Positions 1 through 64,000 of a DNA stretch of 64,000 nucleotides are shown piece by piece. Under the pieces are notes generated by a model. The model was not told the DNA's origin and made no database searches. It saw nothing but the letters and a program-made list of their open reading frames with translations. The position numbers and the translations under genes were made by a program. Origin of the DNA: Candidatus Magnetocorallium paracelense. Lineage in GTDB: Bacteria > Nitrospirota > Thermodesulfovibrionia > Thermodesulfovibrionales > Magnetobacteriaceae. The stretch spans positions 1-64,000 of the forward strand of contig JAREWP010000101.1 of the NCBI GenBank assembly GCA_029001845.1, given 5' to 3'. Positions within the stretch are counted from its first letter, which is position 1. The number at the start of each line of letters is the position of its first letter.

Positions 1-2
1 AA

Positions 3-221
3 GAGCAGCCAACAATGAAGCAGGCGATAGTAATGGTGGGAGCGATAGGTGGACATTTGGGGCGTAAAAGAGACGGCATGCCGGGTACGGAATGTATCTG
101 GCGAGGATTGCAGCGACTGGACACCGCAGTGGATATGTATGCCATTTTTAAACATTTACCATTACCTCAAATACGTAAGTCTTATCCTCATGCCCTTCTT
201 CCGCCCAAGGGAGACCCTTGA
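3..221 (+). pseudogene. IS4-family transposase, C-terminal fragment (cut by window edge)
   Basis: The frame is open from the window edge to a TGA at 219-221. Its product contains GGHLGRKRDGMPG followed by WRGLQRL, which matches the conserved C-terminal block of IS4-family DDE transposases (usual form GGFLGRKGDGxPG then WRGxQRL). The DDE catalytic residues lie upstream, outside the window, so I cannot say whether the element is intact. The downstream DNA is repeat-like rather than a new gene. The family call rests on this one block. Confidence 0.6.
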
Positions 222-252
222 CACCCACGGCGTTAAGGGTGGGTAAAGCTCA

Positions 253-276
253 TCCCTTCAAAGGGGGAGAGGGAGT
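253..276. repeat. G-rich palindromic repeat, copy 1 (partial)
   Basis: The core CCCTTCAAAGGGGGAGAGG is shared with fuller copies at 10886-10920 and 37218-37252. This copy lacks part of the left arm. All three lie between genes. Confidence 0.65.
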
Positions 277-340
277 ACAGGTCTAAACAAGTTTATCCAT
301 GCCACCCCATACTAAATCTTAAACGTTCTTTAAAGAATGC

Positions 341-1372
341 TCACCTAAAATTGTATGTCTTTAAAAGAGTATTGAATATTTCTTCGGCTGCTGTTATGTT
401 TCCTTTTTCGTTTGCATGGATCACATCGATAAAGAGATTCTCGCTTTTGTTTATGAATGAGGGGACCAGGTCGACACATTTCAGTTGTTCTTTAAGGCAC
501 AGATCAGCGATTATCGCCTGATAATCGTTATGCATCCCGTTTTTCTCCATAACCTGCGGCCTGAAGGGCCAGATGATAAAATAGGGAGCAATATTGTTTT
601 CAGTACTAATGGTATATATATCCTCCAATATGTCTCTGAATTGGAGGAAGTTTACTCTCGGTTCTGCTGACGGCCTGTTCGTTTTGAGGGAAGAGACATT
701 TTGCTTGTTTTTATGCTTTACCGTCAAATGACGTATCAGCGTATATAATCTTATGTTCGCTAACAGACTATCTGTTTTTAACTTTTTTGCAATATCGAAA
801 TCCGATGAATTCGCCCACTTTTGACCGTCATTAAACCAAAACGACACGATTACAATATCGGGTTTCATTTGGAGTCCTCTTTTTTTAAGAAATTTGTACC
901 CCTGAAAAGAGGAGTAACCCGGCACTCCACCATTGATTACCTTGACATGATAACCGCTTTGTAAGAAAAAATTTTCAAGATAAGCAGGCCATGTACTTTT
1001 ATTATCTACTCCTACACCGAATGTGCAGGAGTCGCCGAGAGCAAGAATTCTAATTTCCTCTTTAGTTGAAGAGAGAGGGGCGGATCTGAGATGGTTGCCA
1101 AAGGTAGTAACCTTGAAATCGAGGCGATCCTTTGCGATTTGACCTTTAATGCGATAATCGACAATATTTTTTTTCAATTTCCAAAATAAATAGGTGTCGC
1201 TCTCCAGGATATCGTTTAATGAAGGAATACCAAGAACATTGATAAGATGACTGTGGTCCTTGTATGTTTGATTTTCAGGAGAAGATGTAAATATGCGCGC
1301 GGCAATTTCGAGAGCAGCAAAGAGGAAAAAGGTAATTAAGAATATAATTATTAAATCTCTGATTTTTTTCAC
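341..1372 (-). CDS. membrane-anchored SGNH/GDSL-family hydrolase
   Basis: The 343-residue protein has an N-terminal membrane segment at about 6-28 and then an SGNH esterase/acyltransferase fold. The block I nucleophile is Ser115 in LALGDSCTFGVG. The block II glycine lies near 149 (NGGVPGYSS), block III has Asn181 in FWFND, and block V has Asp316 and His319 in DVIHANEKGN. The full catalytic set is therefore present. Anchored members of this family often add or remove acetyl groups on envelope polysaccharides; that role is inferred from the family. The downstream partner on the same strand would be off the window start. A MITE-like element separates it from the TPR-glycosyltransferase gene upstream. 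The substrate is unknown. Confidence 0.8.
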   Translation of the reverse strand: MKKIRDLIIIFLITFFLFAALEIAARIFTSSPENQTYKDHSHLINVLGIPSLNDILESDTYLFWKLKKNIVDYRIKGQIAKDRLDFKVTTFGNHLRSAPLSSTKEEIRILALGDSCTFGVGVDNKSTWPAYLENFFLQSGYHVKVINGGVPGYSSFQGYKFLKKRGLQMKPDIVIVSFWFNDGQKWANSSDFDIAKKLKTDSLLANIRLYTLIRHLTVKHKNKQNVSSLKTNRPSAEPRVNFLQFRDILEDIYTISTENNIAPYFIIWPFRPQVMEKNGMHNDYQAIIADLCLKEQLKCVDLVPSFINKSENLFIDVIHANEKGNITAAEEIFNTLLKTYNFR

Positions 1373-1417
1373 AATCTTCCGCCAGGTCGTAAAAAGATGA
1401 AACTTCGTATAACTAAG

Positions 1418-1571
1418 AACAGCAGTCAGCTATCAGCGGTCAGCCTTCAGCCATGGAAAGAATTGATGTCATGCTAATATTAAGCTTCACCTTATGGGTG
1501 AAAGTGTTTTGTACAGTAAAGTGTTGCAATTTAAAAGCTGACAGCTGATGGCTGACAGCTAAATGCTTTAT
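1418..1571. repeat. MITE-like inverted-repeat element, family A, copy 1
   Basis: Left end is made of AGTCAGCTATCAGCGGTCAG units and the right end is AGCTGACAGCTGATGG followed by CTGACAGCTAAATGC. In the middle is a small hairpin TTCACCTTATGGGTGAAAG. The same plan (ends, spacing, internal TCACC/GGTGA hairpin) recurs at 30722-30880 and 33049-33204, with a more diverged copy at 3784-3940. It fills most of the gap between two minus-strand genes. Confidence 0.75.
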
Positions 1572-1595
1572 TTAGTTATTATAACTTATGTTGCT

Positions 1596-3779
1596 TTAGT
1601 AGCAATTATTCTTACCTTGCATGCTGCATATTCGCTCTATCGCTTTTTTAGCCGGCTCGAATAGGGGATTTATTTTCAATGCCCGATCGAAGTTGTCATA
1701 AGCCCGATCTATATCTCCACTTTTAAAATAGGCTAGACCTTTATAGTATTGCGCCTCAAAATCCTTTGGCCTTACAGAGAGAGCGGCCTCGAATCGTGTA
1801 ACTGCCTTGTCGAATTCGCCTTTGTTAAGGTAGAGAAGCCCAAGGTTGATCGCCGCTTCATTGTAAGCCGGATTCAATTCCAATGCTTTGAGTGTATATA
1901 TAACAGCCTCATCCATATTTCCCTGCTTCGCTTTCGCCAGGCCCAAATTATAATATGCTTCAACATAATCACGATCTGTTTCGACTGCCTTTTCGAATTC
2001 TCTGACAGCTTCATCCATCCTGCCTTTAACGGCAAGACAGGTTCCGAGGTTCATATGAACTTCGGCATTGCCGGAATACAGCGATAAAGATTTCTTCAGA
2101 TCGACAATACACTTGTCTGTCATTCCTTTCCTGAAATATAAGACTCCCTTAAGTCCAAAATAGGCGGCATTTTTATTATTAATTGCAACTGCTTCTTCCA
2201 GTTCATAGAGAGCCGGATCTAAATTTTCGGTCTTTTCGTAAATCAAAGCCATATTGTAGCGAGCCTTGTCGAAAAAAGGGTCGACAGAGATGGCTTTTTC
2301 GAAGTTTAATCTTGCCATATCTAAATCACCACTCTCAAAGTACACTTTACCTATTGTATTATAATGGTTTGCAGAAGGCAGAAAAACAAATGACCTGCTG
2401 TTTAAAACGGATGCATAGCCAAAGATCAGAAGAAAAAAAAATGAAATAATCAGCTTTTTAATTTTTTTTGATCCAATAAACTCATAAAATGAATATATGG
2501 AATAGGAGGAAAAAATTATGACAACAGGTACGACAGGCAGTCGATATCTTGCAGAAACAAAAAAGAGAATTACTGATAACATAAAAACAGGAAGATAAAA
2601 TCCTATCACCCATATTCTCTTTCTATTTATAATCGAGAGAATAATACCAAGCAGAGCAAAGGGCGTAATCATACCAAAAGATATGAGAGGCAGAGAAAAG
2701 AGGGGCGCAAAAGCTTTACTTTCCCTATAATCGATATTTAGCGGAATCTCTCTGTCCACCCAAAAGAGACGCAGTTTTTTCAAATAGAGTTTCAGTGCTT
2801 CCAAGGGTTGTTCAATAATGAAATTCATTCCTTTTTTCCAAAAATATCGTGACGCCTCTGATGGAGTGGTTGCTTTACCACTCTCTTTTTCAAAATATGA
2901 GATCGAACTCTTAATCTGACTTATAGGGGAATCCGATATTCCGTGAGGGCTCATAAAGAGTCCGTTGGCATCGAGATTATTACCAATGTAAAAATTGATC
3001 CCTCCATGTGACGGTAAAGGTGATAATTTTTGTGAAGTCATGTAATTTCTTGTACTCATCAGTGAAAGTATGAGAAGAATGCCAAGAAAAAAAAGAATAA
3101 GCGACTTTATGGCTCTTTGCTTATCGGAACCTTTAATAATTCCAATTGTAAGCATAATGGCGGGAACAGGTAGAAAAATTAATGAATTGGGTCTGCCGAG
3201 AACCATGACGCCAAATACAATACCGGAAATCATGTAGAATAAAGGCATACGGGAGATGTCGGCGGATATAAGGGTATAGAGAAAAAGAGTGGTAAGGAAA
3301 ATAACTATCGTTGTAGGCAGAAGAAGTCCGGTGTAGAATATGGCGATACCATATAATGCGTAAGAAAGGCCGCTTATAAAACCGGTATATCTGTTGAAAA
3401 GCATAGTCGCTGTCATATACAAAAGAACTGCGCTTACGGAATCAATGACAGCTTGAACGATTAAAACGAAGAGGTGGTTGTCGCCAGTAAGAAGTTCGAT
3501 CAGGGCAAGAAAAACGGGATAAAGCGGATTGAGTAAAGCAGCGTCCGGGGAAGTGATATTTCCCTTAAGAATATCTTCGGCAATTGCTTTGTATTCGCTG
3601 GAATCCATGGCAATGCCTGAGTACAGAGGGGTCGGGTAGGCCTGGTAAAGGTAGATTATTCGCAGAATGAGAGCCGGGAAGAAGATTAAGGAAGGGAGGA
3701 AGAGGAAAGGAGTGTTTTTAAAGAGTGATTGGAGCTTTTTATTTAACTGCTCAGGCGCAGATAATATCGTTTTATTCAT
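1596..3779 (-). CDS. GT39/ArnT-like glycosyltransferase with C-terminal TPR domain
   Basis: This 727-residue protein starts with a membrane segment at about 24-46. It then has an acidic first loop (AMDSSEY, Asp59 and Glu62) where GT-C glycosyltransferases keep their catalytic acid, and about ten further membrane spans to about residue 465. Seven tetratricopeptide repeats follow to the end, recognisable by recurring AxxxLG, GxxDEA and AxxxNP patterns. GT-C enzymes transfer sugars from polyprenyl-phosphate donors to lipid or protein acceptors on the outer face of the inner membrane. The TPR tail could hold an acceptor or partner protein (inference). The strand and position next to the SGNH hydrolase suggest a shared role in envelope glycan or glycoprotein synthesis, but a 223-bp gap with a repeat element separates them. 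Confidence 0.75.
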   Translation of the reverse strand: MNKTILSAPEQLNKKLQSLFKNTPFLFLPSLIFFPALILRIIYLYQAYPTPLYSGIAMDSSEYKAIAEDILKGNITSPDAALLNPLYPVFLALIELLTGDNHLFVLIVQAVIDSVSAVLLYMTATMLFNRYTGFISGLSYALYGIAIFYTGLLLPTTIVIFLTTLFLYTLISADISRMPLFYMISGIVFGVMVLGRPNSLIFLPVPAIMLTIGIIKGSDKQRAIKSLILFFLGILLILSLMSTRNYMTSQKLSPLPSHGGINFYIGNNLDANGLFMSPHGISDSPISQIKSSISYFEKESGKATTPSEASRYFWKKGMNFIIEQPLEALKLYLKKLRLFWVDREIPLNIDYRESKAFAPLFSLPLISFGMITPFALLGIILSIINRKRIWVIGFYLPVFMLSVILFFVSARYRLPVVPVVIIFSSYSIYSFYEFIGSKKIKKLIISFFFLLIFGYASVLNSRSFVFLPSANHYNTIGKVYFESGDLDMARLNFEKAISVDPFFDKARYNMALIYEKTENLDPALYELEEAVAINNKNAAYFGLKGVLYFRKGMTDKCIVDLKKSLSLYSGNAEVHMNLGTCLAVKGRMDEAVREFEKAVETDRDYVEAYYNLGLAKAKQGNMDEAVIYTLKALELNPAYNEAAINLGLLYLNKGEFDKAVTRFEAALSVRPKDFEAQYYKGLAYFKSGDIDRAYDNFDRALKINPLFEPAKKAIERICSMQGKNNCY

Positions 3780-3783
3780 CCTT

Positions 3784-3940
3784 AAAACAGCATTCAGCTA
3801 TCAGCAGTCAGCTGTCAGTCCTCTGTTTTCAATGTTTTGCACATTAACCGGTATATTCCTTTTTGGGTGAGTGCTGTTTTTGACGTAACGCTTTGATTTT
3901 TCTTAGCTGATTGCTGATAGCTGACCGCTTTTTTTTTAGG
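3784..3940. repeat. MITE-like inverted-repeat element, family A, copy 2
   Basis: Left end CATTCAGCTATCAGCAGTCA and right end GCTGATTGCTGATAGCTGAC are inverted copies of one another and match the other family A ends. The internal part is more diverged than in the other three copies. Together with the small ORF described next, it fills the 303-bp gap between genes. Confidence 0.7.
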
Positions 3941-3941
3941 T

Positions 3942-4086
3942 TCATACGATATCGTCATTGAGAAAATCGATTAACTTCTTGCGTATCCTATCAGCTTCCA
4001 TTGCATTTCTTTTTGTATATGCAGAGGCAGGCGTCAGATTCGGCCAAGTCGATTATTGATGAGTAGATACGATCAATATCTGTCAT
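3942..4086 (-). pseudogene. possible small frameshifted ORF coupled to the REC/HD-GYP gene
   Basis: An ATG at 4084-4086 overlaps the stop of the upstream regulator gene in an ATGA arrangement, as in translationally coupled genes. Its frame opens MTDIDRIYSSIIDLAES and stops after 31 codons. A shifted frame then gives a coding-like tail (KRNAMEADRIRKKLIDFL) that ends at 3942, exactly at the edge of repeat copy 2. One indel would join them into a protein of about 48 residues. It may be a small helical protein broken by a frameshift, a sequencing error, or chance. No family is recognised with confidence. Confidence 0.3.
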
Positions 4087-5621
4087 CTCTTGAGCTCAAT
4101 CAATGCGTCTACCACTTCAGGATCGAAATGTTCGCCGGATTTGCTTTCTATGAATTGGAGCGCAGCTTTTTTACTGTAAGGTTCTCCATCAAATCTATGG
4201 GAAATCAAAGTGGAATAAAAAACCGCCGCACTTACTATTCTGGCGCTCAATGGTATTTCATTACCTTTCAGTCCTCCGGGAAATCCTGTACCATCAAATT
4301 TTTCATGATGGTATTTGGCGATTATTCCGGCCATATGGAGAAAATTATTATCCATGACTTTATCGGCGGCTTCCAGTATAATTTGATTTCCAAATGAAGA
4401 GTGCTCCAGAAGAGCCTCCCACTCCTCTAATGTCAGTGACTCGGATTTTTTGATAATTTTTTCAGGTATCCCGATTTTAGCGATATCGTATATACTGCAG
4501 GCGGAACGTAACATATGCAAAAATTTTTCGTCAATCTCTTGTATGAATCTGCCTCTCTCAAAGAGCTTTTCTGCAATTTCGACAGCTGTCTTTCCAACAC
4601 CATTCGCAGGGTCACAGGGTCTGCCGGCATTCAGTTCGGCTATCCTTACAATGCCTTTCACTGCAGCATCTTTGATGTCATTGAAACGATTATTCAAATA
4701 TAAATTATTGAATGCAGCAGAAACATTGGAACAAAAGTATTCAAGAAGCTGCCTGTCCCACTCATCGGGTAAACCACACTTTTCCACATAAACGACGCTG
4801 ATTAGTTTGCTTTTACTTCTGAAAAAGACAATGCTTCGGTTATCGTAATACAAACACTCTTCGTTTTCACAGGCATTTTTAATGTCTTTTAATATATCGC
4901 TGCCAACAACATTTTCAACTTTATTGCCTGTATGTCTCTCGTACATGCCGGTGCCTGCCAGGATTATGAGTTCCTTATCACATTCTCCGGTGAGAAAGCC
5001 CGTGGTCTGGCAATAGAGAGCATCATTGCCACAACGGAGAATGGAGATTAATTGCTCAAGGATACCGGAAACAAAGTTTTCCATAGACTTCAGCTTGAAA
5101 AGAGAAGCGGAAGATTCAATAATTTTTTTCAATCCTCTTCTGCCTGTATCTATCGTGACAATGTCATTGTAGGCTCTAAGAGACGAAATTACTGAAGTAA
5201 AGAGCTTGTCGGCAGTGAGTTCATCCTTGGTTTTATAGTCGTTAATGTCATAATTGACTACGATATCCTCTTCAGGCGCCTGACCGGGCTGACCTGTGCG
5301 TAGGATTATTCTGACAAATTTGTTTTTTATCTCCTCTCTGATATGCTTAACAACTTTTAGACCTGCGCTTTCGTCCTCCATTACGACATCTAAAAATATG
5401 AGCGCCGTATCGGGGTTTTCCTCCATCAGTCTGATGGCTTCATTACCTGAATAAGCATTGATGAAGTGCAACGCTCTGTCTTCGAAGGTCAGTTTTCTTA
5501 AAGCCATTTTGGTTATATTATGAATACCTTCATCGTCGTCTACAATCATAACTTTCCATCTCTCTTTTTCAGTTGATTGCTCTCTCTCACTGGCGAATAT
5601 GATTTTATCCGAATCGGTCAA
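4083..5621 (-). CDS. response regulator: REC, DUF3369-like middle, degenerate HD-GYP domain
   Basis: The 512-residue protein has a receiver domain at about 22-150 with phospho-acceptor Asp78 in LIFLDVVMED, a GAF-like DUF3369 middle at about 155-310, and a C-terminal HD-GYP domain at about 335-510. HD-GYP proteins normally hydrolyse cyclic-di-GMP. Here several metal ligands are changed. The HD pair reads Tyr378-Asp379 (SIYDIAKIGIP) where the family has LHDIGKIGIP. The usual DVFDAL block reads AVFYSTL. The HHExxDGxGxP block (438-448) and H407 of LLEHSS are kept. It may bind rather than cleave its ligand. The receiver is closely similar to that of the divergent REC-PAS-kinase at 11290. It lies 280 bp after the histidine kinase at 5902, which is a plausible partner. 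Confidence 0.85.
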   Translation of the reverse strand: MTDSDKIIFASEREQSTEKERWKVMIVDDDEGIHNITKMALRKLTFEDRALHFINAYSGNEAIRLMEENPDTALIFLDVVMEDESAGLKVVKHIREEIKNKFVRIILRTGQPGQAPEEDIVVNYDINDYKTKDELTADKLFTSVISSLRAYNDIVTIDTGRRGLKKIIESSASLFKLKSMENFVSGILEQLISILRCGNDALYCQTTGFLTGECDKELIILAGTGMYERHTGNKVENVVGSDILKDIKNACENEECLYYDNRSIVFFRSKSKLISVVYVEKCGLPDEWDRQLLEYFCSNVSAAFNNLYLNNRFNDIKDAAVKGIVRIAELNAGRPCDPANGVGKTAVEIAEKLFERGRFIQEIDEKFLHMLRSACSIYDIAKIGIPEKIIKKSESLTLEEWEALLEHSSFGNQIILEAADKVMDNNFLHMAGIIAKYHHEKFDGTGFPGGLKGNEIPLSARIVSAAVFYSTLISHRFDGEPYSKKAALQFIESKSGEHFDPEVVDALIELKR

Positions 5622-5652
5622 ATTACCCTCCTAAATTGTTTAAGTATGAGTT

Positions 5653-5720
5653 TAAAAAACAGCATTCGGCAGTCAGCGATCAGCTGGCTGAAGGCTGATC
5701 GCTGACTGCCGTTTTTAGGA
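5653..5720. terminator. family A short form: perfect 18-bp hairpin, possible terminator
   Basis: The arms CGGCAGTCAGCGATCAGC (5667-5684) and GCTGATCGCTGACTGCCG (5694-5711) pair perfectly around a 9-base loop and are flanked by T runs on both strands. The unit sequence matches the ends of the longer family A elements, but without their ~100-bp interior. It could act as a terminator on either strand, lying between the histidine kinase and the regulator gene. Confidence 0.6.
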
Positions 5721-5760
5721 TGAATTGTGTGAAACTGTATTTAACGTAGACTCTAATGTT

Positions 5761-5902
5761 GTGTCAAGCATTAATTGACGTAAGCAATCTGTCATTTCGA
5801 ACGTAGCGAAGTGAAGTGAGAAATCTTAAACGGTGGGATAGAAGCTAACGGCTAAAGATTTCTCACTTTGGTCGAAATGACAAATCAGGCTTGACATGAC
5901 AC
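5761..5902. repeat. inverted repeat with TGTCATTTCGA ends
   Basis: TGTCATTTCGA with GTGAGAAATCTT (5790-5827) is repeated in inverse as AAGATTTCTCAC with TCGAAATGACA (5855-5881). An outer pair, GTGTCAAGC and GCTTGACATGACAC, brings the element up to the stop codon of the kinase gene. Similar TTTCGA...GAGAAATCTT repeats are common in many bacterial genomes. Confidence 0.6.
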
Positions 5903-7458
5903 TAATCTGTAATCGGTAGTTTAATAATAAAACCGGCGCCCTCTCCTTCAACGCTTTCACATGTAATCGTGCCTTTCATGCTCTGACTTACAAGATTATA
6001 TACAATATGAAGCCCCAGTCCGGTGCCGCCACTTCCACGCTTTGTTGTATAAAAGGGGTCGAATATCTTTCCAAGGTTCTCACGGGGAATTCCTTTTCCA
6101 TTGTCTCTGAGTATAATTTGCACTTGATCGCCGGTATTGGTGACATCAATACTTATAATACCATTCTCACCGTCGTCATATCCATGTATTAATGAATTGA
6201 TTATGAGATTTGTGATTATTTGAGCAAAGGCGCCGGGGTAGCTGTCAAGTATGATACTATCGGGACAGTTTATTTGAGTTACGATGGAAGTTCTTTTTAG
6301 TTTCGGACGCAAGCTCAAAATAATATCTCCAAGATACTCCTTGACATCGAATTTTCTTTTATCCCTGCTTGTCTGATCTGCAGAGACCTGCTTGAAGCTT
6401 TTTACCAGATCGGAGGTTCTGTTTAAATGCTGTAAAATAATATTACTGATTTCAGTCGCTTCTTCGAAATACTCTTCCAGGGCGGATCTGGTCATTTCGT
6501 TCTTTTCAAGCAAAGATTTAATTTTTGATGTTGTCTTCTTTAAATGGGAAGATGCCGTTACACCGATACCGACAGGTGTGTTTATCTCATGGGCGATTCC
6601 GGCCACTAACTGACCCAGGGAAGCCATCTTTTCCGATTCCACCAGTTGTTTCTGGCTGCTTTGAAGCTCTTTGTGGGCTTTTTCTATTTCATCAATCGTG
6701 TATTGCAGTTTATCTGACATTTCATTAAAAGAGAATGACAGATCTCCGATTTCGTTATTTATCGATACAGTCGAACGAGCCGACAAATCACCATTCATAA
6801 TTTCCATTGTCGTATTTCTAAGCATCAATATAGGTCTGGTTATTTGTTGTGCAAAAAGAAAAGCGCCTATGGCGCCAAAGGCAAGAGAAAAAAGGGCAAG
6901 AATCCCTATGGTCATATACATGGTTTTAACCTGCTTTTTATAGCTGTCTATAGATAAACCGATATGCAGCCATCCCCACTCTATACCTGACGATTCCAGG
7001 GGATAGGAGTAGTGAAAAACTTCACGGTCTACAAGAGGGTTAAAATATATCCTCCCCTTGTAATCCAAGTCGTAATCAGTGAGCCACTCAGGGTCGGGAG
7101 CGTCGCTTTGTGTCCACTCTTCTTTTGTGTGTATAAGTACAAAACCGTTGTTTCGTACAACAATAACATAGAGAATATCCGGATTTTTTTCTACAACTTC
7201 CATATTATGTGTGACGATAAAGCTGTATTCTCCTTTAATAATGGCGATACTGCATATCTGCGAGATCGAGGAAGAGATACTTTTAGCTTGTGTTACCAGG
7301 CTTTTTAAAATATTCTCTTGGTGTTTGGGGATGGTAAGTGCTACAAAGAAGGTGATTATAAAAAAAAGAAGAAAAAAGATAATTGCAAAAATTCGAGAGA
7401 ATATTCCAAACCGTCTCGAACCTGTTTTTGAAGATGTTGTTAAATGCTTGGATGTCAT
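5902..7458 (-). CDS. membrane sensor histidine kinase (periplasmic sensor, HAMP, HisKA, HATPase)
   Basis: The 518-residue protein has membrane segments at about 21-42 and 180-204 that bracket a ~135-residue periplasmic sensor. A HAMP domain follows (205-258), then a short coiled coil, then a dimerisation domain with phospho-acceptor His290 in [13 protein letters not shown]. The ATPase domain has N box LIINSLIHG, G1 DNGKGIP and G2 GGTGLGLHI. It is the last gene of a tight minus-strand run (TolC, two PhnD-like proteins, kinase) and begins 29 bp after the second binding protein. It may therefore read the occupancy of those proteins through its periplasmic domain; this is inferred from context. 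The likely phospho-acceptor partner is the REC/HD-GYP protein downstream. Confidence 0.85.
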   Translation of the reverse strand: MTSKHLTTSSKTGSRRFGIFSRIFAIIFFLLFFIITFFVALTIPKHQENILKSLVTQAKSISSSISQICSIAIIKGEYSFIVTHNMEVVEKNPDILYVIVVRNNGFVLIHTKEEWTQSDAPDPEWLTDYDLDYKGRIYFNPLVDREVFHYSYPLESSGIEWGWLHIGLSIDSYKKQVKTMYMTIGILALFSLAFGAIGAFLFAQQITRPILMLRNTTMEIMNGDLSARSTVSINNEIGDLSFSFNEMSDKLQYTIDEIEKAHKELQSSQKQLVESEKMASLGQLVAGIAHEINTPVGIGVTASSHLKKTTSKIKSLLEKNEMTRSALEEYFEEATEISNIILQHLNRTSDLVKSFKQVSADQTSRDKRKFDVKEYLGDIILSLRPKLKRTSIVTQINCPDSIILDSYPGAFAQIITNLIINSLIHGYDDGENGIISIDVTNTGDQVQIILRDNGKGIPRENLGKIFDPFYTTKRGSGGTGLGLHIVYNLVSQSMKGTITCESVEGEGAGFIIKLPITD

Positions 7459-7487
7459 AATTAAAGCTGAAATTGTAAATGTTTTTT

Positions 7488-8423
7488 TTAGTTTTTCATT
7501 TTAAGATCATTATACTCATGAACAAGAGATTCCAAGGTTTTCACATCGGATTCATGTAAAGGCGGAAATCCTTCAGATTTATAGAGCGTTAAAAACTGCC
7601 TTCCCCTCGGTGTATCTCTGACTTGCAAAAAGGCGTCCATAATTCTCTTTTTATGTTTATAGGATTTTCTGAAAAATGAGATATATTGAGCCACTTCCGG
7701 AGAGGCGGCTAGTGTCATGAGTTTTTTTCCAACCTGGGGATTCAGTTCTTTCATGGTGTTAAAGGCCAAATCAGTGACAACGCCAAGGCTAACCTCTTTA
7801 AAAAAAAGAGCCAGTATGATTTTTGAAAAAGAATCTTTCTCGATGATATTACTAAAAAAAATGTTATGCTCCTCAAATTCATTTCGGAGAAGGAGAAGAT
7901 TTAAAAATACGAGACCAAGGTCATTTTCTCTTTTAACCGCCAAGGCGCCGCCTTTTAGTTGTGCAATATTTGAAATATTGGTATTAACATTTGTTAAAAG
8001 AAGATATCTGATAGTCTTTTTACCGCCTCTCATGTTGCCATAGGCCAACTCATACTCTGCCAGACGATTCCTGATATTGATATAATCAACCGGCGCCGTG
8101 CTCCCTATATCGATTTTACCTGTGTTGAAATCATTGATTAAGAGATTTAAGTCATCATAAAAATGCATTTCCGCTTTAATACCGAACCTGGCGGCCAGTT
8201 CTTTGGTCCATATCTCCATAGCTATTTTAGCATCTGCCAGCACAATACCACTGATATGTTTTGTAGAGAGCCCGATAACAATGCGAGGTTCATCAACCTC
8301 TTGCGCATTGGCGCAGGTCAGGTCTGAAAAGAGAAAAAAAAACCATAGAAATACGAGAACAAGGCAAGCTCTTGCACTTACCGGGCTATTCTTTTTTTTT
8401 ATTCTTAAGTATTCGATATTCAT
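7488..8423 (-). CDS. PhnD-like periplasmic binding protein, paralogue B
   Basis: The 311-residue precursor has a signal peptide (hydrophobic VLVFLWFFFLFSDLTCANAQ, cleavage near 40). A two-lobed binding-protein fold of the phosphate/phosphite/phosphonate (PhnD, TIGR01098-like) type follows. Typical family features are the early IGLSTKHISG strand, FNTGKIDIGSTAPVDYI, the LKGGALAVKRENDLG hinge region and a late PRGRQFLTLYK. It overlaps the end of the preceding paralogue by 38 bp, so the two are translated together. No ABC permease or ATPase gene is nearby, which argues for a sensory rather than a transport role. The ligand is not known; oxyanions are the family norm. Confidence 0.8.
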   Translation of the reverse strand: MNIEYLRIKKKNSPVSARACLVLVFLWFFFLFSDLTCANAQEVDEPRIVIGLSTKHISGIVLADAKIAMEIWTKELAARFGIKAEMHFYDDLNLLINDFNTGKIDIGSTAPVDYINIRNRLAEYELAYGNMRGGKKTIRYLLLTNVNTNISNIAQLKGGALAVKRENDLGLVFLNLLLLRNEFEEHNIFFSNIIEKDSFSKIILALFFKEVSLGVVTDLAFNTMKELNPQVGKKLMTLAASPEVAQYISFFRKSYKHKKRIMDAFLQVRDTPRGRQFLTLYKSEGFPPLHESDVKTLESLVHEYNDLKMKN

Positions 8424-9360
8424 TGTAAAGATTCTCTGTGGATTTTAAATCAGAAGGTAAAAGAGGGGCCAAGGTGTCGATCTTAAAAAGAATTAAAAAC
8501 TGTCTTCCCCTGGCGCTCTCATGTATTTTGGAACACTGGTGTTTTACTTTTTCTTTGTATTTAAAATCTTTATGAAAAAATCCCAGGCGCTCAACCAAAT
8601 CCGGAGAAATCTCAATGGCCTTAATTCTCTTTCCAACCTGTGGATTGAGTTCGGACATAATATCAAGAGCGATGTCAGTTGCAATTCCTGCATCGACCTC
8701 TTTAAAAAAGATCGAAAGGATCACTTGAGAGAAGTGATCCTTTTTAAGTGTTTTAGCAAAAAAGGTATCGGCCTCTTCCATTTTGTTTCTCAATAGAATT
8801 GTATTTAAAAAAAGAATGGAGAGGTCGTTTCTTTTGACTAATGCTACTTTTTTGCCCTTTAGTTCTTTAATATCGGTTATGTCTGAGTCGGATGATACAA
8901 GCAGCATATATTTAACGCTCTTTTTCCCGTCCCTCACAAATCCGATACCGGGCTCGGATTCAATATTCTCTTTAATCTTTAGATATTCCAGCCCCGATGC
9001 ACCACCCATATCAATTTTTCCTTGGTTAAAGTTTTTTACCATAGAATCAAGATCGTTGAAAACATGGGTTTCACTTCTGAAACCGACTTCCTTGGCGAGC
9101 TCCTTTGACCAAATCTCCATTGCAGTTAAGAGATCCTCTTCGCTGACATCTCCTAAAACAAGTTGCTTAATAATATAACCTAAGGAGAATCTGGGTGGGT
9201 CGACCATTTCGGAGATTCCGGCCTCACCAGGAACTGATTTGGCGTTAAGGTACTCTATAGGAAAAAAGAGGAAGAGCCAAAAGAGTAAAAACAGAACCCC
9301 TTTTTTTGTCCGGTTTTTATCGCTTCCGTTACCATCACTATAAATTAGAACAGAAATCAC
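8386..9360 (-). CDS. PhnD-like periplasmic binding protein, paralogue A
   Basis: The 324-residue precursor has a hydrophobic N-terminal segment (LFLLFWLFLFFPIEYLNAKS) after a short basic leader. It then has the same fold as its downstream neighbour. Parallel blocks include FNQGKIDMGGASGLEYLKI, ELKGKKVALVKRNDLSILF, FKEVDAGIATDIA, LNPQVGKRI and SARGRQFLILFK. Most of the length aligns without large gaps, so the pair arose by tandem duplication. The start overlaps the TolC-like gene's stop by four bases (ATGA). The ligand is not known. Confidence 0.8.
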   Translation of the reverse strand: MISVLIYSDGNGSDKNRTKKGVLFLLFWLFLFFPIEYLNAKSVPGEAGISEMVDPPRFSLGYIIKQLVLGDVSEEDLLTAMEIWSKELAKEVGFRSETHVFNDLDSMVKNFNQGKIDMGGASGLEYLKIKENIESEPGIGFVRDGKKSVKYMLLVSSDSDITDIKELKGKKVALVKRNDLSILFLNTILLRNKMEEADTFFAKTLKKDHFSQVILSIFFKEVDAGIATDIALDIMSELNPQVGKRIKAIEISPDLVERLGFFHKDFKYKEKVKHQCSKIHESARGRQFLILFKIDTLAPLLPSDLKSTENLYNEYRILKNKKKE

Positions 9361-10775
9361 TCGCTTATCGCTTTTACAACCTTATTACCAATTACAAAGT
9401 TAAGTTGTGCAAGTTTTTCGGCATGCTCATAGAGAGCTCTTAAATGTTGAGCATTAATAAAAGACTCCAGTAATTGCGCTTTAATAACGTCCTCTGTCTC
9501 TACTAACTCGTGCTGATAGGCTCGATTATTGAGCTTCCTGCTCTCAAACGCTGCGTTAAGGGCTTCCTCTGTCGCGCTGATCTGACCTTTAGAACGTCTT
9601 ATTTGCAGGAATATGCTCTTGATCTGAAGGGCCAACCCCTCTTTGAGAAGTACTTCCTGATGCTTTATTTTCTTTAAACGCGCTTTTGCTTCATTTATCT
9701 CGTTAACTGTTCGAAGCCCATTAAACAATGGCAGTTCGAATGCAAGACCTATGCTCCAAGACCTTTTATTATTGCTGTTAACCAATCCGTCGTTATAGGA
9801 ATTCTCGATATGTGAAAGATTGCCTGTAAAAGCTATCATAGGGAAATGGCCGCTCCTGGCTTCTTTTATCTTTGCTTCCGTTGCCTCTATACCCAGTTGA
9901 AGACTCTTCCAGTCAGGATTGAATCGATATGCTTCAGTCACAAGATTTGACATCTCTCCATGAAAGGGGTTATAGGGGATATTGTTTTCCAAAGGCGTTA
10001 CCGTGCTGTTCCACTCCAGTCCCATGGCGTTGGCCAATGCTGATTGCGACAGTTCTTCGTTTGATTTCAACATTTCAAGCATCGAGCGCATGCTCGATAC
10101 AATAACCTGTGTTTCCAGGTAATCGGTCTTTTTCACACTGCCTGAACCGGCTTTGTAAAGACTTTCTGTAAGCTCGAGCGTTATTTCAAACCGTTCAAGT
10201 GTTTCCTGACCTATTTTTTTGAGTTCCGATGAAAGTACGGAACCGTAATACATGCGCTTGACATCGTAAACAACCTGAAGGTCTGTTCGTCTCAATGTTT
10301 CGCCGGCGACTTTTACTCCTATCTCAGCCTGTTTTGTAATAGCGGAGCGTTTTCCGAAAGTATAAACAGGGTATACAAGGTCCATAGAGGTGAAAAGCGT
10401 GTCTCTGCCCATGAGTTTGATATCTCTCTCGTCTATCGGGATGTCCATGCCAAAGAGATTAAAGCTTTCCGATGGGAATATAAAGTTCGGGGCCTCGTCT
10501 CTCCTGGAAGCCGATGAGACCATGGTTAGTTGAGGCCAATAGGAAGATAGGGCCTGCCTGTGCTGCGATTCGGCTATTTCAATGGAAGCAAGGGATACCT
10601 GACGATGTCTGTTTTTTTCGAGAGCGATGGTCAGGCATTCGTTAAGTGACAGAGTAGGGGAGTGATCCTTTTTGCTTTCTTTTTTTAGTTCTTCCGCTCC
10701 TGTTATGGTAATAGTAAATGTGTTCAACAGTAAAAATAATACAGCGCATATAACATATCCAGATGACTTAAACAT
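9357..10775 (-). CDS. TolC-family outer-membrane channel protein
   Basis: The 472-residue protein has a signal peptide (about 1-27) and two OEP repeats: LSLNECLTIALEKNR at the start of the mature protein, an alpha-helical barrel portion with ELSQSALANAMGL, a second half beginning LVTEAYRFNPDW, and a late SIGLAFELPLFNG. TolC proteins form the outer-membrane end of tripartite export systems. No inner-membrane pump or membrane-fusion protein is encoded nearby. It heads the operon that continues with the two PhnD-like proteins and the sensor kinase. A ribosome site (AAAGGAGGAACAT) precedes the start. Confidence 0.85.
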   Translation of the reverse strand: MFKSSGYVICAVLFLLLNTFTITITGAEELKKESKKDHSPTLSLNECLTIALEKNRHRQVSLASIEIAESQHRQALSSYWPQLTMVSSASRRDEAPNFIFPSESFNLFGMDIPIDERDIKLMGRDTLFTSMDLVYPVYTFGKRSAITKQAEIGVKVAGETLRRTDLQVVYDVKRMYYGSVLSSELKKIGQETLERFEITLELTESLYKAGSGSVKKTDYLETQVIVSSMRSMLEMLKSNEELSQSALANAMGLEWNSTVTPLENNIPYNPFHGEMSNLVTEAYRFNPDWKSLQLGIEATEAKIKEARSGHFPMIAFTGNLSHIENSYNDGLVNSNNKRSWSIGLAFELPLFNGLRTVNEINEAKARLKKIKHQEVLLKEGLALQIKSIFLQIRRSKGQISATEEALNAAFESRKLNNRAYQHELVETEDVIKAQLLESFINAQHLRALYEHAEKLAQLNFVIGNKVVKAISE

Positions 10776-10799
10776 GTTATGTTCCTCCTTTTAAAGTTT

Positions 10800-11259
10800 G
10801 TAACGATTCAGGTATTCAGTCTATACACCTAACCCGGTAAGCGGTCACCAAACAGGTTTAAGGAATTTCGAAGAAATTCCCTTCAAGTCTCCTCTCCCCC
10901 TTCAAAGGGGGAGAGGGAGTTTAAAACGCTGCTTTAGCAGCTTAACCCGGATTATCACAGATTGAGGTATAATTTGAAACTCCGGCTCCGTTGAATTTTC
11001 GTAATGCTACTAGTTTAGTTTATTTTCAAGGCTATTGTAAATAACAGGTGTCAGGACTCTGTATATTTAAAGAGGTTATCTGAGATTTTCATATTATCAG
11101 TGATTTGAAGGATTTCCCGGTAGCACCTGCCAATAATGACAGTGTTTTGTTTGTGGATTACATTCCTTTTAGGTTGATTTTTTGCAGCTCTTCTGATATT
11201 CTTTATATTTCGTAACGAATCAGGTTTATTGCCTTCAGCCTTGTACCTGAGTAGTTACG
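10800..11259. repeat. repeat-rich 514-bp gap with GTAAC-type ends (family B) between divergent operons
   Basis: GTAACGATTCAGG at 10800 and CCTGAGTAGTTAC at 11247-11259 are inverted relatives of the ends of the elements at 14120-14265 and 20504-20655. A second inward copy, GTAACGAATCAGG at 11212, makes a mini-element of 48 bp with the same right end. The G-rich palindrome copy 2 lies inside. Promoters for the two divergent operons must lie in this gap, but I could not pick them with confidence. Confidence 0.55.
10886..10920. repeat. G-rich palindromic repeat, copy 2
   Basis: CTCTCCCCCTTCAAAGGGGG and the following GAGAGGGAGT form a strong palindrome, nearly identical to copy 3 at 37218-37252. 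Confidence 0.75.
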
Positions 11260-11289
11260 ATAATTTATTAAAAGACGAAGAGGAGCACC

Positions 11290-13101
11290 GTGGAATTACT
11301 TAAGTTCGCCGACGAGATAGAAGAGGAAAACGGTCATAAAGTCGATTCATGGAAGATAATGATCGCCGACGACGAGCAGGGGATCCATGATATTACAAAA
11401 ATGGCCTTAAAAGATGTGTTTTTCAAAGGCAAGGACCTGAGTTTTGTTAGTGCTTATTCCGGCAGCGAGGCAATGCAGTTAATTAAGGATAATCCCGATA
11501 TCGCTCTGGTGCTTTTGGATATTGTCATGGAAGACGACGACAGCGGGCTCCAGGTGACGAAGTATATACGTGACACATTACAGAACAGATCGGTGAGGAT
11601 AATTTTCAGAACCGGACAACCGGGATATGCACCGGAAGATGAAGTTGTTCTCAATTATGACATAAACGACTATAAGACTAAAAGCGAACTGACAACTGAA
11701 AAACTGTTCACTGCCGTTATATGCGCAGTACGGTCATACAGCGAACTGATAGAAAAAGAAGAACTTGTCATATCCAAAGATAAGTTGCTGTTTTCACTGG
11801 ATTTATTAAAAAGAGCTGTGGAAACAATGGATTTGGGCATAACAATCACAAACATTGAAGGCGACATTATTTATATGAATAAAGCAGAGGCGCAAATGCA
11901 CGGTTACTCGGCAGATGAATTAATTGGCCGTGACGTGAGTGTTTTGGCCCCGTTAAACAGAAAAGATACATTACCTTTAAAAGAGATGCTTAAAAACGAT
12001 GTGTGCAAGCGCGAGAGCGTAAATATGCATAAAAATAAATGGTCTTTTCCTGTTCAGTTGATGTCTACTGTTGTTCGAAACGACGAAGAACTGCCTATTG
12101 CGATTATAACCAGTTGCGAAGACATTACAGAGCGGAAACGAATGGAAGAAGAGCTGAAACAGATTAACGAGAATCTTGACGAACTCGTAAGGGAGCGTAC
12201 AAGTCAGTTAGCTGATGCGAATGAACAGTTAAAACAGGAGATTGTGGAGCGTAAGAAGGCGGAAAATAAAAAACAGGAACTTTTCGAAAAACTGGAACAT
12301 ACCCATGAAGAACTGAAGCAAAGTCAGGATCAGTTGATACAGTCCGAAAAAATGGCTTCACTTGGACAATTGGTTGCCGGTATCGCGCATGAGATTAATA
12401 ATCCTTTAGGATTTGTCAATTCCAGTATGGGGAACCTCCAAAAATTTATATCCAGAATCTTTGGTCTGCTCGACGCTTATGAAGAAATAGAACTCCCCAA
12501 AGAGAGCAGAACTGCCATAATAAGGCATAAAGAGGAGATAAATTTTGATTATGTCAAGGAGAGAGTCCTTATAATTATAGAACGATCAAAAGACGGCATA
12601 GACAGAATCAAGAAAATTATTCTGGACTTAAAGACATTTTCAAGATTAGACGCTGCTGATTTAATCGATACCGATATCAATGAATCGATAGATATTACGC
12701 TAAACATGCTGTATCATGAATTTAAGGACAGAGTCGAAATTGTTAAAGAGTACGGTGATATTCCTCTTGTCAGGTGCTATAGTGCGAAATTGAATCAGGT
12801 GCTTATGAATCTCCTGATAAACGCCTGCCAGGCGATAGATGGTAAAGGAGAGATCAGAATAAAAACGGCTGTCAAAGACGATACGATCAGGATCGATATC
12901 AGTGATACAGGTAAGGGAATACCGGAAGAACTGCAAAAAAAGATATTCGACCCCTTTTTTACGACAAAACCTGTTGGAAAAGGCACCGGTCTGGGCCTTT
13001 CAATCAGCCATAAAATCGTCAGGGAACACAAAGGAGAACTCCTTGTTCACAGTGTGGAAGGGGAGGGTACTACCTTTATTATTAAGATACCTGTGAAATG
13101 A
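11290..13101 (+). CDS. hybrid REC-PAS-histidine kinase
   Basis: This 603-residue cytoplasmic protein begins with a receiver domain (about 20-150, phospho-acceptor Asp77 in VLLDIVMED). It continues with a PAS domain (about 170-285), a long coiled coil (285-355), a dimerisation domain with His367 in [13 protein letters not shown], and an ATPase domain (N box [10 protein letters not shown]1 DTGKGIP, G2 [10 protein letters not shown]). The receiver shares long stretches, including FRTGQPG and [10 protein letters not shown], with that of the REC/HD-GYP protein at 4083. I use a GTG start preceded by GAAGAGGAG at suitable spacing. It is divergent from the TolC-PhnD-kinase operon. Likely it takes a phosphate at its receiver and relays to an unseen regulator. 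Confidence 0.85.
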
Positions 13102-13126
13102 AGAAGTAAAGTAATGTCTCATAAAG

Positions 13127-13158
13127 CACACGTTCAGGTCCGAAAACCTGAACGTGTG
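13127..13158. terminator. hairpin terminator between convergent genes
   Basis: CACACGTTCAGGT and ACCTGAACGTGTG pair perfectly over 13 bp around a six-base loop. It lies between the ends of the convergent kinase and PstS-like genes, so it could serve both. The following T run is weak. Confidence 0.65.
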
Positions 13159-13231
13159 TATCTATTCATCTTTATTCGGTACGTTACATAACCAACCTGG
13201 CAAACCGGTATGAAATAACGAAAATTTTGAT

Positions 13232-14077
13232 TTACATCCTTCCTTTATAGGCGGATTTCAGATTCATCCCCTCAGCTAAATTAACCGTACCCTGAGCAGC
13301 GATAACCTCCTGCCCGTACGGGCTTAACGCATAATCTATAAATTGTCTGACTTGGTCGCTCATTTCCTGCCTGGTTACGATATAAAGAGGGCGGTAAAAA
13401 GGATAAGTTCCGGCCATGATGTTCTCCTTTGTAGGTGCGATTCCGTCGACTTTTAATCTCTTAATTCCTTTACGTCTTTGGGCGCTTGAGTTACCGCTTG
13501 CTCCAAAAGCATTGATGTCTCTTGAAACCTCCACTTCAATGGGGCCGGTGCTTTTTCTAACTTCAGCGTTGGAAGTAAATTCCTGGTCGGGATTTCCAAA
13601 CACCAGCTCTCTTAGTGTCAATCCCACGCCGCTGATCTTTCCCTTTCTGATCAATAATTTTATAGGGGCCTCAGGAGCTTCCAGTTCTTTCCAGTTTGTA
13701 ATCGCGCCTGTAAATATATCTTTTATCTGTTGAGTCGTTATATTATCGACAGGGCTGTCTTTATGAACAATAAAGACAATGGCGTCCCATGCAACATGGT
13801 GCATAAGTGTGTTGTTCTCTTCCGGTCTGTCCAGTTTGAATCTGCAGGCGCCGCCTATATCGGTCTTAGCTGCCGCTGTAAGTCTTATTCCCTTTGTTGC
13901 ACCGCCTCCCTTCAGGTTAATCGTTGTTCCGGTTTTAGCTTTATATGCAGAGGCCAGTTCCTTCATAAAAGCTTTTTTGGAAATTCCGCACCCTGCCCAC
14001 TGAAGCTCTTCAGCCTCTGCGCAAAGAGGAAAGAGAAACAAAATTAATGAAAAGAGTAAAAGTCGTTTTTTAATCAT
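13232..14077 (-). CDS. PstS-like phosphate-binding periplasmic protein
   Basis: The 281-residue precursor has a signal peptide (about 1-22, ending SLILFLFPLCAEAEE). The mature protein has a PstS-type fold: ELQWAGCGIS, AYKAKTGTTINLKGGGATKG, DIGGACRF, then IVFIVHKDSPVDNIT and IKDIFTGAITNWKEL, the block that is diagnostic of the family. A late SPYGQEVIAAQG is also typical. The start is set by a strong AAGGAGGT. No pstCAB genes are present, so as with the nearby PhnD-like proteins it may sense rather than feed a transporter, or serve a pump encoded elsewhere. Confidence 0.85.
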   Translation of the reverse strand: MIKKRLLLFSLILFLFPLCAEAEELQWAGCGISKKAFMKELASAYKAKTGTTINLKGGGATKGIRLTAAAKTDIGGACRFKLDRPEENNTLMHHVAWDAIVFIVHKDSPVDNITTQQIKDIFTGAITNWKELEAPEAPIKLLIRKGKISGVGLTLRELVFGNPDQEFTSNAEVRKSTGPIEVEVSRDINAFGASGNSSAQRRKGIKRLKVDGIAPTKENIMAGTYPFYRPLYIVTRQEMSDQVRQFIDYALSPYGQEVIAAQGTVNLAEGMNLKSAYKGRM

Positions 14078-14119
14078 AATGCAGACCTCCTTGGTTTTGC
14101 TATACAGAAATGAAAAATG

Positions 14120-14265
14120 GTAACTACTCAGTAGATAGGCTTATGACTATCAGGTATGAACAAAAACATCGGTAAAATATTATGCCTTAAAGTTGGCCGA
14201 GGAGCCGAGAATATTCATTATTGGTTTCAGCCTTCAGTCTTCAGCCTAAACACCTAAGTAGTTAC
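14120..14265. repeat. MITE-like element with GTAACTACTCAG ends, family B, copy 1
   Basis: GTAACTACTCAG at 14120-14131 and CTAAGTAGTTAC at 14254-14265 are inverted ends with one mismatch. The interior next to the right end holds CAGCCTTCAGTCTTCAGCC. The element at 20504-20655 has the same ends and length but a different middle. With flanking AT-rich DNA it fills the 305-bp gap. Confidence 0.65.
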
Positions 14266-14382
14266 GAAAAAGAGTGGTTTTTCTGTTTTCATCTTCTAAA
14301 TAATATGGTTTCCAAGTGACTCTTGTCAATGATTATTATGAGTAATACATTTAGACAGGCAAGGGAGCGCTAACCGTTTTCT

Positions 14383-15234
14383 TTAGATTTCTTCTAACTC
14401 CTCCATTGTTAACCCCGTAAACCTGAGAATTTTATCTTTCGGCTCTCCGCCTTTTTTCATCTCCCTTGCTATTTCCAGGTCTTTCTCTCTTCTCCCCTCA
14501 ACTTTACCTTCAACTCTCCCTTCTTCGTAAGAGGTATCGATAACTCCTTTCAGGTCTCTGTATACTTTCAGGCTCTCTTCATATTCAGCCAACTGCTTCT
14601 CGTCAAAACCGGCTATCTCGGCTCTCCTGAATCCCTGTAAAAATATCTCCTCCCTGAATATATCAGGTATCTTATCGAACTCTTCAAGATGCTTTAAAAA
14701 ATAGAGCCACTTGTCAAAGTGCGTTTCCAGCGCCTCTTCGTTCTTGTTAAACCTGGGCATCTCTATAAATATATAAGTCAGTTTATCGTAAAAAACCTGA
14801 CAATACTGATCCTTCAACTGTACATTGCTGATATAACCCTTCTTCTCCCTGTCGTCATCAAAAGTAAAGTCCAGTAGGGCCACACAGTAGATCGGAGTCA
14901 GCTTAAAATCCCAGTCCTCCTTTTCAGCCTGCTCCCTGATGGGAAAGGTCGTATAAAACACTGCCCTGTCTTTAAAAAATCTTATCTTCGCCTTCTGCAT
15001 TTCAACTATAAATCGGTCACCCCTCTCGCTCTCGCAGTGTATATCAAAGATGGCTTTTCTCTCTGTTTCGATATTCCCCTGCTGCTCCAAATTCTTAAAG
15101 GATAAATCTTTGATTCTGTGTACGGGAGGCAGGAGCTCATTGAGAAAATCTATCAGTAAATCCTTACTCGCCTCCTCTCCAAAGAGCTTCTTAAAGCCGA
15201 AATCGGTATAGGGGTTTATATATTTCGCCTTCAT
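14383..15234 (-). CDS. Rpn/PD-(D/E)XK nuclease family transposase-like protein
   Basis: The 283-residue protein starts with YINPYTDFGFKKLFGEEASKDLLIDFLNELLP, split here only for description: the YTDFGFKKLFG block is the hallmark of the PF12784/Rpn family. The nuclease core follows with DIHCESERGDRFIVEMQ, which supplies the D...E-x-Q residues of the PD-(D/E)XK site. Repeated GKVEGR-type motifs and a final LTGLTMEEL-like tail are also usual. Such proteins promote DNA cleavage and recombination in vivo. A decayed fragment of a second copy lies at 23090-23262, so the gene has been mobile or duplicated here. Confidence 0.85.
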   Translation of the reverse strand: MKAKYINPYTDFGFKKLFGEEASKDLLIDFLNELLPPVHRIKDLSFKNLEQQGNIETERKAIFDIHCESERGDRFIVEMQKAKIRFFKDRAVFYTTFPIREQAEKEDWDFKLTPIYCVALLDFTFDDDREKKGYISNVQLKDQYCQVFYDKLTYIFIEMPRFNKNEEALETHFDKWLYFLKHLEEFDKIPDIFREEIFLQGFRRAEIAGFDEKQLAEYEESLKVYRDLKGVIDTSYEEGRVEGKVEGRREKDLEIAREMKKGGEPKDKILRFTGLTMEELEEI

Positions 15235-15421
15235 ATTGATTTAATTATACCATAAGCAGGTCGGAGGGAGCTGATTTAACATCATGGTGCGTTTTGCTAT
15301 GTTTGCGGCATAATCACATATACGTTCCAGGAGTGATAATTTTGTAGGGATTGAATGAAAAAAGCTGAACTTATGATATATTATTATAATAATAAAAAAA
15401 AGGTGAGCATTTAGCTGGATA

Positions 15422-17593
15422 ATGAATATCGAGATTCAGGGACATTTAGAGAGAATTACCTTTGTTAATAAAGAAAACGGGTTTACTGTCGCTAAGTTGA
15501 TCCCTAAGGGACAGAAAAACGTTGTAACGATTACAGGAAATATGCCATCTGTTAATGCCGGTGAATTTCTCAGTCTGAGTGGTTCATGGAGTAATCATCC
15601 AAGGTTTGGAAAGCAGTTTAAGGTGGAGTCGTACAGGTCCATTATACCTGCTACGGCAAAGGGAATCGAAAAATATCTCGGTTCCGGTATGATCAGGGGG
15701 ATTGGCCCGGTTATGGCGAAACGTCTGGTCCAAAAGTTTGGGACAGAGACGATAGATATAATCGAAAAGTCGATAACAAGATTGAGCGAGGTCGAAGGCA
15801 TAGGTGAAAAACGGATAGAGATGATTAAAAACGCCTGGGAAGAGCAAAAGGAGATTAAAGATGTCATGCTCTTTCTTCAGGGGCACGGAGTGAGCCCTGC
15901 ATATGCGGCTAAGATATTCAAAGAGTACGGGAGCAATGTAATCGAGATTGTAAGGGAAAATCCCTATCGTCTGGCCTCGGATATTTTTGGCATCGGATTC
16001 CTAAGTGCTGACAGAATAGCAAAAAATCTTGGAATACGCAAAGATTCGAAAATACGGGCAGAGGCCGGAATTTTATATGTATTACAACAACTTACGGCAG
16101 AAGGTCATGTGTACTATCCATTTGAAGAGTTAGTCGCTGAGTGCAGGAAAATACTTGATACAGAGGCGGAGATAATTAAAAAAGCCATAAACGTTCTTGT
16201 ATCCGAAAAGAAACTTGTTTATGACTGGATGCTTTCGTCAAGTGAGAAAAAGAGAATTTATCTTGCAAGGTTATTTGTTGCAGAAAAAGGGATTGCCGAT
16301 AATCTTCTCCGATTGTCCAAAGAGAAACACAAATTAAAAATCAGGGATATCGACAGAGCTGTCAGGTGGTCAAGCTCGATGCAGGGCATTACTCTTGCTG
16401 CAAATCAGAAAGAAGCCGTTAATGCCGCTTTTTGTGAAAATGTACTTGTCATAACAGGCGGTCCCGGGACAGGTAAGACGACGATTATTAATACTATCAT
16501 CAGGATATTTGAACATAACGGCGCCAAAGTCATGCTTGCCGCTCCTACCGGCAGGGCTGCAAAGAGAATGTCCGAAGCCACAAGTCATGAAGCAAGGACG
16601 ATACACCGCCTACTTGAGTTCAGCCCCAAGGCGGGAGGGTTTAAAAAGAAGGAAGACAACCGGTTAAAGGCCGATTTGATTATAATCGACGAGACCTCTA
16701 TGGTGGATACATCGTTGATGTATCATCTGCTTAAGGCTGTGCCTGTCGGGGCCGTGCTGATTTTTGTCGGCGATATCGATCAACTTCCATCTGTGGGGCC
16801 TGGAAATGTGTTAAGGGACATTATTGATTCTCATATTGTAAAAACATGTGTGCTTGATTTAATATTCAGACAATCGGAGGAGAGTCTTATCGTTTTAAAC
16901 GCCCATAAGATCAATCGTGGAGAGAAACCAAAGACTTCTTTTGAAAAGGGAAGACCCCAGGATTTTTATTTTTATGACATAGATGACCCTCAGGAAATAG
17001 TCGAGAAGATCAAGGTGTTATGCAGCAAAAAAATTCCCGATACCTTCGGGTTCGATCCTGTAGAAGATATTCAGGTTTTAACTGCCATGCACAGGGGTGC
17101 AATCGGGGCCTCTAATTTGAATGTTGAACTTCGCAATGCGTTGAATCCCGATGGTGATGAACTAAACAGGGGAGGGCAGTTATTCAGAAGCGGTGATAAG
17201 GTGATGCAGGTTGTAAACAATTATGACAAAGAGGTTTATAACGGAGATATGGGCAGAATTTTATCTATAGACAACGAGAATATGGAAATCAGAGTAAGCT
17301 TTGAAGGTAAAACAGTAAGTTATGACTTTATCGATACAGATGAACTTGTTCCGGCATATGCCATTTCCGTGCATAAATCTCAGGGGAGTGAATATCCTGT
17401 TGTGATTATGCCTGTTCATACGCAACATTATCTTTTACTTCAAAGAAATCTTCTTTATACGGGAATGACAAGGGGAAAGAAGCTGGTCTTGTTACTTGGA
17501 ACAAAAAAGGCGCTCCATATAGCAATCAATAATAATAAACCGATGGAGAGGTTTACTTATTTAAAAGAGAGGCTTAGGAAAGGATTAAAATAA
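15422..17593 (+). CDS. recD2: RecD2-type ATP-dependent DNA helicase
   Basis: This 723-residue protein matches the RecD2 plan. It has an N-terminal OB-like domain (NIEIQGHLERITFVNKENGF), helix-hairpin-helix repeats at about 85-190 (GIGPVMAKRL, VEGIGEKRIE, FGIGFLSADRIA), Walker A GGPGTGKTT near 345, Walker B LIIIDETSMVD, and the late SF1B motif YAISVHKSQGSEYP. RecD2 proteins are 5'-3' helicases that act alone, without RecBC. The stop codon TAA directly abuts the next gene's ATG, so the two form an operon. Full length with no odd features. Confidence 0.9.
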   Translation: MNIEIQGHLERITFVNKENGFTVAKLIPKGQKNVVTITGNMPSVNAGEFLSLSGSWSNHPRFGKQFKVESYRSIIPATAKGIEKYLGSGMIRGIGPVMAKRLVQKFGTETIDIIEKSITRLSEVEGIGEKRIEMIKNAWEEQKEIKDVMLFLQGHGVSPAYAAKIFKEYGSNVIEIVRENPYRLASDIFGIGFLSADRIAKNLGIRKDSKIRAEAGILYVLQQLTAEGHVYYPFEELVAECRKILDTEAEIIKKAINVLVSEKKLVYDWMLSSSEKKRIYLARLFVAEKGIADNLLRLSKEKHKLKIRDIDRAVRWSSSMQGITLAANQKEAVNAAFCENVLVITGGPGTGKTTIINTIIRIFEHNGAKVMLAAPTGRAAKRMSEATSHEARTIHRLLEFSPKAGGFKKKEDNRLKADLIIIDETSMVDTSLMYHLLKAVPVGAVLIFVGDIDQLPSVGPGNVLRDIIDSHIVKTCVLDLIFRQSEESLIVLNAHKINRGEKPKTSFEKGRPQDFYFYDIDDPQEIVEKIKVLCSKKIPDTFGFDPVEDIQVLTAMHRGAIGASNLNVELRNALNPDGDELNRGGQLFRSGDKVMQVVNNYDKEVYNGDMGRILSIDNENMEIRVSFEGKTVSYDFIDTDELVPAYAISVHKSQGSEYPVVIMPVHTQHYLLLQRNLLYTGMTRGKKLVLLLGTKKALHIAINNNKPMERFTYLKERLRKGLK

Positions 17594-18526
17594 ATGAATG
17601 AATTTATTCCTGCATATTTAAAATTTACAGAGAGGGATTTTATTTTAAAAGTCGAAGAAGCGGAAGATTGTCTTAAAAGATGCCGGCTTTGCCCCAGGGA
17701 GTGCGGTGTTGACAGATTTCTGTCAAATGGTGGATATTGCGGAATCGGATCGCTTCCCTTTATTTCAAGCTTTGGTCCACACTTTGGCGAGGAGAGTCCT
17801 CTTTCCGGAAGGAGAGGTTCAGGTACTGTTTTTTTTGCACGATGTAATTTGGGATGCATATTCTGCCAAAACTACAGTATAAGCCACATGGGAGAGGGTA
17901 TGGAATTATCTTGTGAAAGACTCGCCGCTATTATGACGGATTTACAGGAATCTGGCTGCCACAACATAAATCTCGTAACCCCTACTCATCAGGTTCCCAT
18001 GATACTCAGGTCTCTTTTATACGCTCTTAAAAGAGGACTTACCATTCCCATCGTTTATAACTGCGGGGGGTATGAGTCTGTTGAAGTACTCAAAATACTT
18101 GACGGTATTATCGATATCTACATGCCTGATTTTAAGTATTTCGACTCCCGTTACGGACAGAAATACTCTCTGGTGGAGAACTATAAAGAGATTGCATCCG
18201 ATGCAATAAAGGAGATGCACAGACAGACCGGAGACCTTATTACTGACAAACAGGGGCTTGCGCAAAGAGGGCTCCTTTTGAGACATCTGGTAATGCCTGA
18301 TAATATCGGAGGAAGCAGAGAGTTGGTGGATTTTATAGCAGATGAAATTTCGACAGATACATATATCAATATTATGGATCAGTATCACCCTTGTTACAAA
18401 GCAATGGAAGAGCCTGCAATAAACAGACGGATTACAAAGAAGGAGTATATTGAAATCCTCGAATATGCTGTGAACAGGGGATTGACAAGAATCGATAAGG
18501 CAGAGCTCAGATTGCGTTTTTTATAA
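17594..18526 (+). CDS. radical SAM protein, PflA-like (COG1313 type)
   Basis: The 310-residue protein has a cysteine-rich front (CRLCPRECGVDR, GYCGIG) and then the radical SAM signature CNLGCIFCQN. This is the classic CxxxCxxC motif that binds the 4Fe-4S cluster and SAM. The arrangement is that of the large group annotated as putative pyruvate-formate-lyase activating enzymes, whose true substrates are mostly unknown. Typical later blocks are NLVTPTHQVP, YNCGGYES and DIYMPDFKY. It is translated directly after RecD2 and overlaps the convergent phosphoesterase gene by six bases. Confidence 0.85.
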   Translation: MNEFIPAYLKFTERDFILKVEEAEDCLKRCRLCPRECGVDRFLSNGGYCGIGSLPFISSFGPHFGEESPLSGRRGSGTVFFARCNLGCIFCQNYSISHMGEGMELSCERLAAIMTDLQESGCHNINLVTPTHQVPMILRSLLYALKRGLTIPIVYNCGGYESVEVLKILDGIIDIYMPDFKYFDSRYGQKYSLVENYKEIASDAIKEMHRQTGDLITDKQGLAQRGLLLRHLVMPDNIGGSRELVDFIADEISTDTYINIMDQYHPCYKAMEEPAINRRITKKEYIEILEYAVNRGLTRIDKAELRLRFL

Positions 18527-19000
18527 ATTAACTATCTCGCACTCCATCTTTTCGACATTCAAAATAGCGACCGTCGCCTTTCCGTAAAGCCAGCCGCCAC
18601 ATTCGCCGGGGTTAATGACAAGCGTTTTTTTTCTGATTTCGGAAAGAGCTCTGTGCGTATGGCCGTAGATTACTATGTCGTAGTGCCCGCTGTCTGCCAG
18701 TGCATCTACGCTGAAGTGCTCGTGAACCATGACCGCTTTTTTTTCGTTTAAAGTAAATTCATAGGGTTGTTTGTGCAGCTTTCCCTCTGCGCGAGTATTC
18801 AGCATTAACAGGTCTCCGTCATTGTTTCCGAAAATTCCCTGAAAGTTCGCCCTTAAGTCTTTAAAAGGAAGCAATGAAAAGGGAGATGTATAATCTCCTC
18901 CATGAAGAACGAGAGAGACATTTTTATCGTTAAACAATTTGACTGCTTTCTTAATGTTGTCAATATGATCGTGCGTATCGGATATAATACCTACTATCAT
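18521..19000 (-). CDS. YfcE/MJ0936-type metallophosphoesterase
   Basis: The 159-residue protein carries all family motifs: IISDTHDH (metal ligands Asp and His), LHGGD, GNNDGD, VMVHEH and the final YGHTHRA with NPGE. Members are Mn/Ni-dependent phosphodiesterases of about this length. The in vivo substrate is not known. Its start is preceded by GGAGGTACC. Confidence 0.9.
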   Translation of the reverse strand: MIVGIISDTHDHIDNIKKAVKLFNDKNVSLVLHGGDYTSPFSLLPFKDLRANFQGIFGNNDGDLLMLNTRAEGKLHKQPYEFTLNEKKAVMVHEHFSVDALADSGHYDIVIYGHTHRALSEIRKKTLVINPGECGGWLYGKATVAILNVEKMECEIVNL

Positions 19001-19032
19001 ATGGTACCTCCTTTTTTTGATGTTTGTTGGAA

Positions 19033-19160
19033 TAATTCGAATATCAATGTCATTAACTTAAGGAGCAAAGCACCTTCCGCCTTCATCGGCTAAACTCGAA
19101 GGCTCCGCTTCCGCCGGAAGGTGCTTCACCCCTTAAGTTAATTGTATTGATTCGAATATT
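19033..19160. repeat. 127-bp inverted-repeat element, family D, copy 1
   Basis: Outer ends ATTCGAATATCAATGTCATT and its inverse near GTATTGATTCGAAT enclose arms GGAGCAAAGCACCTTCCGCC and CCGGAAGGTGCTTCACCCC. A close copy with an internal insertion lies at 36319-36445. It occupies the upstream part of the 352-bp gap between divergent genes. Confidence 0.7.
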
Positions 19161-19215
19161 ATAAAATATATATTCGATAAATTGTAACCTTTGTCAGAGA
19201 TGAACTGTCCGGCAG

Positions 19216-19245
19216 TTTTCATTTACACATGATTTATCATATAAT
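19216..19245 (+). promoter_or_regulatory. possible sigma-70 promoter of the transaldolase-like gene
   Basis: TTTTCA, an 18-base spacer and a perfect TATAAT precede the gene, leaving a leader of about 100 bases. The strong -10 and fair -35 make this a plausible promoter. Confidence 0.5.
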
Positions 19246-19352
19246 GTAAAGTCTGTGGTGAGATTGCCGGCAGATCTGAAACAGGGGTGTGTGATTCTCT
19301 AATGATTTATTACATAAGCCCCTTTGGAGTTACATGAAATAATGGAGGTTTT

Positions 19353-20495
19353 ATGAAGAGAAATCCTTTGATCCAATTGCAAAAATTCGGACAAAGTATA
19401 TGGCTGGACGATACAGGCAGCGGGAGCATAAAGTCAGGCGAACTAAAGAAGGCCGTGGACAGTGACGTTGTCAAAGGTGTGATATTGAATCGTGAAACTA
19501 TACTAAACGTTTTAAAAGAGAGTAATGACTATGATGAGGTTTTAAAATCTCTATTCGTGATGAGTAATCTCTCTGACAAAGATGTTTTCCTGCAACTGGC
19601 GACAAACGATGCCATAAATGCAGCAGAGTCGTTAATGCCTGTTTATGAAGCTTCCGGCGGAACTGACGGATTTGTCTGTATCGGGACGGATCCTGCTTTT
19701 TTACACGATACGGAGCATACCATAAGAGAGGCGAAAGAGTTGTTTAACGGAATCGGTAAAAAGAATATAATGTTAAATATCTATGCGACCCTGGAAGGTT
19801 TACACGTTTTCAGGCAACTCATAGCAGAGGGGTATAATGTTTGCTGCTCCAATATCTATTCCATAAAGAGATATGAAGATGTTATTCACGCTTACATGGA
19901 GGGGCTTGAAGAGCGGGTAAGGGAGAGAAAAGAGATAGAGGGTATTGTCTCTGCCGCAGGTTTTTGTGTCAGCCCCTTGGACTACAGCACAGACGAACTT
20001 CTCAGAGACAGATATAATGTTTCCAATCATCCCGATGAAAAGGCATGGATAAAAGAGTTGATGGGAAGGTTTGCCGTAGCGAATGCAAAAACGGCGTATC
20101 AGGCAACGGTTACACATTTTTCATCAGACAGGTTTTTGGAGCTTAAAGCAAAGGGCGCCAAAATTCAGAGAATATTATGGTCCGATATGACCATGCAAAA
20201 TGTAACATACAGTAGTATTTATTATGCGGAAAAGCTTATTGGTCCCAATACTATCGCTGCTTTGACTGAAGAGCTGTTGTTAAGCTTTAAAGAGCAGGGC
20301 GCCGTAGAGAGAAGCGTTAACAGAGACTTGGAGGAGGCTTTAAGTGTTCTGGAATCTCTTGCCGATATTAATATAAACACAGATACGTTGGCAAACGATC
20401 TTGAGACAAATGGTGTAAAAAGATTAAGCAATATATATAATTCCGCCTTAGAGACGATCGCAGAGAAACGAAAAGCTTTTGAGTCTTCACAGTAA
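19353..20495 (+). CDS. transaldolase-like protein lacking the Schiff-base lysine
   Basis: The 380-residue protein aligns along its whole length with bacterial transaldolases: NPLIQLQKFGQSIWLDDTG, the SGELK block, DGF with FLHDTE, then RQLIAEGYNV and, late, YAEKLIGPNTI. The catalytic lysine that forms the Schiff base, normally in the MIKVPAT block, is replaced by Asn142 (IMLNIYAT). The SNP loop is LNR (Asn46), the segment before the HDT block reads VCIGTDP rather than VSLEVSP, and the TLLFS block reads CSNIYS. The overall fold looks intact, so this is probably a pseudoenzyme or a divergent-function member. It starts after a strong TGGAGG and is followed 8 bp later by a family B repeat. Confidence 0.8.
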   Translation: MKRNPLIQLQKFGQSIWLDDTGSGSIKSGELKKAVDSDVVKGVILNRETILNVLKESNDYDEVLKSLFVMSNLSDKDVFLQLATNDAINAAESLMPVYEASGGTDGFVCIGTDPAFLHDTEHTIREAKELFNGIGKKNIMLNIYATLEGLHVFRQLIAEGYNVCCSNIYSIKRYEDVIHAYMEGLEERVRERKEIEGIVSAAGFCVSPLDYSTDELLRDRYNVSNHPDEKAWIKELMGRFAVANAKTAYQATVTHFSSDRFLELKAKGAKIQRILWSDMTMQNVTYSSIYYAEKLIGPNTIAALTEELLLSFKEQGAVERSVNRDLEEALSVLESLADININTDTLANDLETNGVKRLSNIYNSALETIAEKRKAFESSQ

Positions 20496-20503
20496 ATAAT
20501 ATA

Positions 20504-20655
20504 GTAACTACTCAGGCATTTAGGCTAAAGACTGAAGGCTTAAGCAAAATATCAATTAACCTGGGAGTGTCGGTCAATAAAAAACAAAGTTTTATCGATA
20601 ACGCATGCTTTCCCTGATAGTCTTCAGCCTTCAGTCTATAGACCTAAGTAGTTAC
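20504..20655. repeat. MITE-like element with GTAACTACTCAGG ends, family B, copy 2
   Basis: GTAACTACTCAGG at 20504-20516 and CCTAAGTAGTTAC at 20643-20655 are inverted ends with one mismatch; the inner flank also pairs (AGACTGAAGGCTTA with TAGTCTTCAGCCTTCAGTCT). It fills nearly all of the gap between the transaldolase-like and kinase genes. Confidence 0.7.
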
Positions 20656-20670
20656 ATAAAATATTGATAA

Positions 20671-22611
20671 ATGGACGATATAATTTTAAATACAATTATT
20701 TCTACTTTGGACACTTTTTTAATTATTTCACGAGACGCCAAAATAAGGAACATAAGCTATAATACATGTAAGATGTTGGGGTACAGTGTGGATGAACTCA
20801 GAGGCCGGTCATTCGATGAAATAGTCGTACTCGACGATTTTCTGTCTAAGGAGGAGTGGGTTAATTACATGATAGAAATCGGAGGAAACAAAAAATCGGA
20901 GATGACGTTGAGAACTAAAGAAGGCGGAGAAGCACCGGTTATCTTTTCTTCTTCCGCGATTCATAATAATGAAGGTAATCCTGAGGGACTTCTTTGTATT
21001 GCTTACGATATAAGCGACAGGAAACACTTTGAAAACGAATTGAACAAGGCTCAAAAGTATACTCAGAACATTATTGAAAGCTCTATGGATATGATTGTAG
21101 CCGTTAATACCGATGGCAGGGTGACAGAGTTTAACAGAGCTGCTCAAAGAGTTTTCGATTATGCACTGGAAGAAGTGCTCGAAAGGGAGTCTGACCTGCT
21201 CTTCGAAAAATCCGACACCCTTGAAGAGATGAAAGATATAATTCAAAGGGATGGAAAATTCAGCGGTGAAATTAATGGCATAGACAAGAAAGGCCGCTCT
21301 TTTCCCATGCTCGTTTCGGCATCGTCTCTATATAACGAAGATGGCGATCTCATCGGGCATATGAAAATTCTGCGTGATATAACCAAGCAAAAGATGGCTG
21401 ATAAAACCCTGAGAATGCTGAAAATGGCTGTTGAAACCATGCAGATAGGCATAACTATAGCTGATTTGTCGGGTATTATTATGTACTCCAATACGGCAGA
21501 CGCAAAAATGCACGGATTCGATAGTGTAGACATTTTAATCGGCAAAGAGGTTCGAGTCTTTTCTCAACAAAAATTATGGAATCCCATGTCTTTGGAACAG
21601 TTAAAGCAACTCAACAGTTGGAGACGGGAAAGCACAAATGTCAGGCAAAATGGTAAGGTGTTTCCTGTTCAACTCATGTCTAATCTTGTATATGATGAAA
21701 AAAGCACCCCCTTTGCCGTCGTAACCAGTTGCGAGGATATAACGGAACGTAAGAGACTTGAAGAGGAGTTGATAAAGCATAGAGACCACCTTGAAGAGTT
21801 GGTTGATCAGAGGACATGCGAGTTGCAACGTATAAACGAGGAATTACTAAAAGCAAAAGAAGCTGCCGAAGAAGCCAGCCAGGTTAAATCCAACTTTCTT
21901 ACCACTGTGTCCCATGAACTTCGTACACCGTTAACTTCTATCCTTGGATTCACTGTTGTAATGCAAAAAGACCTTGCAAGTGTCAGACTCATCAACATGG
22001 ACAATGCCCCCAAAAAAGCCTTGCGGGGCATAAGGAATCTCGGTGAGAGTATAGAGATAATAAAAAATGAATCGGAAAGATTGACAGCCCTTATAAATAA
22101 CGTTCTTGATCTATCCAAAATAGAAGCCGGCAAGGTTGAATGGGAGGAGGAAGATGTCGATATTCGCGAGGTTTTTCAATCTGCATTAAACTCTTTGTCG
22201 TCTCTTTTTGAGCAAAAGGGGCTTGAAATACATTCTGATGTGGGAGAGGGCGATTTTACTTTAATCGGCGATAAAAATCGTCTGATTCAGGTTGTCACCA
22301 ATTTGCTGGGTAATGCAATAAAATTTACCGATTATGGAACTATTGCATACAGGTTGAGAGCATCACAAAACTTCTTGAGATGCGAAGTGGAGGATCAGGG
22401 AATCGGTATACCTCAAGATAAACTTGACAAAGTATTCGAAAAATTTTTACAAATAGGAGATATTATAAAAAATAAACCTGCCGGAACAGGACTTGGCCTG
22501 CCTATTTGTAAAGAAATAGTGGAGCAACACAAAGGCAGAATATGGGCCGAGAGTGTAGAAGGTATGGGAAGCAAATTTATTATCGAATTTCCTGTGAAAG
22601 ATAATGTTTAA
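20671..22611 (+). CDS. soluble PAS-PAS-PAS histidine kinase
   Basis: This 646-residue protein has three PAS domains at about 8-125, 130-245 and 255-365, with each followed by the usual PAC-type ending ([21 protein letters not shown]). There is a coiled coil, then the dimerisation domain with His415 in TTVSHELRTPLTS. The ATPase domain has N box LLGNAIKFT, G1 DQGIGIP and G2 GTGLGLPI. Between the two DHp helices is an insertion (about 430-470). No membrane segments are seen. It is followed by a single-domain CheY-like regulator 43 bp downstream, its likely phosphate acceptor. Confidence 0.85.
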   Translation: MDDIILNTIISTLDTFLIISRDAKIRNISYNTCKMLGYSVDELRGRSFDEIVVLDDFLSKEEWVNYMIEIGGNKKSEMTLRTKEGGEAPVIFSSSAIHNNEGNPEGLLCIAYDISDRKHFENELNKAQKYTQNIIESSMDMIVAVNTDGRVTEFNRAAQRVFDYALEEVLERESDLLFEKSDTLEEMKDIIQRDGKFSGEINGIDKKGRSFPMLVSASSLYNEDGDLIGHMKILRDITKQKMADKTLRMLKMAVETMQIGITIADLSGIIMYSNTADAKMHGFDSVDILIGKEVRVFSQQKLWNPMSLEQLKQLNSWRRESTNVRQNGKVFPVQLMSNLVYDEKSTPFAVVTSCEDITERKRLEEELIKHRDHLEELVDQRTCELQRINEELLKAKEAAEEASQVKSNFLTTVSHELRTPLTSILGFTVVMQKDLASVRLINMDNAPKKALRGIRNLGESIEIIKNESERLTALINNVLDLSKIEAGKVEWEEEDVDIREVFQSALNSLSSLFEQKGLEIHSDVGEGDFTLIGDKNRLIQVVTNLLGNAIKFTDYGTIAYRLRASQNFLRCEVEDQGIGIPQDKLDKVFEKFLQIGDIIKNKPAGTGLGLPICKEIVEQHKGRIWAESVEGMGSKFIIEFPVKDNV

Positions 22612-22654
22612 TTAATGGCATTGAATGTTTAATCATAATTAATAGGGGGCTTTA

Positions 22655-23038
22655 ATGGCGAAAGTATTGATTGTGGACGACGAGGAAAATATAAGACATC
22701 TCTTAAAAAGAACGCTTGAAGATTTTGAGGACTATGATGTCGAAATCTTAACTGCTGAAAACGGTGCAAAAGGTCTGGATATAATAAAGGAGCATAAGCC
22801 GGAACTGGTGTTCCTTGATGTAATGATGCCCGAGATGAGCGGTTATGAAGTAAGCAGGGCAGCTAAATATGAGCTTAAGTTGGATAATGTCTATATCGTA
22901 ATGCTCACTGCAAAGGGGCAAAAAATCGATAAAGATAAAGGCATAGACGTTGGCGCCGACCTGTATATGACAAAACCATTTAATCCAAACGACATTATGG
23001 AAATAGCAGAAGAGGTGCTTGGTATACAGTTGCTTTAA
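22655..23038 (+). CDS. CheY-like single-domain response regulator
   Basis: The 127-residue receiver has the acidic pair DDEE at 8-11, phospho-acceptor Asp55 in LVFLDVMMPE, Thr in MLTAKGQ and Lys in YMTKPFNP. It resembles the receiver at 48798 closely, and both follow a His kinase with an extended DHp domain. With no output domain it must act by contact with a partner or in a relay. The start has a good AGGGGG. Confidence 0.9.
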   Translation: MAKVLIVDDEENIRHLLKRTLEDFEDYDVEILTAENGAKGLDIIKEHKPELVFLDVMMPEMSGYEVSRAAKYELKLDNVYIVMLTAKGQKIDKDKGIDVGADLYMTKPFNPNDIMEIAEEVLGIQLL

Positions 23039-23089
23039 ATTAATTAATACGTTCTTAATGTGTGGTAGTCAGGAGAATCTAAAGTGGGA

Positions 23090-23262
23090 TTTTCAGATTC
23101 CATTCAACTCGTCTATTGTCAGTCCGTTAAACCTGAAAATTTTATCTTTCGGCTCTCCCGCATCTTTCATCTCCCTTGCTATTTCCAGGTCTCTCTCTTC
23201 TCCCCTCAACTTTACCTTCAACTCTGCCTACTTCGTAAGAGGTATCGATAACTCCTTACCTT
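23090..23262 (-). pseudogene. decayed Rpn nuclease fragment
   Basis: This stretch repeats the last ~55 codons of the intact nuclease gene at 14383. For example it shares CCTGAAAATTTTATCTTTCG-like and TTTCATCTCCCTTGCTATTT runs. It also has small indels that break the frame. It is a remnant of a second copy. The rest of the 437-bp gap holds an aldolase promoter candidate and AT-rich DNA. Confidence 0.7.
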
Positions 23263-23388
23263 TCAAAGCATTACAGGCAAAACTACATTAAACAGTGTGT
23301 AGAATGCGAGTGTTCGTGAATATCCTGCAAAACAGGCTGCCGATCCGTGATCCCTGTGAATTGTTACTCAAAATATCCTGTTCGATTA

Positions 23389-23418
23389 TTGACAAAATTT
23401 ATCGGTATTAATTAATAT
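23389..23418 (+). promoter_or_regulatory. possible sigma-70 promoter of the aldolase gene
   Basis: A perfect TTGACA followed by an 18-base spacer and TAATAT. The -10 is only fair. Confidence 0.4.
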
Positions 23419-23475
23419 TTGTTAGAAGCTTGTCAATCATTTATGATTGCAATAAAATAAAGACGGAGGTTTTTA

Positions 23476-24453
23476 ATGGGTGATGTAAGTTACAAGGATC
23501 TCGGATTGTCAAATACAAAAGAGATGTTTAAAAAGGCTATGGACGGAGGCTATGCCATTCCTGCGTATAACTTTAACAACATGGAACAGCTTCAGGCTAT
23601 CATTATCGGCTGCACAGAGTCAAAGTCACCGCTTATACTTCAGGTTTCAAGCGGCGCCAGAAAATATGCAAATCAGACTCTTCTCAGATATATGGCCATG
23701 GGCGCTGTAGAGATGATGAAGGATATGGGAGGTTCCATACCCATCGCTCTGCACCTCGATCATGGCGATACCTTCGAACTCTGTAAATCATGTATTGACA
23801 GCGGTTTTTCGTCAGTTATGATCGACGGCTCTCACCATCCTTTCGATAAGAACATCGAACTAACAAAGCAGGTAGTGGAGTATGCTCATTCAAAGGATGT
23901 TACCGTAGAAGGTGAGCTTGGCGTACTTGCAGGAATAGAAGACGACGTTTCCTCGGAGGTCAGTCATTACACAAAACCGGAAGAGGTCGAGGAATTCGTG
24001 AATAAGACCGGTGTTGACAGCCTGGCTATTTCGATCGGCACTTCCCATGGCGCATATAAATTTAAGTTATCTGACGGAGAGAGTCCTCCGCCACTGAGGT
24101 TCGACATTCTCGAAGATATCGAAAAGAGAATTGCCGGCTTCCCTATTGTATTACACGGCGCCTCATCGGTTATTCCTGAGTATATCGAAACAATCAATAA
24201 GTTTGGCGGAAAGATGGATAATGCAGTAGGAATTTCCGAGGACCAGCTCAGAAAGGCCGCCAGATCGGCTGTTTGTAAAATTAATATCGACAGTGACGGA
24301 CGACTGGCCGTTACAGCAACGATAAGAAAGGTTTTCGCAGATAAGCCCGGTGAATTCGATCCTCGTAAGTATCTCGGGCCGGCCCGTGAAGAGCTCGTTA
24401 AAATGATCAAAAACAAGAATGAAAACGTTCTTGGAAGCGCCGGTAAGGCATAA
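23476..24453 (+). CDS. class II fructose-bisphosphate aldolase
   Basis: The 325-residue protein has all class II aldolase blocks. These are ALHLDHGD (Zn ligand and catalytic Asp), SVMIDGSHHP, VEGELG, IGTSHGAYKF and IVLHGASS, followed by KINIDSD. The enzyme splits fructose-1,6-bisphosphate to dihydroxyacetone phosphate and glyceraldehyde-3-phosphate in glycolysis and gluconeogenesis. Other ketose-bisphosphate aldolases such as tagatose-bisphosphate aldolase are hard to exclude from sequence alone. The ribosome site ACGGAGG is strong. The small duplicated protein at 24531 follows 77 bp later on the same strand and may be co-transcribed. Confidence 0.9.
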   Translation: MGDVSYKDLGLSNTKEMFKKAMDGGYAIPAYNFNNMEQLQAIIIGCTESKSPLILQVSSGARKYANQTLLRYMAMGAVEMMKDMGGSIPIALHLDHGDTFELCKSCIDSGFSSVMIDGSHHPFDKNIELTKQVVEYAHSKDVTVEGELGVLAGIEDDVSSEVSHYTKPEEVEEFVNKTGVDSLAISIGTSHGAYKFKLSDGESPPPLRFDILEDIEKRIAGFPIVLHGASSVIPEYIETINKFGGKMDNAVGISEDQLRKAARSAVCKINIDSDGRLAVTATIRKVFADKPGEFDPRKYLGPAREELVKMIKNKNENVLGSAGKA

Positions 24454-24530
24454 AACGATTTACAAAGGAAAACATTTATTATTAATGGCTCAGACATTGA
24501 GGCATAAAATTCATTAAACGGAGGACTATA

Positions 24531-24962
24531 ATGGCAACGAAAAAAGCCGTAAATCAGTTTGAAGAATTATTTAAAATGGCCGGAAAATTCGTGGAACAGC
24601 AAAAGGGTGCATGGGATCACAATACATGGCTGGAATTTGTTACTGATGCACAGAAAAAGGGGCTCGAGCTTAATGAGGAGATGAAAAACACAGTTGGAAC
24701 GGCAATGGACGCAATGAAGACATGTTATGAATCCCTTACCGCCACCAAGGGGATCGAGAATGCTGTATCCGATATTTCGGACCATATAATCAAATTCATA
24801 AAGAAGAATAAGGGTGTCTGGGATCATGCAGAGTGGGAAGCCTTACTTAAGGATATGCAGAAAATGGGTCTTGAATTAAATGAAGAGACAATGTCGTATG
24901 TAGGTAATGTACTTGAGACGGCAAAGGGTCTCTATTCCACGGCAACTGCTTCCGGAAAATAG
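24531..24962 (+). CDS. unrecognised 143-residue protein with internal duplication
   Basis: I do not recognise this family. Its two halves are repeats. FVEQQKGAWDHNTWLEFV, then QKKGLELNEE and a VG-containing helix, align with FIKKNKGVWDHAEWEALL, then QKMGLELNEE and YVGNVLE. The shared frame is KGxWDHxxW, a spacer, QKxGLELNEE, then VGxxxxxxK. No signal peptide or membrane segment is visible; the protein should be soluble and mainly helical. It has a strong ribosome site (CGGAGG) and a terminator directly after, consistent with good expression together with the aldolase. Confidence 0.7.
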   Translation: MATKKAVNQFEELFKMAGKFVEQQKGAWDHNTWLEFVTDAQKKGLELNEEMKNTVGTAMDAMKTCYESLTATKGIENAVSDISDHIIKFIKKNKGVWDHAEWEALLKDMQKMGLELNEETMSYVGNVLETAKGLYSTATASGK

Positions 24963-24973
24963 TTCTTCTAAAA

Positions 24974-25013
24974 GGAGAGCCGTCCAATAACAGAGAATCC
25001 ATATCGGCTCTCC
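24974..25013 (+). terminator. rho-independent terminator
   Basis: GGAGAGCCG and CGGCTCTCC pair perfectly around a 22-base loop and are followed by TCTTTTCC. It closes the aldolase/small-protein unit. Confidence 0.7.
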
Positions 25014-25152
25014 TCTTTTCCAAAATATCCTTGCATAAATATATCCCGCAACGGAAATCTTTTATACATCGCTCTCCCTTCATGTCCTGCATTATAATCT
25101 CGCAGATGACGGGCGGGATTTCGATAATGTAAGATGAGGCGCCCTTTACAGT

Positions 25153-25746
25153 ATGCTCTATACGATGAAACACGATAAGGCTTTAGTGATTTTCGCTAAA
25201 GAGCCTGATCCCAAAACCGTTAAAACCAGGCTTAGCCCCTGTTTATCTCCATCTGAACGTATGGCTCTTTATAAAGGATTGCTAGAAAACACGTTTTCTA
25301 TTGCGTCATCAATTAAGGATGCATCCGTTTTTATCTCCTATACTCCCAACTCGGGAAAGGCGTTTTTTTCAAAGTTCGGCTTCGAAGTCTTTCCACAGGA
25401 AGGGGCTGACTTGGGAGAGAGGATGTATAATAGCATATGTTTTATAAAATCTTCGGGCTTTCAAAGGTGTATTGTAATCGGCACCGACATACCGGATATC
25501 AGTGAATCGATTATTGGAGAGGGCTTTGAACGTTTGAAAAACTGTGACATAGTACTTGGGCCGGCCATGGACGGCGGCTACTATCTGATTGGCATGAAGG
25601 AGTGTCTTAAAGAGGTATTTATCGATATTTCCTGGTCAACTGATGTTGTTCTAAAGCAGACAATAGAGAAGATCGCCAAGTGTGAGAAAACCTTCTCTCT
25701 TTTACCGACTCTCAGAGATATTGACAGACCCCAGGATATTGCATGA
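25153..25746 (+). CDS. TIGR04282/DUF2064-family putative glycosyltransferase
   Basis: The 197-residue protein matches the DUF2064 family: ALVIFAKEPDPKTVKTRLSP at the start, then LGERMYN, IVIGTDIPDI, and LGPAMDGGYYLIGM near the middle. The fold is GT-A like and related to nucleotidyltransferases. Members are often annotated as arsenosugar biosynthesis glycosyltransferases, but in most bacteria the substrate is not known. An internal Met at 25165 is an alternative start. It ends close to the convergent aat gene. Confidence 0.8.
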   Translation: MLYTMKHDKALVIFAKEPDPKTVKTRLSPCLSPSERMALYKGLLENTFSIASSIKDASVFISYTPNSGKAFFSKFGFEVFPQEGADLGERMYNSICFIKSSGFQRCIVIGTDIPDISESIIGEGFERLKNCDIVLGPAMDGGYYLIGMKECLKEVFIDISWSTDVVLKQTIEKIAKCEKTFSLLPTLRDIDRPQDIA

Positions 25747-25753
25747 TGATCGT

Positions 25754-26440
25754 TTACTCTTTCCACTGCCACTTGCCATTATAATCGGGAATTTTAAGCG
25801 ATTCATTCAAGATTTTCAAGAATTTCTCTCGTGGAATCTCTCTGGCGCCGAGACTCATTAAGTGCTTTGTCTTTACCTGACAATCGATTATACGAAAACC
25901 CAGGTCCTTGATATATCCGGTCAGACTGACAAGTGCGACTTTTGAGGCATTAGTTTTTTCCGTAAACATCGATTCTCCAAAAAAACTTCCACCCAGTGAA
26001 ACCCCGTAAAGACCTCCTGCCAGTTTTCCGTCATGCCAACACTCCACTGAGTGAGCATAGCCTTCATTGTGAAGTCTTATATATGCATTGATCATCTCTT
26101 TTGTAATCCATGTCTCTTCGCCTTTTCTCCTTTTTATAACGGCACAGCGTTTTATGACCTCATCAAATACCGTGTCCATTGTGATCTGAAATGTTTCCCT
26201 CTTTATTTCCTGCCTGAGACTTCTGGAGATTTTCAATTCATCGGGAAACAGGACGAGTCTGGGATCAGGTGACCACCACATAACAGGGGAACCCTTTGAA
26301 TACCAGGGGAAAATACCAAGGGAGTAAGCTTCAAGCAGTCTTTCGATAGAAAGGTCGCCGCCTACTGCGAGGAGTCCCTCCTCCTCTGCGAAACAAACAG
26401 GCGGGAATATGATCTCCTTTGTTAAAAGATAAACAGGCAT
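25754..26440 (-). CDS. aat: leucyl/phenylalanyl-tRNA-protein transferase
   Basis: The product carries the Aat blocks: FPPVCFAEEEGLLAVGGDL, YSLGIFPWYSKGSPVMWWSP, then AHSVECWHDGKLAGGLYGV and SFFGESMF, and late IDCQVKTKHLMSLGA. The enzyme moves Leu or Phe from charged tRNA to the N-terminus of proteins with basic ends, making them ClpAP substrates in the N-end rule. I start at the inner ATG at 26440. The longer frame from 26485 would add a low-complexity peptide encoded by an AAGGCAGAAGG-type repeat and is unlikely. Confidence 0.9.
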   Translation of the reverse strand: MPVYLLTKEIIFPPVCFAEEEGLLAVGGDLSIERLLEAYSLGIFPWYSKGSPVMWWSPDPRLVLFPDELKISRSLRQEIKRETFQITMDTVFDEVIKRCAVIKRRKGEETWITKEMINAYIRLHNEGYAHSVECWHDGKLAGGLYGVSLGGSFFGESMFTEKTNASKVALVSLTGYIKDLGFRIIDCQVKTKHLMSLGAREIPREKFLKILNESLKIPDYNGKWQWKE

Positions 26441-26627
26441 AAGGTAATAAAGGTAATAGGGGATAAAGCAGAAGGCAGAAGGCATAAGTAAGATGTTGGT
26501 GTTGATTCAGGGTTCATTCGGATTATAACTCTATTCCTATGATACAGCACTGATTCCGGTTTTAACCTTAAGTTAACGTCCTTCGGACGGACTTTTAAGT
26601 TTTGGATCACCATAGAGAAATTTCTGT

Positions 26628-26658
26628 GCTTAGGACAGGCGTCTCGCCTGTCCTAAGC
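26628..26658. terminator. perfect 14-bp hairpin, likely terminator
   Basis: GCTTAGGACAGGCG and CGCCTGTCCTAAGC pair without mismatch around a 3-base loop. The plus strand follows with TTTGTTATTATT, while the minus-strand side has only a weak T run. It lies in the gap between two minus-strand genes. Confidence 0.6.
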
Positions 26659-26680
26659 TTTGTTATTATTATGAAATTCA

Positions 26681-27484
26681 TTAACTTTTTGGTTGTTCTT
26701 CCATAAATGTCGCTATCACGGGAGCATGGTCCGATGGTTTCGGGGTGCGTCTTTTTCTTGGCCATAAATCAGTTTCACTGTCCTTAAGAGCATTGAGCAA
26801 TTTTTTTGAGCACATGACATAGTCGATTCTCATCCCTTCGTCTTTCCATACAGCGCCTCCTGTGTAGCTCCACCAGGAGAACTGTTTTTTGTGAGGATAT
26901 AGATATCTCATGGTATCGATGAGACTGATTTCTTTCAGTTCGTTTAGTAATTCCCGTTCTTCAGGCATGGTTCCAATGGTATCGTTTAACAGCACAGAAT
27001 CATATACATCCATATCGTTTGTCGTTATATTTAAGTCGCCTGTAATTATTATTTTGTCGTAAGAGGAAAAAACCAAGCGAATATATTCGATAAAGGTCTT
27101 GTACCACCACATTTTGTAATTATACTTCTCCTCGCCTCTAATATCTCCGTGGGGGGCGTAAATATTTATAATACGGATATCGCCGAGAGAGGCGGAAATG
27201 ATTCTGCTTTGTTCGTCGAACCGGATGTTATCGATTCCCTTTTGTATGTTTTTCAAAGGTCTTTTGGAACAAATAGCAACACCGTTATATGTTTTTTGGC
27301 CAAAGACATAAGATGAATACCCGGCCGATTCAAATTCATCAAAGGGGAATTTATCCTCCGGTGTTTTGAGTTCCTGAAGACACAGAATGTCTATATCGAA
27401 CTCCCTCTTTTTCAGCCACTCCAAAACAAGCCCGACCCTTACTTTTATGGAATTTACGTTAAAAGAACAAAATTTTAATACCAT
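26681..27484 (-). CDS. xth: exodeoxyribonuclease III family protein
   Basis: The 267-residue protein follows the ExoIII/AP endonuclease plan: MVLKFCSFNVNSIKVR, CLQELKTPED (catalytic Glu), YNGVAICSK, NIYAPHGD, ITGDLNIT and the ending RIDYVMCS with SDHAPVIA. It cuts DNA 5' to abasic sites and degrades 3' ends in base-excision repair. It starts ten bases inside the end of the GGDEF-EAL gene, so the two are coupled on the minus strand. Confidence 0.9.
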   Translation of the reverse strand: MVLKFCSFNVNSIKVRVGLVLEWLKKREFDIDILCLQELKTPEDKFPFDEFESAGYSSYVFGQKTYNGVAICSKRPLKNIQKGIDNIRFDEQSRIISASLGDIRIINIYAPHGDIRGEEKYNYKMWWYKTFIEYIRLVFSSYDKIIITGDLNITTNDMDVYDSVLLNDTIGTMPEERELLNELKEISLIDTMRYLYPHKKQFSWWSYTGGAVWKDEGMRIDYVMCSKKLLNALKDSETDLWPRKRRTPKPSDHAPVIATFMEEQPKS

Positions 27485-30400
27485 TTCGGGTCTCCTTTTA
27501 AAAGTTCCTCCGCTTTTTCCGCTTCCAGAGGTTTAGCAAAATAATACCCCTGACCATATTCGCAATTCAGCTCTCTAAGCCTTTTCAACTGAGTCAGCTC
27601 TTCTATCCCCTCTGCTATTACATCCTTCTTTAAAGCGTGTGTCAGGTAAATAATTGTCTTTACAATTTCCAGGCTTTGATCGTCCTTTTCCATCATCATA
27701 ACAAAAGACCTGTCTATCTTTAATGTGTCGAATGGAAAACGATGTAAATAACTCAAAGAGGAATAGCCGGTTCCGAAATCGTCTATGCCAAGCTTTATGC
27801 CTCTCCTTTTAAACTCATTAAGAAGATTCATAATGTAGTCGGCGTTTTCCATAAGTCCGCTCTCGGTAATCTCAAGTTTCAGAGATTCCGGGTGCAAACC
27901 GGTATCGGATAAAATCCCATCAAGGTCCGATAAAAGCCCTGAATCATTAAACTGTTTTACTGAGAGGTTCACACTTATTGTCAAGAGGTTGTTGACGCCA
28001 TATCCCTGTGTCTGCCATTTCTTTGTTTGAAGGCATGCATCTCTCAATACATCTCTTCCAACAGGAATAATCAATCCTGTCTCCTCGCTGAGAGGGATAA
28101 ATTCTCCGGGAGAGACGATACCCCTTTCCGGATGTTTCCATCTCACCAAGGCTTCGAAACCGTATATATATCCCTTTTGCAACGATACAAGGGGTTGGTA
28201 ATATACAATAAAATCTTTGTTCTCAACCGATTTCCTCAGTTCTATCTCCAAATTAAAACGTTTAAGCGATGATTTGTGCATATCCTCGTCAAACACCATA
28301 TGGCCTGCCCCGCCTGCAGCTTTTGCACCATACATTGCCGTATCGGAGTCTCTGAGAATATCTTCGGCTTTTTCTTCATTACCTGTGCCAAGATAGATGC
28401 CCGTACTCATTGTCACAATGATTTCGATATCGTCAATTTTGAAAGGTTTCTCAAGAGCTTCCTTTAAAGTATCGGCCGTTCTGAGAGCTTCCTCAGGGGT
28501 ATTGATATTTTCAAGGAGCACTGTAAACTCATCTCCTCCGTTTCTTGCAATTGTGTCTCCGGGATGAAGGACTTTGGACAGCCTCTTTGCTATGGATTTC
28601 AGCAGCAGATCTCCCTTGCTGTGACCGAGGCTGTCGTTTATGCGTTTGAATCTGTCCATATCAAGAAACAGCACTGCAAAACGTGTTTCCCTATTTGTTT
28701 TCGCACGCTCCAGCGTCAGGTCAAGCCTGTCTATAAAGAGCGCCCTGTTGGGCAGTCCAGTTAATGTATCATGAAATGCATCATGTCTGAGCTGTCTTTC
28801 AAGCAGTTTTCTTTCTGTGATGTCCTCTACATAAATGTGGACGATATTATGGCTCGGCAGAGGATTGTAATGCCAGGATAAAACTTTCTCTTTAATTTCT
28901 GTTTCTATGTTTTTTTTGCTGCCGCCGCTTTTCAGGCAGGCCTGAATAATATGCTTGTGATTACGGGGAAGAAAGTTCTTATCCGATTCCATGTCCATAT
29001 TGGAAAGGAAATTTTCCGTCGCTGTGTTACGATATGTGATGTTACCATTGTGGTCGCAAGCCATGACAGGCGCCGGATTTTCCCTTGGGAACGCTGCAAG
29101 TCTGACTATTTCATTGTTTTTAACAGATATTTCAGCTTCACGACGCTTCAAGTCAGTGAGATCTATAACAAAGGTGGTGGCTCCTATCAGGTTTCCGTCA
29201 AAATCATGAAGCGGTGAGGTATGTATACTGACATGATATCCTGTACCCTTCTTTCCATGAATTTCTATTTCGAGATTTTTCAGACACCTCCCTTTGTTCA
29301 GGCACTCATTCAGAAAGTCTCTTTCGTCAACTGCATCATAAAACATCTCTCCGGCGTCATTTCCTGTTAATTCATGCGGCTGTTTATCCAGCTCTAGCAT
29401 ATTACTCATGGCTTTATTGATAAATGTAATACGACCTTCCGTATCCACTACAACGAATGGTGTTGCTATGCTGTTCAGTATCCCGTCGCTGTAGCCCATC
29501 CTGTGTTTTATTTCTTCGACCATTGTTTTAATGTTCATGGAAAGTGAAAGCATTTCAAGGCAGAAATAGTTGTCCGGTACCGCATTATAGTCACCGCTGC
29601 TGATTTTTTTTGTGTATTGAATGATCGATTTAATCGGATCCGTGACGTCCCTGGAAATTGAATAGATCATCAAAGAGGCCAGTACAATGGCTGTAAGACT
29701 GCAAATAATACCAAGCCATCTCCAGTTATTATAGCTTTTAATTCTCTTTTCAATTAGAATGTTCAGTTCCTCTGAACCTACAGTGAAAAGATCAAAACCG
29801 GCCTTGCGCATTCTGCTTCCCGCCATTAGAAATTCATCGCCATATAATATCATGTTATTACTGTCGAGATTTTCGATAAGGTCTATAAATTCGGCGGCGG
29901 CGCGGGTATATTTTTTTAAGGCCGGCAGGTAGCGGTTATGCAGACTGGGGCTGTACGAATAGTAATTTTTGTCCTCTGTCAGACTGATGTAAGAACTTTC
30001 AACGACCCTTTCGAGCCCATCTTTTCTGAGAAGCTCCGACTGAATCCTGAATCCGATTCTGTCATACTCTGATAAATCGCAGTGACCTTTTATGTTTTTT
30101 TTGTGTAGTCCCTGAAATAGAATGTCTGCGACTCGTATATTCTCATTTGGAATTATTTTAATCAGAACATCTATAAGATAGCTGCTGTCAAGTACGGGGT
30201 CCAATGTGAGACCTGAAGAATCGCCAATATGGGAGACCATGCTCCGCAGAGCTGTGATAATTGAATTATAGTGTATCTGGTCAGCGGGGTTGTCTTTTAA
30301 ATCGTTCCAGATTTTTTTTAGTTGATGAGGGTCGAGATAGCCGTGAGATATCTTAGCATGATTTTTACCTCTGACTTTAAAACTTTCATATAGCTTTGAG

Positions 30401-30690
30401 TGCGCCTCTATTAAATAGTTAATGCTTTTATCGATTTGCCCGGAATCATGTGAGTCATCTTCAGCAACTTTATTAAAGAAGTGCTTCAGGCGGTATTCGG
30501 ATATCCTGTCAAGGAGAAATACAACATTTCTCAAATAGTTGTTTCCACGTATCTCAGTGCGTCCTATTTCGATATCGTAATCGAAACTGATGTTCATAAA
30601 ATAAACCAGCACTGCTATTGGAAGGGCGAACATCAGGGCTCCTATGAGAAGCTTGCCAGATATACTGAGTTTCCTGTAGAAATTACACAT
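27475..30690 (-). CDS. membrane GGDEF-EAL protein with HAMP and two PAS domains
   Basis: The 1071-residue protein has membrane segments at about 12-32 and 325-346 with a ~290-residue periplasmic sensor between. A HAMP domain, two PAS domains (about 400-515 and 525-630), a diguanylate cyclase domain with intact GGDEF at 718-722, and an EAL phosphodiesterase domain with EAL at 846-848 follow. The EAL domain keeps DDFGTGYSSL. The c-di-GMP feedback I-site (RxxD upstream of GGDEF) reads HPGD and looks lost. Both active sites look complete, so it may make, break or switch between c-di-GMP activities under periplasmic control. The neighbour xth is probably just co-transcribed. Confidence 0.85.
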   Translation of the reverse strand: MCNFYRKLSISGKLLIGALMFALPIAVLVYFMNISFDYDIEIGRTEIRGNNYLRNVVFLLDRISEYRLKHFFNKVAEDDSHDSGQIDKSINYLIEAHSKLYESFKVRGKNHAKISHGYLDPHQLKKIWNDLKDNPADQIHYNSIITALRSMVSHIGDSSGLTLDPVLDSSYLIDVLIKIIPNENIRVADILFQGLHKKNIKGHCDLSEYDRIGFRIQSELLRKDGLERVVESSYISLTEDKNYYSYSPSLHNRYLPALKKYTRAAAEFIDLIENLDSNNMILYGDEFLMAGSRMRKAGFDLFTVGSEELNILIEKRIKSYNNWRWLGIICSLTAIVLASLMIYSISRDVTDPIKSIIQYTKKISSGDYNAVPDNYFCLEMLSLSMNIKTMVEEIKHRMGYSDGILNSIATPFVVVDTEGRITFINKAMSNMLELDKQPHELTGNDAGEMFYDAVDERDFLNECLNKGRCLKNLEIEIHGKKGTGYHVSIHTSPLHDFDGNLIGATTFVIDLTDLKRREAEISVKNNEIVRLAAFPRENPAPVMACDHNGNITYRNTATENFLSNMDMESDKNFLPRNHKHIIQACLKSGGSKKNIETEIKEKVLSWHYNPLPSHNIVHIYVEDITERKLLERQLRHDAFHDTLTGLPNRALFIDRLDLTLERAKTNRETRFAVLFLDMDRFKRINDSLGHSKGDLLLKSIAKRLSKVLHPGDTIARNGGDEFTVLLENINTPEEALRTADTLKEALEKPFKIDDIEIIVTMSTGIYLGTGNEEKAEDILRDSDTAMYGAKAAGGAGHMVFDEDMHKSSLKRFNLEIELRKSVENKDFIVYYQPLVSLQKGYIYGFEALVRWKHPERGIVSPGEFIPLSEETGLIIPVGRDVLRDACLQTKKWQTQGYGVNNLLTISVNLSVKQFNDSGLLSDLDGILSDTGLHPESLKLEITESGLMENADYIMNLLNEFKRRGIKLGIDDFGTGYSSLSYLHRFPFDTLKIDRSFVMMMEKDDQSLEIVKTIIYLTHALKKDVIAEGIEELTQLKRLRELNCEYGQGYYFAKPLEAEKAEELLKGDPKWY

Positions 30691-30721
30691 TTTATGCCTG
30701 AATAGATGTTGTTACAACATT

Positions 30722-30880
30722 GAAAAGCATTTAGCCGTCAGCCATCAACTGTCAGCTTTTTAATTGGAAAGATTTACTTTTCAAAACTCTTTCACCTGTA
30801 AGGTGATGCTTATTTTTGCAAAATATCGCTATTTTCCTTAGCTGAAAGCTGATCGCTGATACCTGACTGCTTTTTAGTTT
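30722..30880. repeat. MITE-like inverted-repeat element, family A, copy 3
   Basis: Ends AGCATTTAGCCGTCAGCCAT and AGCTGAAAGCTGATCGCTG, with TTTCACCTGTAAGGTGATGC in the middle, match the other family A copies. It lies between the GGDEF-EAL gene and the tusA promoter in a 333-bp gap. Confidence 0.75.
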
Positions 30881-30937
30881 ATTATCTTAGCATAAAATAA
30901 GTAGAAAGAGTATAAGACCTTAATCATTGTTTTGGGG

Positions 30938-30966
30938 TTGACAATTTTTGCGGGATTTAGTTTAAT
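30938..30966 (+). promoter_or_regulatory. strong sigma-70 promoter upstream of tusA
   Basis: A perfect TTGACA, a 17-base spacer and TTTAAT (5 of 6) drive the tusA-like gene, giving a short leader of about 50 bases. Confidence 0.7.
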
Positions 30967-31023
30967 AGTAGTAGCAAAATATTTGTACAAATAATTTTTA
31001 TACTATATTTTTAGGAGGTAAAT

Positions 31024-31257
31024 ATGGCAGTTCAGGCAGACGAAGTTTTAGACACAAAAGGATTAAATTGTCCCATGCCGGTTTTAAAAACCAAAAAGGC
31101 TTTAGACGCAATCGATTCAGGTAAAGTACTTGAGGTAATTTCAACAGATCCCGGTTCAAAGTCGGACATCCCGGCTCTCCTTAACAGGCTCGGACATGAG
31201 CTTATGGAGACAACTGAGGAAGGAAGCACCATATCTTTTTTTATTAAAAAGAAATAG
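31024..31257 (+). CDS. tusA: TusA-family sulfurtransferase-like protein
   Basis: The 77-residue protein has the hallmark CPMPVLKTKKAL near residue 18, with DTKGLNC just before, and the usual DPGSKSDIP. TusA proteins carry persulfide sulfur on the cysteine for tRNA thiolation, molybdopterin or sulfur metabolism. The protein is close to full family length. It sits on its own behind a strong promoter and AGGAGG site, without dsrE or other sulfur genes in view, so its partner is unknown. Confidence 0.85.
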   Translation: MAVQADEVLDTKGLNCPMPVLKTKKALDAIDSGKVLEVISTDPGSKSDIPALLNRLGHELMETTEEGSTISFFIKKK

Positions 31258-31261
31258 ACCC

Positions 31262-31352
31262 AAACAATGAGGCAGAGATTGTGTGTCGTTTTTTTTGTTG
31301 TCCATAATATCTTTTAAAATGACAGAGAGCCTCACATCTCCGCCTCATGTTT
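31262..31352 (+). other. long imperfect inverted repeat, possible terminator, between tusA and the transglycosylase
   Basis: AACAATGAGGCAGAGATTGT (starting about 31264) is matched by an inverted near-copy in CTCACATCTCCGCCTCATGT (about 31332-31351). The arms could fold into a long hairpin just after tusA. The longer reading frame of the transglycosylase would run through it, one reason I use the inner start. Confidence 0.4.
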
Positions 31353-31378
31353 CGTTCCCTTCTAATAGACATACTCTT

Positions 31379-32056
31379 ATGGCGCCGTTAATAATCATTT
31401 TATCTCTTTTTTTATTTTTTCCCATTGCAGAAGCTGAAATCTTTAAATACACCGACGAAAAGGGCGATATCTATTTTACTGATTCGCCAAAAGAGTTTAA
31501 AAAAAACGCAAACCATTTAGCTTATTACAAAACAGGGGGAGAGTTAAGTCGTATTCAGCTGGAAAGGGTTGTTGAGAAGTATTCTACATTAAACAATTTG
31601 GAACCTGCTCTGGTAAAGGCTGTTATAGAGGCGGAATCGAGCTGGAATCCAAACGCCCTATCCCCTAAAGGAGCTGTCGGGCTTATGCAACTGATGCCGG
31701 CTACTTCTAAGTTATATTCCGTAAAGGATCCTCGAAATCCGGTGGAGAACATTAACGGCGGTATTAAGTATTTGAGATATTTACTTGACAGATTCGACAA
31801 CAATATAAAACTGGCTCTTGCAGCTTATAATGCCGGACCTGAGACGGTAGAGCGTTACGGTGGCGTCCCTCCCTATAATGAAACAAAAGCTTACATAAGA
31901 AAAGTCATTGCAAAATATAAAGGCGAATACTACTATCCCGATGTCAGCAGAGTGTCAGGCGGACGTTCCTCTAAAAGAAAAATATATAAAGTATCTCTTC
32001 CTGACGGCAGAGTATTGTATACCAATGTCAGTATTCATGGCGATATGGTCAGGTAA
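31379..32056 (+). CDS. exported lytic transglycosylase (DUF4124 plus SLT domain)
   Basis: From the ATG at 31379 the product has a signal peptide (LIIILSLFLFFPIAEA), a DUF4124-type start (IFKYTDEKGDIYFTDSPKEF) and a soluble lytic transglycosylase domain. This domain has catalytic Glu in VIEAESSWNPNALSPKGA, then GLMQLMPAT, and ALAAYNAGPETV. Such enzymes cut peptidoglycan between MurNAc and GlcNAc, as in cell-wall turnover or the assembly of envelope machines. A longer frame from 31283 would put the signal peptide 32 residues inside, so I reject it. nadA follows after 8 bases. Confidence 0.85.
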   Translation: MAPLIIILSLFLFFPIAEAEIFKYTDEKGDIYFTDSPKEFKKNANHLAYYKTGGELSRIQLERVVEKYSTLNNLEPALVKAVIEAESSWNPNALSPKGAVGLMQLMPATSKLYSVKDPRNPVENINGGIKYLRYLLDRFDNNIKLALAAYNAGPETVERYGGVPPYNETKAYIRKVIAKYKGEYYYPDVSRVSGGRSSKRKIYKVSLPDGRVLYTNVSIHGDMVR

Positions 32057-32064
32057 ATTGTGTT

Positions 32065-33045
32065 ATGACTTCCGATAATCTTAAAGACGAAATATTAAAG
32101 CTCAAACAAGAAAGACGAGCTGTTATTTTAGCCCACAATTATCAAAGAGACGAGATTCAGGAAATTGCCGATTTCACGGGCGACTCTCTTGAACTTGCCC
32201 GTAATGCGGTTGGAGTCGATTGCGATGTAATTGTTTTTTGCGGAGTAAACTTCATGGCTGAAAGTGCTGCTGTACTCTCTCCGGAAAAAACGGTTCTTCT
32301 TCCTGCGGAGGACGCCTTTTGTCCAATGGCTGATATGATAACCGTTGATTTTCCCAGAGATTTGCGAGATTCTTTCCCCGGATATGAAGATACCCCGGAG
32401 TACCTTTTCCCAAAAGAATTTACCCTTCGTGAGATAAAATCCCGCTTTCCCGGGATTCCTGTTGTCACATATGTGAATACAACTGCCGATGTTAAGGCTG
32501 AAAGCGATGTTTGCTGTACATCCGCCAATGTCGTAAAGGTTATAGAATCTCTTGCCGATGATGAAGTCATTTGCGCGCCAGACAGAAATCTGTCTGCATG
32601 GGCCGCCAAGAACACCACAAAAAAGATTATTTCCTGGGACGGTTACTGTCATGTCCATGACAGAGTACGTATGGAAGATATAGAAAATGCAAGAAAGAAA
32701 CATCCCGGAGCTCTTGTTATGGCGCACCCGGAATGCAGAATCGATGTTCTTGAGCTTGCCGATCATGTCACAAGCACTTCAGGGATGCTGAGATTCGCCG
32801 GTGAAAAAGATGAAGGCACTGAATTTATTGTAGGCACTGAAATCGGACTGTTATACAGATTGAGAAAAGAAAATCCCGGTAAAGTATTCCACCCGTTAAG
32901 AAGGGATATGGTGTGCCCCAATATGAAAAAGACTACCCTTAATCACCTCTATCTCTCTTTAAAAGAGATGCGGTATGTCATATCGGTTCCTGAGGAGATA
33001 CGTTCAGGCGCAAAAAAAGCTCTCGACAAAATGCTTGCCATTTAA
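32065..33045 (+). CDS. nadA: quinolinate synthase A
   Basis: The 326-residue protein has the NadA blocks AHNYQRDEIQEIADFTGDS, VNFMAESAAVLSPEK and the three cluster cysteines in FCPMADM (Cys86), DVCCTSANV (Cys150/151) and MVCPNMKKT. It makes quinolinate from iminoaspartate and dihydroxyacetone phosphate for NAD synthesis and needs an oxygen-sensitive 4Fe-4S cluster. About 15 extra residues (PGYEDTPEYLFPKEF) sit after the first cluster cysteine compared with common forms. It probably shares a transcript with the transglycosylase. Confidence 0.9.
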   Translation: MTSDNLKDEILKLKQERRAVILAHNYQRDEIQEIADFTGDSLELARNAVGVDCDVIVFCGVNFMAESAAVLSPEKTVLLPAEDAFCPMADMITVDFPRDLRDSFPGYEDTPEYLFPKEFTLREIKSRFPGIPVVTYVNTTADVKAESDVCCTSANVVKVIESLADDEVICAPDRNLSAWAAKNTTKKIISWDGYCHVHDRVRMEDIENARKKHPGALVMAHPECRIDVLELADHVTSTSGMLRFAGEKDEGTEFIVGTEIGLLYRLRKENPGKVFHPLRRDMVCPNMKKTTLNHLYLSLKEMRYVISVPEEIRSGAKKALDKMLAI

Positions 33046-33048
33046 CTT

Positions 33049-33204
33049 AAAAAAACAGCTGTCAGCTATCAGCGGTCAGCCTTCAGTTTGGGAAATTTCT
33101 GACATTATGCAAAAAAAAAGGCGTCACCTTAGGTGTGTGTAGAATATCTCTCATAAGCTGTTGTGATTAAAAAGCTGACAGATGACAGCTAAATGCTTTT
33201 TTTT
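33049..33204. repeat. MITE-like inverted-repeat element, family A, copy 4
   Basis: Ends CAGCTGTCAGCTATCAGC and AGCTGACAGATGACAGCTAA match the other copies, with the internal CGTCACCTTAGGTGTG hairpin. It lies between convergent genes. Confidence 0.75.
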
Positions 33205-33206
33205 AG

Positions 33207-33860
33207 TTAAATATACTCCCTTAACCTCTCCATATCCAGAAGTTTTATTTTTGCTTCTTTTGTTTCTATCAGGCCGTCAAGCCTGAATCGGGAAATCGAT
33301 CTTGATACAGACACCCTTGTGGTGCCACACATATCAGCTATTTCCTGATGTGTCAGTGGCAGCTTTACGATTCCTTTTTCGGAATATTTAATCAACAAAG
33401 AGATAATTCTCGATGGCACATCCATAAACAACATATCTTCAAGGAGATTCTCCATTGATAGACGTCTGTCTCCTATTAATTTTAAAAGGCTAAGTGCAAT
33501 ATCAGGTCTTTTTTTCAGATAGTTTTCGAAATCGAACCTTCTCATTTTATAGCCTTCCGATTCATCGACAGTATCGGCGGATGAACTGCGTTCTCTCTCT
33601 CCTGTAAGTGAGTTCTCTCCAAATACTCCTCCCGGTTCGATGAGGTCAAGAGTAAGTTTTTTGCCTTCAATATTGATTCTTGATATCCTTACCATCCCTC
33701 TTTCAAGAAAAAAAATCGAATCCGAGGGATCTCCCTGCATAAAAATCGTACTCTCTTTCCTTATACGAAAGGGAATCGATTTTTTACTCAGATAGTCCGC
33801 TTCATGGTCGGTGATGTCAAAAAACATCGTATGTTTTTTGAAAAAAAGCGAAGCGCTCAT
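33207..33860 (-). CDS. Crp/Fnr-family transcription regulator
   Basis: The 217-residue protein has a cyclic-nucleotide-binding-like domain (about 10-130; IFMQGDPSDSIFFLERGMV, PGGVFGENSL) and a C-terminal winged helix-turn-helix (LTHQEIADMCGTTRVSVSR). There is no N-terminal cysteine cluster as in FNR, so it is not an oxygen sensor of that kind. The effector cannot be told from sequence. It is the last gene of the acetolactate-decarboxylase, HDOD-GAF, Crp operon and follows after 9 bases. Confidence 0.85.
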   Translation of the reverse strand: MSASLFFKKHTMFFDITDHEADYLSKKSIPFRIRKESTIFMQGDPSDSIFFLERGMVRISRINIEGKKLTLDLIEPGGVFGENSLTGERERSSSADTVDESEGYKMRRFDFENYLKKRPDIALSLLKLIGDRRLSMENLLEDMLFMDVPSRIISLLIKYSEKGIVKLPLTHQEIADMCGTTRVSVSRSISRFRLDGLIETKEAKIKLLDMERLREYI

Positions 33861-33869
33861 GAATATCTC

Positions 33870-35471
33870 CTACATCCTTTGCTTAATCGCAAGGATAGAC
33901 TGGTTTCTAAGAGTCTTTAAATAGCTCAACCTTTGAGGAGGAATCTCTATCTCATTGGCGTACTTTTTGTCGGCATATATCAGGCCAAGCGGAGTTCGCA
34001 TAACTATAACAGGGAGGAGGATAAAGGTCTCTGCATCAACAAGCTCTCGATACCATTTTGGAATTCGAGGTTTGATACGCATATCGTTTACGTCATCTAC
34101 AAGTATATCGGATTCCTGAGAAAGAGCCATGTTGAACACGTCCTCAGATGACCTGCTTATTGGAAACCTGAAATTCCTTGCGATTTCATCTACATCTTTA
34201 CCAAATCCGAAGCGTCCCTCCATTATCTGTTCTTTTGTCTTTCTAATGCATATAAACACCCGCTGAAATGTCATGCCTCTGAACATCACTTCCAAGGCCA
34301 TTCGCAATACTTCATTAAAAGAGAAATCACCTAGGAGAAAAGAGCCAATCTCCTGGATTCCTCTTGCAAGAATTGTATCAGGATTATCGGAGGATTCCTC
34401 TGCAAAGGAATTATTCGTGTGATTAAGGAGCTTTATTCCGTCTACATCTAAATAGTTATCTCTCTTTTCTTCTGTTATTTCTATGCTCTCGAAGATTGTT
34501 TCTCCCTCTGGTTCCCTGACCTGACTTCCATTAAGAAATAAGATCATTTTTTTTAAAAAAGGAATTTTCCTTATATCCATGCTAAATTCGTTTGCATATC
34601 CTTCAATCTCTAAAATAGACGATTCCAGTATGTTGTTTAAGGTATCCTCTGAAATTTTAAAGCAGTGTTCGAAATCGTTTATCAGTGACGATACATGATT
34701 GTGTATTTCAACTGAACTCAGGTTTTCTTTGTTCAGTACAGAGCAGAGCTTGTTCGAGAATGAAGTAATACAAAGCAACATATCCAGTTTTGTTGTGGGT
34801 TTTGGCAACTCTTTATCGGTTTTACGCTGCATCGTATAAAGTATTTCATCGGAAAAATGCCATTCCTTGGCAAAAGTAATTCCCAGTTCTTCGTACGTGA
34901 GACCAAGAACATGCCTGGTTGCAGTGAACTCGTCCGCCCTGTTGTTACGTATTATCTCCTTGATCTCCCTTTTATGTTTCGGAAGATAAAATGTTACCAG
35001 GAGCCTTCCCAGATTGTGAAACATAGAGCAGATAAATGCCTCTTCTATATTGTCAAAGTTAAGGGTTTTTGAAAGTTCCTTTGCTATTGTACTGCTCAGC
35101 AGGGTGATGATAAAGGTATCTTTCAGTTCCATAGCCATAGATTTATTTTGCAGATTTTCAAAAAGCATCAGTGAAATAGCCGAATTCCTGACCTGCATAT
35201 AACCAAGTATATGAACAGCCTTTGAAACGGTCGATATTCTGCCTTCATGTTGGAATCTTATAAAAAATACGGTATTTACGATTTTGAGCAGTTTATTTGT
35301 CAGGGCGAAGTCGTTTAATATCGTATTTGTCAGTTCGGTGATCGATGTGTCACTTCCAAGGGATGCCTGTTTACTTACAAGACTGATTGTATGAGACATT
35401 GCAGGAAAATCGGTGGTGCTTTTAAGGCTGTTTTGTATTTGCTCAATTATGTGATATTTCTTATCCGCCAT
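33870..35471 (-). CDS. HDOD-domain signalling protein with C-terminal GAF domain
   Basis: The 533-residue protein has an N-terminal HDOD domain (about 15-215). Typical blocks are FPAMSHTISLVSKQASLG, IVNTVFF, VSKAVHILGYMQVRNSAISL, FICSMFHNLGRLLVTFYLPK and LGLTYEELGITFAKEWHF. A linker leads to a GAF domain at about 375-530 (ALEVMFRGMTFQRVFICI, then FRFPISR and LLPVIVM). HDOD proteins are HD-like and often lack phosphodiesterase activity, acting in c-di-GMP or stress signalling. It lies between a Crp regulator and an exported acetolactate decarboxylase in one operon. Confidence 0.85.
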   Translation of the reverse strand: MADKKYHIIEQIQNSLKSTTDFPAMSHTISLVSKQASLGSDTSITELTNTILNDFALTNKLLKIVNTVFFIRFQHEGRISTVSKAVHILGYMQVRNSAISLMLFENLQNKSMAMELKDTFIITLLSSTIAKELSKTLNFDNIEEAFICSMFHNLGRLLVTFYLPKHKREIKEIIRNNRADEFTATRHVLGLTYEELGITFAKEWHFSDEILYTMQRKTDKELPKPTTKLDMLLCITSFSNKLCSVLNKENLSSVEIHNHVSSLINDFEHCFKISEDTLNNILESSILEIEGYANEFSMDIRKIPFLKKMILFLNGSQVREPEGETIFESIEITEEKRDNYLDVDGIKLLNHTNNSFAEESSDNPDTILARGIQEIGSFLLGDFSFNEVLRMALEVMFRGMTFQRVFICIRKTKEQIMEGRFGFGKDVDEIARNFRFPISRSSEDVFNMALSQESDILVDDVNDMRIKPRIPKWYRELVDAETFILLPVIVMRTPLGLIYADKKYANEIEIPPQRLSYLKTLRNQSILAIKQRM

Positions 35472-35479
35472 CGTCGTGT

Positions 35480-36265
35480 CTATTTCTCTATCTTTTCCAA
35501 TTCATATGAGTTGTCTTTGGATATCCCGGCGCTGCCGAACTCTTCATTATCGGGCAACCGGATATGCATACTATTTGTTTTGTCTATCTCTATATTGACG
35601 TCTTTCAATGTCATTGTAAGTACATGACCGCCCCTGTCTCGCTCTTCTGTTATGAAATGAAAATGATACCGTGGCACGTTAATTCCTTTGATGAAGTCCG
35701 GGAGCCTGAATCCCACGATTGTACCTGTGCTGTCGTGGAATTCAAAAAGAGACTGATGCTTTACAACTTCAGCCAGTCGCGGGTACGGTTTTTCCTGTTT
35801 CGGTACGCTCCTTGTCTTAATGTATGTAAAGGCGCCTTCTATTTTTACGGCATAGAGCAAATTTTTTGAAGGCAGCAATGAATCAAGTAGTTTTTCGATC
35901 TCGTCAATCTCGAGAGGCGCGTTCACTTTCAGAGAGATGTCACTGTCAAAGAATGTGACTAGGGCAAAAGGCGTTTTTTCAGATACTTTGACTTCATAGG
36001 CCAGGCCGTTAGATTTGATTTGATAAAAAAGACCGTTTAGGGCAATCATTTCACCGTCAAGGGCATTGAAAGTTCCTATCCCGAAATCTCCTTTGCCTTT
36101 TAATTCCTCAAAAGTCATTTCACCGTCATAGACTCCCTCAAGGAGAGCGTTTATCGTGGAGGTCTGGTAAAGAGTTTCCCTATTCTCTTTAATAGATGAA
36201 CAGGCGCTTAAAAAAAATACACTAACAAAAATAGTGAACAACAGTGTTTTTGCTTTATCGTTCAT
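35480..36265 (-). CDS. budA: acetolactate decarboxylase, predicted lipoprotein
   Basis: From the ATG at 36265, which follows CGAAAGGAGAC, the protein has a lipoprotein signal (FVSVFFLSACSS with a LSAC lipobox). The mature part shows the full AlsD/BudA pattern: LYQTSTINALLEGVYDGEM, GDFGIGTFNALDGEM, TPFALVTFF, and the metal-binding HFHF with a third His in DRGGHVL. The enzyme turns acetolactate into acetoin. Intracellular forms are common; exported forms are known in some Bacillales. A lipid-anchored copy is unusual. No acetolactate synthase gene lies nearby, so its substrate may come from elsewhere. It heads the operon with HDOD-GAF and Crp. Confidence 0.85.
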   Translation of the reverse strand: MNDKAKTLLFTIFVSVFFLSACSSIKENRETLYQTSTINALLEGVYDGEMTFEELKGKGDFGIGTFNALDGEMIALNGLFYQIKSNGLAYEVKVSEKTPFALVTFFDSDISLKVNAPLEIDEIEKLLDSLLPSKNLLYAVKIEGAFTYIKTRSVPKQEKPYPRLAEVVKHQSLFEFHDSTGTIVGFRLPDFIKGINVPRYHFHFITEERDRGGHVLTMTLKDVNIEIDKTNSMHIRLPDNEEFGSAGISKDNSYELEKIEK

Positions 36266-36318
36266 TAATAGTCTCCTTTCGTAATATCGTATTTCTAAGT
36301 TCAATATATTAGGTGTAA

Positions 36319-36445
36319 ATCAATGTCATTAACTTAAGGAGCAAAGCACTTTCCACCTTCATCGGCTAAACTCGAAGGCTCCGCTTCGCTGCGCCTTTTC
36401 AAACATGACCCGCTTCCGTCGGAAGGTGCTTCACCCCTTATATGA
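36319..36445. repeat. 127-bp inverted-repeat element, family D, copy 2
   Basis: The run CATTAACTTAAGGAGCAAAG and TCGGCTAAACTCGAAGGCTC are shared with copy 1 at 19033. A ~24-base insertion (CGCTGCGCC near 36389) splits the right arm. The rest of the 487-bp gap up to 36752 shows no clear gene. Confidence 0.7.
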
Positions 36446-36752
36446 ATGGTGTTGAGGTGCAAATAATAAATGTAGGGACTGTTTCCCGAACAGTCCGTCG
36501 GCGGAGCAGAAAAGAACGTTGCGAGCTCGGACTATTTGCTTCCATTATAATCAATTCTTCCTTCCCGGTCAACATGGGAAGCGAAAAAGTACTTGCTCAT
36601 CGTTTTGACTTCTTGACAAATTATCCATGATATTATAATCTAAATTTCCTATTGTCCGGTTAATTTAAAATAAAAACAGCACGTAGCTGCGAGTTGCCGA
36701 CTGTAAACGAATAAAATCGCATCATAAGCAGCGTAACGTAAGGAGGAAATGA

Positions 36753-37085
36753 ATGGATATAGATATTCAGGTAGGATCCGAGTCTTTTAGTTTTGAAGTG
36801 GACAATCCCTTTAATTTTGATGTTGACAAAGCAGTCAAGGACGTTATCAATGCCTCAAATGAGGCAGGCCATGATATTTCGACCCTGGGAATAGAAAAAC
36901 TGGTGGCAAGAATGATCAGAGGCGTAGCGGGGTGTGAAGGCGGCTGCCCTGCTGACGCTAAAACCCTTGTTCATACAGGCTTTGGAAATTTTAATATTGA
37001 ATATGTAGATGGGGGTATTCTTTCTGCTTCAGACACATTAAAAGACAACACACCTTTGGAAGTGAAGGTCTTTCCAGGATTTTGA
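36753..37085 (+). CDS. unrecognised 110-residue acidic protein with GCEGGCP motif
   Basis: Not recognised. The product is acidic, soluble, with no signal peptide. It has one conspicuous CxxxC pair in VAGCEGGCPADAK. The C-terminal part, NFNIEYVDGGILSAS with PLEVKVFPGF at the end, looks beta-rich. The ribosome site (AAGGAGGAAATGA) is strong, which makes it likely to be a real gene. It stands alone, with a G-rich repeat and murJ downstream. The two cysteines could bind metal or form a disulphide, but one pair is weak evidence. Confidence 0.6.
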   Translation: MDIDIQVGSESFSFEVDNPFNFDVDKAVKDVINASNEAGHDISTLGIEKLVARMIRGVAGCEGGCPADAKTLVHTGFGNFNIEYVDGGILSASDTLKDNTPLEVKVFPGF

Positions 37086-37217
37086 TGCTATTGATCAGTG
37101 AGGGCTTTTTGTTGAAATAAAAGATTATTTCCAAGACTCAGGTTCAAGTTTGCAACTTGATTGTACAGGAATTTTCAATTTTTTATGAAGTCTGCCGATA
37201 GCGTTAAATTCCCGAGA

Positions 37218-37252
37218 AGTCTCCTCTCCCCCTTCAAAGGGGGAGAGGGAGT
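37218..37252. repeat. G-rich palindromic repeat, copy 3
   Basis: GTCTCCTCTCCCCCTTCAAA and its continuation GGGGGAGAGGGAGT match copy 2 at 10886-10920 almost base for base. Confidence 0.75.
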
Positions 37253-37346
37253 AAAAATTATCCTGACATATACCTTGAGTACGCTGCCTTATGCCTTACA
37301 TGAATTTCTCCTTCAGCTTTAACGTCTGTTATTCTTTATAATCCTG

Positions 37347-38921
37347 ATGAGTGAAAAGAAGAAAATTGTCCGTTCCGCCTCGCTGATGTCGCTTGCCACA
37401 TTTATCAGCAGAATACTCGGCTTTATCAGGGACATGATAATCGCCGGTTTTTTCGGCGCAACAGGGCTTTCAGATACTTTTTTTGTCGCTTTCAGAATTC
37501 CAAATCTTCTGAGAGAGCTTTTTGCCGAAGGGTCAATGTCCTCTGCTCTGATCCCTGTTCTTACAGAATATAAAACACTTCAAGACGATGCTGAAGTAAG
37601 GAAGCTGGTCAGAATTACATTTACATTTATTTTTCTTTTTGTCGGTGCTCTGTGCGTGCTCGGAATATGGGCGGCTCCTTTACTGGTAGAAATTATAGCT
37701 CCCGGTTTTAAAGCTGACATTCATAAATTCGATCAGACAGTGCATCTGACACGCATAATGTTTCCATTTCTTTTATTTGTAAGTCTTGCCGCACTTGTAA
37801 TGGGCGCCTTGAATACAAAAAAAGTATTCTTCGTTCCCGCCATGGCTTCGGCATGGTTTAATATCATCATCATTATAATTATCCTTTCTTTCTACTCTTA
37901 CTTTAAGGAACCTGTTATTCTCGCCGCTATCGCCATTACTGTTGGCGGATTGTTTCAGTTTCTCTCTCAACTGCCTTCTTTTTTTAAAAACAACTACTCC
38001 TTAAAACCTTTGTTTAATTTCACCCATCAGGGTTTAAAGAAAATCGGAATACTTGTATTGCCTGCTACTGTGGGTTTGTCTATTACACAAATAAATATTT
38101 TCATAAGTACTATCTTGGCTTCCTATTTACCGTCAGGAAGCGTAACGTATCTTTATTATGCTATGCGTTTAATACACTTCCCTGTAGGAATTTTTGGAGT
38201 AGCCATGAGCATGGCTGTTTTGCCCACTCTGTCAGCCTATGCCGCCAATAAGGATTTTGTCGGCATGAGGGAAGATTTTTCATTTTCATTGAGGATGTTG
38301 TTCGCCATTTGCATTCCTGCCATGACAGGTCTGATTGTACTGGCAGAACCGATTGTCAATCTTCTTTTTCAGCGAGGGGAATTCGACTATAACGGAACAA
38401 AGGGTACTGTATATGCTTTATTTTTTTATTCTTTAGGTATTTGGTCAATCGTAGGAGTTAAGCTGTTGACTGCAACTTTTTATTCCATGCAGGATACGAA
38501 AACACCGGTGAAAATAGCCGCTCTTTCGCTTTTAATCAATATAGCGGCAAGTCTTGCATTGATGACTCCTCTTAAACACGGAGGTCTGGCTTTAGCCAAT
38601 ACAATCGCTTCTGGAGCGAATTTTTTCCTCCTTTTTTATTTCCTGAAAAGGAAACTGAAAAGTATCGATACCCGCAGAATAGTCAAATCCTTTGTACGAA
38701 TTACAGTTTCGTCAATAATTATGGCAGTTGCAGGATGGTTTATGATAAACTCAAGGGCATGGAGTATGGAGGGAGATACATTATCCAAAACACTTTATCT
38801 CTCTGTAACAATTATTGTTTCTGTCTCTGTCTTTAGTGCTTCCGAGTTTTTTTTAAAGGGAGAGGAGTTGAGATATCTGCTTTATGTCGTGCGTAAGAGA
38901 GGTGACAGACATAGAGCATGA
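37347..38921 (+). CDS. murJ: MurJ lipid II flippase
   Basis: The 524-residue polytopic protein has the MVF-family start (SASLMSLATFISRILGFIRD, then AFRIPNLLRELFAEGSMSSALIPVL) and about 14 membrane segments. It flips lipid II across the inner membrane for peptidoglycan synthesis. The later blocks LFQRGEF and ATFYSMQDTKTPVKIA are the usual family markers. The protein is family length. The following three-part radical SAM gene starts 24 bp downstream. Confidence 0.9.
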   Translation: MSEKKKIVRSASLMSLATFISRILGFIRDMIIAGFFGATGLSDTFFVAFRIPNLLRELFAEGSMSSALIPVLTEYKTLQDDAEVRKLVRITFTFIFLFVGALCVLGIWAAPLLVEIIAPGFKADIHKFDQTVHLTRIMFPFLLFVSLAALVMGALNTKKVFFVPAMASAWFNIIIIIIILSFYSYFKEPVILAAIAITVGGLFQFLSQLPSFFKNNYSLKPLFNFTHQGLKKIGILVLPATVGLSITQINIFISTILASYLPSGSVTYLYYAMRLIHFPVGIFGVAMSMAVLPTLSAYAANKDFVGMREDFSFSLRMLFAICIPAMTGLIVLAEPIVNLLFQRGEFDYNGTKGTVYALFFYSLGIWSIVGVKLLTATFYSMQDTKTPVKIAALSLLINIAASLALMTPLKHGGLALANTIASGANFFLLFYFLKRKLKSIDTRRIVKSFVRITVSSIIMAVAGWFMINSRAWSMEGDTLSKTLYLSVTIIVSVSVFSASEFFLKGEELRYLLYVVRKRGDRHRA

Positions 38922-38945
38922 GACGAACGATAGGCAGCTAAAGAA

Positions 38946-41060
38946 ATGAAATCTTTTAAAGATATAAAAGTATTGGTCGCTCTTTCTTGTCAAAAAGAAT
39001 TGAGCCACAAGGAAATAAGTATATATAATGCAACAGCCTGTGATTTGGCTCGTTTTTTTCACAATGACAGTACATGTTGTCGATATCATGGAGAGAATAA
39101 TGTTAATCGCGGGGTCGATCTGTTAAAGGCGGCTCTTATGGAGGACTTTCGCATTAATGGTTACGATTATCTTATCTGGCTGCCGGATTTCAGGAAAGAG
39201 GCTGACCTGAAAGTTTTTAAAGAGGCTGCACATATTCTAATATACAAAGGTTATGATATGGCGCAGGTTACTGTGAATGTTACGCCAAACCCGGACAATG
39301 TGTTGAGTTCCGATTTTTATTTTATTATTTTTTCTATGGAGAAAATAAAAGAGTATTGCAGTAAATTGCCGGAGAGTGAGTGGCTCGATATAAAACAATC
39401 TGCCGAGATATTTCTATACAATCAAATAAAACTCTCCGGTGCGCTTCACAGAGAAATTGCCGTCACATCCTTTCATAACAGGATTAACCCCTTTGAGCCC
39501 TACAGGCTACCTTTGGAGGTGGATTTTGTCTCTTTTGCATCCGGCCGTTCCGACGAGAATAATCCCGATAAAAACGCTGCATTTGTAACGATATTAGGCA
39601 CAATGAAAAGTATAATTTCCGGAAAAAGAACAGCACTGTTCGGAACCGGGGTGTTGGCGAATTCTCTAATGTCCCTGATTAAAGAGAATGTAAGTGTTGT
39701 TGCTGACAATAATGCGGAAGTCCTGGGAAAGAACTTCCACGGAATAACAGTAGTGAGCCCGGAATCATTACAAGAGCTGTCACATGCCTATGATATTGTT
39801 GTATTAACTGAAATCGACAGGGAAATGGAGACGAGAGCCGTATTAAAGAGCATTTTAAAGGATACATATAATCATATTGAAATCATCGGTTTTGGCGGGC
39901 TTGTCGAGTCTGCGAAAAGAATGAGTACAAAATCCGGCTTTAATAATGAGATTTTGTCGGATATAGAGACGAAACAGCAATGTGTAAAAAGGAAAGAGCC
40001 GAAAAAAACAAAAAACAGGGAATTAACAAAACGCGGAGTACTCTATGTCGGATATCCGTGCAATATACGCTGTGTATTCTGCTACTATGCATACTCTCCG
40101 TCAAAAGAGTGGCATTCCCTTGACGAATGTAAAAGAGACACACTCCTTTATAAAAGTGTTTATAATAATAATCGTATCGATATTACAGGCGGTGAACCTA
40201 CCGTGTACCCGCATATCCTCCCGCTTTTGGATTACTGCCGCTCTATCGACATTCTTCCCAGCCTGATAACGAATATGCAGGCTCTTGCAGATAAAAATAA
40301 GCTGATCTCTCTTAAAGACCACGGAGTTTACGATTTTCTTTGCTCCATACACGCTCTTGGAGATACTTATGATATGATTACAAAGAAAAGGGGAGGGTGG
40401 AAAAATATTGTTGCTGCCGTGGATAATCTCAATTCCATAGATATGAAGTGGAGAGCCAACTGCACAATGACCTCGGTTAACAAAAAACAATTAAAAGGAA
40501 TTGCCTGTTTTGCTTATGAAAACAATGCCAGAGTGATTAATTATATCAGTTATAATCCCTTTTACGAATGGGCTGAAAAAATGGATATCGACTTTCAGGC
40601 TTCCCATTCCGAAATCAGTCCTTATTTGCTGGAAACACTCGATTATTGTGATGAGGTTGGTCTCGAAGCCAATGTCAGGTATTTCCCCTTTTGCATGATG
40701 AAGAGGCATGAGAATAAATGCTACAACTACTCTCAGTTGAGCTACGATTCCCATGAGTGGGATTTCTGCAGCTGGTTTTCCGAGCATACCCGCAACCCTT
40801 CAAGCAAGGCGCCTGACAGGCTCATGAAACTGGTTGCCAATGAAGAAGAGTTTCATCTCTATATGAGCATGCGCACCAGGGAGATCAGCTTCAGGCAAAG
40901 CGACAGTTGCAGATTCTGCGCAATGAGCTTTATTTGCGACGGATTTACCTCTCAATATGCAAAACGTTTCGGACTTGAGGAGATGATGCCCTATGACGGA
41001 GCATTGATAGAGGATCATATTCATTTTATAAGGAATCAGGAGAAGGTTGTGGATTTGTGA
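38946..41060 (+). CDS. radical SAM protein with N-terminal Rossmann-like domains
   Basis: The 704-residue protein joins three parts. The first (about 1-200) is unrecognised, with YDYLIWLPDF and MAQVTVNVTPNPDNVL. The second (about 215-325) looks like a nucleotide- or nucleotide-sugar-binding domain (KRTALFGTGVLANSLMSLI, VVADNNAEVLGKNFHGITVV), as in PglD-like and methyltransferase accessory domains. The third is a radical SAM domain with the CxxxCxxC of PCNIRCVFCY (Cys372, 376, 379) and GGEP-like ITGGEPTVY. Cysteines in SCRFCAMSFICDGF near the end may bind a second Fe-S cluster, as in SPASM-type enzymes. It follows murJ in the same direction. Substrate unknown; envelope glycans or lipids are possible from context. 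Confidence 0.7.
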   Translation: MKSFKDIKVLVALSCQKELSHKEISIYNATACDLARFFHNDSTCCRYHGENNVNRGVDLLKAALMEDFRINGYDYLIWLPDFRKEADLKVFKEAAHILIYKGYDMAQVTVNVTPNPDNVLSSDFYFIIFSMEKIKEYCSKLPESEWLDIKQSAEIFLYNQIKLSGALHREIAVTSFHNRINPFEPYRLPLEVDFVSFASGRSDENNPDKNAAFVTILGTMKSIISGKRTALFGTGVLANSLMSLIKENVSVVADNNAEVLGKNFHGITVVSPESLQELSHAYDIVVLTEIDREMETRAVLKSILKDTYNHIEIIGFGGLVESAKRMSTKSGFNNEILSDIETKQQCVKRKEPKKTKNRELTKRGVLYVGYPCNIRCVFCYYAYSPSKEWHSLDECKRDTLLYKSVYNNNRIDITGGEPTVYPHILPLLDYCRSIDILPSLITNMQALADKNKLISLKDHGVYDFLCSIHALGDTYDMITKKRGGWKNIVAAVDNLNSIDMKWRANCTMTSVNKKQLKGIACFAYENNARVINYISYNPFYEWAEKMDIDFQASHSEISPYLLETLDYCDEVGLEANVRYFPFCMMKRHENKCYNYSQLSYDSHEWDFCSWFSEHTRNPSSKAPDRLMKLVANEEEFHLYMSMRTREISFRQSDSCRFCAMSFICDGFTSQYAKRFGLEEMMPYDGALIEDHIHFIRNQEKVVDL

Positions 41061-41080
41061 GTTGTAGCTGCATATGCGGT

Positions 41081-42787
41081 TCAAATAGCTTGAGCAAGCG
41101 GTAAGGTTACAGTAAAGGTAGTTCCTTTGCCTACCTCGCTTCTTACATTAATTGAACCGTTATGGTTTTCTATAATTTCTCCGCTAACGAAAAGACCGAG
41201 ACCGGTCCCCTCTCCTTCGGACTTTGTAGTAAAAAGTGGCTTAAACATCTCGTCAATAACTTCTTTGCTGATCCCGGTACCTGTATCCTGAAAAAGCGCC
41301 TCAACGGCAGTACTGTCCTCTGTTGTTCTTGTCGTTATCGTTAATTTACCTTCCTTACCGACTGCCGCTATAGCGTCTTTTGCATTGATAATCAAATTGA
41401 GAAAAACCTGTTGTAATTGGTTTGGATCAGCTGTAATCTGTGGAATATCGGAACTGTAGTTTTTTTCAATTTTTATATTTGTCTTCTTGAGATGATAACT
41501 TCCTATGCCTAATGCTGCGTCAATGACATCATTGATATTGGTGTCTGTCATATTCGTCTTTTTTTTACGAGCCAGATTGAGTAAATCCTGAGCAATGTTT
41601 TTACAGCGGATGCCTTCTTTTTTAAGGATATCTGAAAACATAGCATACTTTTTATATGATTTCTCATCGGTCTTACCTTTCGTTAAGCCTTTATTAATTA
41701 AGGATGCATAACCAATTATACTTGTTAAAGGATGGTTAATTTCATGTGCGATCCCGCTTGCAAGATGACCTAACGCGGATATTTTTTCGGATTCAATAAG
41801 TTGCGCCTGTCGCTCTTTTAGTTCATGGTAGGCTCTTTTCAGGTCTCCAAAAAGCCTGGCGTTGTCGATAACCAAAGCAACGGAATTGGCGATTATAGTT
41901 AACATATCCAAGTCATCTTTATTAAAGGCATGAATGTTTCCTTTAGTGTCCACATGCATCACTCCAAGTACAGTTTCTTTAGTCATAAGAGGGACGCACA
42001 TTGCTGCGCGTATTTCATCGGCTATGATACTTTTTGAGTGCATCAGACGCTCGTCGTGCATTGCATCGACTGTCAGAAGTCCTTTACAGGAACTTAATAC
42101 TTCGTTGATAATTGAGGCTGAGATTGTAATCTCGGCAGGGTCATTGTCATCCTTGCTTTTAGCAACTCGAAATTGTCCTGCTTCTCCCATGTTTTTGTTA
42201 AGCAGCATAATGCATCCCCTGTCAGCCTTTGTAATTCTCAGAACTACTTCGAGTATCTTAATAAGAAGAGAAGGGAGGTGATCGATTTTTCCGATTTCAT
42301 TACTTATTCTATATAGAGTTTTCAGACGTATATAAGCATTTTGGATTTCCTTGGCGTCATTGTCTTTTACTTTGGCAAGCAAGGGGTCGACATCATCAGG
42401 CGGCAGAGAGAAACTATCTGTAATATTATGTAAGGTTTGAGTATCTATATCGAGTTCTCTTTGTGATACGTAGTCTTCCAATTCAGGATTTGCATTGTCA
42501 GATAATGAGATAAACGAGATAAGCGTGCGGCCCAATTGAATTTCATCACCTTCTTCCAGAAGGTGCTTCGTAATTGGGAATTTATTTACGAACGTTCCGT
42601 TTGAGCTTCCTGTATCTTCAATTATATAGCTGTCACCGGCAGGATAAATTCGAGCATGGAACCGAGATATTTGAGAGTCAGAAAAAGTTATGGCGTTGAA
42701 ATCGTCACGGCCCAGACTTATGGTGTCGTTTGAAAGTATAAACTCCAAACCTTTCGATTCTCTGTTTAAAATAATAAGTTTCGCCAT
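41081..42787 (-). CDS. FHA-GAF-histidine kinase
   Basis: The 568-residue soluble protein opens with an FHA domain (about 5-95) whose phosphothreonine-binding residues look intact: Gly-Arg27 (SLGRDDF), Ser41-Arg42-x-His44 (SRFHA), and the SSNGTFVN loop. A GAF domain follows (about 165-310), and then the kinase core with His348 in ASGIAHEINHPL and ATPase motifs LIINAKDAI, DTGTGI and GTGLGLFV. FHA domains bind phospho-Thr, so input may come from the Ser/Thr kinase encoded at 51091 (inference). It is the last gene of an operon with gspA/gspB-like genes. Its stop faces the radical SAM gene. Confidence 0.85.
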   Translation of the reverse strand: MAKLIILNRESKGLEFILSNDTISLGRDDFNAITFSDSQISRFHARIYPAGDSYIIEDTGSSNGTFVNKFPITKHLLEEGDEIQLGRTLISFISLSDNANPELEDYVSQRELDIDTQTLHNITDSFSLPPDDVDPLLAKVKDNDAKEIQNAYIRLKTLYRISNEIGKIDHLPSLLIKILEVVLRITKADRGCIMLLNKNMGEAGQFRVAKSKDDNDPAEITISASIINEVLSSCKGLLTVDAMHDERLMHSKSIIADEIRAAMCVPLMTKETVLGVMHVDTKGNIHAFNKDDLDMLTIIANSVALVIDNARLFGDLKRAYHELKERQAQLIESEKISALGHLASGIAHEINHPLTSIIGYASLINKGLTKGKTDEKSYKKYAMFSDILKKEGIRCKNIAQDLLNLARKKKTNMTDTNINDVIDAALGIGSYHLKKTNIKIEKNYSSDIPQITADPNQLQQVFLNLIINAKDAIAAVGKEGKLTITTRTTEDSTAVEALFQDTGTGISKEVIDEMFKPLFTTKSEGEGTGLGLFVSGEIIENHNGSINVRSEVGKGTTFTVTLPLAQAI

Positions 42788-42793
42788 GCTAAA

Positions 42794-43537
42794 TTAATTA
42801 ATAATTTTTGCAGACCACATACCTCTATGTTTTTTTATCGCCTCCAATTGCTCGGAGGCGAATCTCTTTCCCACTGAACCGGCAAGTCCCTCGGAAACAA
42901 GTGAGGAATTTAAAAAAATTTGTTTATCTTCTGTAAATACATCTGCAACGATACTGTTTGAACTTCTCTGTTCTACAACACGGATCCAAACGGTTTTAGG
43001 AAATATTCTGTCTGTAGTGAAGCGCTTCGCTACTCTGCCAAAAATCGATCTTTTCTCTGAACAAAGGATGTCTGCAAACACTGTTTTTATTATGCGATCT
43101 TCATGTTTTATGTCAATCTGACAACCGTCTGTTACACCTATCACTTCTGATTTGTAAGAATAGATGTAGCGTATCTTGGAAGTGTGCGTGTTTTCACCAT
43201 GTTGTACAGGATGTAAAACATCATCTTTGTTATTAACGGTAATATTGTTTTGATTTATTTTTAATGGAGTTTCGGTTAAAGCCGTTCCGGTTAAAACCGA
43301 TTCCGGTGAAATCTGACTGACATCAATTGCACGGTCATTAAAAAGTGGTGATTTGAAATAGATAAAACTTCCGGTAATAATTATATTGAGTGTGATTATA
43401 ATCACTATTAATCCGATTCCATGAAAGGCGGAAATTTTTTTTTGTTTAGGTCTGTCAAAAATCTCTAATGGAACAGGTGCAACCTTTTTTCGCTCTTCGT
43501 TTTCTGCTTTTCTTAATGCATCCAGAATGTAAGACAT
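42794..43537 (-). CDS. GspB/ExeB-like protein with SNase-like C-terminal domain
   Basis: The first residues, MSYILDALRKAENEERKK, are the signature of GspB/ExeB proteins. A membrane segment follows at about 38-61. The usual GspB periplasmic part is replaced by a domain (about 125-245) with staphylococcal-nuclease pattern: SEVIGVTDGCQIDI, FADILCSEK, RVAKRF, IVADVFTEDKQIFLNSSLV and EGLAGS, and the ending KHRGMWSA. Asp156 matches the SNase D40 position, but the usual catalytic arginines are not found (Lys151 and Asn194 at their places). It is therefore likely a non-nuclease use of the fold. It sits between gspA-like and FHA-kinase genes. Confidence 0.75.
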   Translation of the reverse strand: MSYILDALRKAENEERKKVAPVPLEIFDRPKQKKISAFHGIGLIVIIITLNIIITGSFIYFKSPLFNDRAIDVSQISPESVLTGTALTETPLKINQNNITVNNKDDVLHPVQHGENTHTSKIRYIYSYKSEVIGVTDGCQIDIKHEDRIIKTVFADILCSEKRSIFGRVAKRFTTDRIFPKTVWIRVVEQRSSNSIVADVFTEDKQIFLNSSLVSEGLAGSVGKRFASEQLEAIKKHRGMWSAKIIN

Positions 43538-43603
43538 CGTTTTCCTGACTTATCGGTTAAAGAAAATTCTCTCATTTGACAGCTTCATTTGATTTAATGA
43601 ATA

Positions 43604-45400
43604 TCATGGTATGAGGTCGTTTCCCGGCTTCTGCAATACTGTATCAGATTTCGATAGGAAAGGTGTGAAAGGGTCATTTAAAGCCTTATTCATGAGTACA
43701 AGTGTTTTGGGGCCAACGATTCCATCGGGTTTAAGAAAATTTTTAATCTGAAAATCGATTACACGATTTTCAAGATATTCATCAAAAAGTAATTCCTTTT
43801 CGGTATCGGCATTGGTCCCGAGTATAATGTTTAGTTTCTCTCTTATCGTTGCTATGTCATCGCCTGTTGAACCGACTTTCAAATTTCTGCTTTTTAATTC
43901 CCCTGAATGCCAGATAATAGTATACTCTCCAAACCAATAGTTCTCTATCTCTTTTATATTGAATTCTCGTGAATAGTTTTTAGATTCCAATGTTAAATCA
44001 GATCCCGTCGTTTTTGTTATTACAAGATAACTGGGTTTGTCTTTATTATTATATAATTTGATCATACAGGGGTGGTCGTAATTCTTAATACTATTAATAT
44101 TTCCTTTAATATCGAGACAGTTTAAACTGTAAAATCTTATTTCTTCGCAATGGTTCACTCCATTACGTGGCGTATAGTCTGTTCGCCATTTAGAAATTAA
44201 ATGTAAAATGGCGGATTCCCTGTCGAATGCCCCATTAGAATTGTCCAAGAGCAGGATGAAATCATTGTTCTTTGTAATATTGGAGGCGTCCTGTAATGTT
44301 ATCTCCGATTCATTATCTTCGCTGTTAATCCTGATATGATTGTCATCGACTTCTTTCATATCGGAAAATTCATATGTTTTTGATTCCCTCTTTGTTTGAC
44401 TTTTTATGGATTCCTCGGCAGTAATATTATGGATTTCAGTTCTCTTCCCGGTTTGTAAAGATGTCATAGAATCGTTCTTTACAATATAAAGGTTATAAAA
44501 ATTTTCTTTTAACAGATATATCGATGCGCCTGCTATTGTAAAAATTAAAAGAACTATAAAAGCAGGTCTTAAAGGAGGAGAGTTTTTTACGGGTTTATCT
44601 AATACCTCTTTTGCAGCTTTTTTGGCGACTTCCGAATCAACTACATTCTTTTCTTCGGCATAGACGCCGAGCAGAGCTTGATTGCATACATTATTAATCA
44701 GCCTGGGTATGCCTCCGGTCAGGTTGTGTATAATCTGCTCCGCCTTTTTGGTGAATAAGGAACCTGAGGAGCCTGCCACTTTAAGTCTGTAATGTATATA
44801 TTCCCTGGTTTGTTGTACATTCAGGGGTTCTAAGTGATAACGTGCGGTTACTCTCTGATCCAATTGCCTCATCTCGTGCCTGCTTAGCATTTCCCTGAGC
44901 TCCGGCTGGCCGATTAAAACAATTGAGAGAAGTTTTTGACTGTGCGTTTCGAGATTCGTTAAAAGGCGAATCTGTTCGAGAACATCGGTGCTAAGGTTTT
45001 GAGACTCGTCAATAACAAGTACTGTACGCATATCTGCTCTGTGTGAATCAAGGAGGAAGAGGTTTAATTTATCAATAAGATTTTTGGACGAAATATTTGC
45101 TTCTTCATAGGGTATTCCTAACTCGTCGCAAATGCTTGCCAGAAGTTCCGTTACTGTAAGCTTGGGATTAAGGATTAATGCAAAGTTTATTTTATCCGGA
45201 AGATGTTCGATCAGATGACGACAGACAGTCGTTTTGCCGGTTCCCACCTCGCCTGTAAGTAAAACGAAGCCGCCGCTTCCCTTCAGAATATAAAAAAGAT
45301 GTGCCGATGCCTCTTGGTGGTATTGACTCATATATAAAAAACGGGGATCAGGTGTAATAGAGAATGGATTTTCAGTGAATTTGAAATAGGATTCGTACAT
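43604..45400 (-). CDS. GspA/ExeA-like AAA ATPase with peptidoglycan-binding tail
   Basis: The 598-residue protein starts MYESYFKFTENPFSITPDP, as ExeA/GspA and MshM proteins do. An AAA domain has Walker A TGEVGTGKTT and Walker B LVIDESQNL, plus a typical GGIPRLINNVCNQAL. A membrane segment at about 281-300 is followed by a C39-like peptidase fold region without obvious activity and a peptidoglycan-binding domain at the end (PDGIVGPKTLVLMN). ExeA with ExeB helps to insert secretin through the wall. The gene is preceded by the ankyrin gene by 6 bp and followed by gspB-like after 66 bp. Confidence 0.85.
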   Translation of the reverse strand: MYESYFKFTENPFSITPDPRFLYMSQYHQEASAHLFYILKGSGGFVLLTGEVGTGKTTVCRHLIEHLPDKINFALILNPKLTVTELLASICDELGIPYEEANISSKNLIDKLNLFLLDSHRADMRTVLVIDESQNLSTDVLEQIRLLTNLETHSQKLLSIVLIGQPELREMLSRHEMRQLDQRVTARYHLEPLNVQQTREYIHYRLKVAGSSGSLFTKKAEQIIHNLTGGIPRLINNVCNQALLGVYAEEKNVVDSEVAKKAAKEVLDKPVKNSPPLRPAFIVLLIFTIAGASIYLLKENFYNLYIVKNDSMTSLQTGKRTEIHNITAEESIKSQTKRESKTYEFSDMKEVDDNHIRINSEDNESEITLQDASNITKNNDFILLLDNSNGAFDRESAILHLISKWRTDYTPRNGVNHCEEIRFYSLNCLDIKGNINSIKNYDHPCMIKLYNNKDKPSYLVITKTTGSDLTLESKNYSREFNIKEIENYWFGEYTIIWHSGELKSRNLKVGSTGDDIATIREKLNIILGTNADTEKELLFDEYLENRVIDFQIKNFLKPDGIVGPKTLVLMNKALNDPFTPFLSKSDTVLQKPGNDLIP

Positions 45401-45406
45401 GAGTCG

Positions 45407-46195
45407 TTAACCATCTGTATTTGAAATCATTTCTTCAGGTGTTCTCTTCAATTCCTCCATTATCAGAGACTTCCAGACAGAAGTGTACTTTTTCACCATC
45501 ATCGACGCCGTACGCTTTTTGTTATCGGCGATAAGAGGGTTCGCCCCTCTATTAAGAAGAAATCTCACCATCTCTATATCGTTTTTCACGGCAGCTTTCA
45601 TCAACGGCGTAGTTCCGTCCTTATTTGGTTTATTAATATCGGCGTCATTAAACAATAAAAGTTCCACAATATTTTTATTTTCGTTAAAAACGGCGATGCT
45701 CAGAGCTGTCAGACCATATTTGTTATAGTTAATATCGGGGTCCGCTTTTTTATTCAGTAACAATAAAACTATCTCCTGTTGCTTTTCTTTATCCTTGAAT
45801 TCACCTTCTATCGCAGTAATAAGAGGAGAATCTCCGAAACGATTCTGTTTGTCAGGATGGAGGCCTGTGTTTAACAGGTAAGAGATATTCTCGATCTTAC
45901 CGTAAGTCACGGCTGCTGTCAGTGCATCTGAAAGCACATTGATACTTTTTAGGGGGAATTGTTCTGTTAAATAATTAAGTATATCGCTACTCTCCCTGGC
46001 TGCTGCCTTAGATAACGCCAGACTCAACATCTCTTCATCTATGCTTTTCCTCTTCTTTTTGATGAGTAATTGCAACATCTCTTTATTATCGTTGTCAATG
46101 GAATATTTCAGCACCTCTCCTATATCGATGGCTTTTGCGTCATTATAAGTAAACAATATGAATAAAAAAAACAGAAGAGTAGTCGTTTTAAACAT
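45407..46195 (-). CDS. exported ankyrin-repeat protein
   Basis: The 262-residue precursor has a signal peptide (about 1-22, TLLFFLFILFTYNDAKA) and then four to five ankyrin repeats: AAVTYGKIENISYLLN, the GDSPLITAIEG and GLTALSIAV segments, and DGTTPLMKAAVKNDIEMVRFLLNRGA. Ankyrin repeats mediate protein contacts; periplasmic members are widespread with little known role. It heads the operon with the GspA/GspB-like pair and FHA-kinase, so its target may belong to that assembly. Confidence 0.8.
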   Translation of the reverse strand: MFKTTTLLFFLFILFTYNDAKAIDIGEVLKYSIDNDNKEMLQLLIKKKRKSIDEEMLSLALSKAAARESSDILNYLTEQFPLKSINVLSDALTAAVTYGKIENISYLLNTGLHPDKQNRFGDSPLITAIEGEFKDKEKQQEIVLLLLNKKADPDINYNKYGLTALSIAVFNENKNIVELLLFNDADINKPNKDGTTPLMKAAVKNDIEMVRFLLNRGANPLIADNKKRTASMMVKKYTSVWKSLIMEELKRTPEEMISNTDG

Positions 46196-46605
46196 TTTTG
46201 CTCCTTTTGAAAGAAACCCTCTGTATTTATAATTTAACTCGTTACATATTGTTTTTATATATGCTATTATATCAAGGAATAAGACTTTTCTGGAAATATT
46301 TGAAGTTCTTAGTTTGTTAAAAAGTGATGCATAACACTTTAGTTATATTTGATAGGATGCAACTGCTTGAGTTTTCAGTGAAAAGTCCCAAAATAGGCAC
46401 AGCATCAGAGAGGCCAATAAAGATTCGTGTTTGCGAAACTAAGCGATCAAAAAGGCTCGTAATCCGTAAAATACACGCCTTTTTACAAATCTTCGCAAAC
46501 CCGTATGAATACTTCCTCTGCGCCTGACCTTATGACTACTGACAGAAAACCCAAGTACTGTGATTGATCTCATATTAAAATGCAGACTGTACAGTAAACA
46601 AATAT
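46196..46605. other. 410-bp divergent intergenic region
   Basis: No gene is evident. An imperfect inverted repeat lies at about 46425-46507 (ATTCGTGTTTGCGAA with TTCGCAAACCCGTATGAA). Promoters for the ankyrin operon and the kinase operon must lie here but none stands out. Confidence 0.4.
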
Positions 46606-47994
46606 ATGGATAAAAAACAATTAAGGGAGATTGAACTCTTCTCTGAATTTGAGGATTTTGAACTTGATGAGACTTTGTCTATAGCAAAATTCGTTAAGTA
46701 TAAAAAGAATGAAGTTATCATCAGGGAAGGCGATATAGGAGATAAAATTTTTGTTATCCTTTCGGGATCTGTAAGAATTTACAGAAACGGAGATAATGGC
46801 GAGGAAATTTTTATAAAAAATCTTTCAGATGGCAATTTTTTCGGTGAAATGTGTCTGTTCAACAGAAAAACACGGTCCGCGAGCGTAAGTGCTCTTGCCG
46901 ATTCTGAGTTCATATGGTTTGATAACACAGATTTTAAGGCAAAATTTAAAGATAATCCCAATGCAGGTTTATATTTTCTCAGAGAGATTTTTAACCGCAT
47001 GAAAGACGACTCTTACTATATCGAGTCTATACAACACGAGTTCGGGAGAACAAATAACACAGGAAGAGGTATTTTAGATTACATGCTCGATGCCATTAAC
47101 ACCGGATTGGACGCAAAAAAGGAATATACTTTACGTCTCAGCGAGGTCAATAAACAGCTTGAAGACTTTAATATCATGCTGGAACGATTGGTTGAAGTAC
47201 GCACAATGGACCTCAGGGAATCGAACAGAAAGCTCAGAGCCATGGATAAAATCAAGACGGATCTGCTATCTAATGTTTCACATGAGTTAAGAACGCCCCT
47301 TACATCGATCTATGGATTTATTAAAATTATTCGTAAGAGTTTTAAGAAATTCACCCTTCCACTGCTTTTAAATAATGGAATTTTAAATAAAAAATCGATA
47401 CTAAATATTGAGAGTTATTTTGACATAATAGTTGCAGAGTGCAAAAGACTTACTTCTTTGATAGATAATATGCTGGACATCTCTAAGATAGAGTCAGGGA
47501 ACATAGAATGGAATATGTCACCTCTTTCTATTGACGATGTTATAAGACAGGCAGTGGCATCCATGGATTCTCTTTTTAAAGAGAAAGAACTCAACCTGAT
47601 AATCGAGATAGAAAAAGAACTTCCGGAGATAATTGGAGACAGAGACAGATTAATACAAGTCATAATTAATTTGCTATCAAATGCAGTTAAATTTACTAAC
47701 AGCGGTTCTGTGAAATGCAAGGCTGTTTATAATACAAAAAGTGTGATTATCAGCATAATAGATGAAGGAATAGGGATAGAGCCCGGAAATACTAAAATAA
47801 TTTTTGAGAAATTCATGCAAATAGGTGACTCACTTAATGAAAAACCTAAAGGTAGTGGACTAGGGCTTACAATAAGTAAGGAGATTGTTGAGTTTCACGG
47901 CGGGAATATTAACGTAAGAAGTGAATTAGGTAAAGGTAGCGATTTTACAATAACTCTGCCTTTGTATATGAAAGATGAAAAAAAGACGGCGTGA
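46606..47994 (+). CDS. histidine kinase with N-terminal cyclic-nucleotide-binding domain
   Basis: The 462-residue soluble protein has a Crp-type ligand-binding domain (about 5-135). Its phosphate-binding cassette FFGEMCLFNRKTRSASV keeps the Glu and Arg that hold the cyclic nucleotide phosphate. A coiled coil follows, then a dimerisation domain with His226 in SNVSHELRTPLTS, the extended DHp insertion, and an ATPase domain (N box LLSNAVKFT, G1 DEGIGIE, G2 GSGLGLTI). The plan fits a cAMP- or c-di-GMP-like ligand controlling a kinase; the ligand is not provable. It overlaps the GAF gene by 20 bases and a CheY regulator follows. Confidence 0.85.
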   Translation: MDKKQLREIELFSEFEDFELDETLSIAKFVKYKKNEVIIREGDIGDKIFVILSGSVRIYRNGDNGEEIFIKNLSDGNFFGEMCLFNRKTRSASVSALADSEFIWFDNTDFKAKFKDNPNAGLYFLREIFNRMKDDSYYIESIQHEFGRTNNTGRGILDYMLDAINTGLDAKKEYTLRLSEVNKQLEDFNIMLERLVEVRTMDLRESNRKLRAMDKIKTDLLSNVSHELRTPLTSIYGFIKIIRKSFKKFTLPLLLNNGILNKKSILNIESYFDIIVAECKRLTSLIDNMLDISKIESGNIEWNMSPLSIDDVIRQAVASMDSLFKEKELNLIIEIEKELPEIIGDRDRLIQVIINLLSNAVKFTNSGSVKCKAVYNTKSVIISIIDEGIGIEPGNTKIIFEKFMQIGDSLNEKPKGSGLGLTISKEIVEFHGGNINVRSELGKGSDFTITLPLYMKDEKKTA

Positions 47995-48769
47995 TTCGAT
48001 AAATCTAAAAAAAATAATTTCCGGTAGGGACGTATCCTCGTTGATTGACGGTTTAAATGAGTCTCTTGGGATATCTGTCGGGATACAGGATGCAAGCGGT
48101 GACCTTCTATGGGGTGACGTTTCTTATCCTGCTATTTACTTGAAGGAGGAAGCTGGTGATAACAGATATATTAAGCATCGTATAACCTTGAAGAAAAAAG
48201 TAGTAGGATGGGTAGTAGGTGAAAAAGGCGTGAATGCTGTAGCTTCATTGATCAATTATATTGTAAATAAGGAGCATGAGGAAAAGATGCTTTCATCCGA
48301 AGTTCTTGAAAGATATTCAGAGATTAGCATAATACATGATGTAGCGCAAATGTTATCTTCTGACAAAACATTCAAAGAAAAGTTTGCTTACCTAATTGAA
48401 AAGGCGGCGATTATTACAAAGGCGTCTGGTGCTTCTATATTAATTTATAATAAAAAAAATAACAACTTTGATATATTGGTCTCAATAGGCGTGAAGCACG
48501 ACCCTGTTATTCCGCTAAAAGCAGGAGAAGGCATTGCCGGTGCTGTGTTTTTGGCAGGAGAGTCGGAATTAATCGAGGACGTTTTTTCTGACCCAAGATA
48601 TGTCAGTGGTCCCGACATGATTTATTCGATGATATGCGCACCTGTTAAGAAAGCTGGTAGGGCAGTTGGTGTAATAAAAGTAAGCCGTGATAAGGATTCT
48701 TTTGCGGCAAATGATCTTACACTTATCAATATACTTGCCTTTCATTCTGCTTCTCTTAAGTATTCATAG
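47975..48769 (+). CDS. GAF-domain signalling protein
   Basis: The 264-residue protein has an N-terminal sensory module (IDGLNESLGISVGIQDASGD, then KVVGWVVGE) and a helical linker typical of PocR/GAF-linked regulators (NKEHEEKMLSSEVLERYSEI). A C-terminal GAF domain follows (about 125-260; SIGVKHDPVIPLKAGEGIAG, YSMICAPVKKAGRAVGVIKV). There is no output domain. It is encoded between a histidine kinase and its CheY partner with translational overlap, so it may modulate the kinase directly. Confidence 0.75.
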   Translation: MKKRRRDSINLKKIISGRDVSSLIDGLNESLGISVGIQDASGDLLWGDVSYPAIYLKEEAGDNRYIKHRITLKKKVVGWVVGEKGVNAVASLINYIVNKEHEEKMLSSEVLERYSEISIIHDVAQMLSSDKTFKEKFAYLIEKAAIITKASGASILIYNKKNNNFDILVSIGVKHDPVIPLKAGEGIAGAVFLAGESELIEDVFSDPRYVSGPDMIYSMICAPVKKAGRAVGVIKVSRDKDSFAANDLTLINILAFHSASLKYS

Positions 48770-48797
48770 AATAGAAGTAATGTAAAGGAGAATAAAA

Positions 48798-49184
48798 ATG
48801 TCTAAAATTCTGATCGTTGACGATGACTCGAATGTAAGACTCCTGTTGAAGAGTGCGCTGGAGGAACTGGAAGAGACTGGTGTGGAGGTGCTTACTGCTG
48901 TAGACGGTAAAGAGGCTCTTGATATAATTCAAAATAATCGGCCAAATATTATATTTTTAGATATAATGATGCCAAAGATGAATGGTTTTGATGTATGCAG
49001 TGCTATTAAGAGTGATGGTAATTATAGAGACATATTTATAATCATACTCACTGCAAAAGGGCAGATTACTGACAAAGAAAAAGCGCTGGAATGTGGTGCT
49101 GATATGTATATTACAAAGCCCTTTGATCCTGATGAGGTTTTGGAAAAAACAGCGGAGTTATTGAAGATAGAGTTGGAGTATTAA
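48798..49184 (+). CDS. CheY-like single-domain response regulator
   Basis: The 128-residue receiver has DDDS at 8-11, phospho-acceptor Asp55 in IIFLDIMMPK, the TAKGQ block and Lys in YITKPFDP. It is the third gene of the kinase, GAF, receiver set and very similar to the receiver at 22655, so the two sets are probably related by duplication. It has an AAAGGAG site. Its target is not evident. Confidence 0.9.
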   Translation: MSKILIVDDDSNVRLLLKSALEELEETGVEVLTAVDGKEALDIIQNNRPNIIFLDIMMPKMNGFDVCSAIKSDGNYRDIFIIILTAKGQITDKEKALECGADMYITKPFDPDEVLEKTAELLKIELEY

Positions 49185-49188
49185 GCGT

Positions 49189-49974
49189 TTAATTAATAAT
49201 CGATAAGGTTTTATCTGTAAAAATCATTTTTGTTCTCCCAATTCTAAGGGTATCATTGTTATTTAGCTTGTATTCTATACCTTTCTCTATCTGTTTTTTA
49301 TTAATAATAGTTCCGTTTTTACTTAAGTCAGTTAAATAAAAATCATCTCCCCTTTTTTCAATCTTTGCATGTTCTTTGCTAACCTCTTCTCTTTCTAACA
49401 TAATATATGCTCTATGTGATCTTCCAATGATACAAGAGTCTTCTATTACCCATTGGCTTTTCCTCTTGTTTATATTTGTTTCCTTATTGTTTAACTTTGG
49501 GATGATACTTACTTCATCTGCTGCATCATTAGTCTCAGTCTTAGCTTCAGACCTCATCCTCTCTTTTCCATCGACCTCAGATGAGTCCTCTAAAGGCACT
49601 ATTTTTAGTTTCCCTTCTGCAAATAATAATCTGATATTACTAATCTCTATTATATCGTTTTCTTTTAACTCATACTTTTCTGCTATTGGTTGAGCGTTAA
49701 CAAATGTAGCATTTTTACTGTTTAAGTCAGAGAGAAAAAAAGATCTATTTCTTCTCTCTATAATTGCATGTTCTCTGCTAACTTTTTGACCTATGATGTT
49801 AATGTCGGCATTGTGGCGCCTGCCAATTAGTGTTGTTGAAGATTTAAGCTCCCATTCGTTAGTGAATGGTTGTTTTTGAGGTTTGTTTAATTTGTAATTT
49901 ACAAGTAAGGCAATTATGGCAAATATTAAAGATATTAAAACAGAAATTATTATATAAGCGAATGCAATATCCAT
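49189..49974 (-). CDS. membrane protein with two FHA domains
   Basis: The 261-residue protein has one N-terminal membrane segment (about 5-27) and two cytoplasmic FHA domains, at about 40-120 and 165-255. Each has the key residues: Gly-Arg (LIGRRHN; IIGRSHR), Ser-x-x-His (VSREHAII; VSKEHAKI) and the Asn loop (SKNATFV; SKNGTII). It can bind two phosphothreonine sites, perhaps those made by the Ser/Thr kinase encoded 1.1 kb away in the opposite direction. The linker has several Asp/Glu-rich stretches. Confidence 0.85.
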   Translation of the reverse strand: MDIAFAYIIISVLISLIFAIIALLVNYKLNKPQKQPFTNEWELKSSTTLIGRRHNADINIIGQKVSREHAIIERRNRSFFLSDLNSKNATFVNAQPIAEKYELKENDIIEISNIRLLFAEGKLKIVPLEDSSEVDGKERMRSEAKTETNDAADEVSIIPKLNNKETNINKRKSQWVIEDSCIIGRSHRAYIMLEREEVSKEHAKIEKRGDDFYLTDLSKNGTIINKKQIEKGIEYKLNNNDTLRIGRTKMIFTDKTLSIIN

Positions 49975-50043
49975 AACAATGCATTAAATTAAATAGTTTG
50001 TTGCGAATGAGAGAAATGAATATAAAAGATGTAATTTGTTCAA

Positions 50044-50475
50044 TTATTTGTCAAGCATAAATAGACCGTTAATTGATAGAATAAACGAAAAAGAGCCTAA
50101 AAAATAGCTAAGCAAAATTTTTAGTTTGTCTGCTCTTGAAACATATTTTACTTGGTAAAAACTGTTATTGTTGGACTTGCATACATTTGCAACTAAAGAG
50201 ATTGATATAACCCACGATATAACATGCACCAAGAGAAATGGTAAAAAAATTGTTAATGATGATTGTTGATTAGAGAAATCACTGATCATTATTGATAGAA
50301 GCTGCGAAATATCAATGCCAAGGGCTGATACACATAAATCGCCACCTAATGTGTCTAATGATATATTGAAACTCTTTTTTAATCTAAAATCACAATAAAA
50401 AAAAGTGAATGGACCTATTATTGGTAGCCATATTTGAGGGTTTAGTGATATATGAGCTATTATGTCTAGTATCAT
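50044..50475 (-). CDS. unrecognised 143-residue membrane protein
   Basis: I do not recognise it. It has about three hydrophobic segments (WLPIIGPFTFFYC near 17, FLPFLLVHVISWVISISLVA near 77-97, and LLSYFLGSFSFILSINGLFML at the end). The gene is AT-rich, as is the DNA around it, and stands 69 bp after the FHA protein gene in the same direction. It may be co-transcribed with that gene, but nothing in its sequence shows a function. Confidence 0.45.
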   Translation of the reverse strand: MILDIIAHISLNPQIWLPIIGPFTFFYCDFRLKKSFNISLDTLGGDLCVSALGIDISQLLSIMISDFSNQQSSLTIFLPFLLVHVISWVISISLVANVCKSNNNSFYQVKYVSRADKLKILLSYFLGSFSFILSINGLFMLDK

Positions 50476-50754
50476 TTTAAGTCTATTGTTTTGTATTTTT
50501 TATACCGTATTATATATAATATAAATCATTTATAATGTGTATGTAAAGGAATAAAATTTTATTTCTTTACATAAGCATTACCTTATAATCAAAAAAAATT
50601 TGTTTTAGTTTTTTTTGTTATAAAATTTGCCTCATAGCTTTTTGCGTTTTCATGAAAATTAGTAACGTGATAAAAAAACAACAAAAAATTGAGTAATTAT
50701 AAAGCGTTTCGCCATAGAAGTATATAGTTTAGATTCAATAATTTTAAATTTTAA
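50476..50754. other. AT-rich intergenic DNA before the IS remnant
   Basis: Very AT-rich (many A and T runs near 50590-50630). No gene, tRNA, or riboswitch is recognisable. A promoter for the kinase-pilus operon would be expected here or within the remnant. Confidence 0.4.
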
Positions 50755-51085
50755 TTGGTTTAAACCACTACCTAAGGTAGTGGTACCCTAAAGAGGTTCA
50801 AGCGTAATAGTAGTTATAATGTACCTCCCTGAAAGGTATCGAGAAAGGGAGGTATAAATGAAAAGCAATTTAGTAAGGTATCACACACGATATATGAATG
50901 TAAATACCACAGAGTATTTTGTCCCATATATCGTTATAAGATATTTAAGGGAGAGAGTCAGGCAGGATATCTATAGATTCTGTCGTCAAAAGGAGCTAGT
51001 GGAAGTAGAGGAACTGAGCGTTCAAGCGGATCACATCCACCTTTGTAAAATGACGTATGAGTTAGAAGCAATATTTGGACATTAG
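50755..51085 (+). mobile_element. IS200/IS605-type remnant
   Basis: A hairpin CCACTACCTAAGGTAGTGG at 50766-50784, in the position of an IS200/IS605 subterminal hairpin, precedes a 75-codon frame from 50858. Its product includes KSNLVRYHTRYMNV and QADHIHLC, the HUH-type histidine pair. This is like the N-terminal half of Y1 transposases (TnpA). The catalytic Tyr half and right end are missing. A second hairpin CCTCCC...GGGAGG sits at 50823-50851. The fragment ends at the kinase gene's start. Confidence 0.6.
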
Positions 51086-51090
51086 TGATT

Positions 51091-53175
51091 ATGGATATTA
51101 ACACAAAATGTAGTATAGATATTTTAGAGTTAACGACTGATGAACAATTGACAGATACATCAACGGTATCTGAGTTGCAAATACTCTCTACTGTTCCTCC
51201 TTTCGTAAGTAGAAGATCAAATAATTTCAATAAAGCTCCTGTAGCTCAATATGCTTTACCGTTAAACAGAAGATCAAAATATAGTATTACACACTGTTAT
51301 GATGTCGCAACTATTACTGAAAATACAGCGACATTTAACAAACAAGAGAATAATCAGGTAGAGGATTTCCTATATGAAGCAACTATTACTTACAATGCAA
51401 ATTTAGTAATGCCAGATAAAGACAAAGAAGATTGTGCAAACGACATATTTTTCACTAATGATACATTTACAATTGATGATCGTGTTGATAAAGAAAAAAT
51501 AAAACAGCATGTTGAAAACACTAAAGATATAATTTTGACTCCTTCTACTAATCGTTGTTTTAATAATAAAAAGAATTATCCTTCAATTGAACAAATATTA
51601 AGTACTATCGGTCGTTATAAATCACTAACTTTTATTGCTGAAGGAGGTCAAGGTAAGGTATATAAAGCGTGGGATTCTGAACTTGATCAGGAAGTTGCAA
51701 TAAAGATATTGCCTGAATCTTACAGCAAAAACAAGTTACTTATAGATAACCTTAGAAAGGAAGTTGTCATATCTAGACGCTTACGTTATCCGGGCATTGG
51801 TGCAGTACATGATTTGATAACTTTCACAAATGGTTTAATAGGTTTTGTTATGGATTATATTGAAGGTTGTAGCCTTAGCTCATGGCTTAAACAAGAGGGA
51901 AAAAACAGATGGAAGTGGACAGAGAAATATTTAGAAATGCTGAGAGTGCTTTCCTATACTTTATCTGTTGCTCATAATGAAAATATAGTGCACAGGGATA
52001 TCAAGCCAGGAAATGTCATGTTAAAAGATGGAAAGTTAGAAACCCCGGTTCTCCTTGATTTTGGTATAGCACTACCATCTATTGATTCCCCTGATAATAA
52101 AAAATGCGGTACTTTTCATTATATGGCTCCTGAACAGTGGGAACGACCTCATGAAGTTGACGGTCGATCCGATCTTTTTGCTTTCGGAATTTTAGCTTAC
52201 CTGATATTCACAGGAAAGCTTCCTCCTTGTTCTTTATACAACTTCCCCAAAATACGTAAAGTACCATGTGTTCCTGTTGAAGAAATTTCACCTCTATATA
52301 ACTATAATGCCAGAGTGCCAGCTTCTCTTGATCAACTGATTCGTTCTCTTCTATCATATGAGCCAGAAAACCGTCCTTTGTCAGCTAATGAACTGTATAA
52401 TCAATTGAAGGATGTATCCATAATAGACGAGCAAGAGGCCCTGTTTAAGCATTTAGCTAAAAAAAATAAAATTTCTAAGGATGGATTTGTTACAATTGCA
52501 AAGGGTCATTTTTACTTAGGCAGTGAGAGAAAGGAGTGTGGCAATGCTGAACGCCCCAAAAGACGCGTCTTTCTGTCAGAATACAGGATCAGCATAAATT
52601 TGATAACCAACCGTGTGTATAGAGAGTTCTTGGAAAGTACTGGCTTTCCTTTTCCAACACCTCCGTGGTTGGATCATTCGGTAATAGGGAAGGATGAACA
52701 TCCAGTGGTTGGAATTACTTGGGATGAGGCTATGACGTTCTGTCAATGGATGGGAGGTTTACTTCCAACTGAGGCGCAGTGGGAAAAGGCAGCTAAAGGA
52801 ATTGACAGCAGAACCTACCCATGGGGAGATGAATTTAGTAATACAAAAGCAAATATTGATTTTTTCCATAATGCTACTACATCTGTAGGCTTGTATCCTG
52901 AGGGAGCGAGCCCATACGGGTGTTTGGATATGGCTGGAAATGTAAGGGAGTGGTGCTTGGACTGGTATGATCCTCAGAGCTATTCGAAAATACCAATGGG
53001 TGGAAAAGATCCTCAAGGGCCTTTTGAAGGTAAACATAAGGTGATGAGAGGCGGTGGATTTCGGAGTTATAGAGATGAGGCGCGATGTTCTTTTCGAGGA
53101 CATGCATCTGTAGACACACGTGAACCGGATATAGGTTTTCGTATTGTATTAAGTAATGAGGAGTTAAATGACTGA
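51091..53175 (+). CDS. Ser/Thr protein kinase fused to a formylglycine-generating-enzyme-like domain
   Basis: This ~694-residue protein has a Thr-rich, apparently disordered N-terminus (about 1-165), a Hanks-type kinase domain (about 170-440) and a C-terminal sulfatase-modifying-factor/FGE domain (about 465-692). The kinase keeps GGQGKVYKA, the VAIKI lysine, HRDIKPGN, DFG and APEQW, so it should be active. The FGE part includes GLLPTEAQWEKAAKG, YPWGDEF, GCLDMAGNVREW and DIGFRIVL. FGE-like domains are fused to kinases in several bacteria (Pkn1 type) and may bind ligands rather than oxidise cysteine. The gene overlaps the GspE gene by eight bases. I prefer the ATG at 51091 over a GTG at 51085. 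Confidence 0.8.
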   Translation: MDINTKCSIDILELTTDEQLTDTSTVSELQILSTVPPFVSRRSNNFNKAPVAQYALPLNRRSKYSITHCYDVATITENTATFNKQENNQVEDFLYEATITYNANLVMPDKDKEDCANDIFFTNDTFTIDDRVDKEKIKQHVENTKDIILTPSTNRCFNNKKNYPSIEQILSTIGRYKSLTFIAEGGQGKVYKAWDSELDQEVAIKILPESYSKNKLLIDNLRKEVVISRRLRYPGIGAVHDLITFTNGLIGFVMDYIEGCSLSSWLKQEGKNRWKWTEKYLEMLRVLSYTLSVAHNENIVHRDIKPGNVMLKDGKLETPVLLDFGIALPSIDSPDNKKCGTFHYMAPEQWERPHEVDGRSDLFAFGILAYLIFTGKLPPCSLYNFPKIRKVPCVPVEEISPLYNYNARVPASLDQLIRSLLSYEPENRPLSANELYNQLKDVSIIDEQEALFKHLAKKNKISKDGFVTIAKGHFYLGSERKECGNAERPKRRVFLSEYRISINLITNRVYREFLESTGFPFPTPPWLDHSVIGKDEHPVVGITWDEAMTFCQWMGGLLPTEAQWEKAAKGIDSRTYPWGDEFSNTKANIDFFHNATTSVGLYPEGASPYGCLDMAGNVREWCLDWYDPQSYSKIPMGGKDPQGPFEGKHKVMRGGGFRSYRDEARCSFRGHASVDTREPDIGFRIVLSNEELND

Positions 53176-55237
53176 ATCTGGCAATTCAAACTCTTTAGAG
53201 AATGGTAATAAGGAAAATAGTAAAATGCTTTCCGAGAACTCTGAAAAAACACTTTCATACGATAATATAGAAACAATAAGCTCAAATGAAGAGGAGAGAA
53301 TAAGTCCATATAGTTTCCATGAAGAGAGAGGTTTAAATAAAGAAGAAGATAACACAATCACCAGCCCATATATTAATGAGGAAACAGTTACACACACACC
53401 AAAAAAAATCGCAGCCTCTGTAAAAGAGGAAACTAAGGCCGTTAGCAGACCACATAAGTTGAAGCAACCTGAATCTCCACGTTTGCCTGATTTTCAAAAA
53501 AGAGAAAATCATTTTGCAAGTTTTTTGTTAGAAGAAAAAATAATAGATAGACATGATCTTTTACTTGGTCTATATAAAACAGCACAGGACCAGGGTACAT
53601 CGTTATTTCAAGTAATCTTTGAATCAGGCAACATGCTTATGTCTGATTTTTATAAAAAGGTTGCATATTGGCTGAATTGTAAATACTTCGAATCTGCTGA
53701 TGAAATTCTATCTTTAGTGGAATTTCCACTTGGAAGAGATCATGCAGTGTTTCTACGCTCGCAGACTCTTCCGATAGTCCCAGCATGGGAAAAGGGAGGG
53801 AGTAATGGAGCTATAAATCTCGTTTCATCCAATCCATTCGATTTAAACATGTACGACTTCATCTCACAGCATCTGAAAGGGTACCCTTTGATCTGGCATT
53901 TTGGAAATCCGACAGCTCTTAAAAATGTTGTACAGCGTCTGAGCGTAACGGCATCGGCATTAAAAGATGTAAAAGAAGAACCGTTAAAAATAATAGAGTT
54001 CACAGATGAAAATGAAGAGTTTTTGTCCCTTAATATTCAAGAGGCTGATGTTCCTACAATGATTAATTGGTTTATTTACAGGGCAGTAAAAGGAAGAGCT
54101 TCGGATGTACATATTGAACCAGGCGAAAGATACATGAGTGTAAGAGTACGTATTGATGGCGTGTTACAAGAGGAGTACATGCTTCCAATGGAACTTCATC
54201 CAGAGGTTACATCACGTATTAAGATTCTCTCTGAGATGAATGTTGCAGAGAAGAGGTTGCCCCAAGACGGGCGTTTTGGGGTTAGGATTAGTGGAAACTC
54301 TATAGACCTTCGCGTTTCGACTTTCCCTACTGTGCGTGGCGAAAAAGTAGTTCTCCGTCTTCTCGAACAGAGTGCGCTCCATTTTTCGCTTGACAGCATA
54401 GGGTTTCAGGTTGGTGATCTCGAGCGTCTTAAAAAACGTATCGCAGCACCCTATGGTATGATTATCATATCCGGCCCCACTGGAAGCGGTAAGACCACTA
54501 CTTTATATTCGGCCATAAACAGTTTGGATGTATCGAGGTTGAATGTAGTCACTGTCGAAGATCCTGTGGAATATCGATTGACCGGAGTGTATCAGTTACA
54601 GGTAAAGGAAAAAATCGGCCTTACGTTCGCCTCTTCTCTAAGAAGCATTTTGAGACAGGACCCGGACGTTATACTGGTAGGCGAAATTCGCGACAGTGAG
54701 ACTGCCGAAATTGCCGTTAGAGCAGCTCTTACGGGACACATAGTTTTATCCACTCTACATACGAATGATGCTGTAGGAGTTATGGCTCGCTTGTTAGATA
54801 TGGGCATCGAACCCTTTCTTTTGGCCTCTGCAATGAGCATAGCTATGGCTCAAAGACTGGTTCGAGTAATATGCGAGATGTGCAGAGAGACAATATCGGG
54901 CAAAAAGGTGGTCAGAGAGTTGCAAAAAAAGGGAGTTACTAAAAAACAGCTCAACGATTTGAAAATTGAGATAGATGTGGATAATCAATATGAGGCAGGC
55001 AGAGGCTGCTCTCATTGCAGGGAGACCGGGTATTACGGACGCAGGGCAGTTTTGGAATTGTTTGAAGTCGATGAAGAGATAAAAATGGCTATGCTTGAGA
55101 GACCTTTTAATGAACCTAAGATAAGGGAGCTTGCGAAAGCTCAGGGGATGATCAGCTTAAAGGATAATGGTCTTTTACTTGTAGAGGAAGGGGTAACAAC
55201 CATTGAGGAAGTCATCCGCCTCCTTGTGGAGCTTTAG
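53168..55237 (+). CDS. GspE/PilB-type secretion ATPase
   Basis: The 689-residue hexameric ATPase has an acidic, Ser/Thr-rich N-terminal stretch (about 1-110) that may be a kinase target, an N1-like domain (ADEILSLVEFPLGRD; about 115-260), then the ATPase. This has Walker A GPTGSGKTTTLY, the Asp box VEDPVEY, Walker B ILVGEIRDSETA and the His box GHIVLSTLHTNDA. A tetracysteine zinc motif (CEMCRETISG, CSHCRETGY) lies before the C-terminus. It powers pilus or pseudopilus assembly. It overlaps the kinase gene before it and the GspF gene by one base after it. Confidence 0.9.
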   Translation: MTESGNSNSLENGNKENSKMLSENSEKTLSYDNIETISSNEEERISPYSFHEERGLNKEEDNTITSPYINEETVTHTPKKIAASVKEETKAVSRPHKLKQPESPRLPDFQKRENHFASFLLEEKIIDRHDLLLGLYKTAQDQGTSLFQVIFESGNMLMSDFYKKVAYWLNCKYFESADEILSLVEFPLGRDHAVFLRSQTLPIVPAWEKGGSNGAINLVSSNPFDLNMYDFISQHLKGYPLIWHFGNPTALKNVVQRLSVTASALKDVKEEPLKIIEFTDENEEFLSLNIQEADVPTMINWFIYRAVKGRASDVHIEPGERYMSVRVRIDGVLQEEYMLPMELHPEVTSRIKILSEMNVAEKRLPQDGRFGVRISGNSIDLRVSTFPTVRGEKVVLRLLEQSALHFSLDSIGFQVGDLERLKKRIAAPYGMIIISGPTGSGKTTTLYSAINSLDVSRLNVVTVEDPVEYRLTGVYQLQVKEKIGLTFASSLRSILRQDPDVILVGEIRDSETAEIAVRAALTGHIVLSTLHTNDAVGVMARLLDMGIEPFLLASAMSIAMAQRLVRVICEMCRETISGKKVVRELQKKGVTKKQLNDLKIEIDVDNQYEAGRGCSHCRETGYYGRRAVLELFEVDEEIKMAMLERPFNEPKIRELAKAQGMISLKDNGLLLVEEGVTTIEEVIRLLVEL

Positions 55238-56298
55238 TGACTTCGCTTCCTTTCCAAAAAATTAATAGTGGTACATTGGTTATATTTACTGAGCAGCTTG
55301 CTGCTATGGTTTCTGCCCAACTGCCTCTCCTGCAGATAATTGAAACCCTCGCGAGCGAGATCATGGACAAAAAGCTTAAAAGTATTCTTAATAAAGTAAT
55401 TGCACGCCTTGAGCTTGGACATGACTTGGGTGATATATTGGAAGACTATCCTGAGGCATTCAGCTCTATTTATGTGAATATGGTTAGAGCAGGAATGAAT
55501 TCGGGCCGCCTTGACGTCTCCCTTGAGCAACTGGCAAAGTATCTCAAACAGACCCATGAAACTATCGGAAAGGTGTCATCTGCAGTCACATACCCCCTAT
55601 TCCTTGTTTTTGCCTTAATTATTGTGATGGCAGTAATAATATATTGGATACTTCCGAATTTCAGAAGTTTGTATGATACCTTTGGTGGTGAACTTCCAAA
55701 GCCTACTCAATGGCTTATTGCCTTTGCATATGCAGTGGAACAATGGTGGCATTTGGGGGTTTTAACAGTTTCTATAATATTGTTTTTATACTGGTTGTAT
55801 ATCCAGACTCCTGACGGTCGTTGGCTTTCTGACAGGATCAGATTAAGATTTCCTATATTCGGCTCTTTCTTCTACCGTTTGGCTATTGCAAGGTTTCTTC
55901 GTACAATGGCTGTACTTGTACAAAGCGAGGTTCCTATAATAAAAACTCTGAATCTTGCAGCCCCTGCTTCAGGGAATGTATACATAGAAGGAATTATTAT
56001 AGAGGCATCATCTCTTGTGGAAAGAGGCCGGAGCCTGACATATGCTTTTCGAGAAAGTGGGCTGTTCCACGGAATTGTTTTACAAATGATTTCGTCCGGT
56101 GAAGAAAGTGGTGTTTTGGACAGATTATTGTTTTCAGCTTCTAATTTTTATGATAAACTGACAGAGTATAGAATACAGTCTATCATTGGTCTTATCAATC
56201 CTATTTTAACAATTTTGATAGGTATGATTATTAGTTTATTATTAATTGCTTTATTTCTCCCTATCTTTGAAATGGGTAGTGTAGCAAGAGGAGTTTAA
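55237..56298 (+). CDS. GspF/PilC-type inner-membrane platform protein
   Basis: The 353-residue protein has two T2SSF domains: FTEQLAAMVSAQLPLLQ with ILEDYPEAFSSIYVNMVRAG, and LARFLRTMAVLVQ-type later (SEVPIIKTLNLAAPASGN). Three membrane segments are placed as in the family. The start is GTG overlapping the stop of the ATPase gene. It works with the ATPase to build the pseudopilus. Confidence 0.9.
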   Translation: MTSLPFQKINSGTLVIFTEQLAAMVSAQLPLLQIIETLASEIMDKKLKSILNKVIARLELGHDLGDILEDYPEAFSSIYVNMVRAGMNSGRLDVSLEQLAKYLKQTHETIGKVSSAVTYPLFLVFALIIVMAVIIYWILPNFRSLYDTFGGELPKPTQWLIAFAYAVEQWWHLGVLTVSIILFLYWLYIQTPDGRWLSDRIRLRFPIFGSFFYRLAIARFLRTMAVLVQSEVPIIKTLNLAAPASGNVYIEGIIIEASSLVERGRSLTYAFRESGLFHGIVLQMISSGEESGVLDRLLFSASNFYDKLTEYRIQSIIGLINPILTILIGMIISLLLIALFLPIFEMGSVARGV

Positions 56299-56315
56299 GT
56301 TATATTTTTAAGACT

Positions 56316-56843
56316 ATGTTAAAAGAACATTTAAAAAAAGGATTTACCTTAGTAGAATTAATGGTAGTGATAGCTATAATTGGCATTTTAGCCTCCATAG
56401 GGATACCCAGGTTTTCTAAATTTATCATAGATGCAAAAGCAACAGAGGCTATAAGAAACATAAGCAGAATAGCAGAAGTTACGCAAGCTTATAAGGATGT
56501 CAATCGAGTATACCCCAATGAGGGTGAGGAGATATTAGAAAAAGGTAGTAAAAGTTTCGCAGTATATATGCCACAGCTTGACCTTTCAGAATCAACAAAT
56601 TTTTCATATTTTCTTACGACTGATAAAGAAAAAGGAATATGTATAATGGCAAAAAGTATTAGTTGGGGAAACGACAGATGCATATATTTCTTAAGTAATC
56701 CTTCTTCAGCAGGTATCAGGCCTGAGCAAATAGTATATTTTGATGATGACCATTTTTATAAGAAATATTTTATTGATGAAAACGCATCTGTTTTCTTTAT
56801 CCCTGATTTTTGTCCTATTTGTATCAGAAATATAAATGAATGA
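56316..56843 (+). CDS. type IV pilin/pseudopilin-like protein
   Basis: The 175-residue protein has the type III signal KKGFTLVELMVVIAIIGIL with cleavage after Gly9 and Glu at position 5 of the mature helix. The C-terminal part is unlike classical major pilins and has cysteines in a final FCPIC. It is probably a minor pilin or pseudopilin. The next gene starts at the last bases (ATGA). Confidence 0.8.
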   Translation: MLKEHLKKGFTLVELMVVIAIIGILASIGIPRFSKFIIDAKATEAIRNISRIAEVTQAYKDVNRVYPNEGEEILEKGSKSFAVYMPQLDLSESTNFSYFLTTDKEKGICIMAKSISWGNDRCIYFLSNPSSAGIRPEQIVYFDDDHFYKKYFIDENASVFFIPDFCPICIRNINE

Positions 56844-57286
56844 ATACTTTTTTTACAAAAAACATCAATAAAGGCTTTGCAAGCATTTCCATAATTTTTC
56901 TCCTAACTATCATCTTCTTTGGAATTGGATCATTTTTAACTTATGTGCTTTTAAATACCTCACATGAAGCAGAACTTTCACTTAAAAAAGTAAGATCCTA
57001 TTGGGCTATGGCCGGGGAACTTGATTACGCTCTCTCCAGATGCAGGCAATCCAATAGAACATACACAAAATCATGTAATAATTTCCTGGAATTTGAAGAT
57101 TACAATTTTTTTAGAGAAGTGGATACGTGGATATATTCAGTGCAAGAGTCATATGAGATTTCTCATCTTTGTGCGTATTCTGAGGTGAGAATGTCAACCA
57201 ACAAGGACCGTTTATTATCTGAATTGAAGGTGGGTATTAATATAGCAAAAGGAGAGGCCACTGTTACGTCGTGGCAATGGAGATGA
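56840..57286 (+). CDS. MshP/PilX-like minor pilin
   Basis: The 148-residue protein has a short leader, NKGFASISIIFLLTIIFFGIGS, with Gly-Phe cleavage but no Glu5, as in PilX/MshP-type components. The following helix has SYWAMAGELDYALS, like the RAYYAAQAGLE stretch in that group. The function is inferred from position and signal. Confidence 0.65.
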   Translation: MNTFFTKNINKGFASISIIFLLTIIFFGIGSFLTYVLLNTSHEAELSLKKVRSYWAMAGELDYALSRCRQSNRTYTKSCNNFLEFEDYNFFREVDTWIYSVQESYEISHLCAYSEVRMSTNKDRLLSELKVGINIAKGEATVTSWQWR

Positions 57287-58965
57287 TTGCATTGCCTTTT
57301 TTCAGTACTAAAATAATCAATTGTAACGTTACAAATGTTGAAAATAAAATTATTTCTTTATACATAGGCATGTCTTCCTGTTGGATGTCGGAGTCTGATT
57401 CAGATGTTTCCATCAACATGTCTCGAAGAGTAGATATTGATAGTGATTCGACTACTGATGATTTATTAAAGACTTTATTTACGCAAGAAAAGCATTATTC
57501 GATTAGACTTCTTCTTCACCAACCCGATTTTTTTTATAAAATAGTCAGATTAACTGGAAATGAAAATAGAGAGCACCTGTCTGCCTTTTTTCATTTCCTG
57601 AGTCCTCCTGCTTCTATAATTAAACTTCCTTTACGTAATGATAATAGTGGTGATGATTATCATTTATTAGCAGCAGTAGAGGTAGGTGTTTTAAAAACAA
57701 TACTTAGGAGCATTCCGGAAGCAGCTTTTTCCATAGAGTCTTTTATTCCTCTACCATGCATTTTCTTAATGGCATTACATCAAAGTTTAATCAATTCGAA
57801 TATTGGTATACTGATTCCCGGATTTTATTGTACATCAATAGTTTTAGGCGGCAAAGGCAGGCCAAGTCTGGTACGTTCATTTTTACCAGGTTGGCGTCAA
57901 GTATTTGAAGGTCTAAAAGATGAAGGACTTTCTAATCAAGCTGCTTTATCTCTCATATTTTCTAAAGGAATAATCGGACGTTCTACTGCTTATAGTAAAG
58001 TAATCGATCCTTTCATCTACTCAATTAATAAGTCAATAAATGAGACATTAATTTATTATAGAGAACAGTTAGGGGGAGAACCTTTAGAAAGAATAGTTTT
58101 ATGTGGTTATGAAATAGCTTATGGGTTATTTAAAGAGGAGGTGTTGGATTTTGACCCTGTATTTTATATAGCAGGCAAAGAGTTTGATTCAGTGCCTAAT
58201 TTATTAAAAGGCACGACAGAGCCTTTGATTAAAGTAAGTCGTGTAATGTATAGCTATAGCACAGGTAAACGACAATTTGAAAAAATAAGGGCGCCAATGA
58301 GTATGAACAAAAGAGGAGCGTACAGACAAAAATATACTTTACTAGATCGCCTGGCAAGTTCCTTTATGAAGTCTTATGATGAAAACACGGAGACTGATCG
58401 GCTTGGGGCTAAGAGTAAGCGTGAGATTTTTTTAATGCTCATGTTAGTAGTAATAGTGATGTGGTTTTTTCTTTCTCAATATACAAATCTTAAGAAGCGG
58501 TACAAAATGAAAGTGGATCATTTTTATCATATCCAAGAGGAATTTACTCTTAAAGGAAAGCATACCCAATCATCTGAGGGTAAATATCATGTGTCAAATA
58601 AAATTGTTTGGGCTGAACAGATGATTGCACTTTCAGAGGAAATTAAGCATCCTTTATGGCTAACAGATATATATATAGAAGCCATTGAAGAAGAGTCACA
58701 GGGCGGTTTTTTGTTACATAATATTTTAACAGTAGAAGGTGCTACTCTCTCCTTATTTGAAAATCATATTTCTGAAGTCGCAGGATACATGGAGCGTTTA
58801 AAAAGAAATAAAAAATTCAATGAAAATTTAACAAAGCTTAATGTTCGAGACATATCATTAGATGAAAGGCAAGGTAATATAATACGATTTATTATTGAAG
58901 CTACCTATGATCACCCTCAAAATAAAATGAATCATAAAGAAGATGTTTTTCAAAGAATATTATAG
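57283..58965 (+). CDS. PilM-PilN/GspL-like fusion protein
   Basis: The protein (~560 residues) starts at an ATGA overlap with the preceding gene; a GTG at 57271 is an alternative start. The N-terminal half (about 1-370) is an actin-like domain of the PilM/GspL type with weak motifs (IGILIPGFYCTSIVL, IVLCGYEIAYGLF). A single membrane segment at about 385-405 (FLMLMLVVIVMWFFLS) is followed by a coiled coil and a PilN-like periplasmic domain. The whole order is that of GspL or of PilM fused to PilN. Its stop codon lies inside the left end of the 108-bp element at 58961, so the C-terminus may have been altered by that insertion. Confidence 0.7.
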   Translation: MIALPFFSTKIINCNVTNVENKIISLYIGMSSCWMSESDSDVSINMSRRVDIDSDSTTDDLLKTLFTQEKHYSIRLLLHQPDFFYKIVRLTGNENREHLSAFFHFLSPPASIIKLPLRNDNSGDDYHLLAAVEVGVLKTILRSIPEAAFSIESFIPLPCIFLMALHQSLINSNIGILIPGFYCTSIVLGGKGRPSLVRSFLPGWRQVFEGLKDEGLSNQAALSLIFSKGIIGRSTAYSKVIDPFIYSINKSINETLIYYREQLGGEPLERIVLCGYEIAYGLFKEEVLDFDPVFYIAGKEFDSVPNLLKGTTEPLIKVSRVMYSYSTGKRQFEKIRAPMSMNKRGAYRQKYTLLDRLASSFMKSYDENTETDRLGAKSKREIFLMLMLVVIVMWFFLSQYTNLKKRYKMKVDHFYHIQEEFTLKGKHTQSSEGKYHVSNKIVWAEQMIALSEEIKHPLWLTDIYIEAIEEESQGGFLLHNILTVEGATLSLFENHISEVAGYMERLKRNKKFNENLTKLNVRDISLDERQGNIIRFIIEATYDHPQNKMNHKEDVFQRIL

Positions 58966-59068
58966 TAGTCCTCATATGACCTGATACTAAAAAATACTAC
59001 TTAGGACTTAATTAATTACTATAGGCTATTTTATAAAAAGAGCATCAAGTCATATGAGGACTACTATA
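58961..59068. repeat. 108-bp element with perfect 20-bp inverted ends, family E
   Basis: TATAGTAGTCCTCATATGAC at 58961-58980 and its exact inverse at 59049-59068 flank a ~68-bp AT-rich interior. The element has MITE structure and interrupts the pilus operon, with the left end containing the TAG stop of the PilM-PilN gene. I did not see a second copy in the window. Confidence 0.75.
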
Positions 59069-59177
59069 GATAGAAGCAGTAAGATTGCATATTAAATCAC
59101 TCAATATTGAGAAATAATGAATCACATAACAAGGCATTAGATATAATTACCCTGAGAGTCAAAATAGTCTATTTTTT

Positions 59178-59981
59178 ATGGATGAGCACAGAAGAATAAT
59201 AATTAGTATTGTAGTATTAGCAGTGATCATGCTGCTATCAGGATATTTTTTATTTTATTTACCGATAGAAAATAACTACAACACAATAAACAGTCATATT
59301 AATTATTTTAAAAAGCTAAAGAGCCGATCTGAAGTTGCAGCAGAGAATCGACACATAAATGTAAAGAATAGTGATACAGAGCTTCAAAAAAATGATACTA
59401 TTGAGGATTTTTTACGGGGAATCAATGATGTTGCTTTTAATGCCGATGTTGTCATTTATAAAATGACACAGGACAGAAGATGGCCTAATACTTTTAAACT
59501 ATCGGTTATTTCTGATTACCACTCATTTCTTAAGTTTATCGCGGAGATAGAACAGATCAATATATATATTAGAGAGTTATCGATTCATCCATATAAAATG
59601 GAAGCAGGGCTGCCTTTGAATGTTGTGACTCTCCTTATTTCTGTCTTCAGGCATGATTATTCCATATCAGCTGAAAGATTTAAACGCTTAAATGACTACA
59701 TAAATAAAAAAGAACTTCAAGATCCTTTTAAAAATTTAGACCAGTACGTTCCTATCATTGATCTTACATGGTTACATAAATTAACATCTATTGGTATATC
59801 TGCCGGTACTAAAGAAGCTACTATTGATAGAAAGGTCGTGCGCGTTGGAGATTTTTACCCTCCAGGTTCAAATAGAAGAATTACCATGATTGAAGCGGAC
59901 CGTGTCTATTTGTCAGAAAAAACTATTCAAGGAGAAAAGGAGTATATTATCAGATTCCGTAAAAAACGATCCTTACAATGA
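59178..59981 (+). CDS. PilO-like protein with PilP/MshK-like C-terminal domain
   Basis: The 267-residue protein has an N-terminal membrane segment (about 8-28), a coiled coil, and a PilO-like ferredoxin-fold domain (FKLSVISDYHSFLKFIAEIEQ). A second part after about 175 has DPFKNLDQ and then VVRVGDFYPPGSNRRITMIEADRVYL-like text, given here as blocks VRVGDFYPPGSN and ITMIEADRVYL. This resembles PilP/MshK/GspC homology regions that contact the secretin. A fusion of both in one chain is compact and unusual. The pilin gene overlaps its end in the longer frame only. Confidence 0.6.
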   Translation: MDEHRRIIISIVVLAVIMLLSGYFLFYLPIENNYNTINSHINYFKKLKSRSEVAAENRHINVKNSDTELQKNDTIEDFLRGINDVAFNADVVIYKMTQDRRWPNTFKLSVISDYHSFLKFIAEIEQINIYIRELSIHPYKMEAGLPLNVVTLLISVFRHDYSISAERFKRLNDYINKKELQDPFKNLDQYVPIIDLTWLHKLTSIGISAGTKEATIDRKVVRVGDFYPPGSNRRITMIEADRVYLSEKTIQGEKEYIIRFRKKRSLQ

Positions 59982-60018
59982 ATGTAGTTTAGATGTAAAT
60001 AGCAGAATTCGTTATTTT

Positions 60019-60606
60019 ATGAACAAAAAAGGTTTTACTTTAGTAGAATTAATGGTTGTGATTGTAATAATCGGAATATTGTTAACCATTGCTGTTCCGA
60101 GTTATCAACGTCAGATAATCTCAAGTCGGTTAGAAGAGGCAAAGATTATGATGTCCGCTATTGCTGCTGCTGAACGTAGGTATTTACGAGAAAATGGTCG
60201 TTATTTTGGTGATTATGAGGGTGTAAATGTTAATGAGGATGCGCTTTTTAAAACCTTGGGCGTTGATTTGAGAGAATCTATAAATTTTTGCTATCAAGTT
60301 GAATGTAATAATAATTGTATGCCTGACTTAGAAAGCTGGCACTTTAGAATTTATGGTTGGCTCTATTATGATGGTTTAAAATACTGCAAAAAGCAATCAG
60401 GTTATACGAATTCTGATGGTTGGGTAAAGCCGGAAAAGGAGGCAAATGAAATAGGGTCAGAAGGGGACAGGGTTATACTATGTTGGCCTCCGCCTAAAAA
60501 CGGTCTTAGTGATGCATCTTCCAATAAATGCGGATTGAACAGTTTTGAGGGATATATTCTATGGCAAGAGGGAGTAAGCGTAAGTGATGTATTTGACGAT
60601 GACTAG
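60019..60606 (+). CDS. type IV pilin-like protein
   Basis: I start at the ATG at 60019 (MNKKGFTLVELMVVIVI), because the frame upstream overlaps the PilO-like gene and has no signal. The mature helix has Glu5. The rest has IAAAERRYLRENGRYFG, the typical pilin hydrophobic-to-globular transition, then several cysteines (CYQVECNNNCMPD). The product is about 195 residues. It could be the main pilin or pseudopilin of the system. Confidence 0.8.
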   Translation: MNKKGFTLVELMVVIVIIGILLTIAVPSYQRQIISSRLEEAKIMMSAIAAAERRYLRENGRYFGDYEGVNVNEDALFKTLGVDLRESINFCYQVECNNNCMPDLESWHFRIYGWLYYDGLKYCKKQSGYTNSDGWVKPEKEANEIGSEGDRVILCWPPPKNGLSDASSNKCGLNSFEGYILWQEGVSVSDVFDDD

Positions 60607-61024
60607 AGGTTCTGTTTTAACACAAACATTGACTATTTTGTCTTTATTAATAATTCTGTGCGCTTCTCTTTACTTTTTTTATTCAAACTTTTATGTAATT
60701 CCTAAATTAAAAGTGGATATGATTAATTTTAGCAATGATATTTATGAAGTTGAAAAAGCCTGGTTCTTAAAACATCGAGATTTTTTTCCTTTTGGTAATA
60801 AGAATATGGATTCTGCCTTTAAAAAGCTTGGAATTAAGCGAATGGAGGGGTTGTTATGCAGAGTAGTGAAGTCATCTTCTAAAGAGCTTGCAATTTATAT
60901 ATATCCTGACAAAAAAAGACTAATCGAGGGATATGATCCTCCTTTCGTTTATGTTTACCAGGTGAGCGATGGCATTGAAAAGAGAGGATTTCTTAGTGAA
61001 GCCGGGACAATACAATCAGAATAG
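60584..61024 (+). CDS. pseudopilin-like membrane protein
   Basis: The 146-residue protein overlaps the pilin gene by 23 bases. The N-terminus (MTRGSVLTQTLTILSLLII) has a Gly followed by a hydrophobic helix as in pilins, but with a poorly conserved cleavage site and no Glu5. The segment EVEKAWFLKHRDFFPFG with FKKLGI resembles the corresponding stretch of the preceding pilin (AERRYLRENGRYFG with FKTLGV), so the fold is likely shared. An inner ATG at 60599 is an alternative start. Confidence 0.55.
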   Translation: MMYLTMTRGSVLTQTLTILSLLIILCASLYFFYSNFYVIPKLKVDMINFSNDIYEVEKAWFLKHRDFFPFGNKNMDSAFKKLGIKRMEGLLCRVVKSSSKELAIYIYPDKKRLIEGYDPPFVYVYQVSDGIEKRGFLSEAGTIQSE

Positions 61025-61643
61025 CGGTTACATCCTTATCGAGATTCTCGTTTCAACTCTTCTTATTGGCACTTTCCTTTTAGTGATAATTTTAACAGAA
61101 GATGTTATTGAAAGGATGTTTTTTCATAATACATTAAAAAAACGTGCAGTTTTTTCTATTAATTCTCAGATGGAACGTTTGTCTGCGCTTTACAGATGGT
61201 GTAAAGGTTTTAATAATCCTTTTTATAAGGATATTTATGGCAAGAACAGTGAAACCTTGAACATATACAGAAATGGGATGCTCGACTCTTCCTGTATAGC
61301 CAACGGATCATTAGTAATAACTAACCCATTTGACGTGCTTGACGGTATAAATGATTGGGAAGAGATTTATTATAATCCAGATATTTCAAATGCTTATAAC
61401 TCAGTTTTTATCGATAAACAACGTCATATTGCAGCGAAAATCGAGTGGGAAGAAAGGAGTGTAAATGATTGTAAACTCTGTGTCAAAGGTACTGAGTGTG
61501 TTACCTTGGACAGAGCAAATGCAGTTTGCCTGATATTAAAAATGTATTATCCTTACAGGTGGCGTGATAATAGAATTGTAGAGGATGAAGCATTAGGCAA
61601 AAAAGAAGAGCTCGTTTTAAAAACTATTGTAGTAAGAAAATAA
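60969..61643 (+). CDS. PilV/MshD-like prepilin
   Basis: The 224-residue protein has a prepilin signal, NSGYILIEILVSTLLIGTF, with Glu5 in the mature helix. The leader is long, overlapping the previous gene by 56 bases. The globular part has several cysteines (CKLCVKGTECVTLD). Such minor pilins prime assembly in PilV/MshD type positions. Confidence 0.7.
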   Translation: MALKREDFLVKPGQYNQNSGYILIEILVSTLLIGTFLLVIILTEDVIERMFFHNTLKKRAVFSINSQMERLSALYRWCKGFNNPFYKDIYGKNSETLNIYRNGMLDSSCIANGSLVITNPFDVLDGINDWEEIYYNPDISNAYNSVFIDKQRHIAAKIEWEERSVNDCKLCVKGTECVTLDRANAVCLILKMYYPYRWRDNRIVEDEALGKKEELVLKTIVVRK

Positions 61644-61645
61644 TC

Positions 61646-62284
61646 ATGATTAACAGAGGCATTATCTGTATGAGAGATAAAAACCATGGTTTTACGCTGG
61701 TTGAATTAATGGTTGGAATGCTGTTGCTGTCAATTATTTTATATGGTTTAACAAAAATATACGTACAGACCTTAAGTTTTCAAAATGCCGAAAAAGTCAG
61801 GTTGAAACTTTACATGGAGGCTCTTGAGCTAATAGACGTGATTGCAAATGGTGTCATTGACTCTAATAATAAGAAATATCGAGCCGGCATAAGAGGCTGT
61901 GATAGGATTAAAACTGAAAATTACCGTGATGTTTGGAAGCTGTGTAATAACAAATTCCACTTTGTTAATGAAAAGTATTCTTTATCTAATCCTACTTTTG
62001 TATCAAGAAATACTCTGATTTTTCAAAATTCTTCAGGTTCTCTGAACTACTATTCATCCAATGGTGGATTGATCGCAGATAAGGGTTATGTAGAAGAAAT
62101 GAATATTGAATCAGGCAATCTTTCAATTACGAATTATAACGGCACTAAACAAATAAAAACTGTGGCTGTTAATTTTACACTCAATGATCCTGATTACGAT
62201 ATTCGTACTGATTCAAATAACTTAAAAGAGGAATTTTGGAGCCTTTTTACGTTTAACTTAGGAAAAAGGGTAGGAGTTCAATAG
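61646..62284 (+). CDS. PilW/MshO-like prepilin
   Basis: The 212-residue protein has the signal KNHGFTLVELMVGMLLLSIIL with Glu5. Its size and position at the end of the minor-pilin set match PilW/MshO. A start at the inner ATG at 61670 is possible, giving the usual short leader. It is the last gene of the cluster. No secretin or prepilin peptidase is seen in the window. Confidence 0.75.
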   Translation: MINRGIICMRDKNHGFTLVELMVGMLLLSIILYGLTKIYVQTLSFQNAEKVRLKLYMEALELIDVIANGVIDSNNKKYRAGIRGCDRIKTENYRDVWKLCNNKFHFVNEKYSLSNPTFVSRNTLIFQNSSGSLNYYSSNGGLIADKGYVEEMNIESGNLSITNYNGTKQIKTVAVNFTLNDPDYDIRTDSNNLKEEFWSLFTFNLGKRVGVQ

Positions 62285-62324
62285 GTAATCCCTTAAGGGA
62301 AATCAGTAACAATGTCCTTAAAGG

Positions 62325-62364
62325 ACTAATCAAGCTACCGGCTTTGCTGGTAGTAATGACTTGA
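62325..62364. other. inverted repeat after the pilus cluster
   Basis: AATCAAG and CTTGATT flank an inner hairpin CTACCGGCTTTGCTGGTAG. It may be a terminator for the pilin operon or a small repeat. Confidence 0.4.
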
Positions 62365-62425
62365 TTGGATAGGATTTTTATTAAAAAAACATTTCCTGCA
62401 ACAGCTTGATTTAATAATCCGTTTA

Positions 62426-62455
62426 TTGAAAAATCCTCTTTGAATATGCTTAAAT
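62426..62455 (+). promoter_or_regulatory. possible promoter of pyrBC
   Basis: TTGAAA, an 18-base spacer and TTAAAT lie upstream of the leader hairpin. The match is fair only. Confidence 0.35.
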
Positions 62456-62503
62456 AACCATTATTTATGTTAAGCCTGACAATGCTTTCTCTTGGAAATA
62501 ATT

Positions 62504-62548
62504 AACAAAAGCCTTCTTTCGATAACAGGGAGAAGGCTTTTGTTTTAA
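62504..62548 (+). terminator. leader hairpin with T run, possible pyrB attenuator
   Basis: AACAAAAGCCTTCT (62504-62517) and AGAAGGCTTTTGTT (62531-62544) pair perfectly over 14 bases and end in TTTGTTTT just 6 bases before the ribosome site AAGGGGGTG and the TTG start of pyrB. There is no room for a promoter between hairpin and gene, so the hairpin must be in the pyrB leader or read-through. Confidence 0.65.
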
Positions 62549-62563
62549 AAAAGGGGGTGAATT

Positions 62564-63775
62564 TTGGCGAAGCACCTTATTTCCATTGACAATCTCTCCA
62601 AAAAAACGATCGAAGATATCTTCAACCTTGCAGACAGCTTTGACAAACAACTCAACAAAGGCCATCAAAACGATTTGTGCAAGGGAAAGATTATGGCGAC
62701 TATGTTCTATGAGCCAAGTACAAGAACAAGAATGTCCTTTGAAAGCGCTATGTACAGACTCGGCGGGAGTGTTATCAGTTCTGCGGATACAGTTACTACA
62801 TCGTCTGCGGCAAAAGGCGAATCTCTTGCCGATACAATAAAAGTACTCCAGCACTATGCCGATCTCATTGTTTTACGTCATTTTAAAGATGGTTCCACAT
62901 TGCTTGCTGCAGAGAATTCCGATGTCCCCATAATAAGTGGCGGAGACGGTTCCTATGAACACCCGACACAGACTCTCTGCGATCTTTATACACTTCGAAG
63001 AGAAAAGGGAGAAATCAAAAACCTGCAGATTGCTGTTTGCGGAGATCTAAAATACGGCAGAACGGTCCATTCTCTTGTATACGGTCTTGCGAAATTCGGC
63101 GCAACTATTTTTTCCGTTGCTCAAAAAGATTTCGACTTTCCCGAAAACGTAAAGAAGAGGCTTAAATCCAAGTATGGAGTTGTAATAAAAAATTTTACCA
63201 AACTCGATGAAAAAATGAATTCCGAAGATGTGTTATACATGACGAATATTATGCAATCGAAAAAATCGAAATCCGCTAAGAAGATTCTTAAGGAGAGTGA
63301 TGAGCTTTTCCCGCGGATTCCCATCGAGTATTTTGATGCGGTTTATATTACCCGATTACAGATGGAGCGTATGCAGGGAATAAAGAGCAATTATAAAAGT
63401 CTTATGTCATATCTGGTCAACAAGGAGCTCCTTGAAAAGGCCAAAAAGGATACAATTGTAATGCATCCGCTGCCAAGAAGATATGAACTTTCCTATGATG
63501 TGGATCACGATAAAAGAGCTGCCTATTTCAGACAGGCGGCTTATGGTATCCCCATTCGTATGGCGATTATCGCTATGTTTTTGGGGCTTGTCGATTTCGA
63601 TATCAAGTTGGAACCTCATCAACAAAAGGGCATAATAATGAACGAACAATGTGTAAATACCAATTGTATAACTGCCGGCGAGGAAAATGTGCAAAATAAA
63701 TTCCTTAAATCCGATGATGAGGAGAATATGTATAGATGTTTTTATTGCGATTATGAAAAGGTGATACGAGTATGA
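62564..63775 (+). CDS. pyrB: aspartate carbamoyltransferase with PyrI-like zinc tail
   Basis: The 403-residue enzyme keeps all active-site blocks: STRTRMSFESA, SSAAKGESLADT, GDLKYGRTVHS, HPTQTLCDL, ITRLQMER and MHPLPR. It condenses carbamoyl phosphate and aspartate in pyrimidine synthesis. Beyond the usual end (about 345) it has a tail with CVNTNC at 363-368 and CFYC at 392-395. This Cx4C and CxxC pair, with ~23 residues between, repeats the zinc-binding domain of PyrI, the regulatory subunit that binds PyrB in enteric enzymes. The N-terminal allosteric part of PyrI is missing. I use a TTG start behind AAGGGGGTG. pyrC overlaps the stop (ATGA). Confidence 0.9.
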   Translation: MAKHLISIDNLSKKTIEDIFNLADSFDKQLNKGHQNDLCKGKIMATMFYEPSTRTRMSFESAMYRLGGSVISSADTVTTSSAAKGESLADTIKVLQHYADLIVLRHFKDGSTLLAAENSDVPIISGGDGSYEHPTQTLCDLYTLRREKGEIKNLQIAVCGDLKYGRTVHSLVYGLAKFGATIFSVAQKDFDFPENVKKRLKSKYGVVIKNFTKLDEKMNSEDVLYMTNIMQSKKSKSAKKILKESDELFPRIPIEYFDAVYITRLQMERMQGIKSNYKSLMSYLVNKELLEKAKKDTIVMHPLPRRYELSYDVDHDKRAAYFRQAAYGIPIRMAIIAMFLGLVDFDIKLEPHQQKGIIMNEQCVNTNCITAGEENVQNKFLKSDDEENMYRCFYCDYEKVIRV

Positions 63776-64000
63776 TGATATTGATAAAAAACGGGATGGT
63801 TATTGATCCGGCGAACAAGAGAGCCGATGTCCTGGATATTTTAATTGAAAATAGCGAAATTAAAGAAATTTCCGGAAAGGTCAATACCTCAAACAGAGAC
63901 ATCCTGACTTTTGATGCAAGGGATATGGTTGTCTCTCCGGGGCTTGTAGACGTTCATGTCCATTTCAGAGAGCCCGGATTCGAACATAAGGAGACTATCA
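63772..64000 (+). CDS. pyrC: dihydroorotase, 5' part (runs off window)
   Basis: The frame starts MMILIKNGMVIDP and continues to VSPGLVDVHVHFREPGFEHKET, the metal-binding HxH and FREPG motif of class I dihydroorotase. It is the pyrimidine enzyme after PyrB. The gene begins four bases inside pyrB's end and continues past the window. Confidence 0.85.
   Translation, partial: MMILIKNGMVIDPANKRADVLDILIENSEIKEISGKVNTSNRDILTFDARDMVVSPGLVDVHVHFREPGFEHKETI

Follow-up and report, generated by a model that had tools for sequence, protein, structure and literature searches.

Gene content and operon structure

Two PhnD-fold periplasmic binding proteins encoded beside a TolC-family channel and a membrane histidine kinase, with no importer genes, raise the question of what such proteins bind and whom they serve. 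The genes in question lie in a stretch of 64,000 nucleotides from Candidatus Magnetocorallium paracelense (contig JAREWP010000101.1), here called the window. An earlier note had read the block as a sensory system for phosphate, phosphonate, phosphite or arsenate-like oxyanions with an export link through TolC. The gene content and coordinates that it gave were borne out, the domains being found as described at each position:

4083-5621, minus strand: REC-DUF3369-HD-GYP response regulator
5667-5711: terminator-like perfect hairpin of 18-19 bp with a T tract, between the kinase and HD-GYP regulator genes
5902-7458, minus strand: membrane histidine kinase (periplasmic domain at ~45-180, HAMP, HisKA, HATPase)
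7488-8423, minus strand: PhnD2, second PhnD-fold binding protein (PF12974, 80 bits, cut-off 27)
8386-9360, minus strand: PhnD1, PhnD-fold periplasmic binding protein with a signal peptide (PF12974, 92 bits, cut-off 27)
9357-10775, minus strand: TolC-family outer-membrane channel (OEP; PF02321, 158 bits, cut-off 22)
11290-13101, plus strand, divergent: REC-PAS-HisKA-HATPase kinase (REC-PAS-kinase)
13232-14077, minus strand: stand-alone PstS-like (PBP_like_2) binding protein

The TolC, PhnD1, PhnD2 and membrane histidine kinase genes form a tight minus-strand run with TolC as the first gene; TolC shares 4 nt (GTGA) with PhnD1, the two PhnD genes overlap by 38 nt, and 29 nt separate PhnD2 from the kinase. 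The REC-PAS-kinase gene is divergent from TolC, with 514 nt between them. These four genes can be considered an operon. The HD-GYP regulator gene lies 280 nt beyond the kinase and past the terminator-like hairpin. This spacer carries the perfect hairpin with its T tract as well as further inverted repeats, so the HD-GYP gene possibly forms a unit of its own. On either side of this gene (window 5667-5885 and 3784-3934) lie clusters of hairpins, perfect or nearly so, that share similar CAGTCAGC/TGATAGC motifs and are possibly a small palindromic repeat element.

All three binding proteins attributed to the block are present and two of them belong to the operon, but the PstS-like gene lies outside it. 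The reported lack of an ABC permease or ATPase was confirmed among the ~25 window ORFs scanned, and the genome contains no PhnE permease above the cut-off (best 35.5 bits vs. 216.7). Elsewhere in the window (51085-55237), a fusion of a protein kinase with an FGE-sulfatase domain precedes a type II/IV secretion ATPase.

Conservation of the gene order

A search for the TolC-PhnD-PhnD-kinase order in other genomes, as the earlier note had proposed, recovered it exactly on contig C159 of genome G755, where the kinase gene is cut by the contig end. G755 came from a 395-genome sample of the phylum of G441, a Desulfobacteraceae metagenome-assembled genome. A third genome, G184, encodes TolC, one PhnD and a kinase; TolC is 49% identical to that of the window in both genomes. 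The recurrence of the same order in unrelated genomes indicates that this gene neighbourhood is more than chance. None of the TolC loci in the window, G184 and G755 includes an adaptor, pump or importer gene. Within the operon TolC is conserved best, the operon-linked copies of G184 and G755 being 48-50% identical to the window TolC, compared with 28-30% for the PhnDs and 32-37% for the kinase sensor domain across these loci. The HD-GYP regulator was not found in the G184 and G755 operons, both contigs stopping at or just past the kinase.

The two PhnDs belong to a narrow clade that a profile search of the order recovered as five copies in the same genome and in G184. Besides G755, no member was found among the 395 genomes of the G441 phylum, the 398 genomes of the phylum of Marinobacter or 50 kinase-hit genomes. 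The sample around G455 gave three matches at ~1e-26, of which the one checked (L139) retains TTA and the pocket His and falls outside the clade. Because the clade was found in three genomes only, the conserved linkage rests on few cases. In a tree its members group together at 100/100, with long branches flagged, and the pairs of the window and of G755 are placed in separate supported groups, suggesting that each pair arose by its own duplication.

The window TolC type was matched in G755 only among 26 genomes of the class of G755. Plasmids yielded only distant TolC relatives (all <60% identity, and ~19-27% among the matches listed) and no match to PhnD1, and no viral relatives were found. A TolC-PhnD-kinase system was likewise not found in the open-access literature. 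Two of the clade copies in the same genome stand alone, without kinase or transporter neighbours (L102, contig C4, 3437-4408 and L104, contig C28, 4204-5145; ~50-58% identical), and could be partners of the window kinase in trans.

The sensor domain and its association with PhnD

The periplasmic domain of the kinase has no Pfam match. Its AF2 model, built from four sequences (pLDDT 76), has a long helix and a sheet in a single Cache/PAS-like arrangement and resembles the Cache domains of WalK and Tlp3. In the genome, this sensor domain is strongly matched in two kinases only (3.5e-127 and 1.5e-126; next 1.8e-17), and both directly adjoin PhnDs of the clade, the second pair (contig C59) having no TolC. 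The remaining kinase modules vary by locus, with HisKA in the window, HisKA_2 at C59 and PAS-HisKA-REC in G184. Retention of the sensor with PhnD across different kinase outputs suggests that the two make contact. More broadly, the genome contains 21 PF12974 matches, many of them beside kinases, and a search of genome contigs with the kinase returned mostly relatives of the kinase core, few of which were associated with binding proteins.

The PhnD-fold proteins lack the anion-binding pocket

PhnD1 and PhnD2 are 41% identical. An AF2 model of PhnD1 (pLDDT 89) matches ArrX (Z 25.3) and AioX (Z 24.3) most closely, followed by HtxB, PtxB and BstB (Z 23.3). Two Tyr, a His and a Ser-Thr-Ser loop coordinate the anion in PtxB and PhnD, HtxB having Phe in place of the His (PMC5700983), and the AioX pocket (Tyr88, Cys106, Tyr131, Ser161, Ser163, His192 and Asp210) uses that same side plus Cys106 (PMC5908839). 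PhnD1 has L104, V149, N178, D179, L180 and F210 where the pocket has Y, Y, S, T, S and H, respectively, and PhnD2 shows the same loss, the pocket His having become Phe in both. Across 29 aligned proteins, each of the eight clade members is missing both Tyr and the His, and the Ser-Thr-Ser loop is intact in none of them, whereas the other 21 proteins mostly retain the first Tyr (17/21) and the His (19/21). The substitutes vary, with no replacement conserved between clade members, and the loop of the clade copies in this genome is one residue shorter than in most relatives. The only Cys of PhnD1 is C276 and PhnD2 has none outside the signal peptide region; neither has a mature Cys at an AioX-like site. 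Both proteins also score below the cut-offs of TIGR03431 (54.8 and 40.6 bits vs. 261.1) and TIGR01098 (70.4 and 44.3 bits vs. 112).

With the pocket residues and the AioX-like Cys missing, sequence comparison makes a phosphate- or arsenic-type ligand unlikely for PhnD1 and PhnD2, and by the same evidence the operon ligand is probably not phosphate-like. The proposed sensory system thus survives as a permease-less binding-protein/kinase unit kept with TolC elsewhere, but not with phosphate, phosphonate, phosphite or arsenate as the ligand of the PhnDs. A PhnD-fold clade without an anion site also cautions against literal reading of “phosphonate-binding” annotations.

The PstS-like protein

The PstS-like gene faces the REC-PAS-kinase gene in convergent orientation, and its product was set aside as a member of the system for want of linkage. 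It scores below the TIGR02136 cut-off (140.9 vs. 206.6 bits) and its phosphate loop reads SGV in place of SGT when aligned to 4q8r. It is the only one of the three binding proteins that could still bind an oxyanion, albeit with atypical motifs. A PDDEXK_2 family transposase-type gene (window 14383-15234) adjoins it and may be the trace of a mobile element. In a member of the Magnetococcales, a weakly similar PBP_like_2 gene precedes and overlaps a kinase with the same core (44%; L095, 3-2776), which hints at a sensory role for PstS-like proteins as well.

Regulators and signal output

The two regulators had been described as having similar receiver domains, and those of the HD-GYP regulator and the REC-PAS-kinase are indeed 56% identical over 144 aa (E=7e-56). 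The HD-GYP regulator is the only protein of the genome with a DUF3369 domain. Its HD motif reads YD, and alignment to 4mcw places a Val at the metal-ligand Asp of the SDVFDAL stretch. As Vibrio cholerae HD-GYP proteins without an intact HD motif are inactive (PMC4212101), these two changes suggest that c-di-GMP hydrolysis has likely been lost.

In Pseudanabaena, kinases with the same core (47-51%) directly precede regulators with GGDEF output, the receivers of which are 53-56% identical to that of the REC-PAS-kinase and 44-53% identical to that of the HD-GYP regulator. A Marinobacter relative of the kinase (36% core) adjoins a REC-DUF3369-GGDEF-EAL protein (L028, 5089-7410). These associations make the two similar receivers the probable targets of the window kinase.

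Outer-membrane partners of PhnD-kinase loci

TolC channels are familiar as the exit ducts of pumps, and the distant PDB kin of the window TolC are SilC, CusC and OprM. Two further PhnD-kinase loci of the same genome open with another kind of outer-membrane protein. On contig C46 (L108, 6510-14153), a run comprising a TonB-dependent receptor, a PhnD, an ABC_sub_bind protein, a hybrid kinase and a REC-HD-GYP regulator follows the plan of the window operon. On contig C18 (L107, 7188-11388), a probable porin, recognised by eye as a beta-barrel and having no family match, accompanies a PhnD gene that abuts the gene of a kinase with a core 55% identical to that of the window. By analogy, the recurrence of a TonB receptor or porin at PhnD-kinase loci favours a ligand-supply role for the outer-membrane protein. 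The export link proposed for TolC competes with ligand entry or exchange, which the lack of a linked pump and the sister loci fit equally well, and TolC may be the outer-membrane gate of the sensor and not necessarily an exporter. It can be read as an entry gate for the ligand, as an output exporter with pumps elsewhere or as a structural partner.

Extending this, we tentatively suggest that a pump-less TolC, two PhnD-fold proteins and a Cache-type kinase make up a trans-envelope sensor complex for a non-oxyanion ligand, within a wider pattern in which a TolC, TonB receptor or porin is built into binding-protein/kinase modules; we regard this as a speculative proposal. If true, a pump-less TolC kept with a sensor in distant genomes would be a testable case of a channel taking part in signal perception.

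Proposed mechanism and alternatives

We consider it probable that the genes form an envelope sensory operon that works like AioX/AioS/AioR with a different ligand. A solute would enter the periplasm, possibly via the TolC-type channel at the head of the operon, and would be bound by one or both PhnD-fold proteins acting as sensors rather than transport partners. We predict that the Cache-like periplasmic domain of the kinase serves as the docking site of the loaded PhnD and that the kinase then phosphorylates the similar receivers of the REC-DUF3369-HD-GYP regulator and the REC-PAS-kinase. As metal ligands of the HD-GYP domain are lost, the domain likely gives its output by binding or allostery rather than by hydrolysing c-di-GMP.

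The more serious alternative, although clearly less probable, is an efflux-stress sensor, in which the PhnDs detect a periplasmic toxin and the regulated output is TolC, which would team up with pumps from other loci to expel it. The higher conservation of TolC (48-50%) than of the PhnDs (28-30%) is consistent with this, as is its relationship to efflux channels, and the several other OEP genes in the genome mean that pumps probably exist elsewhere. Yet an adaptor or pump gene is missing near TolC in all three loci, and a TonB-dependent receptor or probable porin occupies the equivalent place at related PhnD-kinase loci. Family membership (PF12974) and the top fold matches (ArrX, AioX, HtxB and PtxB) speak for PhnDs with an altered pocket that still accepts phosphate, phosphonate, phosphite or arsenic oxyanions, more so as HtxB itself shares the Phe for His substitution (PMC5700983). 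We think such a sensor improbable, given that the Tyr pair and His are lost in 8/8 members with no intact Ser-Thr-Ser and no conserved replacement, and that the mature Cys for arsenite is missing. Least credible of all, and in our view very improbable, is that an ABC importer encoded elsewhere uses the PhnDs as spare binding proteins, their link to a kinase being incidental. PF12974 is mostly an importer family and the lone copies on C4 and C28 have no kinases, but the genome has no PhnE-type permease over the cut-off and the partnership with the kinase sensor is conserved in a genome sampled from another phylum. The sensory operon is taken to be real, an AioXSR-like system with TolC and two pocket-less PhnDs.

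Comparison with known systems

The tetrathionate and thiosulfate sensors TtrS and ThsS also tie PhnD-like sensing to a histidine kinase. These proteins carry the PhnD-like part and the kinase in one chain, whereas the window PhnDs are separate from it and in tandem. Closer in organisation are the AioX/ArxX/ArrX-S-R arsenic sensors, in which a PhnD-fold protein without importer genes is encoded beside a membrane histidine kinase and a regulator (PMC5908839). The window system differs in lacking the pocket residues, in having two binding proteins and in including TolC in the operon. No arsenic oxidoreductase was found among the flanking genes scanned, and the regulators are of the REC-DUF3369-HD-GYP and REC-PAS-kinase types, not of the AtoC or CitB/FixJ class found with AioXS.

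The importer binding proteins PhnD, PtxB and HtxB (PMC5700983) share fold and Pfam family with the window PhnDs, which have neither the STS-H/Tyr pocket nor a permease and ATPase. The sterol-binding protein BstB (PMC10942540) is similar in combining a PhnD fold with a non-classical ligand, and is among the good structural matches (Z 23.3). Unlike the window proteins, it works with the RND-type BstA and the lipoprotein BstC and has no kinase (PMC10942540), and by analogy we would take the likeness as a lead on ligand chemistry only. Finally, the HD-GYP regulator has the REC-DUF3369-HD-GYP domain order of VCA0210 of V. cholerae, but VCA0210 is an active c-di-GMP phosphodiesterase (PMC4212101), whereas the window regulator has lost the HD motif and another metal ligand.
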